From Dyella acidisoli (GTDB lineage Bacteria; Pseudomonadota; Gammaproteobacteria; Xanthomonadales; Rhodanobacteraceae), in the NCBI RefSeq assembly GCF_030160295.1, contig NZ_BSOB01000003.1:1-64000 (forward strand): a stretch of DNA of 64,000 nt, written 5' to 3'. Shown here one piece after another: positions 1-64,000 of this stretch. How positions within the stretch are numbered: the first letter of the stretch is position 1; the number at the start of each line of letters is the position of its first letter. Both the position numbers and the translations under genes were made by a program. The notes beneath the pieces are model-generated. The model was not told where the DNA came from, made no database searches, and saw nothing but the letters and a program-made list of their open reading frames with translations.

Positions 1-80
1 CCTTGGTGAGGCCTCATACATAGATGCAGCCGGCATTCGGGGATGAAAAAAGCGGTTGACGAAGGGGGCGAGTCCATACA

Positions 81-153
81 TAGGCTGGGATGCAATCCCA
101 GCATAACATTGTAGGCATGCATGATAATGCTGGGATTGTCATCCCAGCCTACG
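81..153. repeat. GTAG-type REP pair (inverted, BIME-like)
   Basis: Two inverted copies of a TAGGCTGGGAT...ATCCCAGC palindrome face each other around a short AT-richer spacer, so the whole stretch can fold into one long hairpin. It has the same core and head as the elements at 4636, 8327, 10025, 11293 and 12519. The GTAG head resembles the REP/SMAG elements known from Stenotrophomonas. Nothing else is recognised in bases 1-161. Confidence 0.75.
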
Positions 154-161
154 AACGTCCA

Positions 162-890
162 TCAATTCACTGCTACACCTGCCATCGAGCGCAATCCATC
201 GACGTCCAATACCCGCACCTCGCGACGTTGCACGTTGATGTAGTTGAGATCGTCCAGACGCGACAGCGCACGGCTCACCGTCTCATGCTTCAATGCAAGA
301 AAGCTGGCCATGTCGATACGGCTCATACGCAGAATGAAGTGCCTGGCGCTGTAACCCAGCCGAGCGTAGCGTGCGGCTACTTCGAGCAGAAAGGCTGCGA
401 CGCGACGCTCTGCCGCAAGCGTGCCGAACATCAACATCCATGAGCGGCCGTTGCGAACTTCGGCAGCGAGCGCTTCAGTGATGCGAGCCTGCACGTCAGG
501 CACGTGCAGACAGGCGCGTAACACAGCAGGATAAGGCAGCTCCCAAGCTTCGCTGTCCTCCAGCGCAATGACGTCGCAGGAATAGGTCTTTAGGCCGATC
601 GATTCCACGCCGATCAGATCACCACGCATGCGAAAGCCCGTAACCTGTTCACGTCCATCCTCGGCCAGCTCGCAGGTTTTATAGGAGCCGGCGTGCACCA
701 GATAGATCGCCTGAAATGGCTGCCCGGCGTGGTAAATGCCCTGCCCCGCAGCGTGCTTGCAACGGTGCATCGGCACGTGCTGGCGAAGCATCTCAAGGTC
801 CATACCGATGCCACCGTCGTTCGCCAATGCAAGCAGCGCATAAGGTTTACCGGCAGGCATTTCAACGGCGGCGGATACTAGCGCGGTCAT
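162..890 (-). CDS. Crp/Fnr-family transcriptional regulator (FNR-type DNA specificity)
   Basis: This is a 242-residue cytoplasmic activator/repressor with an N-terminal cyclic-nucleotide-binding-like beta barrel (roughly residues 40-130), a dimer helix and a C-terminal winged HTH. The recognition helix around residue 202 reads HETVSRALSR, so it keeps the E..SR pattern of FNR, and should read TTGAT-N4-ATCAA sites. A matching box lies 146 bp upstream at 1036-1049. I chose the ATG at 890 (GGGGA 8 bases upstream); a longer frame to 1055 would run through that box. The protein lacks the N-terminal cysteine cluster of FNR/ANR, and the place of the fourth iron-sulfur ligand is occupied by Trp (EDSEAWELP). 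It is therefore probably a Dnr/FixK-like member rather than a direct iron-sulfur oxygen sensor. Family call is sure; signal unknown. Confidence 0.9.
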   Translation of the reverse strand: MTALVSAAVEMPAGKPYALLALANDGGIGMDLEMLRQHVPMHRCKHAAGQGIYHAGQPFQAIYLVHAGSYKTCELAEDGREQVTGFRMRGDLIGVESIGLKTYSCDVIALEDSEAWELPYPAVLRACLHVPDVQARITEALAAEVRNGRSWMLMFGTLAAERRVAAFLLEVAARYARLGYSARHFILRMSRIDMASFLALKHETVSRALSRLDDLNYINVQRREVRVLDVDGLRSMAGVAVN

Positions 891-970
891 GACGATGTCC
901 CCAAGGCAGTCTCTGGTCGCTGTAGAGCTCACTCTAGACTCAGCCAGTAGCGCCAAGAGTTCCGACTGGC

Positions 971-990
971 AACGGTTTGTAACGGTTTGT
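971..990. repeat. 10-bp tandem direct repeat in the divergent promoter region
   Basis: The decamer aacggtttgt occurs twice head to tail, followed by a third partial aac. It lies between the regulator gene and the acetyltransferase, about 80 bp upstream of the regulator start. It could be a binding site for a regulator of the regulator gene; no specific protein can be named. Confidence 0.4.
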
Positions 991-1035
991 AACAACGCCG
1001 CTCGCCGAAGATGCAGACAGCAACCTTCACTGCAC

Positions 1036-1049
1036 TTGACCGCGATCAA
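1036..1049. promoter_or_regulatory. FNR/ANR-type box TTGAC-CGCG-ATCAA
   Basis: This palindromic site matches the FNR consensus TTGAT-N4-ATCAA at 9 of 10 fixed positions. It lies 71 bp upstream of the GNAT start codon, compatible with class II activation of the acetyltransferase/universal stress protein genes, and 146 bp upstream of the FNR-like regulator gene on the other strand. The pairing of site and regulator supports control of this stress module by the neighbouring protein, or by another FNR-type protein. Confidence 0.7.
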
Positions 1050-1119
1050 GCGCATGTCATCTGCTGCGCGCTAAATAGTTCATGCGTCCATTGGACATGA
1101 CTACCGCGAGGTCTTCGCC

Positions 1120-1689
1120 ATGGCTCCCGACACGAAGCAACCGTTTGCCGAAAGCTCCACGCCACTTGCCGCACTGGAAGGTGACCACTGGATCGAATCG
1201 CTGCGTGACGGAACGCGGGTACTCGTTCGCCCGCTGCGCAAAGCCGATCGACCGCTGGAGGAAGCATTCATCCGCAATCTCTCCGCCGAAGCAAGACGTT
1301 ACCGTTTTCTCGGCGACTTCAAGGAACCGAGCAAAGAACTCATCGATCGACTGATGCATGTGGATTATGTACACGACATGGCTTTTGTGGCGCTTGCGCA
1401 CGACGAAGGCAAGCTGAAAGAAATAGGCATCAGCCGCTATTCGGCCACGCAAGACGGCAAGCAATGCGAATGCGCCGTTACTGTGGCCGACAACTGGCGC
1501 CACCGCGGCTTGGCTGTGCTGCTGATGCATCACCTCATCGATATGGCGCGCAAACACAAGTTTGCCCGGATGTTCTCCATCGACGATGCCGGTAACGAAC
1601 CCATGCACGAACTGGCCTCGTTTCTAGGCTTCAAGCGCGAATTTCATCCAGAAGATCCAAGGACAGTGGTCTATTCACTGGTCCTGTGA
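1120..1689 (+). CDS. GNAT-family N-acetyltransferase
   Basis: A 189-residue protein with a GNAT fold in its C-terminal two thirds. The acetyl-CoA loop is seen as DNWRHRGLAVLLM (R-x-x-G-x-A type) and is followed by the expected helix and the GFKREF strand region near the C-terminus. The N-terminus (LRDGTRVLVRPLRKAD) resembles the acetyltransferase part of Pat/AcuA-like lysine acetylases and ribosomal GNATs. The substrate is not readable from sequence. It is the first gene downstream of the FNR box and is followed after 33 bp by a universal stress gene, so the three plus-strand genes probably form one operon. Confidence 0.85.
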   Translation: MAPDTKQPFAESSTPLAALEGDHWIESLRDGTRVLVRPLRKADRPLEEAFIRNLSAEARRYRFLGDFKEPSKELIDRLMHVDYVHDMAFVALAHDEGKLKEIGISRYSATQDGKQCECAVTVADNWRHRGLAVLLMHHLIDMARKHKFARMFSIDDAGNEPMHELASFLGFKREFHPEDPRTVVYSLVL

Positions 1690-1722
1690 TCGATATGGCA
1701 TCGACTTGCGGAAGATCCACTC

Positions 1723-2595
1723 ATGCTTGCTCAAGAATCCAAAGGCACCATCAACCCCACCTCACCCTTGGCGTTGCGATTCCACGATGTGCTCGCACTG
1801 GCAACCTCCACCGGACCGTGGAGCCCTGCGCTGTTGGCTGCCGTCGACATGGCCGCACGCTGGCACTTCAATGTGACCGCTTGCTATGTGCCGGGTGCCC
1901 TGCGCGAACAGCGTGCGTATGAATCCGAACCCACGGTAATGAGCCTGCTCACCGACGTGGAATACGAATGCCTGGACGATGCCGTGGCGTTCCAGACCTA
2001 TGCCCGCAGTCATGGTGCGCTTTATGCGTCATGGACGGTAACGCGCACGGCAATCGCACCTACGCTACGCAAGCTCGGCGCGTGGCACGATCTGGCAGTG
2101 CTGGAACGCGACATGGTGGACGAAGTGCGCATATTCGACATACTCGGGGAAGCGATGCTGAGCAGCCGCATTCCGTGCCTGGTGTTGCCGCCACAATGGA
2201 ACCAGGCCGTCTCGTTCGAGCGCGTGGTGATCGGCTGGAACGGAAGCTTCGAGGCGACCCGCGCGCTGCACAGTGCCTTGCCGCTGATCAAGCTTGCCAA
2301 AGAAGTAATCCTGATCAACGGCGAAGTGCGCACGCCATACGACAACCAGATCAGCGTCGCCGAACCCGACCCCATCGTCTACCTGATGCACCATGGCATC
2401 ACTGCCAAGCCGCATTACATTCATGTGCCCGCCGACAAAGCAGGCGAAACACTTCTAGCCAAGGCACACGACGCGCACGCGGATCTTCTGGTGATGGGCG
2501 CCTACGGACACTCGCGCATTCGCGAGCGTGTGCTGGGTGGTGCAACGCGGCACGTCATGGCGCACGCCGATATACCGGTATTCATGCAGCACTGA
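1723..2595 (+). CDS. Universal stress protein, tandem UspA domains
   Basis: A 290-residue cytoplasmic protein. The second half (about 150-290) is a clear UspA domain starting at the FERVVIGWNGS strand and ending with the nucleotide-binding type loop MGAYGHSRIRERVLGG followed by ATRHVM and the terminal IPVFMQ strand. The first half is a weaker Usp-like domain with a degenerate loop, as in UspE-type double-domain proteins. It lies 33 bp after the acetyltransferase and 27 bp before a single-domain Usp gene. Double Usp proteins are often under FNR/ANR control in other proteobacteria, which agrees with the upstream box. Confidence 0.9.
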   Translation: MLAQESKGTINPTSPLALRFHDVLALATSTGPWSPALLAAVDMAARWHFNVTACYVPGALREQRAYESEPTVMSLLTDVEYECLDDAVAFQTYARSHGALYASWTVTRTAIAPTLRKLGAWHDLAVLERDMVDEVRIFDILGEAMLSSRIPCLVLPPQWNQAVSFERVVIGWNGSFEATRALHSALPLIKLAKEVILINGEVRTPYDNQISVAEPDPIVYLMHHGITAKPHYIHVPADKAGETLLAKAHDAHADLLVMGAYGHSRIRERVLGGATRHVMAHADIPVFMQH

Positions 2596-2622
2596 GCACG
2601 AAGTGCATCGGAGGCACCACTC

Positions 2623-3114
2623 ATGTCCATGGCAACCGTGACAAGCTGGCAAGACCAAAACGTGCTGCCGAATGCATCGTTCCAGCATTTGCTCATACCT
2701 ATCGACGGATCGGATTTGTCGCTGCACGCCTTCAGCCTCGGCCTGCAACTGGCCCGCACGATCGATGCGAAAGTGCTGGCGCTGCATGTGGTGCCGCCGT
2801 TCAATTCGATCGCCTACATGACCGAAATCCTTGCTGCAGCGGAATTACGCTACAGCACCCAGGCCTTGCAAAGCGCATCACGCTACTTGGACCAAGCCAA
2901 AGCCATGGCTATGGATGCACAAATACCCTGCGAATGCCGCTACGTTTTCGGCGATCACCCACATGAAGCCATTCTCGATGCGGTCAACGAGCACCATTGC
3001 GATCTGATCGTGATGGCCACGCATGGCTGGCACGGTCTGAACCGGCTGGTACTGGGCAGCGAGACACAAAAAGTGCTGGTGAGCAGCCGCATACCTGTAC
3101 TGGTTTGCCAATAG
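2623..3114 (+). CDS. Universal stress protein, single UspA domain
   Basis: A 163-residue protein with one full UspA domain. It starts with FQHLLIPIDGSDLS and ends with the ATP-binding type motif HGWHGLNRLVLGS (G-2x-G-9x-G-S) and the IPVLV strand. The retained motif suggests it binds ATP, unlike the degenerate first domain of its neighbour. It is the last gene of the probable GNAT-usp-usp operon and converges on the disulfide reductase gene, with 65 bp between the stop codons. Confidence 0.92.
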   Translation: MSMATVTSWQDQNVLPNASFQHLLIPIDGSDLSLHAFSLGLQLARTIDAKVLALHVVPPFNSIAYMTEILAAAELRYSTQALQSASRYLDQAKAMAMDAQIPCECRYVFGDHPHEAILDAVNEHHCDLIVMATHGWHGLNRLVLGSETQKVLVSSRIPVLVCQ

Positions 3115-3179
3115 CTCAAATGGAACGCCGATTGCAGCGACGGTGAAAGCCTCAATATCACGGCATATATTGATCAATT

Positions 3180-4565
3180 TCACCCATGCTTAGCAGGCGC
3201 CAGACTCTGCAATGCCGTCGGCAGCAACTCCGCAACGGTGGGATGAATGTGGACGGCATGCGTCACCGTGCGATAAGGCGCCTTGGCGTACATCACATCG
3301 AGCAGGCTGTGAATGGCCTCGTCGCCGTTGACGCCAAGAATGGCTGCACCGAGCAATTGCTGGCTATCCGCATCCACAATCATCTTCATGAAACCGAGCG
3401 TCTCGCCACGTTCTATCGCGCGTCCGACGCGTGTCATGGGCCGCACGCCGATTTCCACTTTATAACCTTGCTTTAGCGCTTCTTGCTCCGTAAGCCCAAT
3501 GCGTGCAAGCGGCGGATCGATAAACAGCGCATAAGCCGCAATGCGATCGGAAATCTGTCTGGATTCACTGTCCAGCACATTGGCGGCGACGATTTCAAAA
3601 TCGTTATACGAAGTATGGGTAAAGGCACCCTTGCCGTTGCAATCGCCGAGTGCCCATATGCCCTTCACATTGGTCCGACATTGATCGTCGACCGTGATAT
3701 AGCCACGTTCGTCCGTGACGACGCCCGCCTTCTCCAGCCCAAGCTCATCCGTATTGGGACGGCGGCCTACTGCCAGCAAAAGATGTGTCCCGCGCACTTC
3801 CAGCCGTGGCTTGGCGCATTTGGCTACTACATTCACGTCGCCCTCTTTGCCATGCACTTCGATGCATTCCGCCGAAAGATGAAAGGTGATGCCTTCCCTT
3901 TGCAGGATATCGACTACTGCTGCGGAGACTTCGGGGTCCTCGCGCGGCAACAAGCGATCGCTGCGCTCGACTATCGTTACCTCAGCGCCAAAACGCCGAA
4001 ACATCTGTCCGAACTCCAGGCCGATATAGCTGCCACCAACGATCACTAGGTGCTTTGGTAACTCGCGCAACGCAAGGATGCCGGTGTTGGTCAGATAAGG
4101 GACCGTATCGATGCCAGGAAAATCGGGTATGGCGGCACGCCCACCGACATTGAGAAAAATCTCGTCGGCCTCGATAAGTTCATCGCCTACGCGCAAGCTG
4201 CGCGGCGATTCGAACACGGCGTGTCCGCGCAGCAAGGCAACGTTTTGCATGCCGGCGAGCCACTTTTCGACATTGCTGCGCGACTGCCCTGATATGCCTT
4301 GTGTCCGCGTCCAAACACGCTCCATGTCGACGCGAACATCGCCTTTGGCAAGCACACCATAGCTGTCCGCGCGACGCGCCATCTGCGCGACATACGCGCT
4401 TGCCACCATGGCCTTGGTGGGAATGCATCCGGTATTGACGCACGTGCCGCCTACCAGTTTGCGCTCTATCACGGCAACTTTGCGACCGGATTTACCAAGG
4501 CGCTCAGCCAATGATGGACCGGCCTGCCCTGCCCCGACGACCACAGCATCGAATCGCTGACTCAT
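3180..4565 (-). CDS. Class I pyridine nucleotide-disulfide oxidoreductase (mercuric reductase/lipoamide dehydrogenase-like)
   Basis: A 461-residue flavoprotein. An FAD-binding GAGQAG loop is near residue 11, the redox-active disulfide motif is C42-V-N-T-G-C47, a second Rossmann fold (VIVGGSYIGLEFG) binds NAD(P)H, and the C-terminal dimerisation domain carries the H441/E446 catalytic pair in HIHPTVAE. There is no N-terminal heavy-metal domain and no C-terminal vicinal cysteine pair of true MerA, and no merR/merT nearby. A general flavin disulfide reductase is therefore more likely than a mercury resistance enzyme. There is no lipoyl-complex gene beside it. The substrate is unknown. Confidence 0.9.
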   Translation of the reverse strand: MSQRFDAVVVGAGQAGPSLAERLGKSGRKVAVIERKLVGGTCVNTGCIPTKAMVASAYVAQMARRADSYGVLAKGDVRVDMERVWTRTQGISGQSRSNVEKWLAGMQNVALLRGHAVFESPRSLRVGDELIEADEIFLNVGGRAAIPDFPGIDTVPYLTNTGILALRELPKHLVIVGGSYIGLEFGQMFRRFGAEVTIVERSDRLLPREDPEVSAAVVDILQREGITFHLSAECIEVHGKEGDVNVVAKCAKPRLEVRGTHLLLAVGRRPNTDELGLEKAGVVTDERGYITVDDQCRTNVKGIWALGDCNGKGAFTHTSYNDFEIVAANVLDSESRQISDRIAAYALFIDPPLARIGLTEQEALKQGYKVEIGVRPMTRVGRAIERGETLGFMKMIVDADSQQLLGAAILGVNGDEAIHSLLDVMYAKAPYRTVTHAVHIHPTVAELLPTALQSLAPAKHG

Positions 4566-4635
4566 GACGCCTCCGCGAAGCAGGTAAATGCGGAGTGTGT
4601 CGCAGCGTAGAAGAAGAAAGCGTTAATCACCGTTC

Positions 4636-4709
4636 GTAGGTTGGGGTGCAAACCCCAACATCAGGATTTATGCATGCATGGCCATGTTGGCGTCTTCACC
4701 TAACCTACG
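4636..4709. repeat. GTAG-type REP pair
   Basis: The first copy is GTAGGTTGGGGT with a GCAA loop and ACCCCAAC; the inverted second copy ends in CCTAACCTAC. The layout matches the element at 81-153. It lies upstream of the disulfide reductase gene, between it and the GH74 gene, and may reduce read-through between the divergent units. Confidence 0.75.
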
Positions 4710-4977
4710 CACCATAAATCACTCAAGCCTTCTTGCGATTTTTCTTTGTGTGCCGCACCAGATTCTTGAAAGACTGCGTGCGTCGTGGTCTTGTCCTCAT
4801 GGGACAGGGCAGTCCAAAAAATTTAGGCGTACATTGCCGGCGGCATTTAACAAGCGGGTATCGAAAAAGCGATTTTCCGGGTGCGATGAAAACCGGAGCA
4901 ACGCCGTCCGACGAAACGTTTGATCGCCACGGCGACGTTCTGCACTTGAGCAGTACTGCCAACCTAGAGAGGGGATA
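4710..4977 (+). other. Leader region of the GH74 gene, no gene seen
   Basis: This stretch of about 270 bases between the REP pair and the start codon holds no convincing coding frame. It should contain the promoter and a fairly long untranslated leader. An AGAGGGG ribosome site lies just before the ATG at 4978. I looked for a c-di-GMP or other known riboswitch fold and did not recognise one. Confidence 0.4.
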
Positions 4978-7212
4978 ATGAATAATATTTTACGCCGAGC
5001 CATCGCCAAGGGGCTCGCTTACGGCACATTTGCCTTGCTTGCTGCATCACCTGTTGCAAACCTTGCGGCACAAACCACGACAGCACCTTCATACGCCTGG
5101 AAAAACGTACGTATCGTTGCCGGCGGCTATGTCGACGGCATCATCGCGCACCCCGCGAAACCTGGATTGTTCTACGCACGCACCGATGTTGGCGGCGCCT
5201 ATCGTTATGTATCGACGACCGGCAAATGGGTGCCGTTGAACGATTGGGTGTCACCGTCGGACTCGCAATGGATGGGCGTCGAGAGCATCGCCATCGATCC
5301 GAACAATCCGAAGATGCTGTTCATGGTCACGGGTTTGTATACGCAGTCCTGGGGCGCCAATGGTGCAGTGCTCGTATCGTTCGATGAAGGAAAAACATTT
5401 GCCTCGCATCCGCTGGGTTTCCGCGCGGGTGGCAACGAAGACGGGCGCAACGCAGGCGAGCGTCTCCAGGTCGATCCGAATCTCGGAACGATCCTGTTTT
5501 ACGGCACATCCAATGATTCCTCGCAGGCCAGCACCAACGGCTTGTGGAAGAGTTCCGATCGCGGCACGACATGGAGCAAGGTGAACGGCTTCGGCGCACT
5601 TTCCAGCGATGGCAGTGGTGCGGGCGTGGCCTTCGTCGCTTTCTACAAGCCGTCGGGCATCAGGGGATCAGCCACCAAAACCATCTTCGCCGGTGTGTCC
5701 ACCGCTACGGCCACGTCGACGCTTTACAAGAGCTCAGACGGTGGCGTGACCTGGACACCGGTCAGCGGCGGACCGACCGGACTGATGGCGCAACGTGGAC
5801 TGATTGCACCGGATGGCACCTTGTACATCACCTACGGCAACGCAGCCGGCCCCAATGGCATGACCAAAGGGCAAGTGTGGAAGTACAACATCGGCTTGAA
5901 TACGTGGCAGAACATCACGCCGCCGGACAAGTACAACTATCCGTCCGGTTTCAGCGGGCTGTCGATCGATCCGGCCAAGCCCGGCACCGTCGTGGTGATG
6001 ACGATGGACCACTGGTGGCCGAGCGACACAATGTATCGCACCACCAATGGCGGTACGAGCTGGGTGGACGTGGGCGCCACTGCAACGCGCGATGCCAGTG
6101 AGTCGCCATGGATCACACAAGGCCAATCGCAAGCAGCGTTCGGCAATTGGGGCGAAGTAGTCATCGATCCCTTCAATCCCGCGCATGCCATGTACGGTTT
6201 CGGCGGCGGCATTTGGGAGACTGGCAACCTCACCGCAATCGATAGCGGGCAAGCGACGAACTGGAGCGTTGGCGCCAACGACATTGAGGAAACCGCCGTC
6301 ATCACGTTGATCTCCCCTACTGCCGGTGCGCATCTGCTCAGCGGTCTTGGCGACGTCTGTGGTTTCGTCCATACCAACCTTGCCAAGGCTCCGGCGAAGC
6401 AAAACAACAATCCCATCTGCTCCAACGGCACCGGGCTCGACTTCGCGAAAAATCTTCCTTCGAAGATCGTGCGTGTCGGTACTGGCAGTAACAACGTGTT
6501 CGGCGCGGTGTCGAGTGACGGCGGTACAACCTGGACGCCGTTTGCAAACCAGGCCGGCTCCACCAATGGCGGCGGCAGTGCAGCCATCTCTGCAGACGGC
6601 GGCACGATCGTGTGGGCACCGTCGGATGTGACGCCTGCTTATTCCACCGACAACGGAACGACTTGGACAACGTTGAGCGCGCTGCCCAAGGGTGTGCAGG
6701 TGGTGTCGGATGGTGCCAACGGCAATCTGTTCTACGCATGGAATTCGTCGACCGGCACCTTCTACAGCAGTTCCGACAAGGGCGTGACCTGGTATGCCTC
6801 GGCAACCAATTTGCCGGTGGTGGCTTCATGGCAGAAGAGCCAGGTGACCACCGTCACTGGGGTTCAAGGCGATATCTGGCTCGCCACGCCGGCCGGCTTG
6901 TATCGCAGCACCAACTCCGGCTGGAGTTGGAGTGCGTTTGCAGCGTCCGCCGTGACGTCGGCCAATTCGGTTGGCTTCGGCAAGGCCGCGACGGGTGCGT
7001 TCTATCCCACTATTTACGTGTCAGGCACCGTAAACGGCACCACCGCGCTGTTCCGCTCTACCGATGTGGGCAAGACGTGGGTGCAGATCAACGATGCGCA
7101 GCATCAGTGGGGCGGCGTCTCGCTGGTTGTCGGCGATCCGCGCACCTTTGGCACCGTGTATCTCGGAACGAATGGTGCACGTGGTGTTATCTACGGCACG
7201 TCGAACGATTGA
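4978..7212 (+). CDS. Secreted GH74-family xyloglucanase-like glycoside hydrolase
   Basis: A 744-residue protein with a typical signal peptide (cleavage expected after the Ala-rich stretch ending near residue 31). The mature N-terminus (WKNVRIVAGGYVDGII, then ARTDVGGAYR) is the hallmark of GH74 enzymes. The body shows many sialidase/BNR-like turns (S-x-D-x-G-x-T-W, for example SSDGGVTWTP and STDVGKTWV) of two seven-bladed propellers. Length is normal for a single-domain GH74 without carbohydrate-binding module. GH74 enzymes cleave the glucan backbone of xyloglucan. With the GH51 enzyme encoded downstream this suggests use of plant hemicellulose. An AGAGGGG ribosome site supports the start. Confidence 0.92.
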   Translation: MNNILRRAIAKGLAYGTFALLAASPVANLAAQTTTAPSYAWKNVRIVAGGYVDGIIAHPAKPGLFYARTDVGGAYRYVSTTGKWVPLNDWVSPSDSQWMGVESIAIDPNNPKMLFMVTGLYTQSWGANGAVLVSFDEGKTFASHPLGFRAGGNEDGRNAGERLQVDPNLGTILFYGTSNDSSQASTNGLWKSSDRGTTWSKVNGFGALSSDGSGAGVAFVAFYKPSGIRGSATKTIFAGVSTATATSTLYKSSDGGVTWTPVSGGPTGLMAQRGLIAPDGTLYITYGNAAGPNGMTKGQVWKYNIGLNTWQNITPPDKYNYPSGFSGLSIDPAKPGTVVVMTMDHWWPSDTMYRTTNGGTSWVDVGATATRDASESPWITQGQSQAAFGNWGEVVIDPFNPAHAMYGFGGGIWETGNLTAIDSGQATNWSVGANDIEETAVITLISPTAGAHLLSGLGDVCGFVHTNLAKAPAKQNNNPICSNGTGLDFAKNLPSKIVRVGTGSNNVFGAVSSDGGTTWTPFANQAGSTNGGGSAAISADGGTIVWAPSDVTPAYSTDNGTTWTTLSALPKGVQVVSDGANGNLFYAWNSSTGTFYSSSDKGVTWYASATNLPVVASWQKSQVTTVTGVQGDIWLATPAGLYRSTNSGWSWSAFAASAVTSANSVGFGKAATGAFYPTIYVSGTVNGTTALFRSTDVGKTWVQINDAQHQWGGVSLVVGDPRTFGTVYLGTNGARGVIYGTSND

Positions 7213-7226
7213 TGTGTCATGTTGCT

Positions 7227-7250
7227 CCCTCCCCTGCTTGCAGGGGAGGG
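7227..7250. terminator. Strong hairpin after the GH74 gene
   Basis: Perfect 11-bp inverted repeat CCCTCCCCTGC / GCAGGGGAGGG with a 2-base loop, 15 bp after the stop codon. There is no U-tract, so it may act as a processing barrier or with Rho. A related stem occurs at 60879-60902. Confidence 0.55.
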
Positions 7251-7789
7251 TTGCAGCGCAGGTTGTGGCGCCTCCCCAACATTCCGTCTGAAACAAACTC
7301 AATCTGCCCACCGACCATCATGCCATCCGCGGTCTTTGGAGCAGCCACCGCCTCTTGGCATCCGACCGATTGAAATTCACGTTGCCGGCGCTCGGGTGCA
7401 TGCTCTAACGAGTGGATTGATAATCGCCAAAGCAATACGCGTCAGCTATAGACGTGTCATTTAATTTTCCTGACGCCCGACGATTTGCGACGCTGAAAAG
7501 TTGACGCTTTCATCACGCCATGTAGCCGACGCTTTCGCGGCCTATTTACGTCAAGTCACATGGGGATTCCGGCTCTGCCGGTGCGGCGAGAAGTCTTGAC
7601 GTCTGCTGGAATTGCATCGGGACGATCGTGAGTCGACAGGCCCACGAAACGACTCCGATGACGAGCACGCGCCCAGCCAAACGAAATCGGGCGCACACAC
7701 CACGCGGGTGTTCATCCTGACAGGTGCGGAGCGCATCGGCGCCCCGCTCAGCCACTTTACGTGATCACTCTTTGAGGAGGTAATGAGCT
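7251..7789. other. Intergenic region, no gene seen
   Basis: About 540 bases with only short, composition-poor frames. It ends with the promoter and ribosome site (TTTGAGGAGG) of the lipoprotein gene. I see no RNA gene or repeat here beyond the hairpin at its left edge. Confidence 0.4.
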
Positions 7790-8317
7790 ATGAAAGCATT
7801 CGGTAAACGCATCATGTTGGCTGCAATGGTAGGGACCACTACGCTCTCCTTGATTGGCTGCGCTAACACCGTAACCATTCATTACAATCAATCCGCGACT
7901 TGCAGTCTCTTTGACAGCAATCCGACCGGCTCACCGCATACGACCACTCAATCCTCTAACGGACTGTTCGTGATCTACAAGGTCACTTCCGTCGTAAACA
8001 CCAGTTCTGGGGCCCAGGATTTCAACTTCAATCCATCGAAGGTCTACAACGGAAATCAAAACTTCGCCAATAACCAGTCTTTCGACTATTTGCTGCAATT
8101 GGCGCAACCGAAGACGGTGGCTAAAGGAACAACGGCCAACGATCTTGGCAAGCTCATTATCGATACCACCGCGGATCCTAACAACGATCGGAAAGCGGAC
8201 TTCCCGCTTCGCTATAACAGCGGCCAAGGCGAGAGCGTATTGCTTGTCAGAGACAACCCGAACACACCTCCTCCTTTCCTCGATCCGTGTTCGCCATCCA
8301 ATATCAATAGTCTGTAA
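7790..8317 (+). CDS. Small lipoprotein of unknown function
   Basis: A 175-residue protein with a charged start, hydrophobic stretch and a clear lipobox LIGC at about residues 22-25, so it should be a lipid-anchored periplasmic or outer-membrane protein. The mature part is polar, rich in Asn, Thr and Ser, with no family motif I recognise. A strong GAGGAGG site precedes the ATG at 7790. It stands alone: the next gene converges from the other strand, separated by a REP hairpin. Confidence 0.75.
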   Translation: MKAFGKRIMLAAMVGTTTLSLIGCANTVTIHYNQSATCSLFDSNPTGSPHTTTQSSNGLFVIYKVTSVVNTSSGAQDFNFNPSKVYNGNQNFANNQSFDYLLQLAQPKTVAKGTTANDLGKLIIDTTADPNNDRKADFPLRYNSGQGESVLLVRDNPNTPPPFLDPCSPSNINSL

Positions 8318-8326
8318 AGGACAATC

Positions 8327-8354
8327 GTAGGTTGGGGTGAAAACCCCAACCTAC
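8327..8354. repeat. GTAG-type REP, single perfect hairpin
   Basis: GTAGGTTGGGGT and its exact complement flank a GAAA loop (12-bp stem). It fills the gap of 43 bases between two converging genes and could work as a bidirectional transcription barrier. It is the best conserved single copy in the window. Confidence 0.8.
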
Positions 8355-8360
8355 ACAGAT

Positions 8361-9926
8361 TCAATGGATGTCCAAAACCACTAGCGATTTTGCCGGCAAC
8401 GCTACCGTGACCACACCATCCTTGATCGCGGCATGATTGAACGCGGCCGGCTCCACTATGTGCGGATGGTCGAAGGTATTGATGGAAGTCATCGCCGGTG
8501 CAGTCAGCACCCTGCCCTGCATGTTTGTTCCCGCGATACCAGCAAGGCGCAAGTGAACCGTCTCGGCACGATGCGGGTCGAGATTCACCAGCGCCACGTG
8601 CACCACGCCGGTAGTGTCACGCCCGGCCGCGGCATGGACGCCCGGTACCGAGACATTCCCGTAGCGATAGTCCGGCGCTTGCACATCGACCGGCAATGAA
8701 GTGGCACCCTGAAACACCTTGTACATGTCGAAGACGTAGTACGTCGGCGTCAACACCATCTTGGCCTTGTCCGTAAGAATCATGGCCTGCAGCACGTTCA
8801 CCATCTGCGCGATGTTGGCCATGCGCACGCGATCTGCATGTGCCTGGAAAATGTCCAAGGTGATCGCAGCAGAAAGCGCGTCGCGCAGGCTGTTCTGCTG
8901 GCACAGCGCAGCGTCGCCCGCACTGGGGTCCTGGTCCATCCAGTTGCCCCATTCGTCCACGGCCAATGCCACACGCTTCTTCGGGTCGTATTTGTCCATC
9001 ACCGCACTGTGCTTGGCGATGAGTTCGTCCATGCGCAACGCACCCTGCATGGTGGACATCCATTCGCTTTCGCCGAACTGCGTGGCCGAGCCTTTGTGCG
9101 ACCAATCGCCGGTTGGAATGGTGTAGTTGTGCAGGCTGATGGCATCGATCTGGCTGCCTGCCACTGACATCACCGTGTCGGTCCAGCCAACGTCATCGGC
9201 GTTGGCGCCGCTGGCCACCCTGGATATCGGTGCATTGCTGGGCGCATGCACGAACGTGGCGTACTGGCGATATACGTCCGCATAGAACTGTGGGCGCATC
9301 GAACCACCACATCCCCACATCTCATTGCCGATGCCGACGTAATCGAGCTTCCACGGCTTATCCCGGCCATTTGCACGCCGCTCCTGGGCAAGGGCGGAGT
9401 GGCCGTCGGCCGTGATGTACTCGATCCACTGGCTCATCTCACGCGGCGAGCCAGTCCCGACATTGATGCTGAGGTAAGCCTTGGCGCCGATCAGTTCCGC
9501 GAAATCCATGAATTCCTGCGTGCCGAACTGATTGTCGTCCTCCCCACCCCATGAGGCGTTCATGCGCATCGGCCGCTTGTTACGCGGGCCAATGCCATCG
9601 CGCCAGTTGTATTGATCCGCAAAACAACCGCCGGGCCAGCGAATGACCGGCACCTTGATCGCCTTCAAAGCCTCGACCACATCCTTGCGGTAGCCCTTGA
9701 TGTTGGGAATGGAGGAATTCTCCCCAACCCAGATGCCACTGTAGATACCCCGCCCCAGCTGCTCGGCGAACTGGCCGTAGATCTCCGGATGGATCACCGG
9801 CCCTGGCTTGTCCGCGTGTACGGTGACCTGGACTTCCGTATCGACGCCGGCATAGGCATGACTCGTTGCAAGCAACAGCGTGGTGACGGCAAGACTTTGG
9901 CTCAATAACCGAACAGCTGCTTTCAT
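8361..9926 (-). CDS. Secreted alpha-L-arabinofuranosidase, GH51
   Basis: A 521-residue enzyme with a signal peptide ending at about AYA (residues 24-26). It releases terminal arabinofuranosyl groups from arabinan, arabinoxylan and related side chains by a retaining mechanism. The family signatures are present: RWPGGCFADQYNW near residue 96, acid/base Glu202 in GNEMWGCGG and nucleophile Glu325 in AVDEWGNW. The C-terminal beta-sandwich ends in AKSLVVLDIH. I chose the ATG at 9926 because a GGGAGGG site sits directly upstream and the signal peptide starts there; the reading frame runs open to 10040. Most GH51 proteins are cytoplasmic, so the signal peptide is notable. With GH74 nearby it points to hemicellulose side-chain removal. 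Confidence 0.93.
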   Translation of the reverse strand: MKAAVRLLSQSLAVTTLLLATSHAYAGVDTEVQVTVHADKPGPVIHPEIYGQFAEQLGRGIYSGIWVGENSSIPNIKGYRKDVVEALKAIKVPVIRWPGGCFADQYNWRDGIGPRNKRPMRMNASWGGEDDNQFGTQEFMDFAELIGAKAYLSINVGTGSPREMSQWIEYITADGHSALAQERRANGRDKPWKLDYVGIGNEMWGCGGSMRPQFYADVYRQYATFVHAPSNAPISRVASGANADDVGWTDTVMSVAGSQIDAISLHNYTIPTGDWSHKGSATQFGESEWMSTMQGALRMDELIAKHSAVMDKYDPKKRVALAVDEWGNWMDQDPSAGDAALCQQNSLRDALSAAITLDIFQAHADRVRMANIAQMVNVLQAMILTDKAKMVLTPTYYVFDMYKVFQGATSLPVDVQAPDYRYGNVSVPGVHAAAGRDTTGVVHVALVNLDPHRAETVHLRLAGIAGTNMQGRVLTAPAMTSINTFDHPHIVEPAAFNHAAIKDGVVTVALPAKSLVVLDIH

Positions 9927-10024
9927 GAATACCCTCCCGGTCACGCGCGTATGCAGGAATGCACAGCATGGAAGTCGAGCAAATTCTCGCAACGATTTCC
10001 AGGGAGTGTCTTTTATGATTTTGC

Positions 10025-10097
10025 GTAGGCTGGGGTGCAAACCCCAACTCGCAACGTAGACATGCGTGGCAATGTCAGCGTTGCCACCCCAGCCTAC
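10025..10097. repeat. GTAG-type REP pair overlapping a stop codon
   Basis: Left copy GTAGGCTGGGGT...ACCCCAAC and an inverted right copy ending CCCAGCCTAC. The GTAG head of the right copy, read on the minus strand, supplies the TAG stop codon of the gene ending at 10094. It lies in the gap upstream of the arabinofuranosidase gene. Confidence 0.75.
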
Positions 10098-11227
10098 GCA
10101 TGCCTCAGTATGGCAATGACGATCTCCACCACGATCAACACAATGATGGCCAACTCCAGCAACTCTGCACGCTTGCCAGATGCTTCTTCATAAAGCGCGG
10201 CGTACGTATCCCGGATGATCGCCAGCTTGCGGTCCACGGCATCACTCACGCGGCTGACCCGGAACAGATCCAGCGCCGCTGCGTAAACACGGGCGAGATA
10301 GACGTCCTCGGTGACCTGTAGCGCGTTGTCCACCTTCTCGGTAATTTCGGTGACTTCCGCCACCAGGGTATACAGCTTGCGCGCCAGATCGGCGAAGCGG
10401 CGCGATGCCAGCGGATTACCCGCGTGATGAGCGGCCTCGACCATGTCGTACATGCGCGGCAATTCAGCGTCGAGCAGCTCGTCGTAGAAGCGCATCTCCA
10501 GCAATTGCGCGTTGGCGACTTCGAGAATGTCCGCCACGTCGGAATCGCCGCGCGGCTCGTAGATGAAGGCACGGTCCCAGGTCAATACCACCAGGTCATC
10601 GAGGTAGTAGGAGAAGCGATGCTGCAGCAGGTCCCTGCGCGCTTGCTCCGACAGCGTTCGTTGCTCACCCGACAGCAACGGCACCAGATCGATCTGCTCA
10701 TGCATCGTATTGGCAGGCACCGTTTCCTCAAACGCGTGCACGATGCCAAGCAGGTAATCCTCGTGCAGCGAAGCAGTGGTGGGCTTGGACAACGCGGGCA
10801 GCAGCGCCGCACGTACCTGCTGCAGCAACTGCCCCCAGATGAGGCTATCGGCGCCAGGCCCCAAGAGGGCATCTACGGCATTCACTCGCTGCGAAAAAGC
10901 CCCCCAATTGCATGACGCAACCGGAATCCGCACCGAAAAAGCCACAGCGCCGAAATCGTACAGCCTAGCTGTGACGTCGGCCTGGTACATTTGTCCCCGC
11001 AGCAGTAGCTCCAATGGGTCGAGTTTCAATAGCACCGGAGGAACGCCGAAAGCCACTGCCTTGGGCGGTGTGCTGCCAAGCTTGCTGCGTACGCTGGTCG
11101 AAGGTCTTTGCTGATCCCACAGCAATTCCACGTTCGACAGATCGATTGCATCGGCAATATCGATCAGATGCATCGCAATGATGGCAGCCGAACGGACTGT
11201 GGGTTGCTCGTACGGCATGATGCACAT
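10094..11227 (-). CDS. RMD1/DUF155-like membrane-anchored protein
   Basis: A 377-residue protein. The central and C-terminal pattern (LTWDRAFIYEPRGD, then a long helical region, then LARVYAAALDLFR, AVDRKLAIIRDTYAALYEEA and RAELLELAII) is that of the RMD1/YagE (DUF155) family. A single transmembrane helix ends the chain just before a short basic tail (ILRHA), as in that family. Bacterial members have no settled function; eukaryotic relatives are mitochondrial. The start could be the ATG at 11227 or the one at 11218; an AGAGG lies upstream of both. The stop codon is supplied by a REP element. Confidence 0.7.
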   Translation of the reverse strand: MCIMPYEQPTVRSAAIIAMHLIDIADAIDLSNVELLWDQQRPSTSVRSKLGSTPPKAVAFGVPPVLLKLDPLELLLRGQMYQADVTARLYDFGAVAFSVRIPVASCNWGAFSQRVNAVDALLGPGADSLIWGQLLQQVRAALLPALSKPTTASLHEDYLLGIVHAFEETVPANTMHEQIDLVPLLSGEQRTLSEQARRDLLQHRFSYYLDDLVVLTWDRAFIYEPRGDSDVADILEVANAQLLEMRFYDELLDAELPRMYDMVEAAHHAGNPLASRRFADLARKLYTLVAEVTEITEKVDNALQVTEDVYLARVYAAALDLFRVSRVSDAVDRKLAIIRDTYAALYEEASGKRAELLELAIIVLIVVEIVIAILRHA

Positions 11228-11292
11228 GCCTCTGGCGAAGGGGATGCGCTATTCAACCCATATCAATTCGCCGACGCAACAAGCCTGGTCGT

Positions 11293-11367
11293 GCAGGTTG
11301 GGGGCAAACCCCAACATCACCACCTGCACATACATGGCAATGTTGGGTGTTTACACCCCAACCTAAC
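11293..11367. repeat. GTAG-type REP pair (slightly degenerate)
   Basis: GCAGGTTGGGGG...CCCCAACA and an inverted copy ending ACACCCCAACCTAA, with a spacer like those of the other pairs (a TACATGGCAATG core also near 10060 and 4680). It lies in the divergent gap before tssA; the tssA promoter must lie to its right, between 11368 and 11459. Confidence 0.7.
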
Positions 11368-11459
11368 CTCCCCAAAAACCTCCGGTGCATGTAAAAAAAC
11401 AGGCGCTCAATGCAATCCAATTGAGGTAGGATTTCCCCACCTCAAGGACTGCTACGCCT

Positions 11460-12503
11460 ATGACCAGCTACGCTCTGGAGTCGCTGTTGTCTCCCCTAGA
11501 TGGGGCTTCGCCTACCGGCGAGAATCTGGAATATGACCCTGATTTCATGGCCCTGGAACGCCTGGCGGCGACCAAGGCCGAGCGCGCCGTCGGCGACAGC
11601 GTGATTGCCGCCGAGGAGCCGGACTGGGACAAGGTTTCCAGTCAGGCGAAGGCGTTGCTGGGGCGTTCCAAGGACCTTCGCGTGGCAGTGCACCTGACCA
11701 CCGCCTGGATGCGTACCACCGGCATGCCCGGCTTTAGCGCCGGCCTGCAGCTGACCCGTAACCTGCTGGAGCATTTCTGGGATAGCGTGCATCCCCAGTT
11801 GGATGCGGAAGACGACAACGACCCCACCGCACGGGTCAATGCCGTATCCGCCATCACCGACCTGCAAGGCATGCTCGGTTTTTTCCGCAATACGCCCTTC
11901 GTGCAATCGGTGCGGCTGGGACGGTTCTCACTGCGCGACCTGCGCATTGCCAACGGCACGCTCAAGATCACCACGAATGATGATGAGGAAGGCACCGAGC
12001 TTCCTGGCATGACCCAGATCGAAGCCTGCTGCATGGATTGTCCAGAAGAGCAGCTCGCTGCGAACGTAGCGGCGATCAACACCGCGTTCGATCACATCAA
12101 AGCCATTGATACCATTTTCAGCGAACACATCGGCACGGCCGGTCCGGATTTGAAGCCGCTGCTCAGTGATGTCTATGAAGTAAAGAAATTTCTGGAGCCG
12201 CAACTCGCCAAACGCTCACCGCAGACTGTGGAGGCCACGGGTGTTGCAGAAGGTGAAACCACCTCGACATCAGCCGGCGGCACAGCGCCAGTTGCCAGCG
12301 GTCGTATCGAAACGCCGCAAGATGTGATTCGCAAACTGGACGAAATCTGCGACTACTACGCCCGCTGCGAACCCTCCAGCCCCATTCCGCTGCTGCTGCG
12401 CCGCGCACAGCGCCTGGTGGGCTTGAGCTTCGTGGATCTGATGAAGGATCTGGCGCCGGGTGGTATGAGCGAGTTGCAGGTGATTTCAGGTCCTGAGGAA
12501 TAG
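11460..12503 (+). CDS. tssA: T6SS assembly protein TssA
   Basis: A 347-residue protein with the ImpA N-terminal domain: start ALESLLSPLDGASPTGENLEYDPDF style, then the W-D-x-V...A..LL..SKDLRVAVHLTTAWM and FWDSVHPQLD motifs. TssA primes baseplate and sheath polymerisation in the cytoplasm. The C-terminal part (from about 270, RRAQRLVGLSFVDLMKDLAPGG) fits the short TssA class. It is separated from the rest of the T6SS by about 14 kb holding a two-partner secretion operon and a toxin pair, and lies on the opposite strand. An AAGGA site lies 12 bases before the ATG. Confidence 0.92.
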   Translation: MTSYALESLLSPLDGASPTGENLEYDPDFMALERLAATKAERAVGDSVIAAEEPDWDKVSSQAKALLGRSKDLRVAVHLTTAWMRTTGMPGFSAGLQLTRNLLEHFWDSVHPQLDAEDDNDPTARVNAVSAITDLQGMLGFFRNTPFVQSVRLGRFSLRDLRIANGTLKITTNDDEEGTELPGMTQIEACCMDCPEEQLAANVAAINTAFDHIKAIDTIFSEHIGTAGPDLKPLLSDVYEVKKFLEPQLAKRSPQTVEATGVAEGETTSTSAGGTAPVASGRIETPQDVIRKLDEICDYYARCEPSSPIPLLLRRAQRLVGLSFVDLMKDLAPGGMSELQVISGPEE

Positions 12504-12518
12504 AACGCGCTGGTATCT

Positions 12519-12546
12519 GTAGGTTGGGGTTTGCACCCCAACCTGC
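12519..12546. repeat. GTAG-type REP, single hairpin
   Basis: GTAGGTTGGGGT, TTGC loop and ACCCCAACCTGC (11 of 12 stem pairs). It sits between the converging stops of tssA and the secreted protein gene at 12550, like the element at 8327. Confidence 0.75.
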
Positions 12547-12549
12547 GCG

Positions 12550-13644
12550 TTAATACACACCTTTGCAGATATTGGCTGCCGACCGCACAAACACCGTACG
12601 CGTCGACGGACTCCAGCTCAATGTAAATCCCGCAGGCAAGCCAAGCGTGATATCCGCAGTGGCACTTTGCTCGACCGGCCCCACCGATGCGCTGTTGCCA
12701 TCGCCGAATGCCACCTTGGCGCTGATGGCATAACGCGATGGATCCGGACATGCGGCAGCATCGACCTGTCGTGACGATGTGCTGCCGTAAGCTGTGACGT
12801 CCGGCAAGCTACCTGTTACAGGCACGCGTTGACCATTGCTGCACGTTGCGGTCAATTCGTAATTCACTATCACGCGCAAGGGCTGCGTCACCTGCAGCAC
12901 GGCTAGTGCTTCCGGTTGTGCAGAACAGCCCATAAGAAACGATTTGTGCTTGGTCACCACGTGCAGCAGATAGGTGCCGGACTTGCTCCCTACCCCGTTC
13001 GGAAGTTTCAGCTCGATACGTGTCGGCAGCGTGCCGGTGATGACCGGCTGCGCATCGACGGCTTTGCCTTGTTCGTCGGTGGCGGTGACTTGCGGATCCG
13101 CGCATTGCGGATCCCCGAGATTCGTGCCGACCAGCGCCAAGGCAATCGGTGTGCTGCCTGGATGCAACGCAAACAACGGCCGATGATCGATGGTTTCGAC
13201 GCCACTGATCACCGGCGTAGCTTTCGATGAACTCGATGCCGTAGCGAGCCGGTCGATGGTGGTAATCAAGCTATCTGCCATCGCCTTCGCGTCGCTGCCT
13301 GGGCACCCCGGCTCCGCATCGAGATAAGCGCGTGTGCGCTGGACGGCCGCATCGCCACGCCATACTGCTACGCGCGAGCTGTCATCGATGATGTCGACTG
13401 GCTGACTCATCTTATTGCCCAGCGACTTGCGCAGCGCGTCGGCCATCGTGCCCAGGCGTGCACTTGCTGCGGTGAGGCGATCGTCGTGCAATTTGCTTGC
13501 ACGCTCGGCCAACTCCTGCCGTATTGCATCGAGCCGGCCAACCACTGCTTCGCCGGTCAGGCGAGGCGCAATCTGCGCCTGCGCATGACCGGCGGCAAAC
13601 ATGCCGCAGCACCCCAGTAAAACCAACCAACGTGCGCTGCGCAT
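12550..13644 (-). CDS. Secreted protein of the two-partner secretion operon, unknown function
   Basis: A 364-residue protein with a signal peptide (cleavage near AQA at about residue 23). After a helical segment (residues 25-140) come Ig/IPT-like beta segments such as ALALVGTNLGDPQ and LKLPNGVGSKSGTYLLHVV, with several Cys residues. No catalytic motif is seen. I chose the ATG at 13644: it has a GAGGAGAG site that starts just after the TAA of the tpsA gene, 13 bp away, so the genes look translationally linked. Position suggests a helper or surface partner of the adhesin; this is inference. Confidence 0.75.
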   Translation of the reverse strand: MRSARWLVLLGCCGMFAAGHAQAQIAPRLTGEAVVGRLDAIRQELAERASKLHDDRLTAASARLGTMADALRKSLGNKMSQPVDIIDDSSRVAVWRGDAAVQRTRAYLDAEPGCPGSDAKAMADSLITTIDRLATASSSSKATPVISGVETIDHRPLFALHPGSTPIALALVGTNLGDPQCADPQVTATDEQGKAVDAQPVITGTLPTRIELKLPNGVGSKSGTYLLHVVTKHKSFLMGCSAQPEALAVLQVTQPLRVIVNYELTATCSNGQRVPVTGSLPDVTAYGSTSSRQVDAAACPDPSRYAISAKVAFGDGNSASVGPVEQSATADITLGLPAGFTLSWSPSTRTVFVRSAANICKGVY

Positions 13645-13657
13645 CCACTCTCCTCGC

Positions 13658-16600
13658 TTATTCGTCCGAACAATCCGTGCCACCGCCCGTCTGGCAACTC
13701 TGCTGATCCGGCGGCAACAAAATGCCGGAAGGCACGATACCAAACGCGCGGTAGTTCGCAGTGATCACACTGGCGTCGATATAGGAATCCAGGTGATTGT
13801 TTACGTTCTGCGCGCGGCTGGAGAACAGCGAGGTCGGCACGTTCACGCTATCGCCAACGATCGACAGAATGTCGCCGAACCGATCCACTGCGTAGAAGTA
13901 CGCCGGCGGGTCACCAACCAGCGGCACATACTGCGTCGTCAAACCCGTGACATAGATCGGATTCGCCTGCGTACCAATCGCACCCGTCGACGACCAGTAG
14001 CCGCTGCCGTCATACGTCCACGTGTGATCTGACTGGTACAGGTTGCCGTGAGTGACCGAGATCGACGCCGTCGATGTACCGGCATCTACCACATAGTTGC
14101 TGCCGTTCAAGGAACTCAAGGTCAGCGTTTGGTCATCCGCGAAATTGAAGCCGGATAGCGAACGGAAATCACCCAACGTGCCTACTTTGTTCAAGCCAGT
14201 GAGCGTGGTGAGTCCGCCGGCGTTGCCGCTAAGCGTGGCCGCCGCGATTGTGCCGCCAGTACCTTCGCTCAAGGTGCCCGCTGCGTTCAAGCTCGTCGCA
14301 GTGCCGCTGATAGCATTGTTGATGGCGATATCGCCGCTGGTGGTAGTAAGCGCGAGACTGCTACCGCCACTTACCGCACCGCTCACCGTCAACGCCTGCG
14401 CATCGGCCAGGCTGAAGCCGTTCGCAGTAAACGAACCCAGCGTACCCACCTGATTGGCACCATTGAGCGTGGTGGCGCCGATGGAGCTACCCGTCAGCGT
14501 GTCGGCCTGGATGCCGTTGCTGCCCTCGCCGATCGCCTCCGCCGAGTTCAACGACACCGTGTTGCCGATCACCGTACCGTTGATGGTGATACCGCCGTTG
14601 GTAGTGGTCAGCGCGGTGCTGCCATTGCCGTTCACCGAACCGTTAACCGTTAACGCCTGCCCGTCGGTTAAGCTGAACCCATTGGCACTGAAGTTGCCGA
14701 GTGCGCCCACCTGGTTGCTGCCGTTGAGCGTCGCGGCACCAGACGCACCGCCGCTGAGCGTACCTGCAGTAATGCTGCCGCCGCCCTCGCTGATAGCTCC
14801 GGCAGCATTCAAGGTCGTAGTGCTGCCGAGCAAAGCGCCATTGATGGTGAGACCGCCGTTGCTGACGGTGATGGCGGTACTGGTGCCACCATTCACGGTG
14901 CCGTTGATCGTCAACGCGGGACCATCCAGCAGAGTGAAATGCGAAGCGCTGAAATTACCCAGCGTGCCGATTTGGTTGGCCGAACTGCTCAAGCTGGCCG
15001 ACCCACCGACGCCACCGGACAACGTGCTGGCGACAATGCCCCCACTACTGCCTTCGTTAATATTGCCTGCCGCGTTCAACGCGGTGGCGGAGCCACTCAC
15101 CAAACCGCTGAGAGAGAGATCACCGCTGGTAACGGTAAGCGTCGTGCTGCCATTGCCAGTCACAGGCCCTGCTACGGTCAAACTCTGCCCGTTGCTCAAG
15201 CTGAAGCCATTCGCATTGAAACTACCCAACGTGCCGATCGTGTTGGTACCGCTGAGCACGGTAGCACCCGCCGATGATCCAGTCAGCGCACCTGCGCTGA
15301 GACCACCCGAGCTGGTGATCGCACCATTCGCGCTGGTCATCGTCAGCGAACCACTCGCGGTGATGCTGTTGGTCGAGGTAATACCGTTCACACCCGTCAG
15401 CGAGATGTTACCGCCGCTGATCGCGCCGCCGGTCGACAGCGTTCCGCCGTTGGAAGCCAGCGCGATATTGCCGCTGCCTGCACTGATGCCATAAGCCGTC
15501 AACGTGCCGCCTGCGGTCAATGCGACACTGCCATTGGCATTATCGGTAAGCGAAGCGACGGTGAGATCGCCAGCATCATTTAACGCCACACCCGCGCCCG
15601 TCGCCGTGACTGCGCTCGTGAAGGTGTTGCCGCTATCGGTAAGCGATATCGCTCCATTACCACCATTGAGTGCTGTGGTGCCGGCGATCGACAACGCACC
15701 GGTCTGACTGATCGCGCCGCCATTGCTGGTCGCCACCAAGTTGCCGCCAATGTTGCCGCTGCCGAGATTCAAGTTGCCACTGCTGGTGATCGTCAGATCA
15801 CCCGTATTCAATGTGCCCAAGTTCAGTGCTGCGCTGTCCGTGATCTGCGTGGTGCCACCAGTGAGGTTAACCGCTCCACCGAACGCATTGCTGGCATTGG
15901 TCAACGCGATCGCTGCGGTGCCTGCATTGAGCGTGCTGTTGCCGCTGACCGACAACGGACCGCTCTCGCTGATTGCGCCACCGTTGCTGGTTGCTGCTAG
16001 ATCACCGCTAACCGAACCACTGCCTAGATTCAGATCGCCCTGGCTGTTCACCGTCAGCGATCCCGTGTGCATCGCACCCAGTGTCAATGCCGAACCTTGG
16101 CTGATTTGCGTGGTGCCACCGGTCAACGCTACTGCCCCAACAAAATTGTTACCACCGTTAGTCAATGTGATCGCATTGCCGCCTGCATTAAACTCACTGT
16201 TGCCCGTTACGGCGAATGCGCCGGTCTGAGTGATCGCACCGCCTGTCGTAGTGATCGACAAACCGCCACTGCCGATCGTCAACGCACTACCGCTGAAGGT
16301 ATTGCTGGTGCTGGTCAGGCCGTTGAGAGTTGCCGCGCCACCTAATGTGACGTTGCCGCTCGTATTGAGCACAAGTGCATGGGTGCCATTAATGGTGGAA
16401 GTAAAGGTGAGGTCGCCATTGCCTGCGCTATGCAACGTGGCATCGTTACCCAGCGTAACCGCACCGTTGTAGATTTGCCCGCCACCAGTGGTCTCATTGC
16501 CATTGATGGTGATGCCGTTGGCAGTGACGTCCAATGTGCCGCCTACTGCGGTTCCCGGCAACATCAGGCCCGCATTGGGGTAAATCAGCGTAAGGTTGCC

Positions 16601-19600
16601 ACTGATGCTGGCCGGCAATGTCAGGCCGCTGCTCGAAGTGGCATACGCATTCGCAAACGTAAGATTCTTGATCTGCGTACCCGCAAAACTCACAGTGCTC
16701 TTGAACTGGTTGCTGGTGTTGCCGAGCAGCACGTCCTGCCCGCTACCGCTCTGCGTGACACTGGCCGCACCGTTCACCGTGAGCGCGCCGTTCTGAGTGA
16801 TCAAACCAACACCCGATGCAGTGAGCGTACCGCTCACTGTGCCACTGCCCAGGTTTAAACCGGCACCGCTAGCCGCGATCAAGGCACCGGTGTTGAGCGT
16901 GCCAAGCGTAAGCGCGGTGCTGTTGGTGATCTGCGTGGCGCCGCCCGTCAGCGTTACGGCACCGGTGAAAGCGTTACTCGCACTGGTCAAGGTGATCGCG
17001 TTGCTGCCAGCGGTGAAGTTGCTGGTACCGGTTACCGTCAAAGATCCAGCCTGCGTAATGGCGCCGTGAGCAGTTGCAGTCAGATTGCCATGGATCGTGC
17101 TGCTGCCAAGCGTCAGCGCTGTACCGTTGTTGATTTGTGTAGTACCACCTGTCAACAGTACAGCACCTGTAAAGTTGTTGCTCCCGTTGTTCAGCGTGAT
17201 GGTATTGCCGCCGGCATTGAAGGTGCTGGTGCCGTTGACCGAGAAAGTGCCGCTCTGAGTAATCGGGCCGCTGGCCGTAGAGATCGACAGTCCGCTAGTG
17301 CCGATGCTCAACGCGCCGCTGCTGAAGCTGCCGCCGTTGCTGGTTAGCCCCATGAGCTGGGTGGGCAAGCTGCCGCCGATCGTCACGCCGCCACTGGTAT
17401 CGAGCGCGAGAGCGTAAGTGGATCCGCCAACACCCTGCGCGAGATTGATGTTGCCGCCAGCAGTGCTTTGCAGTGTGGAGCTCCCGCCCAAGGTCACGGC
17501 ACTGTGATAGGTTTGTGCGCCCCCCGTAGTTTCGGTGCCGTTGAGGGTAATGCCGCCCCCCGCAGTAAGATCCAGCGCGCCCGTGACAACGATTGTCGTT
17601 GGCACTGCCAGCACGCCATTGACGTAGTCAATGGCGAGATTGCCGCCCACGCTCGCGGGCAGTGTCAAAGAGGAAGGCGGTGCAGCATTGGTGAACGACA
17701 GATTACGGATCGGCGCACCCGCAACGAAGCTGGCCGCGCCCAGGATATTATTGCCCGAATTATCGAGCACGATGTCGTGATTGCTACTGTTCTGCGTAAA
17801 GCTCGCTGCGCCGGTAACGCTCAATCCAGTCGTGCCACTGCTGTCGTCCTGAGTAATAGAACCATTGCTGATGACGGTAAGCGCACTCACGGAGCTATCA
17901 CCCAGAATCAGCGCACTATTGTTGGTGAGCTGCGTGGTACCACCGATCAGTGAAACCGCACCAGTGAAAGCATTGCCCGCGTTGGTCAACGTGATCGCAT
18001 TGAGACCCGCGCTGAAGCTGCTAGTACCGCCGACGGTCAATGCACCGCTTTGCGTAATAGCGCCGAGGGTGCTTGAAACATCGAGCGTACCGGTGATCGT
18101 GCTTGTCCCCAGCTGTGTGGCAAGCGTGTTCGTAAGCGAAGTGTTACCACCTGCGAAGTTCACCGCTCCGGTGAGCGCATTGGCATTGTTCAAGGTGATC
18201 GCATTGCTGCCCGCGCTGAAGGTACTGGTGCCGCTCACCGTCAAAACACCGGCACTTGTCTGGCTGATCACGCCGCCGCTGTTAACCGTCAAGCTGCTGA
18301 CGACGCTGGTATCCAATTGTGTGGCCAGCTGATTGGTGAGCGACGCTGCACCGCTGATCAGGCTAACTGCCCCGGTGAAATTGTTCCCGGCATTATTCAG
18401 CGTGATCGCGTTGGTGCCCGCTACGAAGCTGCTGGTAGTGCCTACGCTCAACCCACCACTTTGCGAGATGGCGCCAGTGCTCGTTACGCTGAGGCTGCCT
18501 GTTTCCGTACCCGCGCCAAGCTCTGTCGCCACGCTGTTGACCAAGCTGACGTCGCTACCACTCAGGCTGATCACCCCAGCAAAATCGTTCGCTCCGCTGT
18601 TGAGTGTTATGGCATTGCTGCCAGCATTGAAGCTGCTGGTGCCCGCTACCGTAAAGCCACCAGCTTGGTTGATCGTTCCGGAGGTAGCAACCGACAAACC
18701 GCCGTTACCGATATTTAGCGTATTAGCACTGAAGCTGCCACCTTGCACATTGAGGCCGTTCAGCGGGCCGTTGGTGCTGCTGCCGCCTACCGCGCCCGCA
18801 AAGCTTACAGCCCCGTTCGGCGCATCCACAGTCAACGACTCGCGTGTGGTCGCGGCATTATCCACCGTGCTGCCGAAAGAAATACCGCCTGTAGAACCTG
18901 AACTGGTCAGCGTCACGTTATTGCCGAGCGTTACTGCGCCAGTATACGTTTGCGAATGCGCTGTAGTAGTGATGTCACCTCGCAGCAGCGCAGCGCCGGT
19001 TACCCTCAAGCCGGTAAGCGATGAGGTGCCGCCAAACGTAGCAGCGCCGAAAAGGGTGACCCCGGTGCTTTTACCGCCACTTACTCCATTGGTAAACGTA
19101 GTACTTGCGGCGGCAAGGCTGCTCACTGAACTGCCTAGTGTTACCGCACCTGTATAGCTTTGCGTGCCGCCGGTAGTAGTGACAATTCCATCCAGCGTCG
19201 ATGTGCCGCTGACGCTCAGCGAAGCGAGATTTTCCATGCTGGTGCTGCTCAGCACCGCGTTACCTGCGATAGTCAGATTTTCACCGGATTGATTGATCGC
19301 ATTGTTGATCGTCACCAGAGAGCCTGCCAAGGTGGTGTTGGCGCTGCTCAAGGCCAGTGCACCAGTATAGCTCTGGGTGCCGGTGGTAGTGACATTACCG
19401 CCTAACGTAACGCCGCCGCTGCCGTTCACCGTCAACGAAGCCAATGACGTGAGGCTGCCTACCGCACCACCGAAACTAACTGCGTCGTTCGAATTGGTAA
19501 TACCGAGGTTGTAGCCACCGTCCACGGTAGAGCCGAAGCTAATCACACCACTCGACCCGGTGTTGGTGAGCGTGGTATTGCCAGTCAAGGTCACAGCACC

Positions 19601-22600
19601 CGAGTACGTCTGCGCGTCGGTGCTGCTGACCGTGCCCTGCAACTGCGTCGTTCCGCTAACCGACACGCTGGCCAGCGTCGAAGTGCCACCCAAGACCGCA
19701 TTGCCGGTAATGCCCAGTGAACTGGTGCCGGTACCGCCGCTGACACCCGCGCTCAGGTACACCGTACTGCCGGAAAGCGAATACGTATTCGTTCCTGTTT
19801 CGCTGAGCGTCAACCCTCCGGCATAGGTCTGGCTACCTGTGGTGCTGACGTTACTAAGGTTGTTGTTCAAGCTGGTGGCGCCGCTGACATTCAGCGACGC
19901 CAATGGTGTTGTATCGCCAATGTCCTGATTGAACGTGGTGGTGCCGGTGGTACTTACATTGAGGCCAAACCCGCCGTCCACCGTGCTGTTGAAGACCACA
20001 TTGCCGCCGCCAGAACTGTTCAGCGAGGTATTGGCACCTACAATCACCGGACCGTCATACGTCTGTCCTAGCCCCGAAGCGACGTTTTGCGTAAGGGTAA
20101 TACCGCCTGTGCTAATCGCGTCGAAGCTGCCACCTACCGACACCGTACCCAAGGTCAGCGCATTGCCGCTGTTGTTCACGGTGACGCTGTGGCTGCCGTT
20201 GTTGCTCAGTGCCACCGCCCCTGTGAAATCGTTGCCGCCATTGTTGAGCGTGATGACGCCCGCTCCCGCATTGACGGAAGCTGCTCCGGCGCTTGCCACC
20301 TGCGTGATGGCAGTACCCGAAGCTTGCGTAATACCGACGCCAGTCAACGTTAGCGTGCCGGTACCGACCGACACATTTCCCACCTTCAGCGCGTTAGTGC
20401 CATTGCTTAAAGCGACGTTGTTGGCACCGCTGTTACTCAATGCCACCGCCCCAGTGAAGTCGTTACCGCTGTTGTTAAGCGTGATGACGCCTGCCCCGGC
20501 AGTGAAGGAGGCCGTTCCGGCACTCGCCGCCTGCGTGGCGGTAGTCCCGGACGCCTGCGAGATGCCGACGCCCGTCAACGCCAGCGTGCCGGTGCCAACT
20601 GACACATTGCCCAGCGTCAGCGCATTGCTGCCATTGTTCACGGTGACGTTGTGGGCGCCGCTGTTGCTCAGCGTCACCGCCCCCGTGAAGTCGTTGCCGC
20701 CTCTGCCGAGAGTGATGACGCCCGCCCCTGCATTGAATGAGGCCGTTCCGGCGCTCGCCGTCTGCGTAATGGCGCCGGACGCTTGCGTGATGCCGACGCC
20801 GGTGAGCGTCAGCGCGCCGGTGCCGACCGCCACATTGCCCAATGTCAGCGCATTACTGTCGTTACTTACAGCGACGTCATTGGCACCGCTATTGCTCAGC
20901 GAAACATTACCGGCAAAGTTATTGCCACTGTTGATTGCCGAAATAGCACCCGCACCTGCCGTAAGCGAGGTGGTGCCACCAATGGTCAGCGCGCCTGCCG
21001 CATTGATGCCAGAACTGGCGATAACGGCAAGGTTACCGTTGCCGCCGGTGGTATCGATGCTGGACGTACTGTCGACACTGAGACTGCCGACGGCGCCAGT
21101 GGTTGCGTCTCCGATCTTTACGTTGCCACCGCCTGTGCTGATGCTGGACGTGCTGCTAAGGCTGACTAGACCATTGGTCTCGATATCGACATTGCCTCCA
21201 TTGGTGGCAATGTTGGCGCTCTGCAGTTGCACTGTGCACGCCGTGGTGCAATTGGTACCCGCACTGTACGTGGCGCCCGTCGCCGAGCCACCGTAATCCG
21301 CCCACAGATTGACATTCAGCGAGTGCGTGCCGCTATTAGCGGCGGAGATGTTGCCGTTGAGAAAAATACTCCCAGCCGCTTCCAGATACAGCGAACCGGC
21401 GCCAGCCGCAGTGATGTTCGTCCCGCTGGCAAGCGTAATGTCACCGTGATCTGTGCCGTTGCTGCTGGTATTGGTGAACACGAACACATTGGTGTTACCG
21501 GTCAACGCAGCATTGATACCGGTCGGGCTGATCGTAGAGGTACCGGTAGCCGTGAATGGATTGGTGAACGTCGAACCACCTGTCTGGATGGTGACGTTGT
21601 AGGGATCCAGCAACCATGTACCCGCCGTACCATGAGCCGCCGACGCATCCACGTTGCCCTGCGAGTTGAGCCCGTAATGCGAGGACGTTTCGACCAATCC
21701 ACCGTTACCGCCCAACGCACCACCACGCGCACTGATATTGCCGTAGAAATTATTGACCTGGTTGCCCCATACCACCACTGAACCGCCATTACCTGTCTGC
21801 GTGGCATCAGCATTCAACGTCGCGGTGGGCGCCACATAAGTGGCGTTGGCAGTCTGCAGCCCTTCCCCGCCCTGATAACCACCACCCACGCGAATGCTGC
21901 CGCCGCCGTTCGTGCCGGAAGCATTCACATTGCCGCTGACGTCGACACCATGGTCGGACAACACCTGCACGCTGCCACCTTGCGTGCCGGACACATCAAT
22001 GGTGCCGCTGGTAACCGTGTTGCCGCCGCTGGCAATCAGCTGCACTTTGCCGCCGCGAGTGGTGATGCCGCCCGCGCTGACTACGCCGGTGTTGTTGACC
22101 AGGTTGGTGAACAGGTCCTTCGCTGCCGAGGCCTGCAGCACTACCGTGCCGCTGTCCGCTTGTAGCTTGCCTTTGTTCGTGACGGCGGCTTCGTCGGTGT
22201 TGAGGCGTTTTTGGAGTTCACCGGTGACCTGCACATTGATCAGGCCATCGCCGTCGAAATCGAGCACGGCGCGATCGGCGCCATCGAGATTGATGTGGCC
22301 GTAGTTGGCGACGATCAGGCCGTCATTCTCTACCTGTCCGCCAATCAGGCTGACCGAACCGCCGCTGGCCGCTTCGATGGTGCCGTGGTTGACGATGCCA
22401 GCGCTGCTGCCGTGCGCATCCAGGTTGAAATGGTTTTTAAGGAAGTCGCTGGGTGTGAGATCCAGCGTGCTCGCCACAAGACCGCCCACATTCATCTGCG
22501 AGCCGGCACCGAAGATGATGCCGTGCGTGTTGATCAGGAAGATCTGGCCGTTGGAATTGACATGGCCGAAGATCTGGCTGGGGTTCTGATCAAGAATGCG

Positions 22601-22933
22601 ATTGAGCGCTACCGAGGTGAACGATGGTTGCTTGAACAGCACCGAGGCGTTCGCGCCGACGTTGAAGCTTTGCCAGTTCAATGCCAGCAGTTGCGAATTC
22701 TGTACGACGGTGGTGTTGGCGCCGCTCTGCGAAATGGAGCCGCTGCCGCCGACGATCGCGCCGCCAGTGGGCGTGGCGTTCGCCGCCACATGCCCGCCTG
22801 CCCATACTTCGCCGCCGAAGGCGAAAAGACCCAACAAGGACAACAGGCTTGCCGGGAGCAATTTGCGCCGCAGGGCCGGCAGTCCATTCGAGTGACGCGA
22901 CACGTGCAGCTGTTTGCCAGTATTCGTGTTCAT
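13658..22933 (-). CDS. Giant filamentous-hemagglutinin-like exoprotein, TpsA
   Basis: A 3,091-residue secreted adhesin-type protein. It starts with an extended signal peptide (charged SRHSNGLPALRRK before a hydrophobic core). The TPS (haemagglutination activity) domain follows at about residues 45-300, with modified NPNG-type signatures (NSNGQIFLINTHGIIFG, then MNVGGLVAST). The rest is Gly/Ser/Thr/Asn-rich beta-helix repeats (TLNAGTAAIAL-like, SGNDFTGAV, QSGGLTVSG). It should pass through the TpsB pore encoded directly upstream. The short C-terminus contains two Cys; no obvious toxin (CdiA-CT/VENN) or anchor domain is seen. Start: ATG at 22933 with GGAGG five bases upstream, rather than the out-of-range Met five residues earlier. 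Repeats could hide assembly errors. Confidence 0.9.
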   Translation of the reverse strand: MNTNTGKQLHVSRHSNGLPALRRKLLPASLLSLLGLFAFGGEVWAGGHVAANATPTGGAIVGGSGSISQSGANTTVVQNSQLLALNWQSFNVGANASVLFKQPSFTSVALNRILDQNPSQIFGHVNSNGQIFLINTHGIIFGAGSQMNVGGLVASTLDLTPSDFLKNHFNLDAHGSSAGIVNHGTIEAASGGSVSLIGGQVENDGLIVANYGHINLDGADRAVLDFDGDGLINVQVTGELQKRLNTDEAAVTNKGKLQADSGTVVLQASAAKDLFTNLVNNTGVVSAGGITTRGGKVQLIASGGNTVTSGTIDVSGTQGGSVQVLSDHGVDVSGNVNASGTNGGGSIRVGGGYQGGEGLQTANATYVAPTATLNADATQTGNGGSVVVWGNQVNNFYGNISARGGALGGNGGLVETSSHYGLNSQGNVDASAAHGTAGTWLLDPYNVTIQTGGSTFTNPFTATGTSTISPTGINAALTGNTNVFVFTNTSSNGTDHGDITLASGTNITAAGAGSLYLEAAGSIFLNGNISAANSGTHSLNVNLWADYGGSATGATYSAGTNCTTACTVQLQSANIATNGGNVDIETNGLVSLSSTSSISTGGGNVKIGDATTGAVGSLSVDSTSSIDTTGGNGNLAVIASSGINAAGALTIGGTTSLTAGAGAISAINSGNNFAGNVSLSNSGANDVAVSNDSNALTLGNVAVGTGALTLTGVGITQASGAITQTASAGTASFNAGAGVITLGRGGNDFTGAVTLSNSGAHNVTVNNGSNALTLGNVSVGTGTLALTGVGISQASGTTATQAASAGTASFTAGAGVITLNNSGNDFTGAVALSNSGANNVALSNGTNALKVGNVSVGTGTLTLTGVGITQASGTAITQVASAGAASVNAGAGVITLNNGGNDFTGAVALSNNGSHSVTVNNSGNALTLGTVSVGGSFDAISTGGITLTQNVASGLGQTYDGPVIVGANTSLNSSGGGNVVFNSTVDGGFGLNVSTTGTTTFNQDIGDTTPLASLNVSGATSLNNNLSNVSTTGSQTYAGGLTLSETGTNTYSLSGSTVYLSAGVSGGTGTSSLGITGNAVLGGTSTLASVSVSGTTQLQGTVSSTDAQTYSGAVTLTGNTTLTNTGSSGVISFGSTVDGGYNLGITNSNDAVSFGGAVGSLTSLASLTVNGSGGVTLGGNVTTTGTQSYTGALALSSANTTLAGSLVTINNAINQSGENLTIAGNAVLSSTSMENLASLSVSGTSTLDGIVTTTGGTQSYTGAVTLGSSVSSLAAASTTFTNGVSGGKSTGVTLFGAATFGGTSSLTGLRVTGAALLRGDITTTAHSQTYTGAVTLGNNVTLTSSGSTGGISFGSTVDNAATTRESLTVDAPNGAVSFAGAVGGSSTNGPLNGLNVQGGSFSANTLNIGNGGLSVATSGTINQAGGFTVAGTSSFNAGSNAITLNSGANDFAGVISLSGSDVSLVNSVATELGAGTETGSLSVTSTGAISQSGGLSVGTTSSFVAGTNAITLNNAGNNFTGAVSLISGAASLTNQLATQLDTSVVSSLTVNSGGVISQTSAGVLTVSGTSTFSAGSNAITLNNANALTGAVNFAGGNTSLTNTLATQLGTSTITGTLDVSSTLGAITQSGALTVGGTSSFSAGLNAITLTNAGNAFTGAVSLIGGTTQLTNNSALILGDSSVSALTVISNGSITQDDSSGTTGLSVTGAASFTQNSSNHDIVLDNSGNNILGAASFVAGAPIRNLSFTNAAPPSSLTLPASVGGNLAIDYVNGVLAVPTTIVVTGALDLTAGGGITLNGTETTGGAQTYHSAVTLGGSSTLQSTAGGNINLAQGVGGSTYALALDTSGGVTIGGSLPTQLMGLTSNGGSFSSGALSIGTSGLSISTASGPITQSGTFSVNGTSTFNAGGNTITLNNGSNNFTGAVLLTGGTTQINNGTALTLGSSTIHGNLTATAHGAITQAGSLTVTGTSNFTAGSNAITLTSASNAFTGAVTLTGGATQITNSTALTLGTLNTGALIAASGAGLNLGSGTVSGTLTASGVGLITQNGALTVNGAASVTQSGSGQDVLLGNTSNQFKSTVSFAGTQIKNLTFANAYATSSSGLTLPASISGNLTLIYPNAGLMLPGTAVGGTLDVTANGITINGNETTGGGQIYNGAVTLGNDATLHSAGNGDLTFTSTINGTHALVLNTSGNVTLGGAATLNGLTSTSNTFSGSALTIGSGGLSITTTGGAITQTGAFAVTGNSEFNAGGNAITLTNGGNNFVGAVALTGGTTQISQGSALTLGAMHTGSLTVNSQGDLNLGSGSVSGDLAATSNGGAISESGPLSVSGNSTLNAGTAAIALTNASNAFGGAVNLTGGTTQITDSAALNLGTLNTGDLTITSSGNLNLGSGNIGGNLVATSNGGAISQTGALSIAGTTALNGGNGAISLTDSGNTFTSAVTATGAGVALNDAGDLTVASLTDNANGSVALTAGGTLTAYGISAGSGNIALASNGGTLSTGGAISGGNISLTGVNGITSTNSITASGSLTMTSANGAITSSGGLSAGALTGSSAGATVLSGTNTIGTLGSFNANGFSLSNGQSLTVAGPVTGNGSTTLTVTSGDLSLSGLVSGSATALNAAGNINEGSSGGIVASTLSGGVGGSASLSSSANQIGTLGNFSASHFTLLDGPALTINGTVNGGTSTAITVSNGGLTINGALLGSTTTLNAAGAISEGGGSITAGTLSGGASGAATLNGSNQVGALGNFSANGFSLTDGQALTVNGSVNGNGSTALTTTNGGITINGTVIGNTVSLNSAEAIGEGSNGIQADTLTGSSIGATTLNGANQVGTLGSFTANGFSLADAQALTVSGAVSGGSSLALTTTSGDIAINNAISGTATSLNAAGTLSEGTGGTIAAATLSGNAGGLTTLTGLNKVGTLGDFRSLSGFNFADDQTLTLSSLNGSNYVVDAGTSTASISVTHGNLYQSDHTWTYDGSGYWSSTGAIGTQANPIYVTGLTTQYVPLVGDPPAYFYAVDRFGDILSIVGDSVNVPTSLFSSRAQNVNNHLDSYIDASVITANYRAFGIVPSGILLPPDQQSCQTGGGTDCSDE
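20140..20870 (-). repeat. Tandem ~230-bp repeats inside the tpsA gene
   Basis: About three head-to-tail units of 77-78 codons, each with the order ALTLGNVSVGTG, LTGVGITQASG, SAGTASF, GAGVITL and GNDFTGAV.LSN. Copies differ mainly by substitutions. They are part of the beta-helix stalk and are likely sites of length change by recombination. Boundaries are approximate. Weaker relatives of the unit recur through the rest of the gene. Confidence 0.7.
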
Positions 22934-22944
22934 GATTGCCTCCA

Positions 22945-25014
22945 TCAAAACGTCAAGCCCATACGTCCGTATACGTGGTATCCGTGACGGTCCGTCGCTT
23001 GCTGACTGCCAAGCGGAATCGCACCGTCCAGATGGAATTCGAGGTGGTGGAACTGCGGCAGGCGGAAAATGAAACCAGCGCCCCAGCCACTGAAATTGAC
23101 CGGTGGCGTGCCGTGCAGATCCGCGCCAGCCGCGAAACCGCGCGCGTAATCGAAGAAAGTTTCCAGTTCCAACAGTTCACGCCATGGTCTGGCGTAGAAC
23201 GGCGAGGTGACGTTGCCGAAACCCGGTGCATCCACGTGGTATTCAACCGATGTGTAATAGCCGCGATCCGTCAAACCATCGGCAATGGGATAGGCGCGCA
23301 CGCTGTCCGGACCGCCGATGACGAACTGCTCCATCGGCACCAGCGCATCCGGTGTCCATTGACCGTTGAACTTGAAATACAGACGCTGTGACTGCGTGAG
23401 GAACTGCAAGCGCGTGTAGCCGATCTTTGCCACGGTGAAGTCGTGCGCGTGTTTGGGGCTGACTAGATCCGGATCGTGTGTCTGGTCGTCCAGCGACTTG
23501 CGCACGCTTACCTGCAACAGATCGACGCCTTGGAAACGTCGATCGGTATGGTTCATCGCATAGGAAAGTTCGAGCAGGTTGAACTTCTCGTCCGACAACT
23601 GCAGACCCAGCGTGCTCAACTTCGATTGCTCGCGGATCACGTGCAGCGACGTCTGCATCTTCATGTCGTCGGTATTGATGAACTTCCAATCACTGCCGGC
23701 GTAATACGTGGTCGTCGGGCCACGCACTTTCAGCGCCGCAAAGCCGTCGGAACTGATCTGCAACTGGCTGCGCGTGCCGCCGAGAGTCATGCTCAAACCG
23801 GGCACCACCACCAGCGGCGCGGTGTAGTTGAGCGAGCCATACGCGTTCTGGTTCGGGTCGAGCGCATAGTTCGCATTGGCCGACAACGTATCGCCAATAC
23901 CCAGCGGGCTGTTCCAGGTGACACCGCCTTGCACGCGATAACGCCCGGTGAGCGGCGTGCCGTAGTTATCAGCGCCGGTGGTGAACGTGAAAGGCATCGG
24001 CGCTTCGCGCGCCACCATCACCAGATCGGTGTCGCCGGTCTGACGACCCGGCTGGAACGTCGACGCCACCGATACGCCCGGCAGATCGCGCACGTACAGC
24101 AGTGCCGAGTCCACCGTGCTCTTTTGCAGCGGCTCACCCTTGAGCTGCTGGGCAGGTGCAGCGATCACGCTGGCGTAATAACGCTTGTTGCCTTTGACGA
24201 TGATGCGACCGACGCGACCTTCGAGAATCTGGATCTGTACTTTCTGGTCATTGCCGATCGTCTGCGCTGGTAGGAATGCGCTGGTCAAGATGAAGCCGGC
24301 TTTACGGTAACGGTCGGTAACCTTGTCCGCCACACCCTGCATCTGCGCGAACGTGAGCATCGCCGGCTGGTCGGCGCTGCCGCCCAGCTTCTTGTACTCC
24401 GCATCGGCCATCGCCTGGATGGTGTCGAACGTGATACCCGCATCGGGATGATCACCCACGCCATCGACGTGAAAACCGCGTACGGCGATGCGCTGCGCTG
24501 CTGCGTTGCCTTCGCGCTCTTTCACTGGCGGTACTACGCCGCTCTCGCTCGGCGCCGAGGCCAAAGCAGCGGTGCCTGCTGCGGTGGCTGCGGGCACCGC
24601 GCTGGCGGCAGCTTCGGCATTACCGCTGCTAGCTGCATTCGCGCCCGCTCCAAAACTGTAAGTAACGAACTGGTCGGCTAAATAGGCATGTGCCTGTGGA
24701 TAGCCGGCCTTGTTCAATGCTGCAGTGATGCGATCAGCCAATGCCTGCAACTGCGCATGCGTGAGCGCGTTTGCATTGCCGGCTGTAGCCGCTGCTTTCT
24801 GATATTCGCCGTCGACGATCTTCTGGATATCCGGTGACGATGCCGGTACCCCGCTTACTAGGATGTTCTGCGCAGCCGCGGGAGCGCCACCTTGCGCCCA
24901 CGCCCTGCCGCCACCCAATGCCAAAGCCAATGCTGCTGCCATGCATGCAATCCGCACGATACGTATCCTCTGAATCGAAACGCGGTGGTGTATATGGGTC
25001 GGGAGAGCGCTCAT
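22945..25014 (-). CDS. Outer-membrane two-partner secretion transporter, TpsB/ShlB family
   Basis: A 689-residue protein with a signal peptide (ending near AWAQ, about residue 41). Two POTRA-like regions follow: a first Pro/Ala-rich part up to residue 150 and a clear POTRA ending in ILEGRVGRIIVKGNKRYY at about 265-290. The last 350 residues are the 16-strand barrel, ending with the terminal strand GYHVYGRMGLTF whose last residue is Phe, as for outer-membrane insertion. It secretes the TpsA protein encoded next. Its stop (TGA, 22945) is 11 bp before the tpsA start. A GGGGAG site precedes the ATG at 25014. Confidence 0.9.
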   Translation of the reverse strand: MSALPTHIHHRVSIQRIRIVRIACMAAALALALGGGRAWAQGGAPAAAQNILVSGVPASSPDIQKIVDGEYQKAAATAGNANALTHAQLQALADRITAALNKAGYPQAHAYLADQFVTYSFGAGANAASSGNAEAAASAVPAATAAGTAALASAPSESGVVPPVKEREGNAAAQRIAVRGFHVDGVGDHPDAGITFDTIQAMADAEYKKLGGSADQPAMLTFAQMQGVADKVTDRYRKAGFILTSAFLPAQTIGNDQKVQIQILEGRVGRIIVKGNKRYYASVIAAPAQQLKGEPLQKSTVDSALLYVRDLPGVSVASTFQPGRQTGDTDLVMVAREAPMPFTFTTGADNYGTPLTGRYRVQGGVTWNSPLGIGDTLSANANYALDPNQNAYGSLNYTAPLVVVPGLSMTLGGTRSQLQISSDGFAALKVRGPTTTYYAGSDWKFINTDDMKMQTSLHVIREQSKLSTLGLQLSDEKFNLLELSYAMNHTDRRFQGVDLLQVSVRKSLDDQTHDPDLVSPKHAHDFTVAKIGYTRLQFLTQSQRLYFKFNGQWTPDALVPMEQFVIGGPDSVRAYPIADGLTDRGYYTSVEYHVDAPGFGNVTSPFYARPWRELLELETFFDYARGFAAGADLHGTPPVNFSGWGAGFIFRLPQFHHLEFHLDGAIPLGSQQATDRHGYHVYGRMGLTF

Positions 25015-25337
25015 GCGCTCCCCTTCAATCGACTTTTTCTAAACGGAACCCCTTGCTGCGGAGCGCACGCTTACCTTGGTGCGTCCGTTTGTCCCCCATG
25101 CGCCCGCCAATGAAACGTGGCGCGTGTCTGCCTATGATGCCTCCATTCGATACCGTGTTCCAAGTCGCGCTTTTTACTTTCCTAATGTTGTTGCGGCATT
25201 ACTCTTGCTTTAAATCCCGTCGCCCGTAAGCGGGGTTGCAAACCTCAACATCGCCGTGTTTGAGAGCTCGCCAGGTTGGGGTTGGCAACTCTACCTACGT
25301 CCTTGTTCCGACAGCATAAGCCTGCCTATGTATGGTC
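25015..25337. other. Promoter region of the TPS operon with a degenerate REP pair
   Basis: About 320 bases without a convincing gene. It contains the promoter of the TpsB-TpsA operon (not pinpointed) and, at 25225-25298, a decayed GTAG-type REP pair (GTAAGCGGGGTTGC...AACCTCAAC and an inverted half ending CTACCTAC). Confidence 0.5.
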
Positions 25338-25571
25338 TTAGAGGGGCGTGCGGGAGAAGTTGGTTACACCTGCTCCGAATACCGGAAGAGCGGCCTCTTT
25401 GACCTTATTGATCAACAATCGCAAGGCAATGAGATCGTTGCCATAATCGGCAACTTCGTCATCATCCTTCGATGTTTCACAGATATGCGCCCATTTCGCA
25501 TCCAGCTCTGCGAGGGCTTCGAGGATCAACTGTGCCTCACCGGCAACCAAGGGCAGTTCGATCTGTCTCAC
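25338..25571 (-). CDS. 77-residue protein coupled to the Tse2-like toxin, candidate immunity protein
   Basis: A small acidic helical protein (two predicted helices, about residues 8-28 and 35-60; EAQLILEALAELDAKW and DYGNDLIALRLLI). It starts with GTG overlapping the TGA of the toxin gene (GTGA), the arrangement expected of an antitoxin or immunity gene. Its length equals that of P. aeruginosa Tsi2 as I remember it, but the Tsi2 signatures (TLM.AIQ, LPPY) are absent. By position it is the cognate immunity protein; by sequence it is unassigned. Confidence 0.65.
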   Translation of the reverse strand: MRQIELPLVAGEAQLILEALAELDAKWAHICETSKDDDEVADYGNDLIALRLLINKVKEAALPVFGAGVTNFSRTPL

Positions 25572-25945
25572 GCCATCTTTCCTTCTTTCTTGAACACGCG
25601 CGTTGCTTTGAGGGCAAGTTCTTCGAGCAGCCCTTTGTATTTATCAACAGGCATGTTTTGAGCGGGGGCTATACAAAAATGATGGGGTCTGTCGTTGACG
25701 AGCTTCAGGCCAACGGGCAATGGTGTGTTAGGAGGGAAACGCCACACCCATCCTGACATAGGAGAAGCCATGACGCCTTCCTTGTCAAAGACACTTATGC
25801 CCTTTCCGTTAGCGATGACGACGACAATACCGTTCAGGTCTGTTGTGTCCACGTCCCTAGGGCGAACATTCGACAACCTTGGGTTGTCGGTATTGCCTAA
25901 ACGGAACACTTCCTCAGGAACAAGAAAAAACTCGCGATTGATCAT
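25568..25945 (-). CDS. Tse2-like toxin (putative T6SS effector)
   Basis: A 125-residue protein whose second half follows the pattern of P. aeruginosa Tse2. GISVFDKEGV (Ser51) corresponds to GTSVFDRAGV, then come a P..LPVGLKLVND segment (P..IPPDLKVKQD in Tse2), an H-x-x-I-x-P-A-x-x-M motif and a terminal helix Y..LL..LA..ATR. Tse2 is a cytoplasmic toxin with an ADP-ribosyltransferase-like fold. One of two remembered critical Tse2 residues (Ser80) is kept as Ser51, while the preceding Thr is Ile here. The ATG at 25945 has GGAGG seven bases upstream and is preferred to a TTG six bases earlier. Next to ppkA, it could be an effector of this T6SS, or a toxin-antitoxin module. Confidence 0.7.
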   Translation of the reverse strand: MINREFFLVPEEVFRLGNTDNPRLSNVRPRDVDTTDLNGIVVVIANGKGISVFDKEGVMASPMSGWVWRFPPNTPLPVGLKLVNDRPHHFCIAPAQNMPVDKYKGLLEELALKATRVFKKEGKMA

Positions 25946-25980
25946 TCTCAACCCTCCATGAGTAGCTTATTTGTTCGATA

Positions 25981-26000
25981 ACCACCTCATCTGAGGTGGT
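25981..26000. terminator. Short hairpin between the kinase operon and the toxin pair
   Basis: ACCACCTC / GAGGTGGT with a four-base loop, 10 bp after the stop of the small membrane protein gene on the minus strand. There is no clear U-tract. It may separate the T6SS operon from the Tse2-like pair. Confidence 0.4.
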
Positions 26001-26009
26001 GGGTGGTGC

Positions 26010-26330
26010 TCATCTCATCTTCAGCAACCAATACAAAATCAGCACGCACAGCAATACGCCAATAACCACCACCGTAATCAACTTCCACGCGGCATGCCGC
26101 GGCGGAAACAGGCCAGGCAACACGTCGCCATCCGACACCGACGCAGGTTCATGCGAACTGACCGCCTGACGCACGATGACATTGCGCGCGGTGACTACGT
26201 GGCTTTCCAATAATGCCCCGAGCAGATGACGGCGCCGCGACCGGTATTCCTCGCGGCTGATGCGGCCCAGGCGATGAGCATCGTCCAATGCATGCAGGCT
26301 GTGATTGATATGGCGTTCGCGTTCGTTCAT
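26010..26330 (-). CDS. Small membrane protein with SHOCT-like N-terminus, T6SS-linked
   Basis: A 106-residue protein. Residues 1-40 (ALDDAHRLGRISREEYRSRRRHLL) look like a SHOCT-type short helical motif. One transmembrane helix at about 83-103 ends in a short Lys/Arg tail, so the N-terminus is probably cytoplasmic. Its start overlaps the stop of ppkA by four bases (ATGA type), so it is the last gene of the T6SS regulatory operon. Function unknown; a role beside the kinase is inference from position. Confidence 0.65.
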   Translation of the reverse strand: MNERERHINHSLHALDDAHRLGRISREEYRSRRRHLLGALLESHVVTARNVIVRQAVSSHEPASVSDGDVLPGLFPPRHAAWKLITVVVIGVLLCVLILYWLLKMR

Positions 26331-29300
26331 TTGAGCTCTCTCAACACGCGGAAGCCCACATCTTTTTGCGCCGTACCGCTATCGTCACGACGGCTGTTCA
26401 CCGTGCAATCGGACCAATAGCTGTTGTAACTGCCACCGCGCACTGCCACGCCACCGCCTTCCGTGACCCATTCCCACACATTACCTGTCATGTTCACCAA
26501 GCCCCATGGATTGGCCTCGCGCCCGCGCGCCGAAATCGGTGTCCCTGCACTATCACCACTGCCGGCCGTAGGCGGAATGCAGTTGCTGTCCGACGCTTGC
26601 GACCAGCTCCCGCCCGCCTTGGCGGCGTGCGTCCATTCTGCATCGGTCGGCAGCCGGTACACGTAGCCGCCGCTGGCCGAACTCAGCCACGCCGCATAAG
26701 CCTTGGCCTGGGTCAGGCTGATGTTGCTGATCGGCAGGCTGCTGCCGTCCGGGTCGTCCACCGGCTTGGCCGAACACTGGCCGGTGGCGCTGCAGAAACG
26801 GTTGAATTCACCGACGGTGATTTCGGCACGCGAAAGCGCATAGGCCTTGCCGCCACTTACGCCGGGTATCACCACCAGCGGCGGGCCACGACGCTGGCCG
26901 AGCGCGTCGGAACAGACTTTGCCCTTGCCGATCAGATCAGGCTGATTGCAGGGATCGGAACTGGGGCCGGCCGGAGTCGCCGGCGCGGTGGCATTGGCGG
27001 TCGTTGCCACGCCAGTATTGGGCGCTGTGGTTTTGCCGTTCGCCCCAGGTTTCGCGCCCGTACCGGGCACGGCCGTTGGTTGCCCTGGCGTGTTGGTGGC
27101 GGGCTGGCCGGGATTGGTGGGCGATGGTGTGGCCGACGGTGTCGTGGCAGCCACTTCGGCCGGCTGCATGGTGGCGAGCAGATCGGCCAGCGTGCCTTGC
27201 AATTGACCGCGCTGTTTCAAATCCGATTCCAACTGCTTCAAACCATCCGGATCGGCCTTGCGTGCATCGGCCAGTTGCTTCTTCATGCGATCCAGATCGG
27301 CAGCAGCCACCGGCTTGCCACGTGCGTTCATCACCGTAGCGAGCAGGTCGTAGCGCGCTTTGGCATTGCGTAGATCACTGCGAGTGCCGAGCGTCTTGAT
27401 GCCTTTGGTCAGTCCATCGGAAGCTGCCTGGTAACGGCCACGCTGAATCGCGTTGTCCGCCTGACGCAAGTAGGCATCGGCCAGCAGTTGCGGGCCGTCC
27501 TGAGTCAGGAATGGATTGTCCGGTTGCAAGGTGCGGATGCGCGCCAGTGCCTCTTCTGCCTTGCCGATATCGTTGGCCGCCGCGGCGCGCTTCATCGATT
27601 CGATGCGCGAGGTCACTTCGGCTGCGGCGCTTTCCTGATTGAGCTGCGCTTCTTGCTGCTGCAGCAACGTATCCAGGCGACCGCGTTGCGCGCGTAGTGC
27701 GCTCGATTGCGGCGCATATTGCAAACCAAGGTTGACCAGGTTGCTGGCCTGCTGCAATTGCAGCGGATCGGTCTGCGTACTGGCCTGCGTCGCGATGGTT
27801 GCGGCGAGGCTGTCGACCAGCTTGCGCGTATCGGGCGAATTGTCGTTGCGCAGCGCACCCATCGCATTGCTTACCGACTGCTGCCAATCCGCGCTCACGG
27901 CAGGCTTGGCGATCAAGTCAGCCAGCGTCTTGCGTGCTTCCGGCAGGTTTTGTTCCGGCTGCGTTGCTGCCACGGCTTGTGTTGCGTTCATGCCGACCAG
28001 TTGCGCCTCGCGCTGTTTCAAGCGTTGCGAATCCGGAAATAGCCGTGTGGCCAATGCCAGTTCCGACTTGGCTTCGTCGACGCGGTTGGCGCTCATCGCA
28101 TGGCCGATGGCGATGTCGTACTTCAGCTCCAGCTCGGCGTTCTTCAGCAAGGCGCTATGCGGATCGATGGCACGGATCTGGGCCAGCGTTTCCACCGCAT
28201 TGTTAGGCTGGCTCTCGAAGATCGCCCCTGCATCGATGCGCTGCGTGAGCTGCGTGTCGAGCGTATTGAGCAGATCGTTCTTCTGTTCCTCGATCGCCGT
28301 GCGCTTGGTATCCAACGTGGGTGAATACAGTTTCAGCTGATCGCGCAACTGGAACACGTGCTGTGTACCGGCATAGTTGTAATGGTTCTGCGTCGGATTC
28401 CAATAGCTGTCGATGCGGCTGAGTAGATAGCTCTGGATCGCATCGCCTTGGTCGAGCACGATGCGCTTGCGCTCGTCGTCGCTCAAGCTATTCAACGCCT
28501 GCGCGGCCTGGTCTTCGTTGGCGTAATGATCGGGTACATTGAGCGAGAACCTGCCGACAATGCTCGCTACGTGCTGGTTGTGCAGGTAATGCGTCAATCC
28601 CCAGCCGGCACCGACCAGCAGCACCAGCGCACCGCCGCCATACGCCAGCTGCGGTCCGATGCGCTCACGCAGACTCAGCTCGCGCAAGCCTTCGACCAAG
28701 TCGACCGCATTTTTCAGACGCTGCTCGCCATGGAACGCGACGGCATCGCACAATGCTTTGTATTGGCGTTTGGTCAGGCCGGGCACCAGCGGCGGTTTGC
28801 GGCCTTCGCGCAGGGCCACTTCTGCACTGACTTTGTCGAACGGATGCTTGCCGGTCAGCAGCTCGAACGCGACGCAACCCAGCGCGTAGATGTCATCGCT
28901 GGGCGTGGGTTCCTTACCCTGGATCATCTCCAGGCTGGCGTACGCCGGCGTGAGCGCGCCGAGCGTGCCTGCATCGAACAGCGTCTGTTCGCCTGACGCA
29001 TCGCTGGCATGTTTACCGGCGCGGGCGATACCGAAGTCGAACACCTTCGGCACGCCATCGCGTGTCACCATCACGTTGCCGGGCTTGAAGTCCGAGTGCA
29101 CGACGCCCGCGCTGTGCGCACGCTTGAGTGCCCAGGCCATACCTTCGATCAGCAGACGCGCCTGGGACAGCGGTAGGCCGTTATAGGCCTTCTCGCGAAT
29201 CAGTGCCTTGAGATCCTGGCCGTCGACGTATTCCATCGTCATGAAAACGATGGTGCCGTCCTTGTCGAAGTCGAACACACGCACGATGTTGTCGTGCGCC

Positions 29301-29962
29301 AGCAATTGCGAGCGGCGCGCCTCGCGCTGCAGCGCAATCAGCGAATCGGGATGTCGGCGGAATTCGTCGTTCAGCACTTTCACCGCAACGTAAGGATCGC
29401 GGTCGCGCGCCTCCACCTTGCGTTCGTCGCGCGCCAGGTACACCACGCCCATGCCGCCGCGGCCAATTTCCCGCTCAAGCAGAAAGCGGCCTTTGAGCAG
29501 CATGCCAACCGTGGCGTATTCACCGCCTTCGACCTGCGATATGCGCTGCCAGGTGTCGCGATTGGAACTAGAGTTGCTCGTGTTCTGTTCGGTATGCGCA
29601 GGCCCGGTAGACGTTGGGCCTGACGCTGGTTTCACCACCGTCGCTTCGGCGTCCGACGAAGCGGGCGCCATCGCCGGCTTCACCTGCGTTACTTCGGCCG
29701 ATTCCGTACCTGGTGTCTTGACCAGCGTGGCATCGTCAGACGATGGGCTGGCAGGCCGCTGTACCGCATGCAGCTTGGCAATCAGCGCACGGGCGATATC
29801 CGGCGACAGCGTGCCCTCTTCCAGCATGCGTTCGAGCAGCGCGATGTCGGCACGGTAGTCCTCGTCAGGCTGCGAACCACGCTCGGTCAGTGCTTGGAAC
29901 AGCTCCGGCAGCTTGCGTCGGCGCGCGTTGAAGTCGTCGATTAGTTCAGCGAGGAAGCTCAT
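26327..29962 (-). CDS. ppkA: PpkA-type Ser/Thr kinase fused to a TagR-like FGE-sulfatase domain
   Basis: A 1,211-residue membrane kinase that switches on the T6SS by phosphorylating the FHA protein. Order: an N-terminal tail with three T-x-V-K motifs (residues 77-112); the kinase domain about 155-420 with GRGGMG 167-172, Lys195, the catalytic loop HSDFKPGN (Asp291; HRD changed to HSD) and DFG 309-311; a transmembrane helix near 440-460; a long helical, Gln/Ala-rich TPR-like region; a Pro/Thr-rich linker; and a C-terminal FGE-sulfatase domain from about 1,000 (LPTDAEWTHAAKAGG, NMTGNVWEWV, RGGSYNS, DVGFRVLREL). In P. aeruginosa a separate periplasmic FGE-like protein, TagR, acts on PpkA; here both sit in one chain. 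No vWA domain. It is 9 bp from pppA. Confidence 0.92.
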   Translation of the reverse strand: MSFLAELIDDFNARRRKLPELFQALTERGSQPDEDYRADIALLERMLEEGTLSPDIARALIAKLHAVQRPASPSSDDATLVKTPGTESAEVTQVKPAMAPASSDAEATVVKPASGPTSTGPAHTEQNTSNSSSNRDTWQRISQVEGGEYATVGMLLKGRFLLEREIGRGGMGVVYLARDERKVEARDRDPYVAVKVLNDEFRRHPDSLIALQREARRSQLLAHDNIVRVFDFDKDGTIVFMTMEYVDGQDLKALIREKAYNGLPLSQARLLIEGMAWALKRAHSAGVVHSDFKPGNVMVTRDGVPKVFDFGIARAGKHASDASGEQTLFDAGTLGALTPAYASLEMIQGKEPTPSDDIYALGCVAFELLTGKHPFDKVSAEVALREGRKPPLVPGLTKRQYKALCDAVAFHGEQRLKNAVDLVEGLRELSLRERIGPQLAYGGGALVLLVGAGWGLTHYLHNQHVASIVGRFSLNVPDHYANEDQAAQALNSLSDDERKRIVLDQGDAIQSYLLSRIDSYWNPTQNHYNYAGTQHVFQLRDQLKLYSPTLDTKRTAIEEQKNDLLNTLDTQLTQRIDAGAIFESQPNNAVETLAQIRAIDPHSALLKNAELELKYDIAIGHAMSANRVDEAKSELALATRLFPDSQRLKQREAQLVGMNATQAVAATQPEQNLPEARKTLADLIAKPAVSADWQQSVSNAMGALRNDNSPDTRKLVDSLAATIATQASTQTDPLQLQQASNLVNLGLQYAPQSSALRAQRGRLDTLLQQQEAQLNQESAAAEVTSRIESMKRAAAANDIGKAEEALARIRTLQPDNPFLTQDGPQLLADAYLRQADNAIQRGRYQAASDGLTKGIKTLGTRSDLRNAKARYDLLATVMNARGKPVAAADLDRMKKQLADARKADPDGLKQLESDLKQRGQLQGTLADLLATMQPAEVAATTPSATPSPTNPGQPATNTPGQPTAVPGTGAKPGANGKTTAPNTGVATTANATAPATPAGPSSDPCNQPDLIGKGKVCSDALGQRRGPPLVVIPGVSGGKAYALSRAEITVGEFNRFCSATGQCSAKPVDDPDGSSLPISNISLTQAKAYAAWLSSASGGYVYRLPTDAEWTHAAKAGGSWSQASDSNCIPPTAGSGDSAGTPISARGREANPWGLVNMTGNVWEWVTEGGGVAVRGGSYNSYWSDCTVNSRRDDSGTAQKDVGFRVLRELK

Positions 29963-29971
29963 GGTGTGCGG

Positions 29972-30682
29972 TCAATCCTGCAGCCGCACGATCACGGCGG
30001 AAATGTTGTCGCGGCCAGCGCGGTTCAAAGACAGCTCAAACAACCTGGCCAGCAGCATCTGTGGATCGGTGTTCGTGCGGCATTCCTGATCAAGCTCCGC
30101 ATCCGACAGCTCCTTGTTGATGCCGTCGGTGCAAAGCAGGAACGCCATGCCAGGACGGCTGCCGGCCACGACCCAATCGACGAAGAGATGTTCTTCGGCA
30201 CCGATCGCACGCGTAAGCACGCCGGCACCCGCCGGCTGCGACTGGCCGATCTGTGTGACGTCGTTCTTCAAGCCATGCACGTGATCGCGCGTGATCTGCT
30301 GCAAATGCCCGTCTTCGAAGCAATAGGCACGGCTGTCGCCCACCCAGCCGCAGAGCACAAAATCCTTGTCGTGCACCAGCACCACGACCGTGGAACCAAT
30401 GACATCGACGTTGCGTTCCTGTGCTGTATGGCGCAGATCGGCGTTGACTTGAACCAGCGTGTCTTCGATCGATTCGACGAAATCGAACACGCTTTCAGGG
30501 CGTGGCAAAACGCGCAGGCGCTCAACGATCATCGTGCTGGCGTAATCGCCGGCCGAGTGGCCACCCAGGCCGTCGGCCACCACCCACAGGCCGACATCTT
30601 CGCGCACGAGCACTGCATCCTCGTTATGTGCGCGAACTTTGCCGGTGTCGGTGTGGCCGACGGATTCATAGCGTAGCGTCAT
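29972..30682 (-). CDS. pppA: PppA, PP2C-family Ser/Thr phosphatase
   Basis: A 236-residue cytoplasmic phosphatase that reverses PpkA-dependent phosphorylation. The metal-binding motifs are intact: HNEDAVLV at about 19-26, ADGLGGHSAGD at about 36-46, LLCTDGI near 150, and the terminal RDNISAVIVRL. Stop and start with tagF overlap by four bases (ATGA), so the two are translationally coupled. Confidence 0.95.
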   Translation of the reverse strand: MTLRYESVGHTDTGKVRAHNEDAVLVREDVGLWVVADGLGGHSAGDYASTMIVERLRVLPRPESVFDFVESIEDTLVQVNADLRHTAQERNVDVIGSTVVVLVHDKDFVLCGWVGDSRAYCFEDGHLQQITRDHVHGLKNDVTQIGQSQPAGAGVLTRAIGAEEHLFVDWVVAGSRPGMAFLLCTDGINKELSDAELDQECRTNTDPQMLLARLFELSLNRAGRDNISAVIVRLQD

Positions 30683-32259
30683 GCAGTCACCTCGATCACA
30701 GCCAGCGGCCAGTGCGCTGGTTCGCTGCCCAAACCGGCCGCACTAGCGATGCGCGCACGCGCGTCATCGCAAGAAGGCATGGCCAGTGCGCGCGCATACA
30801 CATCGGGCGGAAGCTGCACCAAGCTTTGCGTAACCATCAGCAGCAGGCGATCGCCCTCCTCCACCGCGCAAACCACTTCGTCGCACAATGGTTCGGTCGG
30901 ACCGCCCAGGCCGGAAGCCACCGGCGCGGCGCGCGTGAACAGCAGGTCGTCGAATTCACCGCCCAAGGCGTCGCCGCCTCCCTCTGCCACAGCTGCACCG
31001 GTTGCAAACAGTGATTGCAGACTGCCACCGCGCCAATGCCATGCTGCTGCCGTGCCGATGCGCAGCAGATTGGCCCAGCGACGGGTGATGTGTACGGCGA
31101 TCACTGAGCCGTCTTCGGTCACTGGATTGATCAAGTCTTCGCTGCGGTCGCGCAACGAGGGATGCAGTGCGAGCAGACGTTGACGCAACATCTGCAAACC
31201 GCCGGTGAGATGCTCGGCGTCCAGTTCGTGTGCGATTTTGTTGGCCGCAGCGGCGGCCTGCCTGCGCGGATCGTGCCCGCCTTCGTCCGCCGCCACCACA
31301 GCCAGCGCAACGTCGCCGCGATAGACCGTGGACGCGCTGCCGTTTGCCTTGGGCTCGCTCTCGTCGGTCGTGCCGGAAGCTACCGCCATGGATACTGGCG
31401 GCACCAGATCGGCAAACAGTTCGCTTAGGTCATCGGGCAACAGCTGCTGCGATGGTGCTGGCGTTGCGACATGAGAGGCCACCGATACGTGCGCAGCATG
31501 ATGAGGATGATGATGCGGCGACGGCGGCTCTTCGAACACACCCAGCGATTGCCAGCCTTCATCTGCATAATCTGCATCGAGAAAGCCTGCATATGCCGCT
31601 GGCTGCGGTAAGCCACGCGTAACCAGCACGCTGGCCGGCACATGACCACCACCTTGCGTCCACCACAAGCACCAGCCATTGCCGCTGGTGCTGATGCGTG
31701 TCCACAGATCGGCAAGAAAAGCACTATCGCTACGCATACGCGGCAACGGTAACCGCCATTGCACCGCGTTCCACCAGGCGATGTGCTCCACGCCGTGCAC
31801 ATGCGTGCCGGCAGGCGCAGTCATCGGCATGTCGGCCAGCGCGAGCAGTTGTGTGTCGAACGCTTCCACGCCAAGAGCTGCAGCCTGCGCAGCTATATGC
31901 ACATGTTCGATTGCGGAGAACCACGCATCGCCATCGCGTAGCACATGCGCGACGTTCGCCATGTCATCCCAAGGCGTGGCAATCACCATCGGAAAACTGC
32001 GACCGACGCGATCGTTCGCCGGCCCCATCACGCCGACCCACGCAGCGTCTGTGCATACGCCCGGCGACAACAGAAAGCGCCAGGCCGGGCTGCTGCGATA
32101 CGCGTGCTGCCATGCGTCGCCCAGCGCGACCTTGCTTTCGTTCACCGCACGCTCGAAGTGCCGATCCCAGGCTTCCACGAAAGTCGACGGCAGACGTCGC
32201 TGGACGAAATCGCCCGCGCCCGGAAGCTTGCCGAAGAAACCCGCCCCTGTCGGATCCAT
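30679..32259 (-). CDS. tagF: TagF with a C-terminal degenerate PP2C-like domain
   Basis: A 526-residue protein. Residues 1-240 form the TagF/DUF2094 domain (GFFGKLPGAGDFVQRRLP start, WRFLLSPGVC, VGVMGPANDRVGRSFP), a post-translational inhibitor of T6SS assembly. After a His/Pro linker the rest resembles PP2C (VALAVVAADEGGHDPRR near 325; GDRLLLMVTQSLVQLPP near 465), but the NED motif is missing, DGLGGH is shortened to DEGGH and the terminal DN motif is replaced (GSEPAHWPLAVIEV). A TagF-PppA fusion is known from Agrobacterium; here the fused copy looks catalytically dead and an intact PppA is encoded next to it. It lies 6 bp after tssM. Confidence 0.9.
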   Translation of the reverse strand: MDPTGAGFFGKLPGAGDFVQRRLPSTFVEAWDRHFERAVNESKVALGDAWQHAYRSSPAWRFLLSPGVCTDAAWVGVMGPANDRVGRSFPMVIATPWDDMANVAHVLRDGDAWFSAIEHVHIAAQAAALGVEAFDTQLLALADMPMTAPAGTHVHGVEHIAWWNAVQWRLPLPRMRSDSAFLADLWTRISTSGNGWCLWWTQGGGHVPASVLVTRGLPQPAAYAGFLDADYADEGWQSLGVFEEPPSPHHHPHHAAHVSVASHVATPAPSQQLLPDDLSELFADLVPPVSMAVASGTTDESEPKANGSASTVYRGDVALAVVAADEGGHDPRRQAAAAANKIAHELDAEHLTGGLQMLRQRLLALHPSLRDRSEDLINPVTEDGSVIAVHITRRWANLLRIGTAAAWHWRGGSLQSLFATGAAVAEGGGDALGGEFDDLLFTRAAPVASGLGGPTEPLCDEVVCAVEEGDRLLLMVTQSLVQLPPDVYARALAMPSCDDARARIASAAGLGSEPAHWPLAVIEVTA

Positions 32260-32265
32260 GCCGCC

Positions 32266-35200
32266 TTATCCTCCGCACCTGAAACGCTGCACAGCGTTAT
32301 TAAGGAAAGGATTCTTCAAGTTGTCGGCTTGCACCGTCACTTTGGCGACATGGCCGCCGAAGTTGAACGTAGCCAGGTAACGCAGATCCGATTGCCGCTG
32401 CAGATTCGCGGCCTGCATCGCATGGAAGAACGCCCAATCACCCTGATAATCGAATGTGCTGAGCAGGTTACCGCTGCTATCCCATGCGGAAATCGTCACG
32501 TGACCGGGCTGCGGTCCCGGCCATTTCATGCCCATGCTGCTTACACCGCCCGCCTGGTATTCGAACTTTTGCCCGTCGACGGTCACCGCGAACTTGCCGA
32601 TACCCGCATCCAACGATGGCGCCACCAAGGTGAAATCCACCTCCGGCGTGGCGCCGTTGTTGCGGAAATACATCTGCTTGATGGTGTCGGCCAGCTGCAT
32701 CTGCGCCAGCATGCCGGGCGAGCCGCTCACCGCGCCCGGGCCACTCTTCCACTTCCAGGTGGCACCGCTGGCGTCGACCAGCTTGTCCAACGTCTGCTTG
32801 TAGAAGCTGTCGAAGCGTCCGCCGTAACCAAACATCTCGCCGAAGTTCTGCAGCGGAATGTCCTGAGCACTATTGGGCGCGAAGGGATAACGGCCGCGCG
32901 TGAAGCTGGCGCAATCCTTGCCGACGCCCTGTTGAAACGCGTCGCCCAGCGCACCAGTGGTGCTGGTGGCGACCAGTGCTTCGCTCTTGCCGGTCAATGC
33001 GGCCACCCAACCCGTTACTGGCGGCGGCAACTGCGCGGCCTCCTGCTGCGCCATCAGCAATTGCGGATTGGGTTGTCCAGCAGCATTGCTGAAGTCGTTC
33101 ATCGTCAGCAGGTTCTTGCTTAGCTGATCGAGCACGCTCAAGGTGTGATCAATCGGCGTGCTGCCAGGTGCACCTTCAGTCAGCTTGTCGAGCGTATCGA
33201 AGTGCGCGCTGATCTCGTCACCAGGCTTGGCGGCAACCTTCGCCTCTCCGCTTCCATTGACGCCCGCATTGGCCAGTGCACGCATGACTGCGCTCTGCTC
33301 GGCCCGCTTTTCCGCCACCTTCTTCAGCGCGCCTTCCGCCTTGTCGGCATCAGTTGCCGGTGGCGCGCGCATCAGGTCGTGCGTGTTGTCGCGCACCAGT
33401 GCGAGCAGTGATTTCAGCGGCGAACTGGGGCCGGATAGCTTGGCCGCCGTTGCGCTGGCATCCTGGATGTTTGCGATGGGCTGCAGCTGCAGATCGTTGA
33501 GCAGTTCGTCCCAGACCTTGATGTAATCAGTCTCGTACAGCGCCAGCACCTGTTGCGCGAGCTTGGCCTGGCGAATCGCATCGATCTTGCCGGTGCCAAA
33601 CACCCAATCATCCTGCGTGAATTGCTTAACCGCTTGCTCGATACCCTTGTTCACCTGCATCGCAAACACGGGTTGCGTGTAGAGCGCTGGGATCGGCTCC
33701 GACAACGCTACCCCACTGCGTCGGCGGAACACGTTGCCGAGCAAACCTAGCTCCTTGTCCAGTTGCAGCGGCGGATTGTCGGCATTGTCCGCGTTGAGCT
33801 TCATGCTGCCGTAGATCAGCGTGGAAAGATCCGCGGTGCGCAGCGTGCTGCGCGCCTGCTCCACCATCGCATCATCCAGATGGATGGCTCGCAGTTGCCC
33901 TGGTTCGCTGACCAACGCGTGGAAGTGCTTGTCGAGTGCCTTCTGCAGCACCGGATCTTCCGGGAAGATCTTGCGCCATTCGATATCCGTGAGCGCCACC
34001 AATTGGTCCGCGTTCTGATGCTGCGGCTCGCCGAGCATCAGGTAGCCCTTCAAGTAGTAATACAGCGCTTGCGGATCGCTGGCACTACTGGTCAAGCCCG
34101 TACGGAACTGCGAAGCCACGCCTGGCAGTAGCAACCCGTTGAGTTCGCGCACATACGCTTCGTGCACTTCATTGCCGACCGCGTTGCCTTGATACAGTCC
34201 GAAACGCATGGACAAAGGCACGTCGCCGTTGTGCTGCTGCGCCACGTCCTGCACGCCAGACAAGCCTTCCAGACGCGACAGCACACGCGCGAAATAATCC
34301 TTCTGCGAGGTTGCATCGGACACGTCGCTGGTGGCGGGATAGCCCTTCAAGGCATCGCTCACCTGCCCCAAGTAAGTGCTGTTTCGGCTGTAACTCTCGG
34401 TGAAGCCGGCCAGCAACAGCACCGTCACCACCAGCACGCCCAGATACGAGGCAGCTTGCAGCAAGATTTTCTGCCGTTCCAGCTTGGGATTGGTGCCCGC
34501 AAAGCCCGATTCGCGGAACAGCACGTCCTTCAGCAGACGCTCCACGAAGAACGTGCGCTGCTGCGCGCCCGGTGCATGCACTTGCGCTGCATCCAGCCCG
34601 AACGTGCGCGCCACCGCCGCCATCATGCGATCGATCGGCGTGCCTTCCTGCGTACCCGAGGTGAGATACACGCCACGCAACAACGGCGGCGTGCCATAGG
34701 CGTAGCCGGTGAACACGCCTTCGATGAACTGGCGGAGCGTTTCGCGCAGTGCATTAAGTTGCTGTGGGAACGAAAGAATAGCCGCGCGCCGGTTCGGATC
34801 GCGTTCCGCATGCAGTCGACTGAGAATGCGCGTATGCAACCGGTTCAACAGCAGCTCGAATTCCCCGACGAACTGCTTGGCCGACGTACCGTTCATGGTC
34901 TGCTCGACCGGGAACGACACGCCCCATACCTGGCTGCGCAGTTCGGGACTGAGATCGTCGAAGAACTCGGTGAAGCCGGCGATGAGGTCGGACTTGGTCA
35001 GCACCATGTAGACCGGCACGCCGATACGCAATTCGGTCGCCAGTTCGTCCAATCGACGGCGGACCGCCTGCACATGCTCCTGCATGCCGTTCTGATCCAG
35101 CGTGAGCAGGTCGGACATGCTCATCGCGATCAGCACACCGTTGATCGGCCGGCGCTTGCGATATTTGCGCAACAGCTTCAGGAATTCGCCCCACGCCGAT

Positions 35201-35799
35201 GAGTCCGCGGCTTGATCCGAATCCTGTGTGGTATAGCGACCGGCGGTATCCAGAAACACCGCTTCGTCGGTGAACCACCAATCGCAATTGCGCGTGCCGC
35301 CAACGCCACGCAGCGCCTGTTTGCCGAAGCGATCCGACAGCGGGAAATTCAGGCCGGAATTCTGCAGCAATGTGGTCTTGCCGGACCCCGGCGGACCAAT
35401 CACCACGTACCACGGTAAGGTGTAGAGATTGCCGCCGCGTTTGCTCTTGCGCAGCGTATCGACCGCTTCCTGGAAACGTCCCTGCAATTGGGTGCGTTCG
35501 GCCGCGCTGCGCTCATCGCGCTCGCCGCCGGCTGGCTTGGCATCTTGCGAAGCCAGGTCACCGGACATCTGCGCAGTCTTCTTGCGTGCGCGCAGTTGCG
35601 CAATCTGCAGCCAGATCGCCCATATCGCGAGGATCACGATGATCAGCACCAACCGCGACACCGGGCTAGCCAGCGGTTGCGAATCGCCAATCCCCAAGTA
35701 CGGACCGCCCAGCCAGATCAGGATCGACAGCAGGATGATGCCAACCAACGCAATGAACCAACCGGATTTGAACAGTGCCAAGATCTTCACAGGGTTCAA
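32266..35799 (-). CDS. tssM: T6SS inner-membrane protein TssM (IcmF)
   Basis: A 1,177-residue protein of the trans-envelope complex. Two transmembrane helices (about 13-31 and 48-68) precede a cytoplasmic NTPase domain with Walker A GPPGSGKT at 135-142 and DTAGRY downstream. A third transmembrane segment (about 445-465) leads to the large periplasmic IcmF-related/helical region and the C-terminal beta domain (VTISAWDSSGNLL, FHAMQAANLQRQSDLRYLATFNF). Length is normal. It overlaps the tssL stop by four bases. The Walker A is intact. Confidence 0.95.
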   Translation of the reverse strand: MNPVKILALFKSGWFIALVGIILLSILIWLGGPYLGIGDSQPLASPVSRLVLIIVILAIWAIWLQIAQLRARKKTAQMSGDLASQDAKPAGGERDERSAAERTQLQGRFQEAVDTLRKSKRGGNLYTLPWYVVIGPPGSGKTTLLQNSGLNFPLSDRFGKQALRGVGGTRNCDWWFTDEAVFLDTAGRYTTQDSDQAADSSAWGEFLKLLRKYRKRRPINGVLIAMSMSDLLTLDQNGMQEHVQAVRRRLDELATELRIGVPVYMVLTKSDLIAGFTEFFDDLSPELRSQVWGVSFPVEQTMNGTSAKQFVGEFELLLNRLHTRILSRLHAERDPNRRAAILSFPQQLNALRETLRQFIEGVFTGYAYGTPPLLRGVYLTSGTQEGTPIDRMMAAVARTFGLDAAQVHAPGAQQRTFFVERLLKDVLFRESGFAGTNPKLERQKILLQAASYLGVLVVTVLLLAGFTESYSRNSTYLGQVSDALKGYPATSDVSDATSQKDYFARVLSRLEGLSGVQDVAQQHNGDVPLSMRFGLYQGNAVGNEVHEAYVRELNGLLLPGVASQFRTGLTSSASDPQALYYYLKGYLMLGEPQHQNADQLVALTDIEWRKIFPEDPVLQKALDKHFHALVSEPGQLRAIHLDDAMVEQARSTLRTADLSTLIYGSMKLNADNADNPPLQLDKELGLLGNVFRRRSGVALSEPIPALYTQPVFAMQVNKGIEQAVKQFTQDDWVFGTGKIDAIRQAKLAQQVLALYETDYIKVWDELLNDLQLQPIANIQDASATAAKLSGPSSPLKSLLALVRDNTHDLMRAPPATDADKAEGALKKVAEKRAEQSAVMRALANAGVNGSGEAKVAAKPGDEISAHFDTLDKLTEGAPGSTPIDHTLSVLDQLSKNLLTMNDFSNAAGQPNPQLLMAQQEAAQLPPPVTGWVAALTGKSEALVATSTTGALGDAFQQGVGKDCASFTRGRYPFAPNSAQDIPLQNFGEMFGYGGRFDSFYKQTLDKLVDASGATWKWKSGPGAVSGSPGMLAQMQLADTIKQMYFRNNGATPEVDFTLVAPSLDAGIGKFAVTVDGQKFEYQAGGVSSMGMKWPGPQPGHVTISAWDSSGNLLSTFDYQGDWAFFHAMQAANLQRQSDLRYLATFNFGGHVAKVTVQADNLKNPFLNNAVQRFRCGG

Positions 35800-37109
35800 T
35801 CCTCCGGAATGAACATGATTTCCACGCGCCGGTTACGCGTGCGGTTGTCGGGTGTATCGGGCGGCAGCGCAATGGGCTGCGACGAACCCGCACCGCTCGA
35901 TTCGATGCGGCCGGGATTGTCCAGACCTTGGCCGAGAATCTGCGCAACGCTACGCGCACGTGCGCCGGACAGCTCGAAGTTGTCCTTGTATTTCAACGAG
36001 CGCACCGGTTGATCGTCGGTATGCCCCACGACGATCACACGCCCCTGCACCTGATTGAGCGCAGCGGTGATCTTGTGCAGCAAGGGAATCTGATCGGCCC
36101 CAACGTCGACGCCACCGGAGGGGAACATGCCGGTGGCGGCAAGGCGCACCATCGCCTGTCCATCGGGTTTTTCGTCCACCGTGAGCTGGCCGGCCTGCTC
36201 TTCCGGCGACAGCAATTGCTTGAGGCTCTTGCGCGCTGGCTGCGGTTGGTGCGCGTTGTCCGGCGGTGTACCGTTTTCCAGTCCGATGCGCGCAAGCTGC
36301 CCACTGATCGGCGACGACATATCGTTGAGCCGCGTGTAGAAAAACAGAAATGCAACGAGCAGCACCACAGCCGCACCCGCGGCGATCACCCACAGCGGCA
36401 CGTAACGGATCAGCGGATTGCGGCGATCCTCGATTCCGCGCCAATGCGGCGCCAATTCGTCCGCCGGCTTGGCGCGTTGCGCCTGGATGCGCCGATACAG
36501 GTCTTCCTGGATGTCGGCAAGCTTGGCTCTGCCGCCTGACTCGATCTGGTAACGGCCGGCGAAACCCAGCGCCAGGCAGATGTACATCAGCTCGATCAGG
36601 TCGATGTGCTTGGAAAAATCCGCGCTCAGGCGTTCCAGAATCTGGAAAAACTTAGCGCCGCCGTACGATTCGCTATGGAAGGTGACCAGCAACGTTTTCT
36701 GCGCCCAACCGCTGTGCTCGCCCCAGGGCGCATTGAGCACGGCTTCGTCGAGCATGGTACAGAGCACGTAGCGCGCGGCCAGGATCGTTTGTTGCGGAAC
36801 GTTGGCCGTCTCCGCCAAATTTTCAAAGCGGCGCATTTGCGCGACCGCCTGCTCACGCAGATGCATGGCATCGGGCTGCACCACGCTATGGCGCAATTGC
36901 ACGGCCAGCAGCAGCAAGGGGCTGGCCGCCTGCACCAACGGATTCGCACCACCTTCCAGGAATTGGTTGATTTCCGCGGGCGGCGCATACGAGGGAGCCG
37001 GCGCGCGCGCAGCGGAAGGTGGCGGTGGTGCAGCAGGTGTAGGGGCTGCACCGCGCGGACGCACGATCGTGGCGTCGCGCATGTCGTCATTGGGGCCGTT
37101 GGTGCTCAT
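35796..37109 (-). CDS. tssL: TssL (DotU) with C-terminal OmpA-like peptidoglycan-binding domain
   Basis: A 437-residue evolved TssL. A Pro/Ala-rich tail of about 50 residues is followed by the DotU domain (NPLVQAASPLLLLAVQLRH through LALGFAGRY), a transmembrane helix near 240-262 and a periplasmic OmpA_C domain (VVGHTDDQPVRSLKYKDNFELS, terminal NRRVEIMF). It holds the T6SS in the inner membrane and to the cell wall. The ATG at 37109 shares ATGA with the tssK stop and has AGAGGCGG upstream; it is preferred to an in-frame start 21 bases earlier. Confidence 0.93.
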   Translation of the reverse strand: MSTNGPNDDMRDATIVRPRGAAPTPAAPPPPSAARAPAPSYAPPAEINQFLEGGANPLVQAASPLLLLAVQLRHSVVQPDAMHLREQAVAQMRRFENLAETANVPQQTILAARYVLCTMLDEAVLNAPWGEHSGWAQKTLLVTFHSESYGGAKFFQILERLSADFSKHIDLIELMYICLALGFAGRYQIESGGRAKLADIQEDLYRRIQAQRAKPADELAPHWRGIEDRRNPLIRYVPLWVIAAGAAVVLLVAFLFFYTRLNDMSSPISGQLARIGLENGTPPDNAHQPQPARKSLKQLLSPEEQAGQLTVDEKPDGQAMVRLAATGMFPSGGVDVGADQIPLLHKITAALNQVQGRVIVVGHTDDQPVRSLKYKDNFELSGARARSVAQILGQGLDNPGRIESSGAGSSQPIALPPDTPDNRTRNRRVEIMFIPED

Positions 37110-38449
37110 GTTCCGCCTCTGATTGCCCACAGTTGCAGATCAAGCCCGGCGAATTCCTCGCCGAAGTGGAACGCGATGCCGCCGGACGTCTTCAACATTC
37201 GCCACATCTGCGAATTCTTGTCGAATTCGAAATACAGGAAGCCCGCGTTGTACGGAATCTGTCGCGGCGCCACCGGCATAGGCGCTACCCCGATGCCAGG
37301 CAACTGCAAATTGACCAGGTCGCGAATCTTTTCCACAGGGCCGATCTTCGACTGTGCAGGCAGTTGACGACGCAGGTCTTCCGATTTCATGTCGGACTTG
37401 GCGGCGAGCACGAAGGCCGCAGTGTCGAGCAAGGTGAGATCCGGCACCACCGCGACCCACACACCGAACTTGCGCTGCTGCAACGGAATCGGCGTGGCGG
37501 TCTGTTCCATTACGGCGCTCAGGCTGTTGCGCAACGCTACGATGACCGGCTCGAAACTTTCGCGCAGGAATTCGTGCCGATAGGGCGGAAAGGCCGGCGC
37601 ACGCTTGCCCGGTGCAGTGAACGTAGCCAGCTCGCCGGCCATCCCTACCGCAATGCGATAGAGATCTTCCGGATGCACAATCGGTGCGGCCGCGAGATGT
37701 GCAACCAGCGGTTGATAACGGTTCACCACTTGCAGTAACAGGAAGTCGGCAATTTCCGCTGCACCACCACGATCGGTGACCGCGACGCGACTGGCTAGCG
37801 CTTCACCGCGCTGATGCAGCAAACCAAGCAATTCCGTAAGGAAAGTGACGAGCCGCGGTACTGCCTGGCAGCTCTGTGCAGTGGGCATGAACGTTTCATC
37901 CAGCACCACGCGCCGGTCGGCGCGACATTCCACGATACGCGTCAGCGGAATGTGCGCCAGGCCTTCCATCGGTTGCGATTGCGGCAACAGGCGGCTGCTC
38001 ATGCCGCCTACTTCGAGCACAGTGATGCCATCCATGCTGCCGGAGGCGTCGCGCACTTCAGCTTCACGCACGCGAAAGCGGAACAGTTTTTCCTGCGGCG
38101 CTTCCGGACGTCCACTATCGGGCTGCGTGGGCGAACGCAAAGGAATCGTGAGGTAGACCGTCTGATCACGCCAGTTTGGATCCACTTCCAGCGCGGGCGG
38201 CAAAGGATCGTCGTTGGGCATGGAGAACGGCGTGCCATCGGGAAAGATACCGCGCGCACGCTTGATGCCGAGCTTGCCGATCGCTAGCAGGTCAGCTTCC
38301 AACTCCAGTTCGTGGAAACCCCATGCATACGGACGCAAGCCGCCTGCACGCAGTTCCACGAAGCGCTCCATGTAGCGCTCCTGCTGCTGCAAATGCTGGG
38401 GCCTCAGGAACAGCCCTTCACTCCACACCACTTTGTTGTTTTGCGTCAT
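37106..38449 (-). CDS. tssK: T6SS baseplate protein TssK
   Basis: A 447-residue baseplate protein linking the baseplate to TssL/TssM. The family start VVWSEGLFLRPQHLQQQERY is exact. The middle domain (LPLLQ-like LAHIPLTRIVECR) and the C-terminal receptor-binding part (NAGFLYFEFDKNSQMW) follow. The start ATG at 38449 fits the family; the reading frame continues upstream to 38539 through a REP-like palindrome and is not coding there. In related loci a tssJ lipoprotein gene often lies between tagH and tssK; here only repeats do. Confidence 0.95.
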   Translation of the reverse strand: MTQNNKVVWSEGLFLRPQHLQQQERYMERFVELRAGGLRPYAWGFHELELEADLLAIGKLGIKRARGIFPDGTPFSMPNDDPLPPALEVDPNWRDQTVYLTIPLRSPTQPDSGRPEAPQEKLFRFRVREAEVRDASGSMDGITVLEVGGMSSRLLPQSQPMEGLAHIPLTRIVECRADRRVVLDETFMPTAQSCQAVPRLVTFLTELLGLLHQRGEALASRVAVTDRGGAAEIADFLLLQVVNRYQPLVAHLAAAPIVHPEDLYRIAVGMAGELATFTAPGKRAPAFPPYRHEFLRESFEPVIVALRNSLSAVMEQTATPIPLQQRKFGVWVAVVPDLTLLDTAAFVLAAKSDMKSEDLRRQLPAQSKIGPVEKIRDLVNLQLPGIGVAPMPVAPRQIPYNAGFLYFEFDKNSQMWRMLKTSGGIAFHFGEEFAGLDLQLWAIRGGT

Positions 38450-38471
38450 GTATCCGGTCCGTCTGTTTATT

Positions 38472-38494
38472 CCCTCTCCTGTATGAAGAGAGGG
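38472..38494. repeat. Hairpin upstream of tssK
   Basis: CCCTCTC / GAGAGGG stem, 9-base loop. It resembles the CCCTCCCC hairpin at 7227 and the CCCTCCC hairpin at 60879, and looks like a member of one family of intergenic hairpins. Confidence 0.4.
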
Positions 38495-38511
38495 CAACAA
38501 CCTTGCGTTGC

Positions 38512-38592
38512 CGTCATTCCCGCGAAAGCGGGAATCCATGTTGCTCTTTAGTAAAAGCTAAAAATGGATTCCCGCTTTTGCGGGAATGACGA
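38512..38592. repeat. Second REP-like family: paired ATTCCCGC palindromes
   Basis: CGTCATTCCCGCGAAAGCGG with AATCCAT, a spacer of about 25 bases, then the inverted copy ATGGATTCCCGC...GCGGGAATGACG. Each copy is a hairpin and the pair forms a larger inverted repeat. The same hairpin is common in many beta- and gammaproteobacterial genomes. It fills the gap between tagH and tssK. Confidence 0.7.
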
Positions 38593-38651
38593 CCAAGTGA
38601 GGCTTCCTGCAACAACAACTTCTGTTGAGCGCGTGCATATACACAAAAGCG

Positions 38652-40001
38652 TTAACGACGTTCATTGCGCCGACTCCCCTTCAACCGCGCCAATTGCTCT
38701 TCATAAGCCCGCGCGAATTCATCACCGAACAAACGCCGGAAACTGTCATCAGGGTTCTTGACTAGCCCATCGTAGCTGTCACGGTATTTGTCCCAATAGC
38801 GCGCTTTGGCACCAAACGCCGCACGTTTGCCGCCGTCCACCTCGTTTTCGTAACGATCCGGATTGAAATGCATCAGCAGCGCCTCGAAACCTGCGCGCAC
38901 ACCGGCAAGCATGGCCATTTGATGGCAGCGGATGTCTTCGAACGCATCCTGGAACGCGGCGGTTCCGGAAAGGAAACCAGGGTTGGCGGGCCCCAGGATT
39001 TTCTGCATCGCCTCGTCCGTACCGAGGGCAAATTTCAGCGGATTGTTCTCCGAACGCTGGATGACCGTAACCGGCAGGCGGAAGGTGTTCTTGATCTCGG
39101 CACGCGCACGCAGCACATCCATTACGCCATCGACCACGATGCGGAAAATCAGCTCGACGTCTGGTGTAAGCGCACTTGCCGATGCCGGCGTCGCTGCGGG
39201 TGCCAGCACTGCAACAGGCGCTGGTGCTGGCGCGGGCGCAACGACAGGCTCCGCTACCGGTGGCGGTGCAGGTGCTGGCGCGGGAGGCGCGAAATCGCCA
39301 GCAGTCAGATCCCAGTTATCTGGCAGCACATTGGCTTGCCGGCGCACGTCGGTGGTGGGTGGGCGAAAGTGATCGCTGATGCCCGACGTGTGATTCCAAC
39401 TCGGCGCAGGCACCGGTTCCGGCGCGGGCGCATTGAACGGTGCATCGAGAAAACTTAGGGGATCCAGATCGCCGCTGGTGGGCGACGGGATATGCGGCGA
39501 AGGAATCAGGCTATCCGCGGACAGCGGTCGCGACGACGCAGGACTTTGCGGCAACGGATCGAGAAAACCGAAATCCAATGGATCGTTACCGAAAGAAAGC
39601 GGCGACGCTGCCGGTATGGGTGCCGGCGCAGATGCTGGTGCGGAATGAGGTATCGGTGCGCTCGGCTGGAAGATGGTTTCGCTGTCCTGCTCCATGCGCA
39701 CCGCAATCTCGAAGGTATCGATCTGCAAGCGATCGCCATTCTTCAGCGCCGCCGGGTCGCCCTTTATCAATGGCGAGCCGTTGAGCAACATGCCGTTGGT
39801 GCTGCGGTCTTCAATGAAATAGATGCCGTTGAGAAAACGCACCATCGCGTGCACGCGCGATACGCCGGAAGCACTCAACACCCAATCGCAATCCTCGGAG
39901 CGCCCGATGCTGCCGTCCTTGCTGTGAAAGCTCTTCTGGGCGCGAGGGCCGAACTGCGCCGCCTGCTGGCCTTGCACTGCGAGGGTCAATACCTGTGGCA
40001 T
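38652..40001 (-). CDS. tagH: T6SS FHA-domain protein TagH (Fha)
   Basis: A 449-residue cytoplasmic scaffold that binds phosphothreonine after PpkA acts. The FHA domain is at about residues 20-100 (GSIGRSEDCDWVLSASGVSRVHAMV, RSTNGMLLNG; Arg, Ser, His, Asn of the binding site all present). A long Pro/Ala linker (115-270) leads to the T6SS FHA C-terminal domain (DGVMDVLRARAEIKNTFRL, NPLKF, YWDKYRDSYDGLV, FARAYEEQLARL). It lies 12 bp after the DUF6931-like gene and 200 bp before tssK. Confidence 0.93.
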   Translation of the reverse strand: MPQVLTLAVQGQQAAQFGPRAQKSFHSKDGSIGRSEDCDWVLSASGVSRVHAMVRFLNGIYFIEDRSTNGMLLNGSPLIKGDPAALKNGDRLQIDTFEIAVRMEQDSETIFQPSAPIPHSAPASAPAPIPAASPLSFGNDPLDFGFLDPLPQSPASSRPLSADSLIPSPHIPSPTSGDLDPLSFLDAPFNAPAPEPVPAPSWNHTSGISDHFRPPTTDVRRQANVLPDNWDLTAGDFAPPAPAPAPPPVAEPVVAPAPAPAPVAVLAPAATPASASALTPDVELIFRIVVDGVMDVLRARAEIKNTFRLPVTVIQRSENNPLKFALGTDEAMQKILGPANPGFLSGTAAFQDAFEDIRCHQMAMLAGVRAGFEALLMHFNPDRYENEVDGGKRAAFGAKARYWDKYRDSYDGLVKNPDDSFRRLFGDEFARAYEEQLARLKGSRRNERR

Positions 40002-40013
40002 CTGCTCTCCTGC

Positions 40014-40556
40014 TTAGCGATGGGCGTCGGCGTTCGCGTTGAGCAGGCTCATCGCGCGCCCGATGAAAGCGCTGCGCCGCGCTTCGAATTGCTCCTCGAT
40101 CAATGCCGCCATCAGATTGATCGCGGCCACGGTGGCGCGCGCGGTGAGGTGTTCCGCTGGCGGTACGGGTGTTTCCTGCGTGGCCGGTGCCAGGCTACCG
40201 CCCGACCAACCTGCAGCAGCGGCCAACCACGCACCCAGCGAGCGATAGCCGCCGGCATTGGCGAATTCATAGGCAGCGCGGCGGTTGTCTTCGTTCGGCT
40301 CGCGCACCCATTTTTCAGCCAGCGATGCACCGGCTTTGTCTTCCAGACCCAGCGGCTGATCGCGCGCGCATTGCAACAGCCACGCCACCGCATAACGCTT
40401 GGGCAGCAGCCGCGCAAGAAGTTTCAGGGCGTCCTGGGTATCGCCAGCATCGAGCAGCGTTTGCACCGCCAATTGCGGCGTCATTTCCGGACGCAGCCTG
40501 GCACTGGCTGGAGCGGACAAACCCATTTGCGTCGAAGCCTGCGTAACGACCGACAT
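40014..40556 (-). CDS. T6SS-linked helical protein, DUF6931-like
   Basis: A 180-residue, Ala/Leu-rich helical protein (TPQLAVQTLLDAGDTQDALKLLA, ALPKRYAVAWLLQCARD-like segments) with no signal peptide and no membrane helix. I recall similar proteins annotated DUF6931 beside T6SS FHA genes, but cannot check this. The start at 40556 has AAGGGGAA upstream; the frame runs open to 40622 and overlaps the vgrG end. Its place between vgrG and tagH suggests a cytoplasmic accessory role. Confidence 0.65.
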   Translation of the reverse strand: MSVVTQASTQMGLSAPASARLRPEMTPQLAVQTLLDAGDTQDALKLLARLLPKRYAVAWLLQCARDQPLGLEDKAGASLAEKWVREPNEDNRRAAYEFANAGGYRSLGAWLAAAAGWSGGSLAPATQETPVPPAEHLTARATVAAINLMAALIEEQFEARRSAFIGRAMSLLNANADAHR

Positions 40557-40618
40557 GCTCAGGTTCCCCTTTGAACCGATCCTTGTTATTGCCCCTGTCC
40601 TAACGATCAACCGATCGA

Positions 40619-42583
40619 TCAACCGATCATGATGATGCCGCCGGATACCTTCGTCATGGCATCGCCAGTGGCGCTGACCATGGTGCCTTTCACCGTGGTC
40701 ATTGCACTGCCTTCCACCTCCAGCATGCCGTCCGAATGCACCTTCATGCTGGCGCCGGCGCCGACGTCCATCGTCGCGCCGGCCTTGATGCCGACTTGCA
40801 CTTGCCCCTCCACCTTCACCGACGAATTGCCGGTGATGGTGATGTTCACGCCGGTGATCTGGATCTCGCCCGTGCTCTTCATAATGATACTTGAAGAGCC
40901 CGTGGTCAGTTCGATCTGCGTGCCGGCTGTGAGCTTGAAAATCTGGCCGACGTCGATGGTGTCGTTGTTGCTGATGGTGGCCTTGCGGTCGTGCTTGATG
41001 GTGACCGTTTCGTCGTGATCGATGGTCACGATGTGATCATTCTCGACTTCTTCGTGCATGTCTTTCTGTGCATGCATGAAGAAATCTTCGCTGCCCTTCT
41101 TGTCTTCGAAACGCAGCTCGTTGAAGTCGGCCGTGCCGCCCAGCAGGCTGCGACTCTTGATGCCGCTTTGCGTCTTGTTGTCCGGCAGGCTGTACGGCAC
41201 CTGGTTGTCACCGTTGTAGACGCTGCCGATGATCAAGGGGCGGTCCGGATCGCCTTCCAGGAAGCTCACCACGACTTCTTGCCCCACGCGCGGAATGCTG
41301 ATGGCGCCCCAGTTCTTGCCAGCCCATGGCGTAGCCACGCGCACCGGGCAAGAACACTTCGCGTTTTTCTTGTCAGGCGTATTCCAATGGAAGGTGACTT
41401 CCACGCGGCCGTACTTGTCGACCGCGATGTCCTCGCTGGTTTCGCTACCCGTCACGATCGCGGTTTGCAGGCCGACGATAGTTGGCTTTTTTGCCATCTG
41501 CATGCTGCGGAATGGTGTCTTGCTTTCAATAGCGTTGAAGCTGCAATGAAAGGAGACGCTACCGCCTCCACCACCCGGACCATGCGGCGGCGCGTGCAGT
41601 TGGATGTCGCTGCCGACGATCAGGTACTCCTGATTGAGCTCGTCGCGTGGAAAGTTGCTGAGAGTAAACAGGCCGCCAATCTGTACCGACGGCGTTCCGG
41701 TCGCGCCGGAATAACGGGAATGCCAAGCCGTCAGCGCCTCCGCACGAACCTGCGCATAGTGCGCACCGACCGCTGCAGTGACATGTCCTCCGGGAAAATC
41801 GAACACATCAAGAACATCATCAGCCTCTGCGGCACCATGCCCATCGGTATTGCCTAGCGAAAGCAGAGATGCCTTCGGTGCTTGCGGGTCGAAGTCGGTC
41901 AAGGCGTATTTGGTTTTGTCCACACTCCGCAGCGTGCCCCAACTAACGATAGTGGCTTCTCGACGCAACACCGAGTCGGAACTGGAGGCATAAGCGACCT
42001 TGCTGAAGCCATCAACCTTTTGATGTCCGCCAATCCCGTCGGCGAGTACAAGCGTGTGAGTGCCTGCCGTATGGGTGAAATAATAATAAATACCCTCTTG
42101 TTCCATCAGCCGACTAATAAAATTGAAATAATCTTCGCGGTACTGCACGCAATAATCGCGGGTGGCGTAGGAACCGGATAGGCTTAGCTTGATATCGCTA
42201 TAGCCGATCTCGCTTAAAACCTGCTTGATGATGTCTGGAGCGCTGAGCTGCTTGTAAATACGGCAGTCGACCTTTTGCCTTAGCAGCCACGGCTTAGGTG
42301 CCAGTGACACTTCATAAGTGGCATAGACAAGGTTTTCGATGGTTTCGACACCGGTCTGGTTCGCGCGTATGACCATGCCGTTGAAGTAACGCTTGAAACC
42401 ATCCTCGGTGGCAATCGTGACGGTCATGGAAGAACCTAGCAGACCGGAAAGATCGATCGCTATATCCTGACTTTCAAATTGCACATAAAAATCAAATAAC
42501 TGGCCTAGTCCTTCCTTGGCCATCATGGTGACAAAACGCAAATCGTCACACTTGTCGGAGGTGATCGTAACGATGTCGGTCAT
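40619..42583 (-). CDS. vgrG: T6SS spike protein VgrG (TssI)
   Basis: A 654-residue trimeric spike protein. The gp27-like region (first 380 residues; YRIYKQLSAPDIIKQVL-like segment, YCVQYREDYFNFISRLMEQEGIYYYF) is followed by the OB/gp5 domain (KYGRVEVTFHW, RVATPWAGKNWGAISIPRVGQEVVV, DPDRPLIIGSVYNG) and a beta-helix needle of short repeats (GEIQITGVNITITGNSSVKV, GMLEVEGSAMTTVKG). There is no C-terminal effector extension, so cargo must be carried through PAAR or adaptor contacts. The ATG at 42583 has GGGAGAG upstream. It is the only vgrG in the window. Confidence 0.95.
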   Translation of the reverse strand: MTDIVTITSDKCDDLRFVTMMAKEGLGQLFDFYVQFESQDIAIDLSGLLGSSMTVTIATEDGFKRYFNGMVIRANQTGVETIENLVYATYEVSLAPKPWLLRQKVDCRIYKQLSAPDIIKQVLSEIGYSDIKLSLSGSYATRDYCVQYREDYFNFISRLMEQEGIYYYFTHTAGTHTLVLADGIGGHQKVDGFSKVAYASSSDSVLRREATIVSWGTLRSVDKTKYALTDFDPQAPKASLLSLGNTDGHGAAEADDVLDVFDFPGGHVTAAVGAHYAQVRAEALTAWHSRYSGATGTPSVQIGGLFTLSNFPRDELNQEYLIVGSDIQLHAPPHGPGGGGGSVSFHCSFNAIESKTPFRSMQMAKKPTIVGLQTAIVTGSETSEDIAVDKYGRVEVTFHWNTPDKKNAKCSCPVRVATPWAGKNWGAISIPRVGQEVVVSFLEGDPDRPLIIGSVYNGDNQVPYSLPDNKTQSGIKSRSLLGGTADFNELRFEDKKGSEDFFMHAQKDMHEEVENDHIVTIDHDETVTIKHDRKATISNNDTIDVGQIFKLTAGTQIELTTGSSSIIMKSTGEIQITGVNITITGNSSVKVEGQVQVGIKAGATMDVGAGASMKVHSDGMLEVEGSAMTTVKGTMVSATGDAMTKVSGGIIMIG

Positions 42584-42663
42584 TCCACTGCTCTCCCTAA
42601 ACATGGGACTCTGCTATAGTCCATTCGCATAAAGCACGGCGCCATCAAGGAAAAGGATGCATT

Positions 42664-43569
42664 ATGGCTAGCACATGCGATCCAGGCCCTATCTTTTCGC
42701 TACTGCCATCGCAAAACCCCTGTGCAGATCAGCGATTCTTCGATCCGCTCAAGCCGATGCTTTCCCCTCAGCCTAACTGGCTCTCCCCCCTGTCGACCTA
42801 CCTCGATCCCTGGAACGGTCCTATTGTAGCACCGGCACCAACGGTGCCTAGCGCGAATCCCGATATCTCACAACTTTTTACCAACACAAAGTTACAGCCA
42901 CAGACCGGCATCACGGAAGATCAGTTCAAAACCATTGCCGAGCAGCTCAAAGTCGAAGTTGCGGTGATTAAGGCCTTTGCGAAGGTGGAAACAGGAGGGG
43001 CGCCATTCGACCATCTCGGCCGACCGGCCATTCTGTATGAACGCCAATGGTTTCACACACTCACCAAAGGCAAGTACGACACCACGCATCCGCACATCTC
43101 CGATCCGAACGCCTATCACCCCAACCCGAAAAAAAAGCCCCGGCCCAAACACGCCAAAAAGGGGGCACCTGCCCCAGCCCCGTCCGCACCGTTTAACCCG
43201 GTACAAGCCGATCCCAAGGATGACTATTACGGCAACGACAGCACCCAATACCCAAGGCTGAAAGAGGCTTATGACCTCGACGGCGTCGCCGCCCTCGAAT
43301 CCGCCTCATGGGGCCGCTTCCAGGTTCTGGGTGTCAACCACAAGAGTTCCGGCTTCCCTACCGTGCAAGCGTTCGTGCTCGCCATGATGCGCTCGGAGTA
43401 CTGCCACCTTGAGGCATTCGCTGGCTTTGTCCGCCGCACCAAGGGGCTACAGACGGCCTGTCAGAAAAAGGACTGGGTGAGCATGGCGCGCCTCTACAAC
43501 GGACCGAAATACCAAAAGTACCATTACGACACAAAGCTGAAGGAAGCCTACGACGAAATAACAAAGTAA
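42664..43569 (+). CDS. T6SS muramidase effector (N-acetylmuramidase/DUF3380 family)
   Basis: A 301-residue probable cell-wall hydrolase delivered to the periplasm of target cells. Residues 1-80 are an unusual Pro-rich segment without signal peptide, perhaps a loading region. The muramidase domain follows: FAKVETGG (Glu109) and HLGRPAILYERQWF (Glu126), then DGVAALESASWGRFQVLGVN (about 207-226), SEYCHLEAFAGFV and ARLYNGPKY. A Pro/Lys-rich insert at about 152-182 interrupts the family pattern. It is divergent from vgrG, 80 bp apart, and followed by two signal-peptide proteins that look like immunity proteins. Cargo of this VgrG by inference. Confidence 0.88.
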   Translation: MASTCDPGPIFSLLPSQNPCADQRFFDPLKPMLSPQPNWLSPLSTYLDPWNGPIVAPAPTVPSANPDISQLFTNTKLQPQTGITEDQFKTIAEQLKVEVAVIKAFAKVETGGAPFDHLGRPAILYERQWFHTLTKGKYDTTHPHISDPNAYHPNPKKKPRPKHAKKGAPAPAPSAPFNPVQADPKDDYYGNDSTQYPRLKEAYDLDGVAALESASWGRFQVLGVNHKSSGFPTVQAFVLAMMRSEYCHLEAFAGFVRRTKGLQTACQKKDWVSMARLYNGPKYQKYHYDTKLKEAYDEITK

Positions 43570-43612
43570 GTCATTCACTCATTGGCCGACTGCCTCCTTA
43601 TCCACCCACCCC

Positions 43613-44140
43613 ATGCATCTCATTCGCTCTTGCAAACTTGCCACGCTTGGCCTGCTCTGCTGGACTTCCGTCGGTCTGACCCAGCCGCCGCCTCAGGGCT
43701 CACTTTGCCGGCCTCCCGAAAAAACGTACTACAGCTGCCACACCGTCAACCATAAAATCATGAGTCTGTGCGGCGCCCTACCTGGCGCGCTGCAGTACCG
43801 TTTCGGCACCCCTGGCAAGATCGAGCTGCAATACCCTGACAAAGCAGCGGACGGCACCAAGCTGATGCGCTACGCCTACTATTTCCGCTTTCAGACCAAC
43901 TACTCAGAAGTCGTGTTCGACCACAACGGCTACAGCTATACCGTGTTTGACTACGACGAGAACGACTACGGTGAACGTCACAGCGCTGGTGTGCGTGTCG
44001 CGGGCAGCAATGGGGTCGAACACGAAGTGAAGTGCAAGGAACCCGTGGACGGCGACCTAGTCCAGCCGGGCAAATACCTGAAATGTGATCCGGACAACGC
44101 TCTTAACGATGACGGCAATCCAGACAGCTGCCACCGTTGA
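43613..44140 (+). CDS. Periplasmic immunity protein candidate, copy 1
   Basis: A 175-residue protein with an N-terminal signal peptide (about 23 residues). The mature part has five or more Cys and motifs shared with the next gene: EKTYYSC, NHKIMSLCGALPGALQYRFG, ELQYPDKA, GKYLKCDPDN. Location right after a cell-wall-degrading effector, export to the periplasm and the duplication all fit immunity against the muramidase. No known family is recognised. The gap to the muramidase stop is 43 bp, so co-transcription is likely. Confidence 0.75.
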   Translation: MHLIRSCKLATLGLLCWTSVGLTQPPPQGSLCRPPEKTYYSCHTVNHKIMSLCGALPGALQYRFGTPGKIELQYPDKAADGTKLMRYAYYFRFQTNYSEVVFDHNGYSYTVFDYDENDYGERHSAGVRVAGSNGVEHEVKCKEPVDGDLVQPGKYLKCDPDNALNDDGNPDSCHR

Positions 44141-44178
44141 GCCTCCCTCTATTTATTACCGACCATACTCCTTTGGCC

Positions 44179-44706
44179 ATGCGCAAACTGAATCTGGTGT
44201 TCGCTCTCACAACGACCCTACTCTCATGCCTGAACGCCCCCTCCTTCGCGGCGGACGCTCCACCACCGGCTAGTTTGTGCACCGCCACGGAAAAGACGTA
44301 TCTGAGCTGCGAAACCGAGAATCACAAGATCCTCAGTCTGTGCGGCGCGCTGCCGAATGCCTTGCAATATCGTTTTGGACGGCCATCCAGGGTCGAGCTA
44401 CGTTATCCTGAAGATGCGTCGAAAGGCACCTCGACTATGGCGTACGCCCGCGACGTTGAAGGCAACGACGACAGTTCCGACTTGAATTTCACCCACGGAA
44501 GCTATCACTACCAAATATTCGACCTGCGCCATTCCCATGGAGATCGCTATACCGGTGTCATCGCGCAGGGCAAGGACCAAGTCGAGCACAAGGTTGTATG
44601 CACAAGCAAAGTGCAAGGCAATTTGGATGAAGTCGGCAAATATCTGAAATGTGATCCGAACGATCCATTTAACGGTGGCACCGAAGACGGCTGCCACGGC
44701 TCATGA
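44179..44706 (+). CDS. Periplasmic immunity protein candidate, copy 2 (paralogue)
   Basis: A 175-residue protein, the same length as copy 1, with a signal peptide ending near SFAADA and the same motif order: EKTYLSCETENHKILSLC, LPNALQYRFG, ELRYPEDA, GKYLKCDPND. Identity is high in these blocks and low in the central part (about residues 85-110), so the copies have diverged where contact with a target might lie. The ATG at 44179 gives the signal peptide; a TTG at 44137 overlapping the previous stop is an alternative. It converges on the methyltransferase gene. Confidence 0.75.
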   Translation: MRKLNLVFALTTTLLSCLNAPSFAADAPPPASLCTATEKTYLSCETENHKILSLCGALPNALQYRFGRPSRVELRYPEDASKGTSTMAYARDVEGNDDSSDLNFTHGSYHYQIFDLRHSHGDRYTGVIAQGKDQVEHKVVCTSKVQGNLDEVGKYLKCDPNDPFNGGTEDGCHGS

Positions 44707-44758
44707 ACACGCAAACTCAGCGCAGCCGAGTGAGCTGGAACGACCGTCGCAGATTGGG

Positions 44759-46144
44759 TTAGCGCAGCGTACTCAACGCCGGACGCTGAGCCAACACAAC
44801 CCAGCCCACTACCGGTTGGCCACTTTCCTTGCGCAAGGTGTCTGAACTGACGCGCACCTGTGCGAAACCGGCTGATGCCAATACGCGCTCCACATAACCC
44901 CGCGTGTGCTGATAGCGGCCACTTGGCGTGAGATCCACCCTATCTTCACCGCCCTCTGCCGCCTCGAGAGTAAAAGCCAGCCAGCCGCCCGGCCGTAATG
45001 CAGCGCACGCTTCGTTGAGCACCTCTTGCAACTCACCGAAATACACCAGGGTGTCGGCGGAAAACAGCACGTCGTAAATCTGCGGATGCGACTGAAGAAA
45101 AGCCGTGAGCTCGGCCACCTCCAGTTCGTCGTAGCCTCCGCGCTGGCGTGCTTTTTCAACCATGCCGCCGGAAAGATCAACGCCCGTCAGGCGTTGCGCA
45201 TAAGGACGCAGCAAAGGAGCGCAAAGCCCAGTACCGCAACCGGCGTCCAGAATATCCAGCGTACCGTCCGCTAGAGTAAGCTCCTTGCCCAAGGCCTCCG
45301 CCAGGACCTGTGGTGCACGATAGTTGAGATTCTTTAGCAGTTGCTCATCGAAACTATCGGCAAACCCATCGAATACCTTGCGCACGTAGTCATCACCCGC
45401 GCGCGACGGAGCTTCCGCACCACCACAGGCAGCAAGCATATGGCGAGGCACGGGATGCTCCGGCTCGCGTATCAACCAGTCGCGGTACACCTGTGCCGCC
45501 TCTTCTTGCCGATGCAGCGCATACAGCGAAACACCTAATCCTTCCAGCGCACGCACATTGCGCGAGTCCAACGCATAAGCCGTGCGAAAACATTCCACGG
45601 ATTGTTCGACATGCTCCACGCTCTGCGCGTTATTGCGCAGGAACGTGCCCATCAGATAATGCCCTTGCGCAAACTTCGGCGCTTGCTGCAGCAACTTCGC
45701 GTATGCCTCGAACGCCTCACCCAGCCGCTCTTGCGCCTCAAGTACTACCGCAAGATTGTTCTGCGCGTTGTAGTGCTTTGGCCCGCACGCCAGCGCCTTC
45801 TTGTAGCAGCGCTCCGCTTCAGCCAGACGCCCGCATTCCTTGTGAATATTGCCAAGGTTGTTGTGTGCATCCGGATGCTTCGGCGTGATTTTCAGCGCAG
45901 CTTCGATCAAGCGCACAGCTTCGTCGCTGCACCCGCGCTGATGGCATAGCACGCCCAGATAGTGCATGGCGTCGGGCTGGGCCGCCCGAAGATCCAGCAC
46001 TTCGCGGTACAGGCGTTCGGCGGTGTCCAAGTCGTCGGCCTGGTGTGACTGCATGGCTTGTTTCAGGACGGCACGATAGTCCGTAGCCACTGCAGCAGCA
46101 GACCGCTGAGCAGACATACGCGCGTGGTCTCTCTTCAAGCCCAT
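44759..46144 (-). CDS. TPR-repeat protein with C-terminal SAM methyltransferase domain
   Basis: A 461-residue cytoplasmic protein. Residues about 25-225 hold five to six TPR units (AERLYREVLDLRAAQPDAM, PDAHNNLGNIHKECGRLAEA, HYNAQNNLAVVLEAQERLG). The C-terminal half is a class I methyltransferase with motif I LDILDAGCGTGLCAPLLR and post-I LTGVDLSGGMVEKAR, then VLFSADTLVYFGEL. The acceptor is unknown. It starts 9 bp after the lipase stop and is in the PAAR-lipase operon. Such TPR-methyltransferases also occur far from T6SS, so it may modify a structural or effector protein here or be a passenger. Confidence 0.85.
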   Translation of the reverse strand: MGLKRDHARMSAQRSAAAVATDYRAVLKQAMQSHQADDLDTAERLYREVLDLRAAQPDAMHYLGVLCHQRGCSDEAVRLIEAALKITPKHPDAHNNLGNIHKECGRLAEAERCYKKALACGPKHYNAQNNLAVVLEAQERLGEAFEAYAKLLQQAPKFAQGHYLMGTFLRNNAQSVEHVEQSVECFRTAYALDSRNVRALEGLGVSLYALHRQEEAAQVYRDWLIREPEHPVPRHMLAACGGAEAPSRAGDDYVRKVFDGFADSFDEQLLKNLNYRAPQVLAEALGKELTLADGTLDILDAGCGTGLCAPLLRPYAQRLTGVDLSGGMVEKARQRGGYDELEVAELTAFLQSHPQIYDVLFSADTLVYFGELQEVLNEACAALRPGGWLAFTLEAAEGGEDRVDLTPSGRYQHTRGYVERVLASAGFAQVRVSSDTLRKESGQPVVGWVVLAQRPALSTLR

Positions 46145-46153
46145 CACCCGCCC

Positions 46154-47320
46154 TTAGGAGAACATATCCAACGCGCGCCTTGCCATCGCCGACAGGAAGC
46201 GGAACAACAAGCCAAGTACGTATTCAATGAATCCCACTGTGATCTCGACCGTTGATACGATAGCGCGCCCCATAAACCGCATCGCCGCCGACATCATGTT
46301 GCGGATGGCCTCCGCCAAGCGAATCGATTGCAATGCGCCGCTGTAAAGCAGGCGTGCAAGGGTGTCGAGCACCGTTGTACCGGCGAACAAACCCACGCCC
46401 AATACATTAGCCGGAGCGCTGCGCACCTGCTTAAGAATCCAATCCAATGCGGACAAAATCAATTGCAGCGCAGTAGCCGAGCGCATGATGAAGGGCCCGC
46501 TATCCTTCGCCGCATCCGCAAGCCATTCACTCGCCTTCTCGAAGCTGCTGTGCTTGGGCAGGATCACTGGCAGAGAAGACCAGGTGCAGCCCGCCACGGA
46601 CTTTTCGTATGCGTCGGGCATCGAATGCGCTTCAATGCTTATCAACTTGCCCGGCCCCTTCAGGCGATAGGCATTGCTGCCATAGGGCACATGAAAATAC
46701 GGAAAGATCGGCACCATCGGCACCGGATCGGTATCGTGATAGCAACGGTAAATATCCTGCTCGCCCAATCGGCCGGTGAGGTATTCGGCATGTCCCTCCA
46801 AACCGGAACGTGGCGCACCGAACGTATACAGCCGTACTTTGCTGCCCATGCCGCTCAAGCTGTCGGCAATCAAGGTGGCCATCGCGCCGCCAAGACTGTG
46901 GCCAACGACGTGCAGCGCAGAAGGATTACGCCCTCGCAACTGTTCCGTGATCTGCGGCAGAACAGATTGCGCAGCACGCCAGAAGCCGGTATGAACAATG
47001 TAACCGCTAGGCCCGATAATGCCGCCCATACGCACGTTGCTCAGCCAGTCGTAGCCACTCTTGGGATACGTACCGCGCACGGTAACCAGGCACTCGCCTT
47101 GGCGAGGCCCTTTCCCCCAAGCCACGTAGCCGAAGCCCGTCTGCTGTTCGATCACACCCATGCCAGTGCTTCCCACCACATGGGCGCCACCGGCAATGTC
47201 GAAAGATTCTCGCGCACTCGGCGCCGCTGCCTCGGCAAACCGCATATTTGAACTCAGGCGCACTTGGTAGGTGCTATCGGCAATCTCGGCCGCCTGTATC
47301 GGAGAAAGTTCCATGGCCAT
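46154..47320 (-). CDS. Class 3 lipase family protein, probable T6SS (phospho)lipase effector
   Basis: A 388-residue alpha/beta hydrolase with the lipase-3 pattern: nucleophile Ser142 in HVVGHSLGGAMATL, Asp198 in HDTDPVPMVP and His232 in EAHSMPDAY. There is no signal peptide. The last 130 residues are amphipathic or hydrophobic helices (VLGVGLFAGTTVLDTLARLL, TVEITVGFIEYVLGLLFRFL) that could insert into membranes. It is encoded after a PAAR gene and a DUF6795-like gene, which suggests delivery by the T6SS and attack on lipids. The exact substrate and Tle class are undecided. Confidence 0.82.
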   Translation of the reverse strand: MAMELSPIQAAEIADSTYQVRLSSNMRFAEAAAPSARESFDIAGGAHVVGSTGMGVIEQQTGFGYVAWGKGPRQGECLVTVRGTYPKSGYDWLSNVRMGGIIGPSGYIVHTGFWRAAQSVLPQITEQLRGRNPSALHVVGHSLGGAMATLIADSLSGMGSKVRLYTFGAPRSGLEGHAEYLTGRLGEQDIYRCYHDTDPVPMVPIFPYFHVPYGSNAYRLKGPGKLISIEAHSMPDAYEKSVAGCTWSSLPVILPKHSSFEKASEWLADAAKDSGPFIMRSATALQLILSALDWILKQVRSAPANVLGVGLFAGTTVLDTLARLLYSGALQSIRLAEAIRNMMSAAMRFMGRAIVSTVEITVGFIEYVLGLLFRFLSAMARRALDMFS

Positions 47321-47354
47321 CGTTATCCCCTGAAAGAATTTAAGGAGCCGTGTC

Positions 47355-47849
47355 TCACACGGCTTTGCAAATGCCGTAATGCTTGCCCTCGTAATCTGGC
47401 TGGCGAGTCAGCTCACAAACCAGATTGAGGGGCTTACCGTCGAGCTCTGTGTTGGCGTTGTAGGAAGTCTTGCCGTGCAGCCAAGCGGTGTACTCAACGC
47501 CTTGATACTTGATCGTAATGGTCTGCTGTATCGTCGGCTGCGCCGGAATCAATCTAAGCAAACCCGCCTTACGCTCAATGGACGGAAACGAGAAAGCCCC
47601 CTTGGCATCGCTTACCGCATGCTGCTGAGGAATTTCATTCTCGTCATCCGACCACACCACTTTTTCGATCAGCTCGGCGCCTTCCACAGGCTTGCCGTCC
47701 TTCAACACCGTGCCATGCACTTCAGAAAAAAGAACCAGACGATCGAACGCACCCATCGCACATCCCTCTGACAAGCCCGACAACGAAAACACCAAAACAA
47801 TAAGCAAAACTTTCCAGGCCGAACGCGACATCACCCGCTGTTTTCGCAT
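47355..47849 (-). CDS. Membrane-anchored or secreted DUF6795-like protein, candidate partner of the lipase
   Basis: A 164-residue protein with a hydrophobic N-terminal segment (about 12-30) ending in SEGCAMG; the lipobox is not canonical. The rest is a carboxypeptidase-regulatory-like beta domain (LFSEVHGTVLKDGKPVEGAELI, DAKGAFSFPSI), the pattern I associate with DUF6795. It lies 13 bp after the PAAR gene and 34 bp before the lipase. Export fits periplasmic immunity against a lipase; a loading role is the alternative. ATG 47849 has AAGGGCG upstream. Confidence 0.7.
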   Translation of the reverse strand: MRKQRVMSRSAWKVLLIVLVFSLSGLSEGCAMGAFDRLVLFSEVHGTVLKDGKPVEGAELIEKVVWSDDENEIPQQHAVSDAKGAFSFPSIERKAGLLRLIPAQPTIQQTITIKYQGVEYTAWLHGKTSYNANTELDGKPLNLVCELTRQPDYEGKHYGICKAV

Positions 47850-47862
47850 CGCAGTTCGCCCT

Positions 47863-48150
47863 TCAACCGATCAACACTTTGAAACATCCCAGCACGATCA
47901 CGCCGCCGTGCACGGTGCTGTCACCCAGGCGCGCGACAGGTCGACCGCCAGCCAGAACCTTCGGCGAACCCATGGCGATCGCATCAGGCGGACCCACGCA
48001 TACCGCTATGTCACCCACGCATGCGACAGGCAGGCCGCCGACCAATACGGTAGGCGCACCAGGTGATGCGATCGGGCCGCCGACGTGGGGCACTGGCCCG
48101 GTGGTCATTGGGCAGGTATGCATGTCGGTGAGGCGGGCTGCGGGTTGCAT
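47863..48150 (-). CDS. PAAR-domain T6SS spike tip protein
   Basis: A 95-residue stand-alone PAAR protein that sharpens the VgrG tip and often binds cargo. It shows the family pattern: AARLTDMHTCPM near the start, VPHVGGPI, GAPTVLVGGLPVACVGD, AIAMGSPKVLAGGRPVARLGD, HGGVIVLGCFKVLIG; the Cys and His residues can bind zinc. It is first in the operon PAAR, DUF6795-like, lipase, TPR-methyltransferase. It is the only PAAR protein in the window. Confidence 0.95.
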   Translation of the reverse strand: MQPAARLTDMHTCPMTTGPVPHVGGPIASPGAPTVLVGGLPVACVGDIAVCVGPPDAIAMGSPKVLAGGRPVARLGDSTVHGGVIVLGCFKVLIG

Positions 48151-48287
48151 GAATATCTCCAGTCATCTGTAAGCTCAAAAAGCTCCAATCCTTTGTTACT
48201 AATAACGACTCATCGTTACCAAACCATTTTTGCATGAAGATGATGACGCCGTTTCGACAGGTCTTAGCCGGCTTTTCCAAGGCTTCC

Positions 48288-48554
48288 TTACCGCCCAACC
48301 AGCAAGTAAACCGAATAAATCAGCGTAGCTAAAAGAGCAGCAGGCAAGGTTATCAACGAAAACCAGCCGCTAACGAACATCGCGTACAGCATCTTCCCTA
48401 CGTCCTTCCCCGCGATCACGCATGGACCAACGCCTGCCTCGCTCAGTTGGCACTTCGTGCAGTTCGCCACAGCACCTGCCAGCATAGCCATCAGCAACGG
48501 GACCAGGCCTAAAAAGCCGATCACCAAATAAACCAGCCATGGCTTGAAGTGCAT
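48288..48554 (-). CDS. Small inner-membrane protein, candidate immunity protein
   Basis: An 88-residue protein with two transmembrane helices (about 6-30 and 55-84) and a short loop containing NCTKCQLSEAGVGPC (three Cys). A GAGG site lies seven bases upstream of the ATG. It is encoded after the NGC-x14-H protein gene on the same strand, 124 bp away, in the position of an immunity gene. No family is recognised. Confidence 0.6.
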   Translation of the reverse strand: MHFKPWLVYLVIGFLGLVPLLMAMLAGAVANCTKCQLSEAGVGPCVIAGKDVGKMLYAMFVSGWFSLITLPAALLATLIYSVYLLVGR

Positions 48555-48678
48555 AGCGTGACCTCAACCCAAAAGACGCAAACAAAAAACATATAATTTC
48601 TGTGCTGTTACATCTACCAGCATCCTGACCACTGCTTCCTTTTAAAACCCGCCTAAAACTCACCGCTCTCAATCACCA

Positions 48679-49311
48679 TCAATCGCCGAATACGCCCAGG
48701 TGAACCGGTGGGCCGTCCTTGATCTGCCAGGAGCTGCGCGCGCCGGTAGACTTATTCATCGTCGTCACCACAGCGGTCTGGTAGACGTTCCAGTACGCGC
48801 CGTCTTTAACGCAAATAATGGTGTGCTCAAAATTCTGGCCGACGATGTCGTGATCGCGGCGGTCGGGGAAGCGGCTGAGCGTGCTCATGGCTTTCGCACC
48901 CGGACCTTCATACATGTCGGCTTCTACCCTGCATTTCGCAGCAGACGCGAGCACCGGCATGTGTTTTCCGTCGGAGTCGTGGTAAAACCGATTGCCGGCA
49001 GCGGTCGGATGCACTTCAAGCGCGCAACCGTTCATCGGGAAAGTCACTACCAGCGTTCCGTTCGGCTGCCCGCTGGGCACATCGCAGTATCGCGCCGCGC
49101 CTGATGCGAAAGGGATGAACCAGTCGGTCCCGCCGCCGTCGGCGACATCGATCAAATAAACGCCATCGTTGGTCGTGCACGTCAGAGTGCAATTGCCGCC
49201 CAGCGCGCTGTTGAGTGGCGCGCCACGGCACATGAATCCCCACGCCGCGCAAGCAGTCGCGGGCTGCGTTCTTAGCAAAGCCAGCACTTGTCCAGCAGGT
49301 TTCATCGGCAT
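48679..49311 (-). CDS. Putative cysteine-type toxin, CNF-like deamidase pattern
   Basis: A 210-residue Cys-rich protein without signal peptide. PMNGCALEV (Cys96) is followed by NRFYHDSDG (His111): a Cys-His spacing of 15, the same as I recall for the catalytic Cys866/His881 of CNF1, within a similar strand-turn-strand setting (NGC, then F-Y-H). This is a motif-level resemblance only. Other cysteine hydrolase folds are possible. An AGGAGG site eight bases upstream of the ATG and its place in the effector island support a real effector gene. Confidence 0.55.
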   Translation of the reverse strand: MPMKPAGQVLALLRTQPATACAAWGFMCRGAPLNSALGGNCTLTCTTNDGVYLIDVADGGGTDWFIPFASGAARYCDVPSGQPNGTLVVTFPMNGCALEVHPTAAGNRFYHDSDGKHMPVLASAAKCRVEADMYEGPGAKAMSTLSRFPDRRDHDIVGQNFEHTIICVKDGAYWNVYQTAVVTTMNKSTGARSSWQIKDGPPVHLGVFGD

Positions 49312-49387
49312 TTTGGCGTCCTCCTAGACATGGATCGAATCGTAGCCACCGAACAATTGCAGTTGTAAAACCAACCCCATTTTCCTG

Positions 49388-49846
49388 CTACCCGATGATG
49401 CTCTTAAGCTTGACGTTCCTTCCTTTTACGCCAGACATCGGTACCGAACCATCTTCGGATATGAAATCACTCTTCTTGCCATTGCACTTTTTGCAGATCC
49501 ACCAAAGGTTGTGTGGATCGTTATAAAGCATTCGTACGTGCCGAATCTTGATGATGCCGCCCTTTGAAATATGCGGCCCGGCGACCGCGGCAATGTACTG
49601 ACGCCATGGCCCCATATGATCCAGCTCGAACGAGTCGCCCTTTTTGCCACAGCTAGGACAGATTGAGCCCCATTTGGGTTTTGCCGGAACCCCCATCTTG
49701 TAAAGAATAGACTTGGACAGCCAGCTGACTTTTTTTCGCTCCAGGGTGTTCAAGTTGACCAGGTTCGAGCGAAATCGTGCACCGTGGGACCTCGCCTTTC
49801 TCACGAGCGTCTTAGAATGTGTTTCACCTTTCTTGTGGGATGGCAT
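49388..49846 (-). CDS. HNH endonuclease, candidate DNase effector
   Basis: A 152-residue basic protein. Zinc knuckles C63-P-S-C66 and C118-K-K-C121 surround the HNH core ELDHMGP (Asp76, His77), NDPHNLWW (Asn109, Asn113) and CNGKKSD. The N-terminus is very Lys/Arg-rich. A perfect GAGGAGG site precedes the ATG. It could be an antibacterial DNase, as stand-alone HNH domains often are in T6SS islands, or a homing-type enzyme. No obvious immunity gene follows within 76 bp. Confidence 0.8.
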   Translation of the reverse strand: MPSHKKGETHSKTLVRKARSHGARFRSNLVNLNTLERKKVSWLSKSILYKMGVPAKPKWGSICPSCGKKGDSFELDHMGPWRQYIAAVAGPHISKGGIIKIRHVRMLYNDPHNLWWICKKCNGKKSDFISEDGSVPMSGVKGRNVKLKSIIG

Positions 49847-50049
49847 ATAAACCTCCTCGCACTGACTGGTTGACGTCCGGACGTATCCAATGCTCCTAAA
49901 AATTCACCCTGCCCCCAATCACCTGCTTTCATTCGTCGAACGGACTTCAGTCACGGAAACTCAAACTGCCATTGCGTCAGCCTCTCTAATCCCGGCGAAC
50001 GCGGAAATGGCTGAAAATCACAAAATACACTCCGACCGTTTTTTCTGAT
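49847..50049. other. Intergenic gap in the effector island, nothing recognised
   Basis: About 200 bases with no gene, repeat or clear hairpin. The composition looks poorer in GC than the T6SS core genes. Confidence 0.3.
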
Positions 50050-50562
50050 TCACTTATGCACTGAATCAGGCCCAGATATCCAAGTTGAAGTCCGCTGCTT
50101 TAGATCGACGATGTACTTCCCACCAGCCTCGTTCTCAATCTCGATTTCGTCCCGCTCAGGCAGAAGTCGCATAGTGCGGAAATAACGGCCTGGCGTACTG
50201 ACACCAGCAGCATCCTGACTAGGGACTTCATAAACTTTAAGCATCCACAGCCGTTCACCGGATTTCGGGTCTATAGCGACCAAATAACCGCCGGACTGAG
50301 TTCCACCATGGCTGTAGCTCTGCATGTCCTGCTCATAGCGGACGCCCTTATGTAGGATCGGAGCCACCACAGGGGCGGATGGACGGCTAGGGCTAGGCAT
50401 ATCGTCGTTCATCGTCGTGGTCTCTTGCGAAGTATTTGCGTATGAATGCGCAACATCCTGTGCCACATGAGCTGTTGCGTCCGAAATGAGCGATGCTGAT
50501 GCGTGGTCTGTGCACGCAAAGGCCACCACTATCGCAATCAGCGCAGCCTTATGTATACGCAT
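50050..50562 (-). CDS. Secreted protein coupled to the metallopeptidase, candidate immunity protein
   Basis: A 170-residue protein with a signal peptide ending near HASA (about residue 23). After a Ser/Pro-rich linker it shows a beta-rich domain (GGYLVAIDPKSGERLWMLKVYEV, then EIEIENEAGGKYIVDL). It starts 1 bp after the stop of the peptidase gene, so the two are translationally coupled. A periplasmic inhibitor fits a peptidase that acts in the periplasm. No known inhibitor family is recognised. Confidence 0.7.
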   Translation of the reverse strand: MRIHKAALIAIVVAFACTDHASASLISDATAHVAQDVAHSYANTSQETTTMNDDMPSPSRPSAPVVAPILHKGVRYEQDMQSYSHGGTQSGGYLVAIDPKSGERLWMLKVYEVPSQDAAGVSTPGRYFRTMRLLPERDEIEIENEAGGKYIVDLKQRTSTWISGPDSVHK

Positions 50563-50563
50563 G

Positions 50564-51679
50564 TCAGATCACCCTCAGTGCCTTGTTACGTTCTGCATCG
50601 GTCAACGCACCGCCACAGTCAGCAGCAAAGAATGCCCAGTTGTCTGCATTGCGCACACAATCTGTTATGGGATACCCAGCGTGCGGGCCAATACCATACC
50701 AGGCATAACGATCCTGGCCATTCTTCACATCCAGCGTGCCACATATCAGATGGGACAATTCATGGACAATGATTCTTGTCCAGTTAGCTTGGCCGTGAAC
50801 CACTCCACCAGGATCGTCTGTAAAGAAATTGCTTTCGATATACACGACATCCATGCCCTCGTGTTTGTTCCGAAATGTAAATGCTTCAGATGCCAGAAAA
50901 CCCGCCTCATCCACGTCCGTAGTTCCTCGAAATGGAACCCAGTCTGTCACCACGAAATGGCCTTTATTGAGCGTGGCAATGATGTCCTTGAAGCCCCTGC
51001 TCAATGTTGCAATATGCGTATCGAGAGCGGCATCGGACAGACCAGATTCGGCGAACCATCTCCGCACCATGTCACGTGCCTTGGTCCGCTCGCCCTGGAC
51101 TGAACTGCCGCTAGCGGAAGCATTGGCTAGCAGTATGCTCACTTTTTGGCACCAGGCAATCGCCTGCTGGGTCGAATTGCCGAGATAACGCCGCTGTTGA
51201 TCGGTGAAGTGTTCATCCTTCGCCGCCAGCAGCCGCTTGACAGCGCCAGCGGTGGACGCGTGCGTTTCAAGGAACCTGCTCGGCCAGTCGGTAAATTCCA
51301 CAGGTAGTGAAAAAACCCATACCCGCCGATTACCCGCTTTATTCTGTAGGTAGATGTGCCTCAGAAATTTCAGGCTGGCAGCGCACTTTTTAGTCTCGGT
51401 GTCGATACTACCCGTATCACCGTCGACCCAGCCTTTCGCTGCCTGCAAAATGCCCTTGTCTTCAGAATGCCTGGTCTGACTTGGACCTTTGGTGATGTTG
51501 CCGCGCAACTCGTTTAATGCCGGCTCCTCGGCTGCCTCGAAACCATTGGCCCCCATTACCTTTTCCAATCGCATGACTAGCGATTGCCAGCTTTTTTCGA
51601 AACTGCCGATCTTAGCGACAGAACTTCGTGCAGCTGTATATTCGGTTATAAATTTTTTGACCAATCGATCATATTCCAT
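50564..51679 (-). CDS. M35-like zinc metallopeptidase, probable T6SS effector
   Basis: A 371-residue protein without signal peptide. The zinc site is HELSH at 306-310 with the aspzincin third ligand in GTLD (Asp317), and the family C-terminal signature RNADNWAFFA (about 343-352). The N-terminal 200 residues are helical, with KRLLAAKDEHFTDQQRRYLG in the middle, and unlike any domain I know. Followed immediately by a secreted putative immunity protein. Known T6SS or polymorphic-toxin metallopeptidases of this clan cut proteins or peptidoglycan peptides; substrate here unknown. Confidence 0.82.
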   Translation of the reverse strand: MEYDRLVKKFITEYTAARSSVAKIGSFEKSWQSLVMRLEKVMGANGFEAAEEPALNELRGNITKGPSQTRHSEDKGILQAAKGWVDGDTGSIDTETKKCAASLKFLRHIYLQNKAGNRRVWVFSLPVEFTDWPSRFLETHASTAGAVKRLLAAKDEHFTDQQRRYLGNSTQQAIAWCQKVSILLANASASGSSVQGERTKARDMVRRWFAESGLSDAALDTHIATLSRGFKDIIATLNKGHFVVTDWVPFRGTTDVDEAGFLASEAFTFRNKHEGMDVVYIESNFFTDDPGGVVHGQANWTRIIVHELSHLICGTLDVKNGQDRYAWYGIGPHAGYPITDCVRNADNWAFFAADCGGALTDAERNKALRVI

Positions 51680-51718
51680 TCCCTAGATTCCTAATGAATC
51701 CGACCCTAGTTCCGGCAG

Positions 51719-52135
51719 TCAATTATGTTCCAAAAGGATATGAGTCTTTTCGGCATGTTGACCTCCAAACCATCGACTTGCTGGTCCCAGACCACCTTGG
51801 CCAGTGCCAAACGCAATTGGAGTAAGAAATTTGTTGCCTTGCTGCACCCGGAAGGTCCACTCCTTCGCTGCAATCGTACCCACGGGCGCATTTGTAACAG
51901 CACTATGCCCCCACACCCTCCATTGAATACCAGCAGAAACCCACTCGTACTTGAACCCCCTCTCTGTGCGAGGCCCGGGCACATAGGAATTCAGGGTCCC
52001 TGCAGGGATTAGCGCTGACAAAATGGCAGGCGTCGCCTGTGTTCCAATTTGATTTTCAAAGTCCTGCGCAGTAGGAATGCCTCCGTTTGATGGATTAATC
52101 ATCGCATCAAGTTGCAACATGGTCATATCTGTCAC
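51719..52135 (-). CDS. Small protein resembling polymorphic toxin domain Ntox30
   Basis: A 138-residue protein without signal peptide. The C-terminal 90 residues (RGFKYEWVSAGIQWRVWGHS, WTFRVQQGNKFL and terminal HAEKTHILLEHN) follow the pattern I remember for toxin type 30: a W-R-x-x-x-H strand pair, a W..RVQ.G motif and a terminal TH-I. The AAGGG site fits the ATG at 52135. It lies 39 bp before the metallopeptidase gene on the same strand. Activity and immunity protein unknown. Confidence 0.5.
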   Translation of the reverse strand: MTDMTMLQLDAMINPSNGGIPTAQDFENQIGTQATPAILSALIPAGTLNSYVPGPRTERGFKYEWVSAGIQWRVWGHSAVTNAPVGTIAAKEWTFRVQQGNKFLTPIAFGTGQGGLGPASRWFGGQHAEKTHILLEHN

Positions 52136-52430
52136 CCTTCTTTGCTAGACAAGCCGTCAATAGATCTCTCAATTCTTGAGCATCAAAGCCTGGACCACGA
52201 GCCGGCATGAATATTTGGCGCGGTGCCTATCGGTCCATTTATCGCTAGCGCGAACCTACGCATCGCGTCTGTCGTGGGAGCACAAGCCAGGAACGGGGTC
52301 AGTTTCGCTTCTCAAATGCCATAGCATCCACTGTTTCGCCCAGCATCTTCGAGAAGAACATTCCGCCCCCATTTATCTTGTTATGGGGTAACTCTGGAAG
52401 ACCATATCCACGGCATTTGCTGTTAATAAC
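52136..52430. other. Gap between toxin genes, holds one copy of a direct repeat
   Basis: No gene is convincing here. At 52291-52316 it carries GAACGGGGTCAG followed by a CT-rich stretch and CTCAAATG, related to the sequence at 52881-52909. Confidence 0.4.
52291..52316. repeat. Imperfect direct repeat flanking the deaminase gene, left copy
   Basis: GAAC-GGGGTCAG-N8-CTCAAA. The copy at 52881-52909 has GAACAAAGGGGTCAG and then CTTTTCAAAAAT in the same orientation. GGGGTCAG boxes of this kind occur beside REP-associated transposases in other genomes. Confidence 0.5.
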
Positions 52431-52907
52431 TCAAACGTTTGCAACATTCGGAATGGCCGGAAAGCCTGCAGGAGCTGCCTGATTAGTACCCGCTGTCTTG
52501 GTGCCTCCGTGGTACCAAATGTAATACGGAAATTGGTGGGCACCCATTACTTGCCCCAATCCGTGATCGGCCGAGTACGATCCATTATTCGCCGTAATTT
52601 TGAACACAACCGAGATGCTCTGGCCAGTGAATTTTCCGTCGCATTCGGAGCAAGGGAAGGCATCCTGCTTAATCAGAAATGGTCCGCCTGCGTTCTTCTG
52701 CCCCAATGCGTTGTAAACGACTATCTCCGAATGTGTTTGCTTACCCTGTTTGGCAACGGACTGACTCGCCTCTGATTTCCATGATCCGTTTTTTACGCGA
52801 AAGCCTTCAGTATTGATCGCCACTGGAATTTCTCCAATTTGTGGATTTTCGCCTGAAAAAAGGTCTCGAGCCCGTTTCCCGAACAAAGGGGTCAGACTCC
52901 TTTTCAA
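52431..52907 (-). CDS. Cytidine-deaminase-fold toxin, 5' end uncertain
   Basis: A 158-codon frame with the zinc signature of the cytidine deaminase superfamily: THSEIVVYNAL (His59, Glu61) and FPCSECDGKF (Cys86, Cys89), 25 residues apart as usual. No signal peptide. In a T6SS island this suggests a base- or nucleotide-deaminating toxin. The frame opens with a TTG inside the repeat at 52881-52909. A GTG at 52823, with GGAG eight bases upstream, would give a compact 130-residue enzyme and may be the true start. Alternatively the gene is the broken-off C-terminal domain of a longer effector. No immunity gene is visible. Confidence 0.7.
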   Translation of the reverse strand: MKRSLTPLFGKRARDLFSGENPQIGEIPVAINTEGFRVKNGSWKSEASQSVAKQGKQTHSEIVVYNALGQKNAGGPFLIKQDAFPCSECDGKFTGQSISVVFKITANNGSYSADHGLGQVMGAHQFPYYIWYHGGTKTAGTNQAAPAGFPAIPNVANV

Positions 52908-52909
52908 AA
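52881..52909. repeat. Imperfect direct repeat flanking the deaminase gene, right copy
   Basis: GAACAAAGGGGTCAG and then CTTTTCAAAAA, same orientation as 52291-52316. It overlaps the first codons of the open frame, so those codons are probably not native coding sequence. Confidence 0.5.
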
Positions 52910-52910
52910 A

Positions 52911-52936
52911 TCACCCTGACCCTATTCTCAGGGTGA
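52911..52936. terminator. Hairpin just after clpV
   Basis: Perfect 9-bp stem TCACCCTGA / TCAGGGTGA, loop of 8, beginning three bases after the clpV stop on the minus strand and followed by a T-run (TTTTTG). This looks like an intrinsic terminator that ends the sheath operon before the toxin island. Confidence 0.65.
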
Positions 52937-52939
52937 TTC

Positions 52940-55675
52940 TCAAGCAAACCCGTACTCAAAATCCTGACCTTTAACTCTTACATTCACTCCTGCAACCGCC
53001 TTGCCTTCGATCATCCGCATAAGGAACTCGCGACTTACGTCCGGCAACATCGTGTTAGTCAAAATCGCATCGATCATGCGACCGCCCGACTCGCTCTCGG
53101 TACAACGGCTTACCACCAGCTTCACTACGTCGTCGTTGTACTCAAACGGAATCTTGTAGCGCGTCTCGATGCGCTTCTTGATGCGGCCGAGCTGCAATTT
53201 CACGATTTCGCCCAGCATGGCTTCACTAAGTGGGTAATAGGGAATCGTCACCAGACGTCCCAGCAACGCGGGCGGGAAGATTTTCAGCAGGGGTTCGCGC
53301 AGGGCCTTCGCCATGCCATCGGGTTCGGGCATCAAGTCTGGGTCCTTGCACATGCTGGCGATCAGCTCGGTGCCGGCATTGGTGGTAAGCAGAATCAAGG
53401 TGTTCTTGAAGTCGATCTGGCGACCCTCGCCGTCTTCCATCATGCCCTTGTCGAACACCTGGAAGAAGATTTCGTGTACGTCGGGATGCGCTTTTTCCAC
53501 TTCGTCCAACAGCACCACGCTATACGGTTTACGACGCACTGCTTCGGTGAGTACGCCGCCTTCACCGTAGCCGACGTAGCCGGGAGGTGCGCCTTTGAGC
53601 GTGGAAACGGTGTGCGCTTCCTGGAATTCGCTCATGTTGATAGTGATGAGGTTTTGCTCGCCGCCGTAGAGTGCCTCGGCCAATGCGATGGCGGTTTCGG
53701 TTTTGCCGACGCCGGAGGTGCCGGCGAGCATGAAGACGCCGATCGGCTTGTTGGGGTTGTCGAGGCCTGCGCGCGAGGTTTGGATGCGCTTGGCGATCAT
53801 TTCCATGGCGTGGTCCTGGCCGATCACGCGCTGACCCATGAGCCTGGCCAAGTTCATCACCGTTTCCAGCTCGCTCTTCACCATGCGACCGACCGGAATG
53901 CCGGTCCAATCCGCCACTACCGAACCTACGGCGGTGTAATCGACGGTGGGCAGGATCAACGGATGCTCACCTTGCAGTTCGGCGAGTTGCGCCTGCAGTC
54001 CGTGCAGCTCTTCGAGCAACGCAGCGCGTTCGGTATCGCTGAGTTCTTCCGGCACATGGGCAGCTTCTGCTTCGGCGGCTGCGGCTTTTTCAAGCTTGCT
54101 ACCGGTGCCTTCCACCGGGGAATGATCGCCGCGCAGCTTGGCGCGAATGATAAGGATCTTTTCGACCAGCGCCTTCTCGGCCTGCCAGTTGGCTTCGAGT
54201 TTTTCCAGTCGCGCTTTTTGATCGGCAAGCTTTTCGTTGGCAACGGATTCACGCTCGGCCACATTTACGCCTACGGTCTTTTCGCGGGCAATAATCCCAA
54301 GTTCCGTTTCCAGTGCTTGAATGCGCTTGCGCGTGTCGTCCACTTCCGGCGGCACGGCGTGCTGGCTGATGGCAACGCGTGCGCAAGCCGTATCGAGCAA
54401 GCTCACTGCTTTGTCCGGCAGCTGGCGCGCGGGGATGTAGCGATGCGAAAGCTTGACCGCAGCTTCCAGCGCTTCATCGAGGATCTGCACGCGGTGGTGC
54501 TTTTCCATCACGCTGGCGACGCCACGCATCATCAGGATGCCCTTTTCTTCGCTGGGCTCGTCTACTTGCACAGTCTGGAAGCGGCGCGTAAGGGCGGGGT
54601 CTTTCTCGATGTGCTTTTTGTATTCGGCCCAGGTGGTGGCGCCGACCGTGCGCAGGTTGCCGCGTGCAAGTGCTGGTTTCAGCAGATTGGCGGCATCGCC
54701 TGTGCCCGCTGCGCCACCAGCGCCAACCAGCGTGTGGGCTTCGTCGATAAAAAGAATGATCGGCTTGGGCGAGGACTGCACTTCCTCGATCACCTGGCGC
54801 AGGCGGTTTTCGAATTCGCCTTTCATGCTTGCGCCGGCCTGCAGCAGGCCGACGTCGAGCGTGCGTAGCTCCACATCTTTCAACTGCGGCGGCACATCAC
54901 CAGCAACGATCCGCAGCGCGAAACCTTCCACCACGGCGGTCTTGCCCACGCCGGCTTCGCCAACCAGCATTGGGTTGTTCTGGCGGCGGCGCATCAAGAT
55001 GTCGACCACCTGGCGGATTTCTTCGTCGCGTCCGACGATGGGGTCGATCTTGCCATCGCGTGCTTGTGCTGTGAGGTCAACCGTGAATTGGCGTAACGCT
55101 TCCTGCTTGCCCATCTGCGCCGGCGGCATCGCCCCGCTGGCCTCGCCCGGTACTGCAGCGCTGCCGATGCGGAAACCGTCGTTGGCACTCTGCCCGTCCT
55201 CTGGTGAGCCGCTGACCACTTCGGCAAACTTCTCCGCCAAGGTTTCCGGCTTGACCTTCTCGAATTCCTTGGAGATGTTGAGCAAGGTGTTACGCAAGTG
55301 GCGCGTGCGCAATGCACCGAAAATGAGATAGCCGCTGCGTACCTGCGCCTCGCCGAACATCAACGTGGCGAATACCCAGGCGCGCTCGACGGCTTCTTCC
55401 ACATCGCTCGACAGGTCGGAGATGGAGCTGGAACCGCGCGGCAGGCGGTCCAGTGCTTCGGTGACGTCGCGCGCCAAGTTGGATGGATTGACGTTGAACT
55501 GTTTGACGATGCGGTGCAGATCCGAATCCTGCAACTGCAGGATCTGGTGAATCCAATGCACCAGCTCGACATAAGGATTGCCACGAAGCTTGCAGAACAC
55601 GGTGGCGCTTTCGATACCACGATAGGCGAGCTTGTTGAGCTTACCGAACAGTGCACTACGACTGATTTCCGCCAT
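52940..55675 (-). CDS. clpV: T6SS sheath-recycling ATPase ClpV (TssH)
   Basis: A 911-residue class I AAA+ unfoldase that takes apart contracted TssB/TssC sheath. The Clp N-domain with the ClpV-specific start (ISRSALFGKLNKLAYRGIESA) is followed by AAA domain 1 (GEAGVGKTAVVEG; IILFIDEAH), the middle coiled coil (about 420-540) and AAA domain 2 (LAGTSGVGKTETA; VVLLDEVEKAHPD). Both Walker A and B pairs are intact. Length is normal. A hairpin directly follows the stop. Confidence 0.96.
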   Translation of the reverse strand: MAEISRSALFGKLNKLAYRGIESATVFCKLRGNPYVELVHWIHQILQLQDSDLHRIVKQFNVNPSNLARDVTEALDRLPRGSSSISDLSSDVEEAVERAWVFATLMFGEAQVRSGYLIFGALRTRHLRNTLLNISKEFEKVKPETLAEKFAEVVSGSPEDGQSANDGFRIGSAAVPGEASGAMPPAQMGKQEALRQFTVDLTAQARDGKIDPIVGRDEEIRQVVDILMRRRQNNPMLVGEAGVGKTAVVEGFALRIVAGDVPPQLKDVELRTLDVGLLQAGASMKGEFENRLRQVIEEVQSSPKPIILFIDEAHTLVGAGGAAGTGDAANLLKPALARGNLRTVGATTWAEYKKHIEKDPALTRRFQTVQVDEPSEEKGILMMRGVASVMEKHHRVQILDEALEAAVKLSHRYIPARQLPDKAVSLLDTACARVAISQHAVPPEVDDTRKRIQALETELGIIAREKTVGVNVAERESVANEKLADQKARLEKLEANWQAEKALVEKILIIRAKLRGDHSPVEGTGSKLEKAAAAEAEAAHVPEELSDTERAALLEELHGLQAQLAELQGEHPLILPTVDYTAVGSVVADWTGIPVGRMVKSELETVMNLARLMGQRVIGQDHAMEMIAKRIQTSRAGLDNPNKPIGVFMLAGTSGVGKTETAIALAEALYGGEQNLITINMSEFQEAHTVSTLKGAPPGYVGYGEGGVLTEAVRRKPYSVVLLDEVEKAHPDVHEIFFQVFDKGMMEDGEGRQIDFKNTLILLTTNAGTELIASMCKDPDLMPEPDGMAKALREPLLKIFPPALLGRLVTIPYYPLSEAMLGEIVKLQLGRIKKRIETRYKIPFEYNDDVVKLVVSRCTESESGGRMIDAILTNTMLPDVSREFLMRMIEGKAVAGVNVRVKGQDFEYGFA

Positions 55676-55774
55676 GACGACTACCCCTGAAGTTTTGGAT
55701 GCTTCTGTCCGGTTATGGAGAGAAGGCTGAAAATATGTGCACTGCCTGTAAATGTCTTGCGCGTGACCCGATGC

Positions 55775-56002
55775 TCAGTGATTCACCAGTTTCTGGTAGG
55801 GAGGCAGATGGCTCGTGGTTCGCTGTATTTCTTCATAACCATCTCGAAGCTCCTGCAAGGCTCTCTCATAGCTCAGGAGAAGCCGCTCCAGGTCGCCGGC
55901 GCCGGACGCATCATGCGCACCGAGCTGCTCCTCGATGTCGTTGATCTTCGAATGGACGGCTTGTATCGCCATCATCAATGTCAAACCGCTGATGTGAGAC
56001 AT
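55775..56002 (-). CDS. Tsi2-like immunity protein, orphan copy 1
   Basis: A 75-residue acidic helical protein matching P. aeruginosa Tsi2 (77 residues, as I remember it) in its marker blocks: GLTLMMAIQAV (TLMVAIQCV in Tsi2), LERLLLSYERA (LEQLLVGYDLA), LRDGYE (LKNAYE) and SHLPPYQKLV (SGLPPYDRLI). Tsi2 forms a dimer of two-helix hairpins that blocks the toxin Tse2. No toxin gene adjoins it; it lies between tssG and clpV with a paralogue 75 bp upstream. Ribosome site weak (GGTGGG). Confidence 0.75.
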   Translation of the reverse strand: MSHISGLTLMMAIQAVHSKINDIEEQLGAHDASGAGDLERLLLSYERALQELRDGYEEIQRTTSHLPPYQKLVNH

Positions 56003-56030
56003 GTTGTTAGCCCACCGACTCGTATCGCTA

Positions 56031-56057
56031 CGTTAGGTTTTACGCCCCAACCCGCAA
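56031..56057. repeat. Decayed GTAG-type REP
   Basis: GTTAGGTTTTACGCCCCAACCC, a single eroded copy of the REP family, between the two Tsi2-like genes. It is the only member seen to the right of 25.3 kb. Confidence 0.45.
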
Positions 56058-56077
56058 CTGCTCCATACCGTATCGAG

Positions 56078-56314
56078 CTACTCCAGAAGCTCCTCATAGG
56101 GAAGCAGATTCTTTGAGGTCTTCTGTTCGTCGATATACAGCCGCTTCAACTCCATCTTCGCTTTGGAATAGGAAAGTAATTCCTCTTCCAGATGGGAGAT
56201 CTCGGGATCTTCTGCGGCTTCGATTTGCTCTTGCAGCTCCTTGACCTTCGCATCAACCGCGAGGACGCACATCGTTAACGTGTGAACACTGATCGTCATA
56301 GCCATGACTTTCAA
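56078..56314 (-). CDS. Tsi2-like immunity protein, orphan copy 2
   Basis: A 78-residue paralogue of the previous protein with the same block order: HTLTMCVLAVDAKVKELQEQI, ISHLEEELLSYSKA, LKRLYIDEQ and NLLPYEELLE. The start is probably the TTG at 56314: an AAGGAG lies seven bases upstream, while the ATGs at 56305 and 56299 are too far from it. It follows tssG by 66 bp, so it is likely co-expressed with the T6SS sheath operon. Confidence 0.7.
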   Translation of the reverse strand: MKVMAMTISVHTLTMCVLAVDAKVKELQEQIEAAEDPEISHLEEELLSYSKAKMELKRLYIDEQKTSKNLLPYEELLE

Positions 56315-56380
56315 CTGCGTGCTCCTTCGTACTTCCCTTTAATGCCGGACTTCCATTGCAACGCCGATTTGACCGGCGCC

Positions 56381-57403
56381 CTATCCCACTGGCCTCAACA
56401 CCACATCATCGTTATCCGCTTTGCGCTGCGGCTGCCCCAACCAGGTGGTCAACCCCATGCGCCCGTTCTGCCCTAAACGTGTAGTCGGCACTTCCTCTTG
56501 CTTGAGCACAAGTTGCACGTCCCACACCTTCTCTTCACCGACGTACGTCTTCACTGCTGCAATCAACTGCCGCAGCGCTTCGCCGCCTGGCAGAAAGTTG
56601 CTGAACTCGGCGCGCGTCAACGGTCCCAACCGCAAGCGGAAACGTTGTTGCGCGCCCCACACGTATTCGCCCAGCACGGCCGTCGTGCCGAGGCCGGCAA
56701 CTTCGCGTGATTGCCCGAGCTTCAGGTGCGCCGTGCCAGGCAAGCGCATCCAATCAGCAACGAACTCGACAACACGCACGGGGATGCCAAAGAAATGTTC
56801 GAGAAGATGCTTCAAGCCTTCCGCATTCCGTGCTTGCGCCAGCAAGCGCCCTGCGAAGAAATGCTTGTAGCGGTCCGGCAAGGCATCGCGCGACTGCAAA
56901 TTGGGTGTCGACAATCCCACCAGTGCGCCCATGTAGAGACTGAAGCGATCTTCGCCGGGGCGATCCAACTGCACCGTGGGCTGTGCATCTGCCCAGGCGC
57001 GGTAGAACAGGCTCAGCATACGGTGATGGAAGATGTCGGCGAACGCGACGAATGTGCTGTCCCGCTCGTGGTGCTTGCGCTCGAGCGCATACTCAGTCAG
57101 GTGCAATGGCAATGGCGCATTGGGTCCGAACAGGCCGAAGAACAGGCCATACATGCGCGGCGGCTTGCCTTCCGCCTGCTGATCGAAGCGTTCCACGGTG
57201 CGTGGCGCGAAGGCCAGCGAAGGCGTTTGGCACAAACGCACGGCGTCTTCCGCCGGTTTGGCGGAATGCCCGAAACGGGGCTTGTCCGGATACGCGCATT
57301 CGAGCCAGCGCAGCGCTTCGAAAAACTCGAAGGCTTCCGGCTGATCGCGCAGCGCATTCTGCAGCGCTACAAGATCTGGCGTTTGCCGAGTCGTGCCGAC
57401 CAT
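56381..57403 (-). CDS. tssG: T6SS baseplate protein TssG
   Basis: A 340-residue wedge protein of the baseplate that works with TssF and TssE. Family features: FFEALRWLECAYPDKPRFG near residue 24, GLFFGLFGPNAPLPLHLTEYALER, FHHRMLSLFYRAWADAQP, LLEHFFGIPVRVVEFV, and the C-terminal RLGQNGRMGLTTWLG. Its first 37 bp overlap the end of tssF; GAGGTGG supports the ATG at 57403. Confidence 0.95.
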   Translation of the reverse strand: MVGTTRQTPDLVALQNALRDQPEAFEFFEALRWLECAYPDKPRFGHSAKPAEDAVRLCQTPSLAFAPRTVERFDQQAEGKPPRMYGLFFGLFGPNAPLPLHLTEYALERKHHERDSTFVAFADIFHHRMLSLFYRAWADAQPTVQLDRPGEDRFSLYMGALVGLSTPNLQSRDALPDRYKHFFAGRLLAQARNAEGLKHLLEHFFGIPVRVVEFVADWMRLPGTAHLKLGQSREVAGLGTTAVLGEYVWGAQQRFRLRLGPLTRAEFSNFLPGGEALRQLIAAVKTYVGEEKVWDVQLVLKQEEVPTTRLGQNGRMGLTTWLGQPQRKADNDDVVLRPVG

Positions 57404-59250
57404 CGAGCCACCTCATTGCGCTCCAGAGTGCGCAGTACGGTTTCGGTAAATGAATTCACCGAGACGTAGCGCGCGAAGAAATGCTGCATCACCGAACCAA
57501 GCAGGAAGGCTCCCGTGCCTTCGAAAGCTCCGTCATCACAGGTCAAAGTAATTTCCAGGCCGTGCCCGAAAGAGATCGGCCCTGGAACCGGAATACGCCG
57601 GACTACCGATTTGGAACTGACTGCTTTCACGCCTTCAATCTGTCGGCGCGCGCCAGCATCGAATTCATCGCAGTACAAGGTCAGCATTTCGCGCAAAGCG
57701 GCCGCGCCTTCCTCGCCGCCTTCACCTAACAGCGATACGTAATTGAGCTGCAGGTGGCTGAGCAGCCGCCACGCAGTCTCGCCATGTGCAGCGGGCGCGC
57801 GAGGCTTGGTGGGACCGGCCACGCAGCGAATGGACGCCACCGGCGCACCGGTTTCCAGCGTGAAATCGGTTCGCGATTTACCCACCGGCATCTGCAGCGG
57901 AAGATCGCGATTGGTGCACATCAGCATCATGCCAACTTGCCGCAACTGGGTTGAGTACGGCGCGTCGTTGGCGTCCACCAACGACATGAATATTTCACTG
58001 CCAACGTAACTGGATCGTGCCCCCTGCAGCTTCTGCCGCGCGGATAACAATCGTGGTTCGCGCCTCAAGGTATAGAACGCAGCGTTGCCGCTGTGCCACA
58101 CGCGCTCGTCGCAACCGTAGAAAGGTTGGAACCGTTGTTCGGGCTCCTGCCTGTCGCCAAAGCCTTCCACTTGATGGACGCTGTGCACCTCGAAATCCAT
58201 CGGCCGCGTGCGATCGGCCAGCACGTGGTATTCGGTTTTGCCTTGTTGCAGATGAATGCGGTCGGCGCGGCGCGGAAACAAATTGATGGCCGGCGTGCAG
58301 AACAGGCGGAAATTGCTGGTGTCGACGGCGTTGTGCAGCCGAGTGACACTGCGATCGAAGAAGATCGTGAGATCAAACTCGGTGGCCTGCGAACGTGAGA
58401 GCACCTGCTTCAAGCCGGTGAATACGGCGAACAGAAAGCGCTCCGGGCAGGAGAAATATTCCTGCAGCAGGCGATAGCCGCTGAAGGAACGGTCGGAATA
58501 CGGCAGCAAGGCCTCGTCGTCGGCAAAGCCCTTGTCGCGAATGGCCGATGCATCGAAGTGTTCGACCAGCATGCCGCTTGGACTCGGCATCCGCACCACA
58601 AAGCCTTGCGCGTTGCCCAACAGTTGCTCATACAGCCGCTTGGGCAATTCGTCGGCGCCAGCAATGAAGATCGGCAGTTCGTCCATCGCCAGCATGTTGG
58701 CTTGTGCGCCGGCGGTGATGACGAATTTCAGGCGCAGGCCAGCGCGCACCGTCTTGCCAGCCGGGATAGGCACACTGGCCGCGGCAATGGCGGCCGGTGT
58801 TTCAAAGTATTTGGCTTCAACCAGTTCCAGCGGCCACAGGGTGACATCGTGCGCGGTGCGGTATTCGCAGGCGGTGCGATCGTCGTTGGCGATCAGACTG
58901 CGCAACGCGGTATTGCGCGCAACGGTGTAACCGGTAGCCAGCGCACTTTCTTTCGTATCAGGATTCAGCTGCACCACCGCCATCGATGGAATCGGTGCCA
59001 GGTAGTGCGGGTAAATCATCTCCATCAGGTGTTGCGTGAACACCGGATACTGCGCGTCGAGCTTCAGCTGGATGCGTGCTGCCAGGAAGGCAAAACCCTC
59101 CAGCAGGCGTTCCACATACGGGTCGGCGCACTCGAAGCCTTCCATGCCGAGGCGGCCGGCAATCTTGGGATATTCGCGCGCGAATTCCGCGCCCATCTCC
59201 CGGACGTGTTGCAGCTCGCGGTTGTAGTAGCGCAGCAGTCGCGGGTCCAT
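57367..59250 (-). CDS. tssF: T6SS baseplate protein TssF
   Basis: A 627-residue baseplate protein. The start is typical (RLLRYYNRELQHVREMGAEFA, GRLGMEGFECADPYVERLLEGFAFLAARI, YPHYLAPIPSMAVVQL), as is the C-terminus (RYVSVNSFTETVLRT). The ATG shares one base with the tssE stop (TGATG), and its end overlaps tssG. Confidence 0.95.
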   Translation of the reverse strand: MDPRLLRYYNRELQHVREMGAEFAREYPKIAGRLGMEGFECADPYVERLLEGFAFLAARIQLKLDAQYPVFTQHLMEMIYPHYLAPIPSMAVVQLNPDTKESALATGYTVARNTALRSLIANDDRTACEYRTAHDVTLWPLELVEAKYFETPAAIAAASVPIPAGKTVRAGLRLKFVITAGAQANMLAMDELPIFIAGADELPKRLYEQLLGNAQGFVVRMPSPSGMLVEHFDASAIRDKGFADDEALLPYSDRSFSGYRLLQEYFSCPERFLFAVFTGLKQVLSRSQATEFDLTIFFDRSVTRLHNAVDTSNFRLFCTPAINLFPRRADRIHLQQGKTEYHVLADRTRPMDFEVHSVHQVEGFGDRQEPEQRFQPFYGCDERVWHSGNAAFYTLRREPRLLSARQKLQGARSSYVGSEIFMSLVDANDAPYSTQLRQVGMMLMCTNRDLPLQMPVGKSRTDFTLETGAPVASIRCVAGPTKPRAPAAHGETAWRLLSHLQLNYVSLLGEGGEEGAAALREMLTLYCDEFDAGARRQIEGVKAVSSKSVVRRIPVPGPISFGHGLEITLTCDDGAFEGTGAFLLGSVMQHFFARYVSVNSFTETVLRTLERNEVARWSARLGKRQIL

Positions 59251-59753
59251 CAGCCAAAGCTCTCCGAAACGTTGAACTTGCCCGTTTCCAGGTCCACTTC
59301 AGTCTTGAGATAAAGATTCAACGGAATCGGCTGCGCCCACATCTCCGATTCGATGTTGAACGTAAGCGATTGGTGATCCATGCGCTTGAGATCGGCATTG
59401 ACCACCACGCGCAAGGTGTTCGCCGTAAGCCGTGGCTCGAACGCCAGGATGGCGTCCCTGATCTGCCGCTGCAGCACTTTGGGATCGACACCTGCCACGG
59501 CCGAGCCGGTGAGATCGGGAATGCCAAAATTGAGCACCGAACGAGCCACGTCCGGATAATCGGCCAGTTGGTCGTCCAACCCCAGGTTTACGCAATTGAG
59601 CAGCCAGGAGATATCGCGCGCCACGCAATCGCGCAGCCGCGTGGCGGAAATCACGCGCTTCTCGCGGCTCTCTTCCTTTCTCGCCGGTTCGTCATCGGCC
59701 AGCCGATCAAGCAATGAGGGCTGCAGGCGTTCCTGGGTGGTCAGCTCGGCCAT
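59250..59753 (-). CDS. tssE: T6SS baseplate protein TssE (gp25-like)
   Basis: A 167-residue gp25/lysozyme-like wedge protein. Start LQPSLLDRLADDEP and the motifs LRDCVARDISWLLN, VARSVLNFGIPDLTG, IRDAILAFEPRL, LNYT-type end region are as in the family. The start at 59753 is chosen because the family N-terminus begins there; the frame runs on to 59873 across the end of tagJ. It lies 13 bp after tagJ. Confidence 0.93.
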   Translation of the reverse strand: MAELTTQERLQPSLLDRLADDEPARKEESREKRVISATRLRDCVARDISWLLNCVNLGLDDQLADYPDVARSVLNFGIPDLTGSAVAGVDPKVLQRQIRDAILAFEPRLTANTLRVVVNADLKRMDHQSLTFNIESEMWAQPIPLNLYLKTEVDLETGKFNVSESFG

Positions 59754-59766
59754 GTGCAGAGCCCGG

Positions 59767-60555
59767 TTAGGTATTAAAGGAAATGGTGCGGATATCCAGC
59801 AACGGATATTCGCCGGCATCCGTCGCCAGCATGCGCTGGCCGGATCCCACAAAGTATTCGTTGCCGAGGTCAACCCATTCGGTCTTGCGCGCGAGCACTA
59901 CATCGCTGTCCTGAGCACGCTCCGAACCCGGATAGCGACATGGCACGAAGCCGATTGCTTCACCGCCGTTGCTCCAGGTGATCTGCACTGGCGCCCAAAC
60001 CTTGTCGCGCAGATCAGTTGGTGCTTCGAACTTCAATTCGCGAATGCGTGCAAACGGAACCCACGAATAGCCGCCGTTGACGACGACTTCCAAACACGGG
60101 CCAAAACGTGGATCTGCATCGGCAAGCCACTCGAATGGCACCCCATCGATGTTGCCACTTACCGCTTCGGCTTCTTCGAAGGCTTGATCGCGCAGCGGCA
60201 ACGCCTGTGCATAACGCCCCTCCCCGATCAGCTTCAGCGACTGCAGCAGCAGCGCGAGCCATTGCGCAGGTTCGCCGATCACCAATGGCGCACGTGCGCC
60301 GCTGATCACAGCATTGCGTTCCAACTCACCTTGCAGGGCGCGGCTGTATGCGCCAACCATCAGCGTATTGCCAGGATCCAGTTCGCCGCTCACCTTTAGC
60401 TGCGTTTGCGCACGCTCCCACTGCCCCAACAGCGACAGCAGCTGAAACAGAAACACTCGCGCCTTTGCATCGGCTGGATTGCCACGCACCTGCGCGGTCA
60501 AACCCTGCAACGCCTCGTCGAGGCGGCCTTCTTTCAGCATGTTTTCGGGAGTCAT
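59767..60555 (-). CDS. tagJ: T6SS accessory protein TagJ (ImpE/SciE)
   Basis: A 262-residue cytoplasmic protein, the ImpE/SciE type partner that binds the sheath N-terminus and may help ClpV recycling. An N-terminal helical repeat region (MLKEGRLDEALQGLTAQVR, DAKARVFLFQLLSLLGQWERA) is followed by the ImpE domain (FEWLADADPRFGPCLEVVVNGGYSWVPF, DLRDKVWAPVQITW, LARKTEWVD, EYPLLDIRTISF). The ATG at 60555 fits the family; a GTG at 60573 is the alternative. Its ribosome site falls inside the outer arm of the large palindrome just upstream. Confidence 0.9.
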   Translation of the reverse strand: MTPENMLKEGRLDEALQGLTAQVRGNPADAKARVFLFQLLSLLGQWERAQTQLKVSGELDPGNTLMVGAYSRALQGELERNAVISGARAPLVIGEPAQWLALLLQSLKLIGEGRYAQALPLRDQAFEEAEAVSGNIDGVPFEWLADADPRFGPCLEVVVNGGYSWVPFARIRELKFEAPTDLRDKVWAPVQITWSNGGEAIGFVPCRYPGSERAQDSDVVLARKTEWVDLGNEYFVGSGQRMLATDAGEYPLLDIRTISFNT

Positions 60556-60559
60556 GTCC

Positions 60560-60829
60560 AGGAGCCTGTTCACGATCTTTTCGTAGCCCGCGTTGCTTCT
60601 GAGCGGGAGCCAGGGAACAGCGCGCGGCGCAGCGCCTGACTGGCTGTCTGGTCAAGCCGCGCGCTGTTCCCTGGCTCCCGCTCAGAAGCAACCCATAGGG
60701 CCGCACCCGTTTGAGTGCAGGGCGGCGTCCTCACTCGCTCATGTATCGACATACACCTCACTCGTTCCTCCTTGCCCTGCACTCAAACGGGTGCGGCGCG
60801 GGCCACGAAAAGATCGTGAACAGGCTCCT
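60560..60829. repeat. Nested 270-bp palindrome: outer stem enclosing two hairpins
   Basis: Outer arms 60560-60592 and 60797-60829 pair over 33 bp with one mismatch. Inside lie two further inverted repeats: 60592-60627 with 60657-60692 (36 bp, perfect) and 60701-60723 with 60774-60796 (23 bp, perfect). Folded, this gives a three-way junction with two hairpin limbs, in DNA or RNA. It ends five bases before the tagJ start codon and separates hcp from tagJ within the operon. It may regulate expression after hcp or be a non-autonomous mobile element. No coding frame in it is credible. Confidence 0.9.
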
Positions 60830-60878
60830 ACCCTGCATTCCGGAAGGACAGGGATTTTTGGCGAAGTAAACCCCACTG

Positions 60879-60902
60879 CCCTCCCATGCATGCAAGGGAG
60901 GG
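60879..60902. terminator. CCCTCCC hairpin downstream of hcp
   Basis: CCCTCCC / GGGAGGG stem with an ATGCATGCAA loop, of the same style as the hairpin after the GH74 gene. It is between hcp and the large palindrome. Confidence 0.45.
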
Positions 60903-60907
60903 TTAGG

Positions 60908-60956
60908 GTGGCGTTGCTCGAAGCTCGTGGGTAGATCGAGCTTCGCGCAACGCCAC
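60908..60956. terminator. 20-bp hairpin after hcp
   Basis: Arms 60908-60927 and 60937-60956 pair with one mismatch (GTGGCGTTGCTCGAAGCTCG and its complement), loop of 9. It lies 60 bp after the hcp stop on the minus strand. It may stop or slow transcription so that hcp mRNA exceeds that of the later genes, or protect the hcp mRNA end. Confidence 0.6.
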
Positions 60957-61016
60957 ATGTCGCCAGCAAAATCCCCGGCAGCTGTTACCGAGGTCAGTAC
61001 AAAAGCCGGATCAGGC

Positions 61017-61520
61017 TTAAGCCTTGGCGACCTGCTGCATGTCGAAGGTGAAGTCCTTCGTGCCGCCGTCCTTGCCGCCCTTGTCGTCCTGCGGCTGGAA
61101 CGAGTACTTGAACTTGCCGAAGTGCAGCGTGACGTTCTCGGTGAGGCGATCCTCGCCACCGCTGCCGCCGGTGGACACGGAGGTGACCAGCACGCCTTCG
61201 CTCAGCTCGATGGTGAGGAAGTCGGTCTGCTCGCCGGTGGCGTTGGTCACATACAGTGTGGCCTTTTCAATGCGCGCACCGGTGGCGCAAGCCTGCAACA
61301 GAGCGTTGGAGCAACCGTCCACGTACTTGGTGACCGAAATGTCCTGCACGTGAGCCTTGCCGCCACTGGCTGAACCTGCACCGGAGTGCAAATCGCCGGT
61401 GTTGCTCACGCCCCACGACCAAGCCAGGATCGGCACTTCGCCCTTGTGCTTCTTGTGATTGGAAGCACCCTTGACCTGAACACTGCCGCCCTCAAACTTG
61501 ATATGCATGTCGAATGCCAT
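61017..61520 (-). CDS. hcp: T6SS tube protein Hcp (TssD)
   Basis: A 167-residue hexameric ring protein that builds the inner tube. The Hcp1-type start (FDMHIKFEGGSVQVKGASNHKKHKGEVPILAWSWG in segments) and QDISVTKYVDG, LYVTNATGEQTDFLTIEL, ENVTLHFGKFKYSF follow the family, ending in a DFTFDMQQ strand. Tae/Tse-type small effectors are often loaded in such tubes. It is followed by hairpins and the big palindrome. Confidence 0.96.
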   Translation of the reverse strand: MAFDMHIKFEGGSVQVKGASNHKKHKGEVPILAWSWGVSNTGDLHSGAGSASGGKAHVQDISVTKYVDGCSNALLQACATGARIEKATLYVTNATGEQTDFLTIELSEGVLVTSVSTGGSGGEDRLTENVTLHFGKFKYSFQPQDDKGGKDGGTKDFTFDMQQVAKA

Positions 61521-61597
61521 GAAACCTCTCCTCGGTTACCTGATTGATGATGGCTACCGCCACACTGGCGGCTCCTTTTACAGCACTACTTCCTGAT

Positions 61598-63091
61598 TCA
61601 AGCCTTCGCCGCCGACGGCAGACGCGAGACCAGGCGCAACGACACGGTCAAACCCTCAAGCTGGTAATGCGGCTTGAGGTAAAACTTCGAACTGTAATAA
61701 CCAGGCGCGCCTTCGACCTCTTCGACCACCACTTCCGCCGCCGAGAGCGGCTTGCGCGCCTTGGTTTCTTCGCTGGAGTTCTGCGGATCACCATCGATGT
61801 ACTGGCTGATCCAGTTGGTGAGCCATTTTTCCACCGACTCGCGGGTGCTGAACGAACCGATCTTGTCGCGCACGATGCACTTCAGGTAATGCGCGAAACG
61901 GCAGCAGGCGAACATGTACGGCAGGCGCGCAGCCAGTGCCGCATTCGCTGTGGCGTCGGGGTTGTCGTATTCCTCAGGCTTCGCCAACGACTGTGCGCTG
62001 ATGAAGGCTGCCATGTCGGAGTTCTTGCGATGGACCAGCGGCATCAGGCCCATCTTGTCCAGCTCCGCCGAGCGGCGGTCGGTGATGGCGATTTCGGTGG
62101 GGCACTTCATGTCCACGCCACCGTCGTCGGTCGGGAAGGTGTGCACGGGCAAACCTTCCACCGCACCGCCGGATTCGATGCCGCGAATGCGCGAGCACCA
62201 ACCGTATTCCTTGAATGAGCGGTTGATGTTCACCGCCATCGCGTAGGCGGCGTTTTGCCAGGTGTACTTGGACGAGTCGGCGCCGGTGGTGTCTTCTTCG
62301 AAATCGAACTCGTCAATCGGGTTGGTCTTGGCACCGTACGGCAGACGGGCCAGCGTGCGCGGCATGGCCAGGCCGAGGTACTTGGCGTCATCCGATTCGC
62401 GCAACGAACGCCATGCGGCGTAATCGGGCGTCGAGAAGATCTTCGCCAGATCACGCGGGTTGGCCAGCTCGTTCCAGTTGTCCATGGCCATTAGCTTGGA
62501 ATCGGCGGCGGCGATGAACGGTGCATGCGCAGCGGCTGCGACCTGGGAAATGCCGGCCAGCAACTCGACGTCCGGCGGACTGTGATCGAAATAGTAGTCA
62601 CCGACCAGGCAGCCATACGGCTCGCCGCCCAGCTGACCGTATTCCTCTTCGTAGACCTTCTTGAAGATCGGGCTCTGGTCCCACGCCGTGCCCTTGTAAC
62701 GCTTGAGCGTTTTGCCAAGTTCCTTCTTGGAGATGTTGAACACGCGGATCTTCAGCAGCTGATCCGTCTCCGTGTTGTTGACCAGGTAATGCAGGCCGCG
62801 CCAAGCGCTTTCCAGCTTCTGGAAATCCGGGTGGTGCATGACCAGGTTGAGCTGCTCGCTGATCTTGCGATCCAGCTCGGCGATGTAGGCATTGATGGTT
62901 TGGGTGACATCATCAGAAACGATGTCCGCCTTGTTCAACACCTGCTCCGCCAGCGTGCGCACTGCGGATTCCACTTCCTCGCGCGCGCGTTCGCTCTTGG
63001 GCTTGAATTCCTTGCTCAGCAGCGCGGCGAAATCGCCGGCTTCAAGGGTCTGTACGGCACCGCCTTGTTCGGCCAGTTTCTCAGTTGCCAT
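61598..63091 (-). CDS. tssC: T6SS sheath protein TssC
   Basis: A 497-residue large sheath subunit that polymerises with TssB around Hcp. Family motifs: ESAWRGLHYLVNNTETD, VGDYYFDHSPPDVELL, LARLPYGAKTNPIDEFDFEE, HTFPTDDGGVDMKCPTEIAITDRR, the C-terminal RLVSRLPSA. It starts 6 bp after tssB. Confidence 0.97.
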   Translation of the reverse strand: MATEKLAEQGGAVQTLEAGDFAALLSKEFKPKSERAREEVESAVRTLAEQVLNKADIVSDDVTQTINAYIAELDRKISEQLNLVMHHPDFQKLESAWRGLHYLVNNTETDQLLKIRVFNISKKELGKTLKRYKGTAWDQSPIFKKVYEEEYGQLGGEPYGCLVGDYYFDHSPPDVELLAGISQVAAAAHAPFIAAADSKLMAMDNWNELANPRDLAKIFSTPDYAAWRSLRESDDAKYLGLAMPRTLARLPYGAKTNPIDEFDFEEDTTGADSSKYTWQNAAYAMAVNINRSFKEYGWCSRIRGIESGGAVEGLPVHTFPTDDGGVDMKCPTEIAITDRRSAELDKMGLMPLVHRKNSDMAAFISAQSLAKPEEYDNPDATANAALAARLPYMFACCRFAHYLKCIVRDKIGSFSTRESVEKWLTNWISQYIDGDPQNSSEETKARKPLSAAEVVVEEVEGAPGYYSSKFYLKPHYQLEGLTVSLRLVSRLPSAAKA

Positions 63092-63097
63092 GACTGC

Positions 63098-63601
63098 TTA
63101 CTCCCCTTCCGGCTTCGGCGCAGATGCCAGCGATTGCAGCAATGCCGGATCGTTGATGGCCTGGGCGATGAGTTTTTCCGCGCCGGCCTTGCCGTCCAGA
63201 TACGTGCCGAGGTTGGCGAGCTGGGTGCGCGCTTCGAGCAGCTTGGCGACCGCTCCCACCTTGCGCGCGACAGCCGCAGGCGAGAAGTCGTCCATGCTTT
63301 CGAAGGTGATATCGACATTGAGGTTGCCTTCACCGGTCAAGGTGTTGGGCACCGCAAAGCTCACGCGCGGCTTCATGGCCTGCAAGCGGCTATCGAAGTT
63401 GTCGACATCGATTTCCAGCGCTTTGCGTTCCTCGATCGCTGGCAGTTCGGCGTTGTTGGAGCCGGACAGGTCGGACATGACGCCCATGACAAAAGGCACC
63501 TGCACCTTTTTCTGTGCGCCATAGACCTCGACGTCGTATTCGATCTGCACACGAGGCGCGCGATTTCGCGCGATGAATTTCTGACTACTTTGTTTTGCCA
63601 T
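63098..63601 (-). CDS. tssB: T6SS sheath protein TssB
   Basis: A 167-residue small sheath subunit. Typical start (QSSQKFIARNRAPRVQIEYDVE), PFVMGVMSDLSG, FDSRLQAMKPRVSFAVPNTL and LNVDITFESMDDFSP. AAGGAG precedes the ATG at 63601. It is the first gene of the sheath operon tssB, tssC, hcp, tagJ, tssE, tssF, tssG, tsi2-like pair, clpV. Confidence 0.97.
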   Translation of the reverse strand: MAKQSSQKFIARNRAPRVQIEYDVEVYGAQKKVQVPFVMGVMSDLSGSNNAELPAIEERKALEIDVDNFDSRLQAMKPRVSFAVPNTLTGEGNLNVDITFESMDDFSPAAVARKVGAVAKLLEARTQLANLGTYLDGKAGAEKLIAQAINDPALLQSLASAPKPEGE

Positions 63602-64000
63602 ACGACGTCTCCTTGTAAAGGATCAAAAACTACAGAGGTACTGCAACATTCGAATCCACCCACCGGGTCCGGCGGTTTACAGCCAAATGACAGACGTGAG
63701 TCACCCGACGGAGCAAACTTTGCAACCGACATCCGAGGTGAAACAAAGCGGCTAACGCGGCTCCCCCCGGGGCCTGCATAGCAAAGGAGGACGCACCGTA
63801 ACCGCCGCAGAGTCATGCGTTACGACGCGTAAAAAAAGAGTCCCTGTTACCCGCCTAAATTTATGCTTAATCACACCAACTGGCAACGCTTATCTGCGCT
63901 GTGAAAATCTGGTGAAAACCCGTCGACATTTCCGGCATATTTACGACAACCCCCTGATTAATCACGAATACCTTTTCGAGATTTTGATCTCACCTGACGC
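63602..64000. other. Upstream region of the sheath operon, no gene seen
   Basis: About 400 bases without a credible gene up to the window edge. Short frames here have no family features. A candidate promoter lies at 63858-63886, which would leave an untranslated leader of some 250 bases containing a CCCC-GGGG-rich segment near 63760. I do not recognise a riboswitch in it. Confidence 0.4.
63858..63886 (-). promoter_or_regulatory. Candidate sigma-70 promoter of the tssB operon
   Basis: Read on the minus strand: TTGCCA (63886-63881), a 17-base spacer, and TAAATT (63863-63858). That is five of six and four of six consensus bases at ideal spacing, in AT-rich DNA. No other candidate in the region is better, but this is inspection only. 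Confidence 0.4.

Follow-up and report, generated by a model that had tools for sequence, protein, structure and literature searches.

Two Tsi2-family immunity genes between tssG and clpV of Dyella acidisoli, probable orphans of two different Tse2-Tsi2 modules

Two small genes, here called A and B, lie between tssG and clpV in a type VI secretion system (T6SS) operon of Dyella acidisoli, and both belong to the Tsi2 immunity family. The explanation that we favor, with a probability of about 0.75, is that they are orphan antidotes left from two different Tse2-Tsi2 modules that entered the tssG-clpV gap. A sequence-only reading of this DNA had already proposed that A and B are orphan genes for defensive immunity, and this is in agreement with the presence of toxin-paired Tsi2 relatives at the same site in two species. 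A and B probably still protect the cell against neighbors with such toxins.

The gene order on the minus strand of the window, i.e., the whole stretch of 64,000 nucleotides that was analyzed, is tssG, B, A, clpV. The upstream flank tssG (56381-57403, minus strand) matched Pfam PF06996 with 350 bits. The downstream flank (52940-55675, minus strand) encodes a ClpB/ClpV-type AAA+ ATPase with matches to Pfam AAA_2, AAA_lid_9, and ClpB_D2-small, and the name clpV was given from its location in the T6SS operon. Gene A (55775-56002, minus strand) encodes 75 amino acids, and gene B (56078-56299, minus strand) encodes 73 amino acids from an ATG at 56299. The list of open reading frames gives a TTG at 56314 as the start of B (78-aa form), which is doubtful; the ATG is the likelier start, because it aligns with the Frateuria flava relative and because the preceding bases resemble a toxin-antidote junction. 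According to the same list, the only other frames in the gap are overlapping antisense frames, and none has the size of a recombinase gene. A simple scan revealed no promoter- or terminator-like sites in the gap, and PADLOC gave no match. The Tse2 profile PF18648 had no match inside the gap, in line with the earlier claim that no Tse2-type toxin lies beside A and B. A Tse2 toxin next to Tsi2 is the usual arrangement of the pair, and it is not a requirement for homology. Beyond clpV, a region on the minus strand (46154-52135) contains cargo-like genes, which encode a class 3 lipase, a DUF6795 protein, an HNH protein, an M35-type peptidase, and an Ntox30 domain.

Profile searches, a search of PDB sequences, and the predicted folds all identified A and B as relatives of Tsi2, as had been claimed. 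A scored 54.8 bits with Pfam PF21643 (T6SS_Tsi2-like, cut-off 27 bits) and 100.6 bits with NCBIfam NF052667 (Tsi2_fam, cut-off 70 bits), while the 78-aa form of B scored 31.1 bits and 70.9 bits, the latter just over the cut-off. Tsi2 entries were the top matches of both proteins in a phmmer search against PDB sequences (about 1e-10 for A, 5e-4 for B). AlphaFold models, which were calculated for the monomers from five-sequence alignments, had mean pLDDT values of 88 (A) and 93 (B). The ten best Foldseek matches of both models were Tsi2 chains, with TM-scores of 0.84-0.94 by query length and best E-values of 2.8e-4 (A) and 2.2e-3 (B, for which no match fell below 0.001). The block pattern on which the original assignment had been based (TLM.AIQ.V; LE.LL.SY; L..LPPY..L) is exact in A and only partial in B, which has TLTMCVLAV and LLPY.

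The accessible part of a study on Pseudomonas aeruginosa describes Tsi2 (PA2703) as the immunity protein against the bacterium's own Tse2, for whose binding Glu38 and Asp45 are reported to be major determinants (PMC3325213). A and B resemble this protein in sequence family, length, and predicted fold, and Glu38 is conserved in all five gap Tsi2 proteins, A and B included. They differ from it in that they have no adjacent toxin and lie inside a structural operon, and in that Asp45 is replaced by Glu in A and by Ser in B. In addition, A is less acidic than its toxin-paired relative (pI 5.4 versus 4.5). The higher pI of A and the exchange of Asp45 to Ser in B are compatible with some relaxation or with a different toxin specificity.

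A search with TssG in the family Rhodanobacteraceae covered 233 genomes and retrieved 85 places in 80 of them, and 51 of the gaps were read (ranks 1-50 and 57; the remaining 34 are more distant). Tsi2 was sought in these 51 gaps by blastp with A and B (E 1e-3), a search that a very divergent Tsi2 could escape. Four gaps contain Tsi2, namely those of the window, Dyella nitratireducens (G014), Dyella mobilis (G015), and Frateuria flava (G072). Another 46 are only 27-206 bp long, with neither Tsi2 nor another large insert, and do not have the length for a divergent Tsi2. Among the short ones are those of the same-genus species D. flagellata and D. choica (78-80 bp). The last gap (G029) carries an unrelated insert of 1.27 kb, in which an open frame spans about 360 aa. 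A profile search of the 80 named tssG loci, 73 of which have clpV downstream (the other seven lack a clpV start and were excluded), found Tsi2 in three, all known from the survey of 51 gaps. Throughout the order, the Tsi2 family was detected in 10 of 398 genomes, in one of them weakly. Inserts between tssG and clpV other than Tsi2 (L193, L194, L197, L134) comprise the one in G029 and short open reading frames in Thiorhodococcus and Thiocystis, which presumably resemble parts of a toxin-antitoxin module.

The gaps of D. nitratireducens and F. flava share the order tssG, Tse2-type toxin, Tsi2, clpV. The two toxin genes are different open reading frames of 148 aa, with PF18648 scores of 63.3 bits (D. 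nitratireducens, L071:1375-1821) and 61.5 bits (F. flava, L110:1413-1859). The earlier statement that the gap leaves no space for a toxin holds for the window, but a complete Tse2-type gene is found at the same place in two relatives. The gap Tsi2 of F. flava is over the Pfam cut-off (28.9 bits) and under that of NCBIfam (64.6 bits). D. mobilis has a single B-like Tsi2 without a toxin; it is 51% identical to B and below both family cut-offs (Pfam 23.0 bits, NCBIfam 62.5 bits). F. flava has a second Tse2-Tsi2-like pair directly downstream of clpV (L110:4864-5376 and L034).

Each of the two orphans is closer to a paired immunity gene of another species than to its neighbor. A shares 69% identity with the gap Tsi2 of D. 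nitratireducens, and B shares 66% with that of F. flava. In a tree of 18 of 30 Tsi2 sites, B clusters first with the gap protein of F. flava (support 93) and then with that of D. mobilis (support 99). A groups with the gap protein of D. nitratireducens and a Tsi2 from contig C20 of its own genome (support 86); the inner order of this clade is weak, and the best tree places A closer to C20 than to the D. nitratireducens protein (support 69). Twelve of the 30 sites have an adjacent Tse2 match, two have a partial one, and 16 have none, as counted with a home-made Tse2 profile of ten sequences that may miss divergent toxins. One of the twelve paired sites (G070 C25) gave no match with the home-made Tsi2 profile, and the weak places in G125, G156, and G064 were excluded from the 30. 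Tsi2 matches exceed Tse2 matches in D. mobilis (5:1), G043 (2:0), G058 (4:1), and F. flava (7:3), and orphan Tsi2 genes may therefore be common among these relatives. The ratio is reversed in the window genome (5:6) and in D. nitratireducens (2:4), and it is even in G070 and G104.

Searches for toxin remnants in the window gap with blastn and tblastn alone yielded nothing significant. The DNA of the window gap aligns with that of D. nitratireducens over 239 bp (69%), from the final base of the toxin stop codon through most of A, and with that of F. flava over 229 bp (67%), starting just upstream of the ATG of B. The leaders of both genes were compared with toxin-antidote junctions in a test anchored at the tsi2 start, with shuffled sequences as the null. 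The leader of A (56003-56023, minus strand) matches the spacer between toxin stop and tsi2 of D. nitratireducens at 15 of 21 bases, and 0 of 20,000, 1 of 10,000, and 0 of 5,000 shuffles reached this match. For the leader of B and the junction of F. flava the counts were 3 of 10,000 and 3 of 5,000, and the anchored cross-comparisons (A leader with F. flava, B leader with D. nitratireducens) gave no match. Among 16 references, at least four of which (G104, G070C64, G043, G072C5) were anchored off the exact tsi2 start, each leader matched the junction of its own clade-mate best, and the runners-up were reached by 40 (B) and 23 (A) of 5,000 shuffles.

The bases upstream of B may include the last codons of a lost B-type toxin (56311-56331, minus strand), since they read YEGARS-stop where the F. 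flava toxin ends in YEDAHS-stop, with an equal spacing to the ATG of tsi2 in both. A gapped extension of this match is insecure (139 of 3,000 protein shuffles), and it was discarded as evidence because it failed against an unrelated control toxin (5 of 3,000 DNA shuffles). The toxin scar upstream of B is suggestive only. The leader of the D. mobilis orphan does not match the F. flava junction (reached by 8,131 of 10,000 shuffles). A clearer case of toxin loss beside Tsi2 is present in the same genome on contig C20, where tblastn revealed that the tail of a Tse2-type toxin gene, 29 codons long, precedes an intact orphan Tsi2. This tail is 69% identical to the end of the D. nitratireducens toxin, and it was missed by the anchored test (3,197 of 10,000 shuffles). 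A Tsi2 gene adjoins about half a Tse2 in a Rhodanobacter genome (G257).

The base composition of A and B (GC 0.54 and 0.49) differs from that of tssG (0.61) and clpV (0.59). Synonymous change at conserved residues, compared between the same two genomes, is higher in A than in tssG (p 0.011) and clpV (p 0.002), and it is also higher in B than in tssG (p 0.014). These higher synonymous differences suggest that the history of the modules differs from that of their flanks, although a difference in mutation or in codon regime is another possible cause.

Several other origins and roles of A and B have to be weighed. Duplication with divergence had been assumed in the sequence-only reading, and A and B are indeed adjacent, almost equal in length, and members of the same family. 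However, they share only 38% identity, against the 69% and 66% to gap proteins of other species. As they fall into separate clades, each together with a toxin-paired gap Tsi2 of a different species, in-place duplication is rejected and seems very improbable. The same reading had also considered a recruitment as sheath or baseplate helpers, to which helpers of ClpV may be added. This would fit the location on the same strand between tssG and clpV with no terminator-like site, but the genes, far from being conserved in all T6SS loci of this type, are missing from 47 of the 51 gaps of relatives with the same operon, and in two of the four carriers Tsi2 is one half of a Tse2-Tsi2 pair, so that a helper role is hardly to be expected. 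It is less far-fetched, though still quite unlikely, that A and B provide immunity in trans against at least one of the Tse2-like toxins encoded elsewhere. The genome (5.34 Mb, with a listed completeness of 99.98%) has six PF18648 matches, i.e., six Tse2-like toxins, and only five Tsi2 matches, and four of the toxins have small non-Tsi2 neighbors that are putative immunity genes. However, apart from the C20 fragment, the best matches of the gap toxins in this genome (44% identity and 62 bits for D. nitratireducens, 37% and 39 bits for F. flava) both lie on contig C10, where the toxin already has its own adjacent Tsi2. The toxin on C61 is paired as well, and each of the other four is accompanied by a small open reading frame. 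No close full-length relative of either gap toxin was found elsewhere in the assembly. The Tse2-like gene in the window, 30 kb from A and B (25568-25951, minus strand, PF18648 49.4 bits), was rejected as their partner; it is weakly similar to the gap toxin of D. nitratireducens, has no detectable similarity to that of F. flava, and has its own 77-aa neighbor. The small open reading frames that follow the four toxins encode 77, 167, 57, and 57 aa (25338-25571 on the minus strand, L138:7763-8266, L140:193-366, and L139:6872-7045) without a Tsi2 profile match or a convincing match to any other family, and the 167-aa product appears by eye to consist of two similar halves. An additional type of immunity partner may exist for Tse2-type toxins.

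Among the alternatives to our favored explanation, the least improbable, albeit unlikely, is that A and B are neutral relics that no longer protect and are heading for loss. Short open reading frames survive neutral drift fairly often: in a simulation, an unconstrained frame of this length remained open in about a quarter of the runs at 0.2 substitutions per site, and the open frame was therefore rejected as a proof of function. The deviating pI of A and the occupation of the site in only four of 51 relatives could likewise be expected of relics. On the other hand, the frames are intact, the family cut-offs are passed, the Tsi2 folds are predicted with confidence, and the differences to the paired relatives are biased toward third positions (40 of 72 in A, 45 of 73 in B). 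Compared to these relatives, pN is 0.20 for both genes and pS is 0.74 (A) and 0.82 (B), with saturated synonymous sites. According to relative-rate tests, the orphans do not evolve significantly faster than the paired genes, with one test leaning toward a faster A (7:1, p 0.07). None of this dates selection to the time after the toxin loss, because short frames survive drift and the low pN/pS may predate the loss.

The origin from two modules could have proceeded as follows. An A-type Tse2-Tsi2 module would probably have entered the tssG-clpV gap first, as judged by position alone. A B-type module would then have inserted between tssG and the A-type module and displaced toxin A, and the later loss of toxin B would have resulted in the order tssG-B-A-clpV. 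Transcription of A and B together with the rest of the T6SS operon would be expected, and their small helical products would bind and block Tse2-type toxins that arrive in the cytoplasm, so that the cell would be protected from neighbors that still carry the modules. We infer the number and order of these events as well as binding, protection, and expression.

Orphan immunity genes of this kind are known from Vibrio cholerae. In the available sections of Kirchberger et al. (2017; PMC5361080), arrays of orphan T6SS immunity genes are explained by effector displacement, and a duplication is argued against with the closer kinship of the genes to those of other genomes than to each other. Immunity genes without effectors in a T6SS cluster and partial effector remnants are common to these sections and the present case. 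In contrast to the arrays described there, which sit 3' of an effector-immunity module at the ends of clusters, A and B lie between tssG and clpV without any toxin, and the family in the Dyella gap is Tse2/Tsi2. As far as the available descriptions of rAID arrays go, these are also orphan immunity genes that protect against the T6SS of others, as would be expected for A and B, but they are associated with recombinases, and the Dyella gap contains no recombinase-sized open reading frame. The literature covered, which excludes most subscription papers, revealed no study of orphan Tsi2 genes or of the Dyella tssG-clpV gap. The protein called Tse2 in the accessible part of another publication is an unrelated metalloprotease (PMC13340143), and the passages covered of a further one do not mention Tse2 (PMC6653060). 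The kind of locus is thus known from the V. cholerae arrays, and its particulars are the Tse2/Tsi2 family, the tssG-clpV position, and the absence of any toxin.

If A and B originated from two modules, the explanation of orphan immunity by displacement would apply not only to Vibrio but also to the Tse2/Tsi2 family, and both orphans have relatives in sister taxa that are still paired with a toxin in this gap. Because of these relatives, the question of specificity, i.e., which Tse2 types each orphan still stops, is directly testable. The immunity genes are carried between the genes of a structural operon and not at the end of a cluster. Tentatively, and with somewhat less than even odds, Tse2-Tsi2 modules may have docked repeatedly in the tssG-clpV gap of Rhodanobacteraceae, and the window may show a toxin-free, operon-driven end state that records two past toxins. 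If this is true, an immunity memory would be made whenever the weapon is built.
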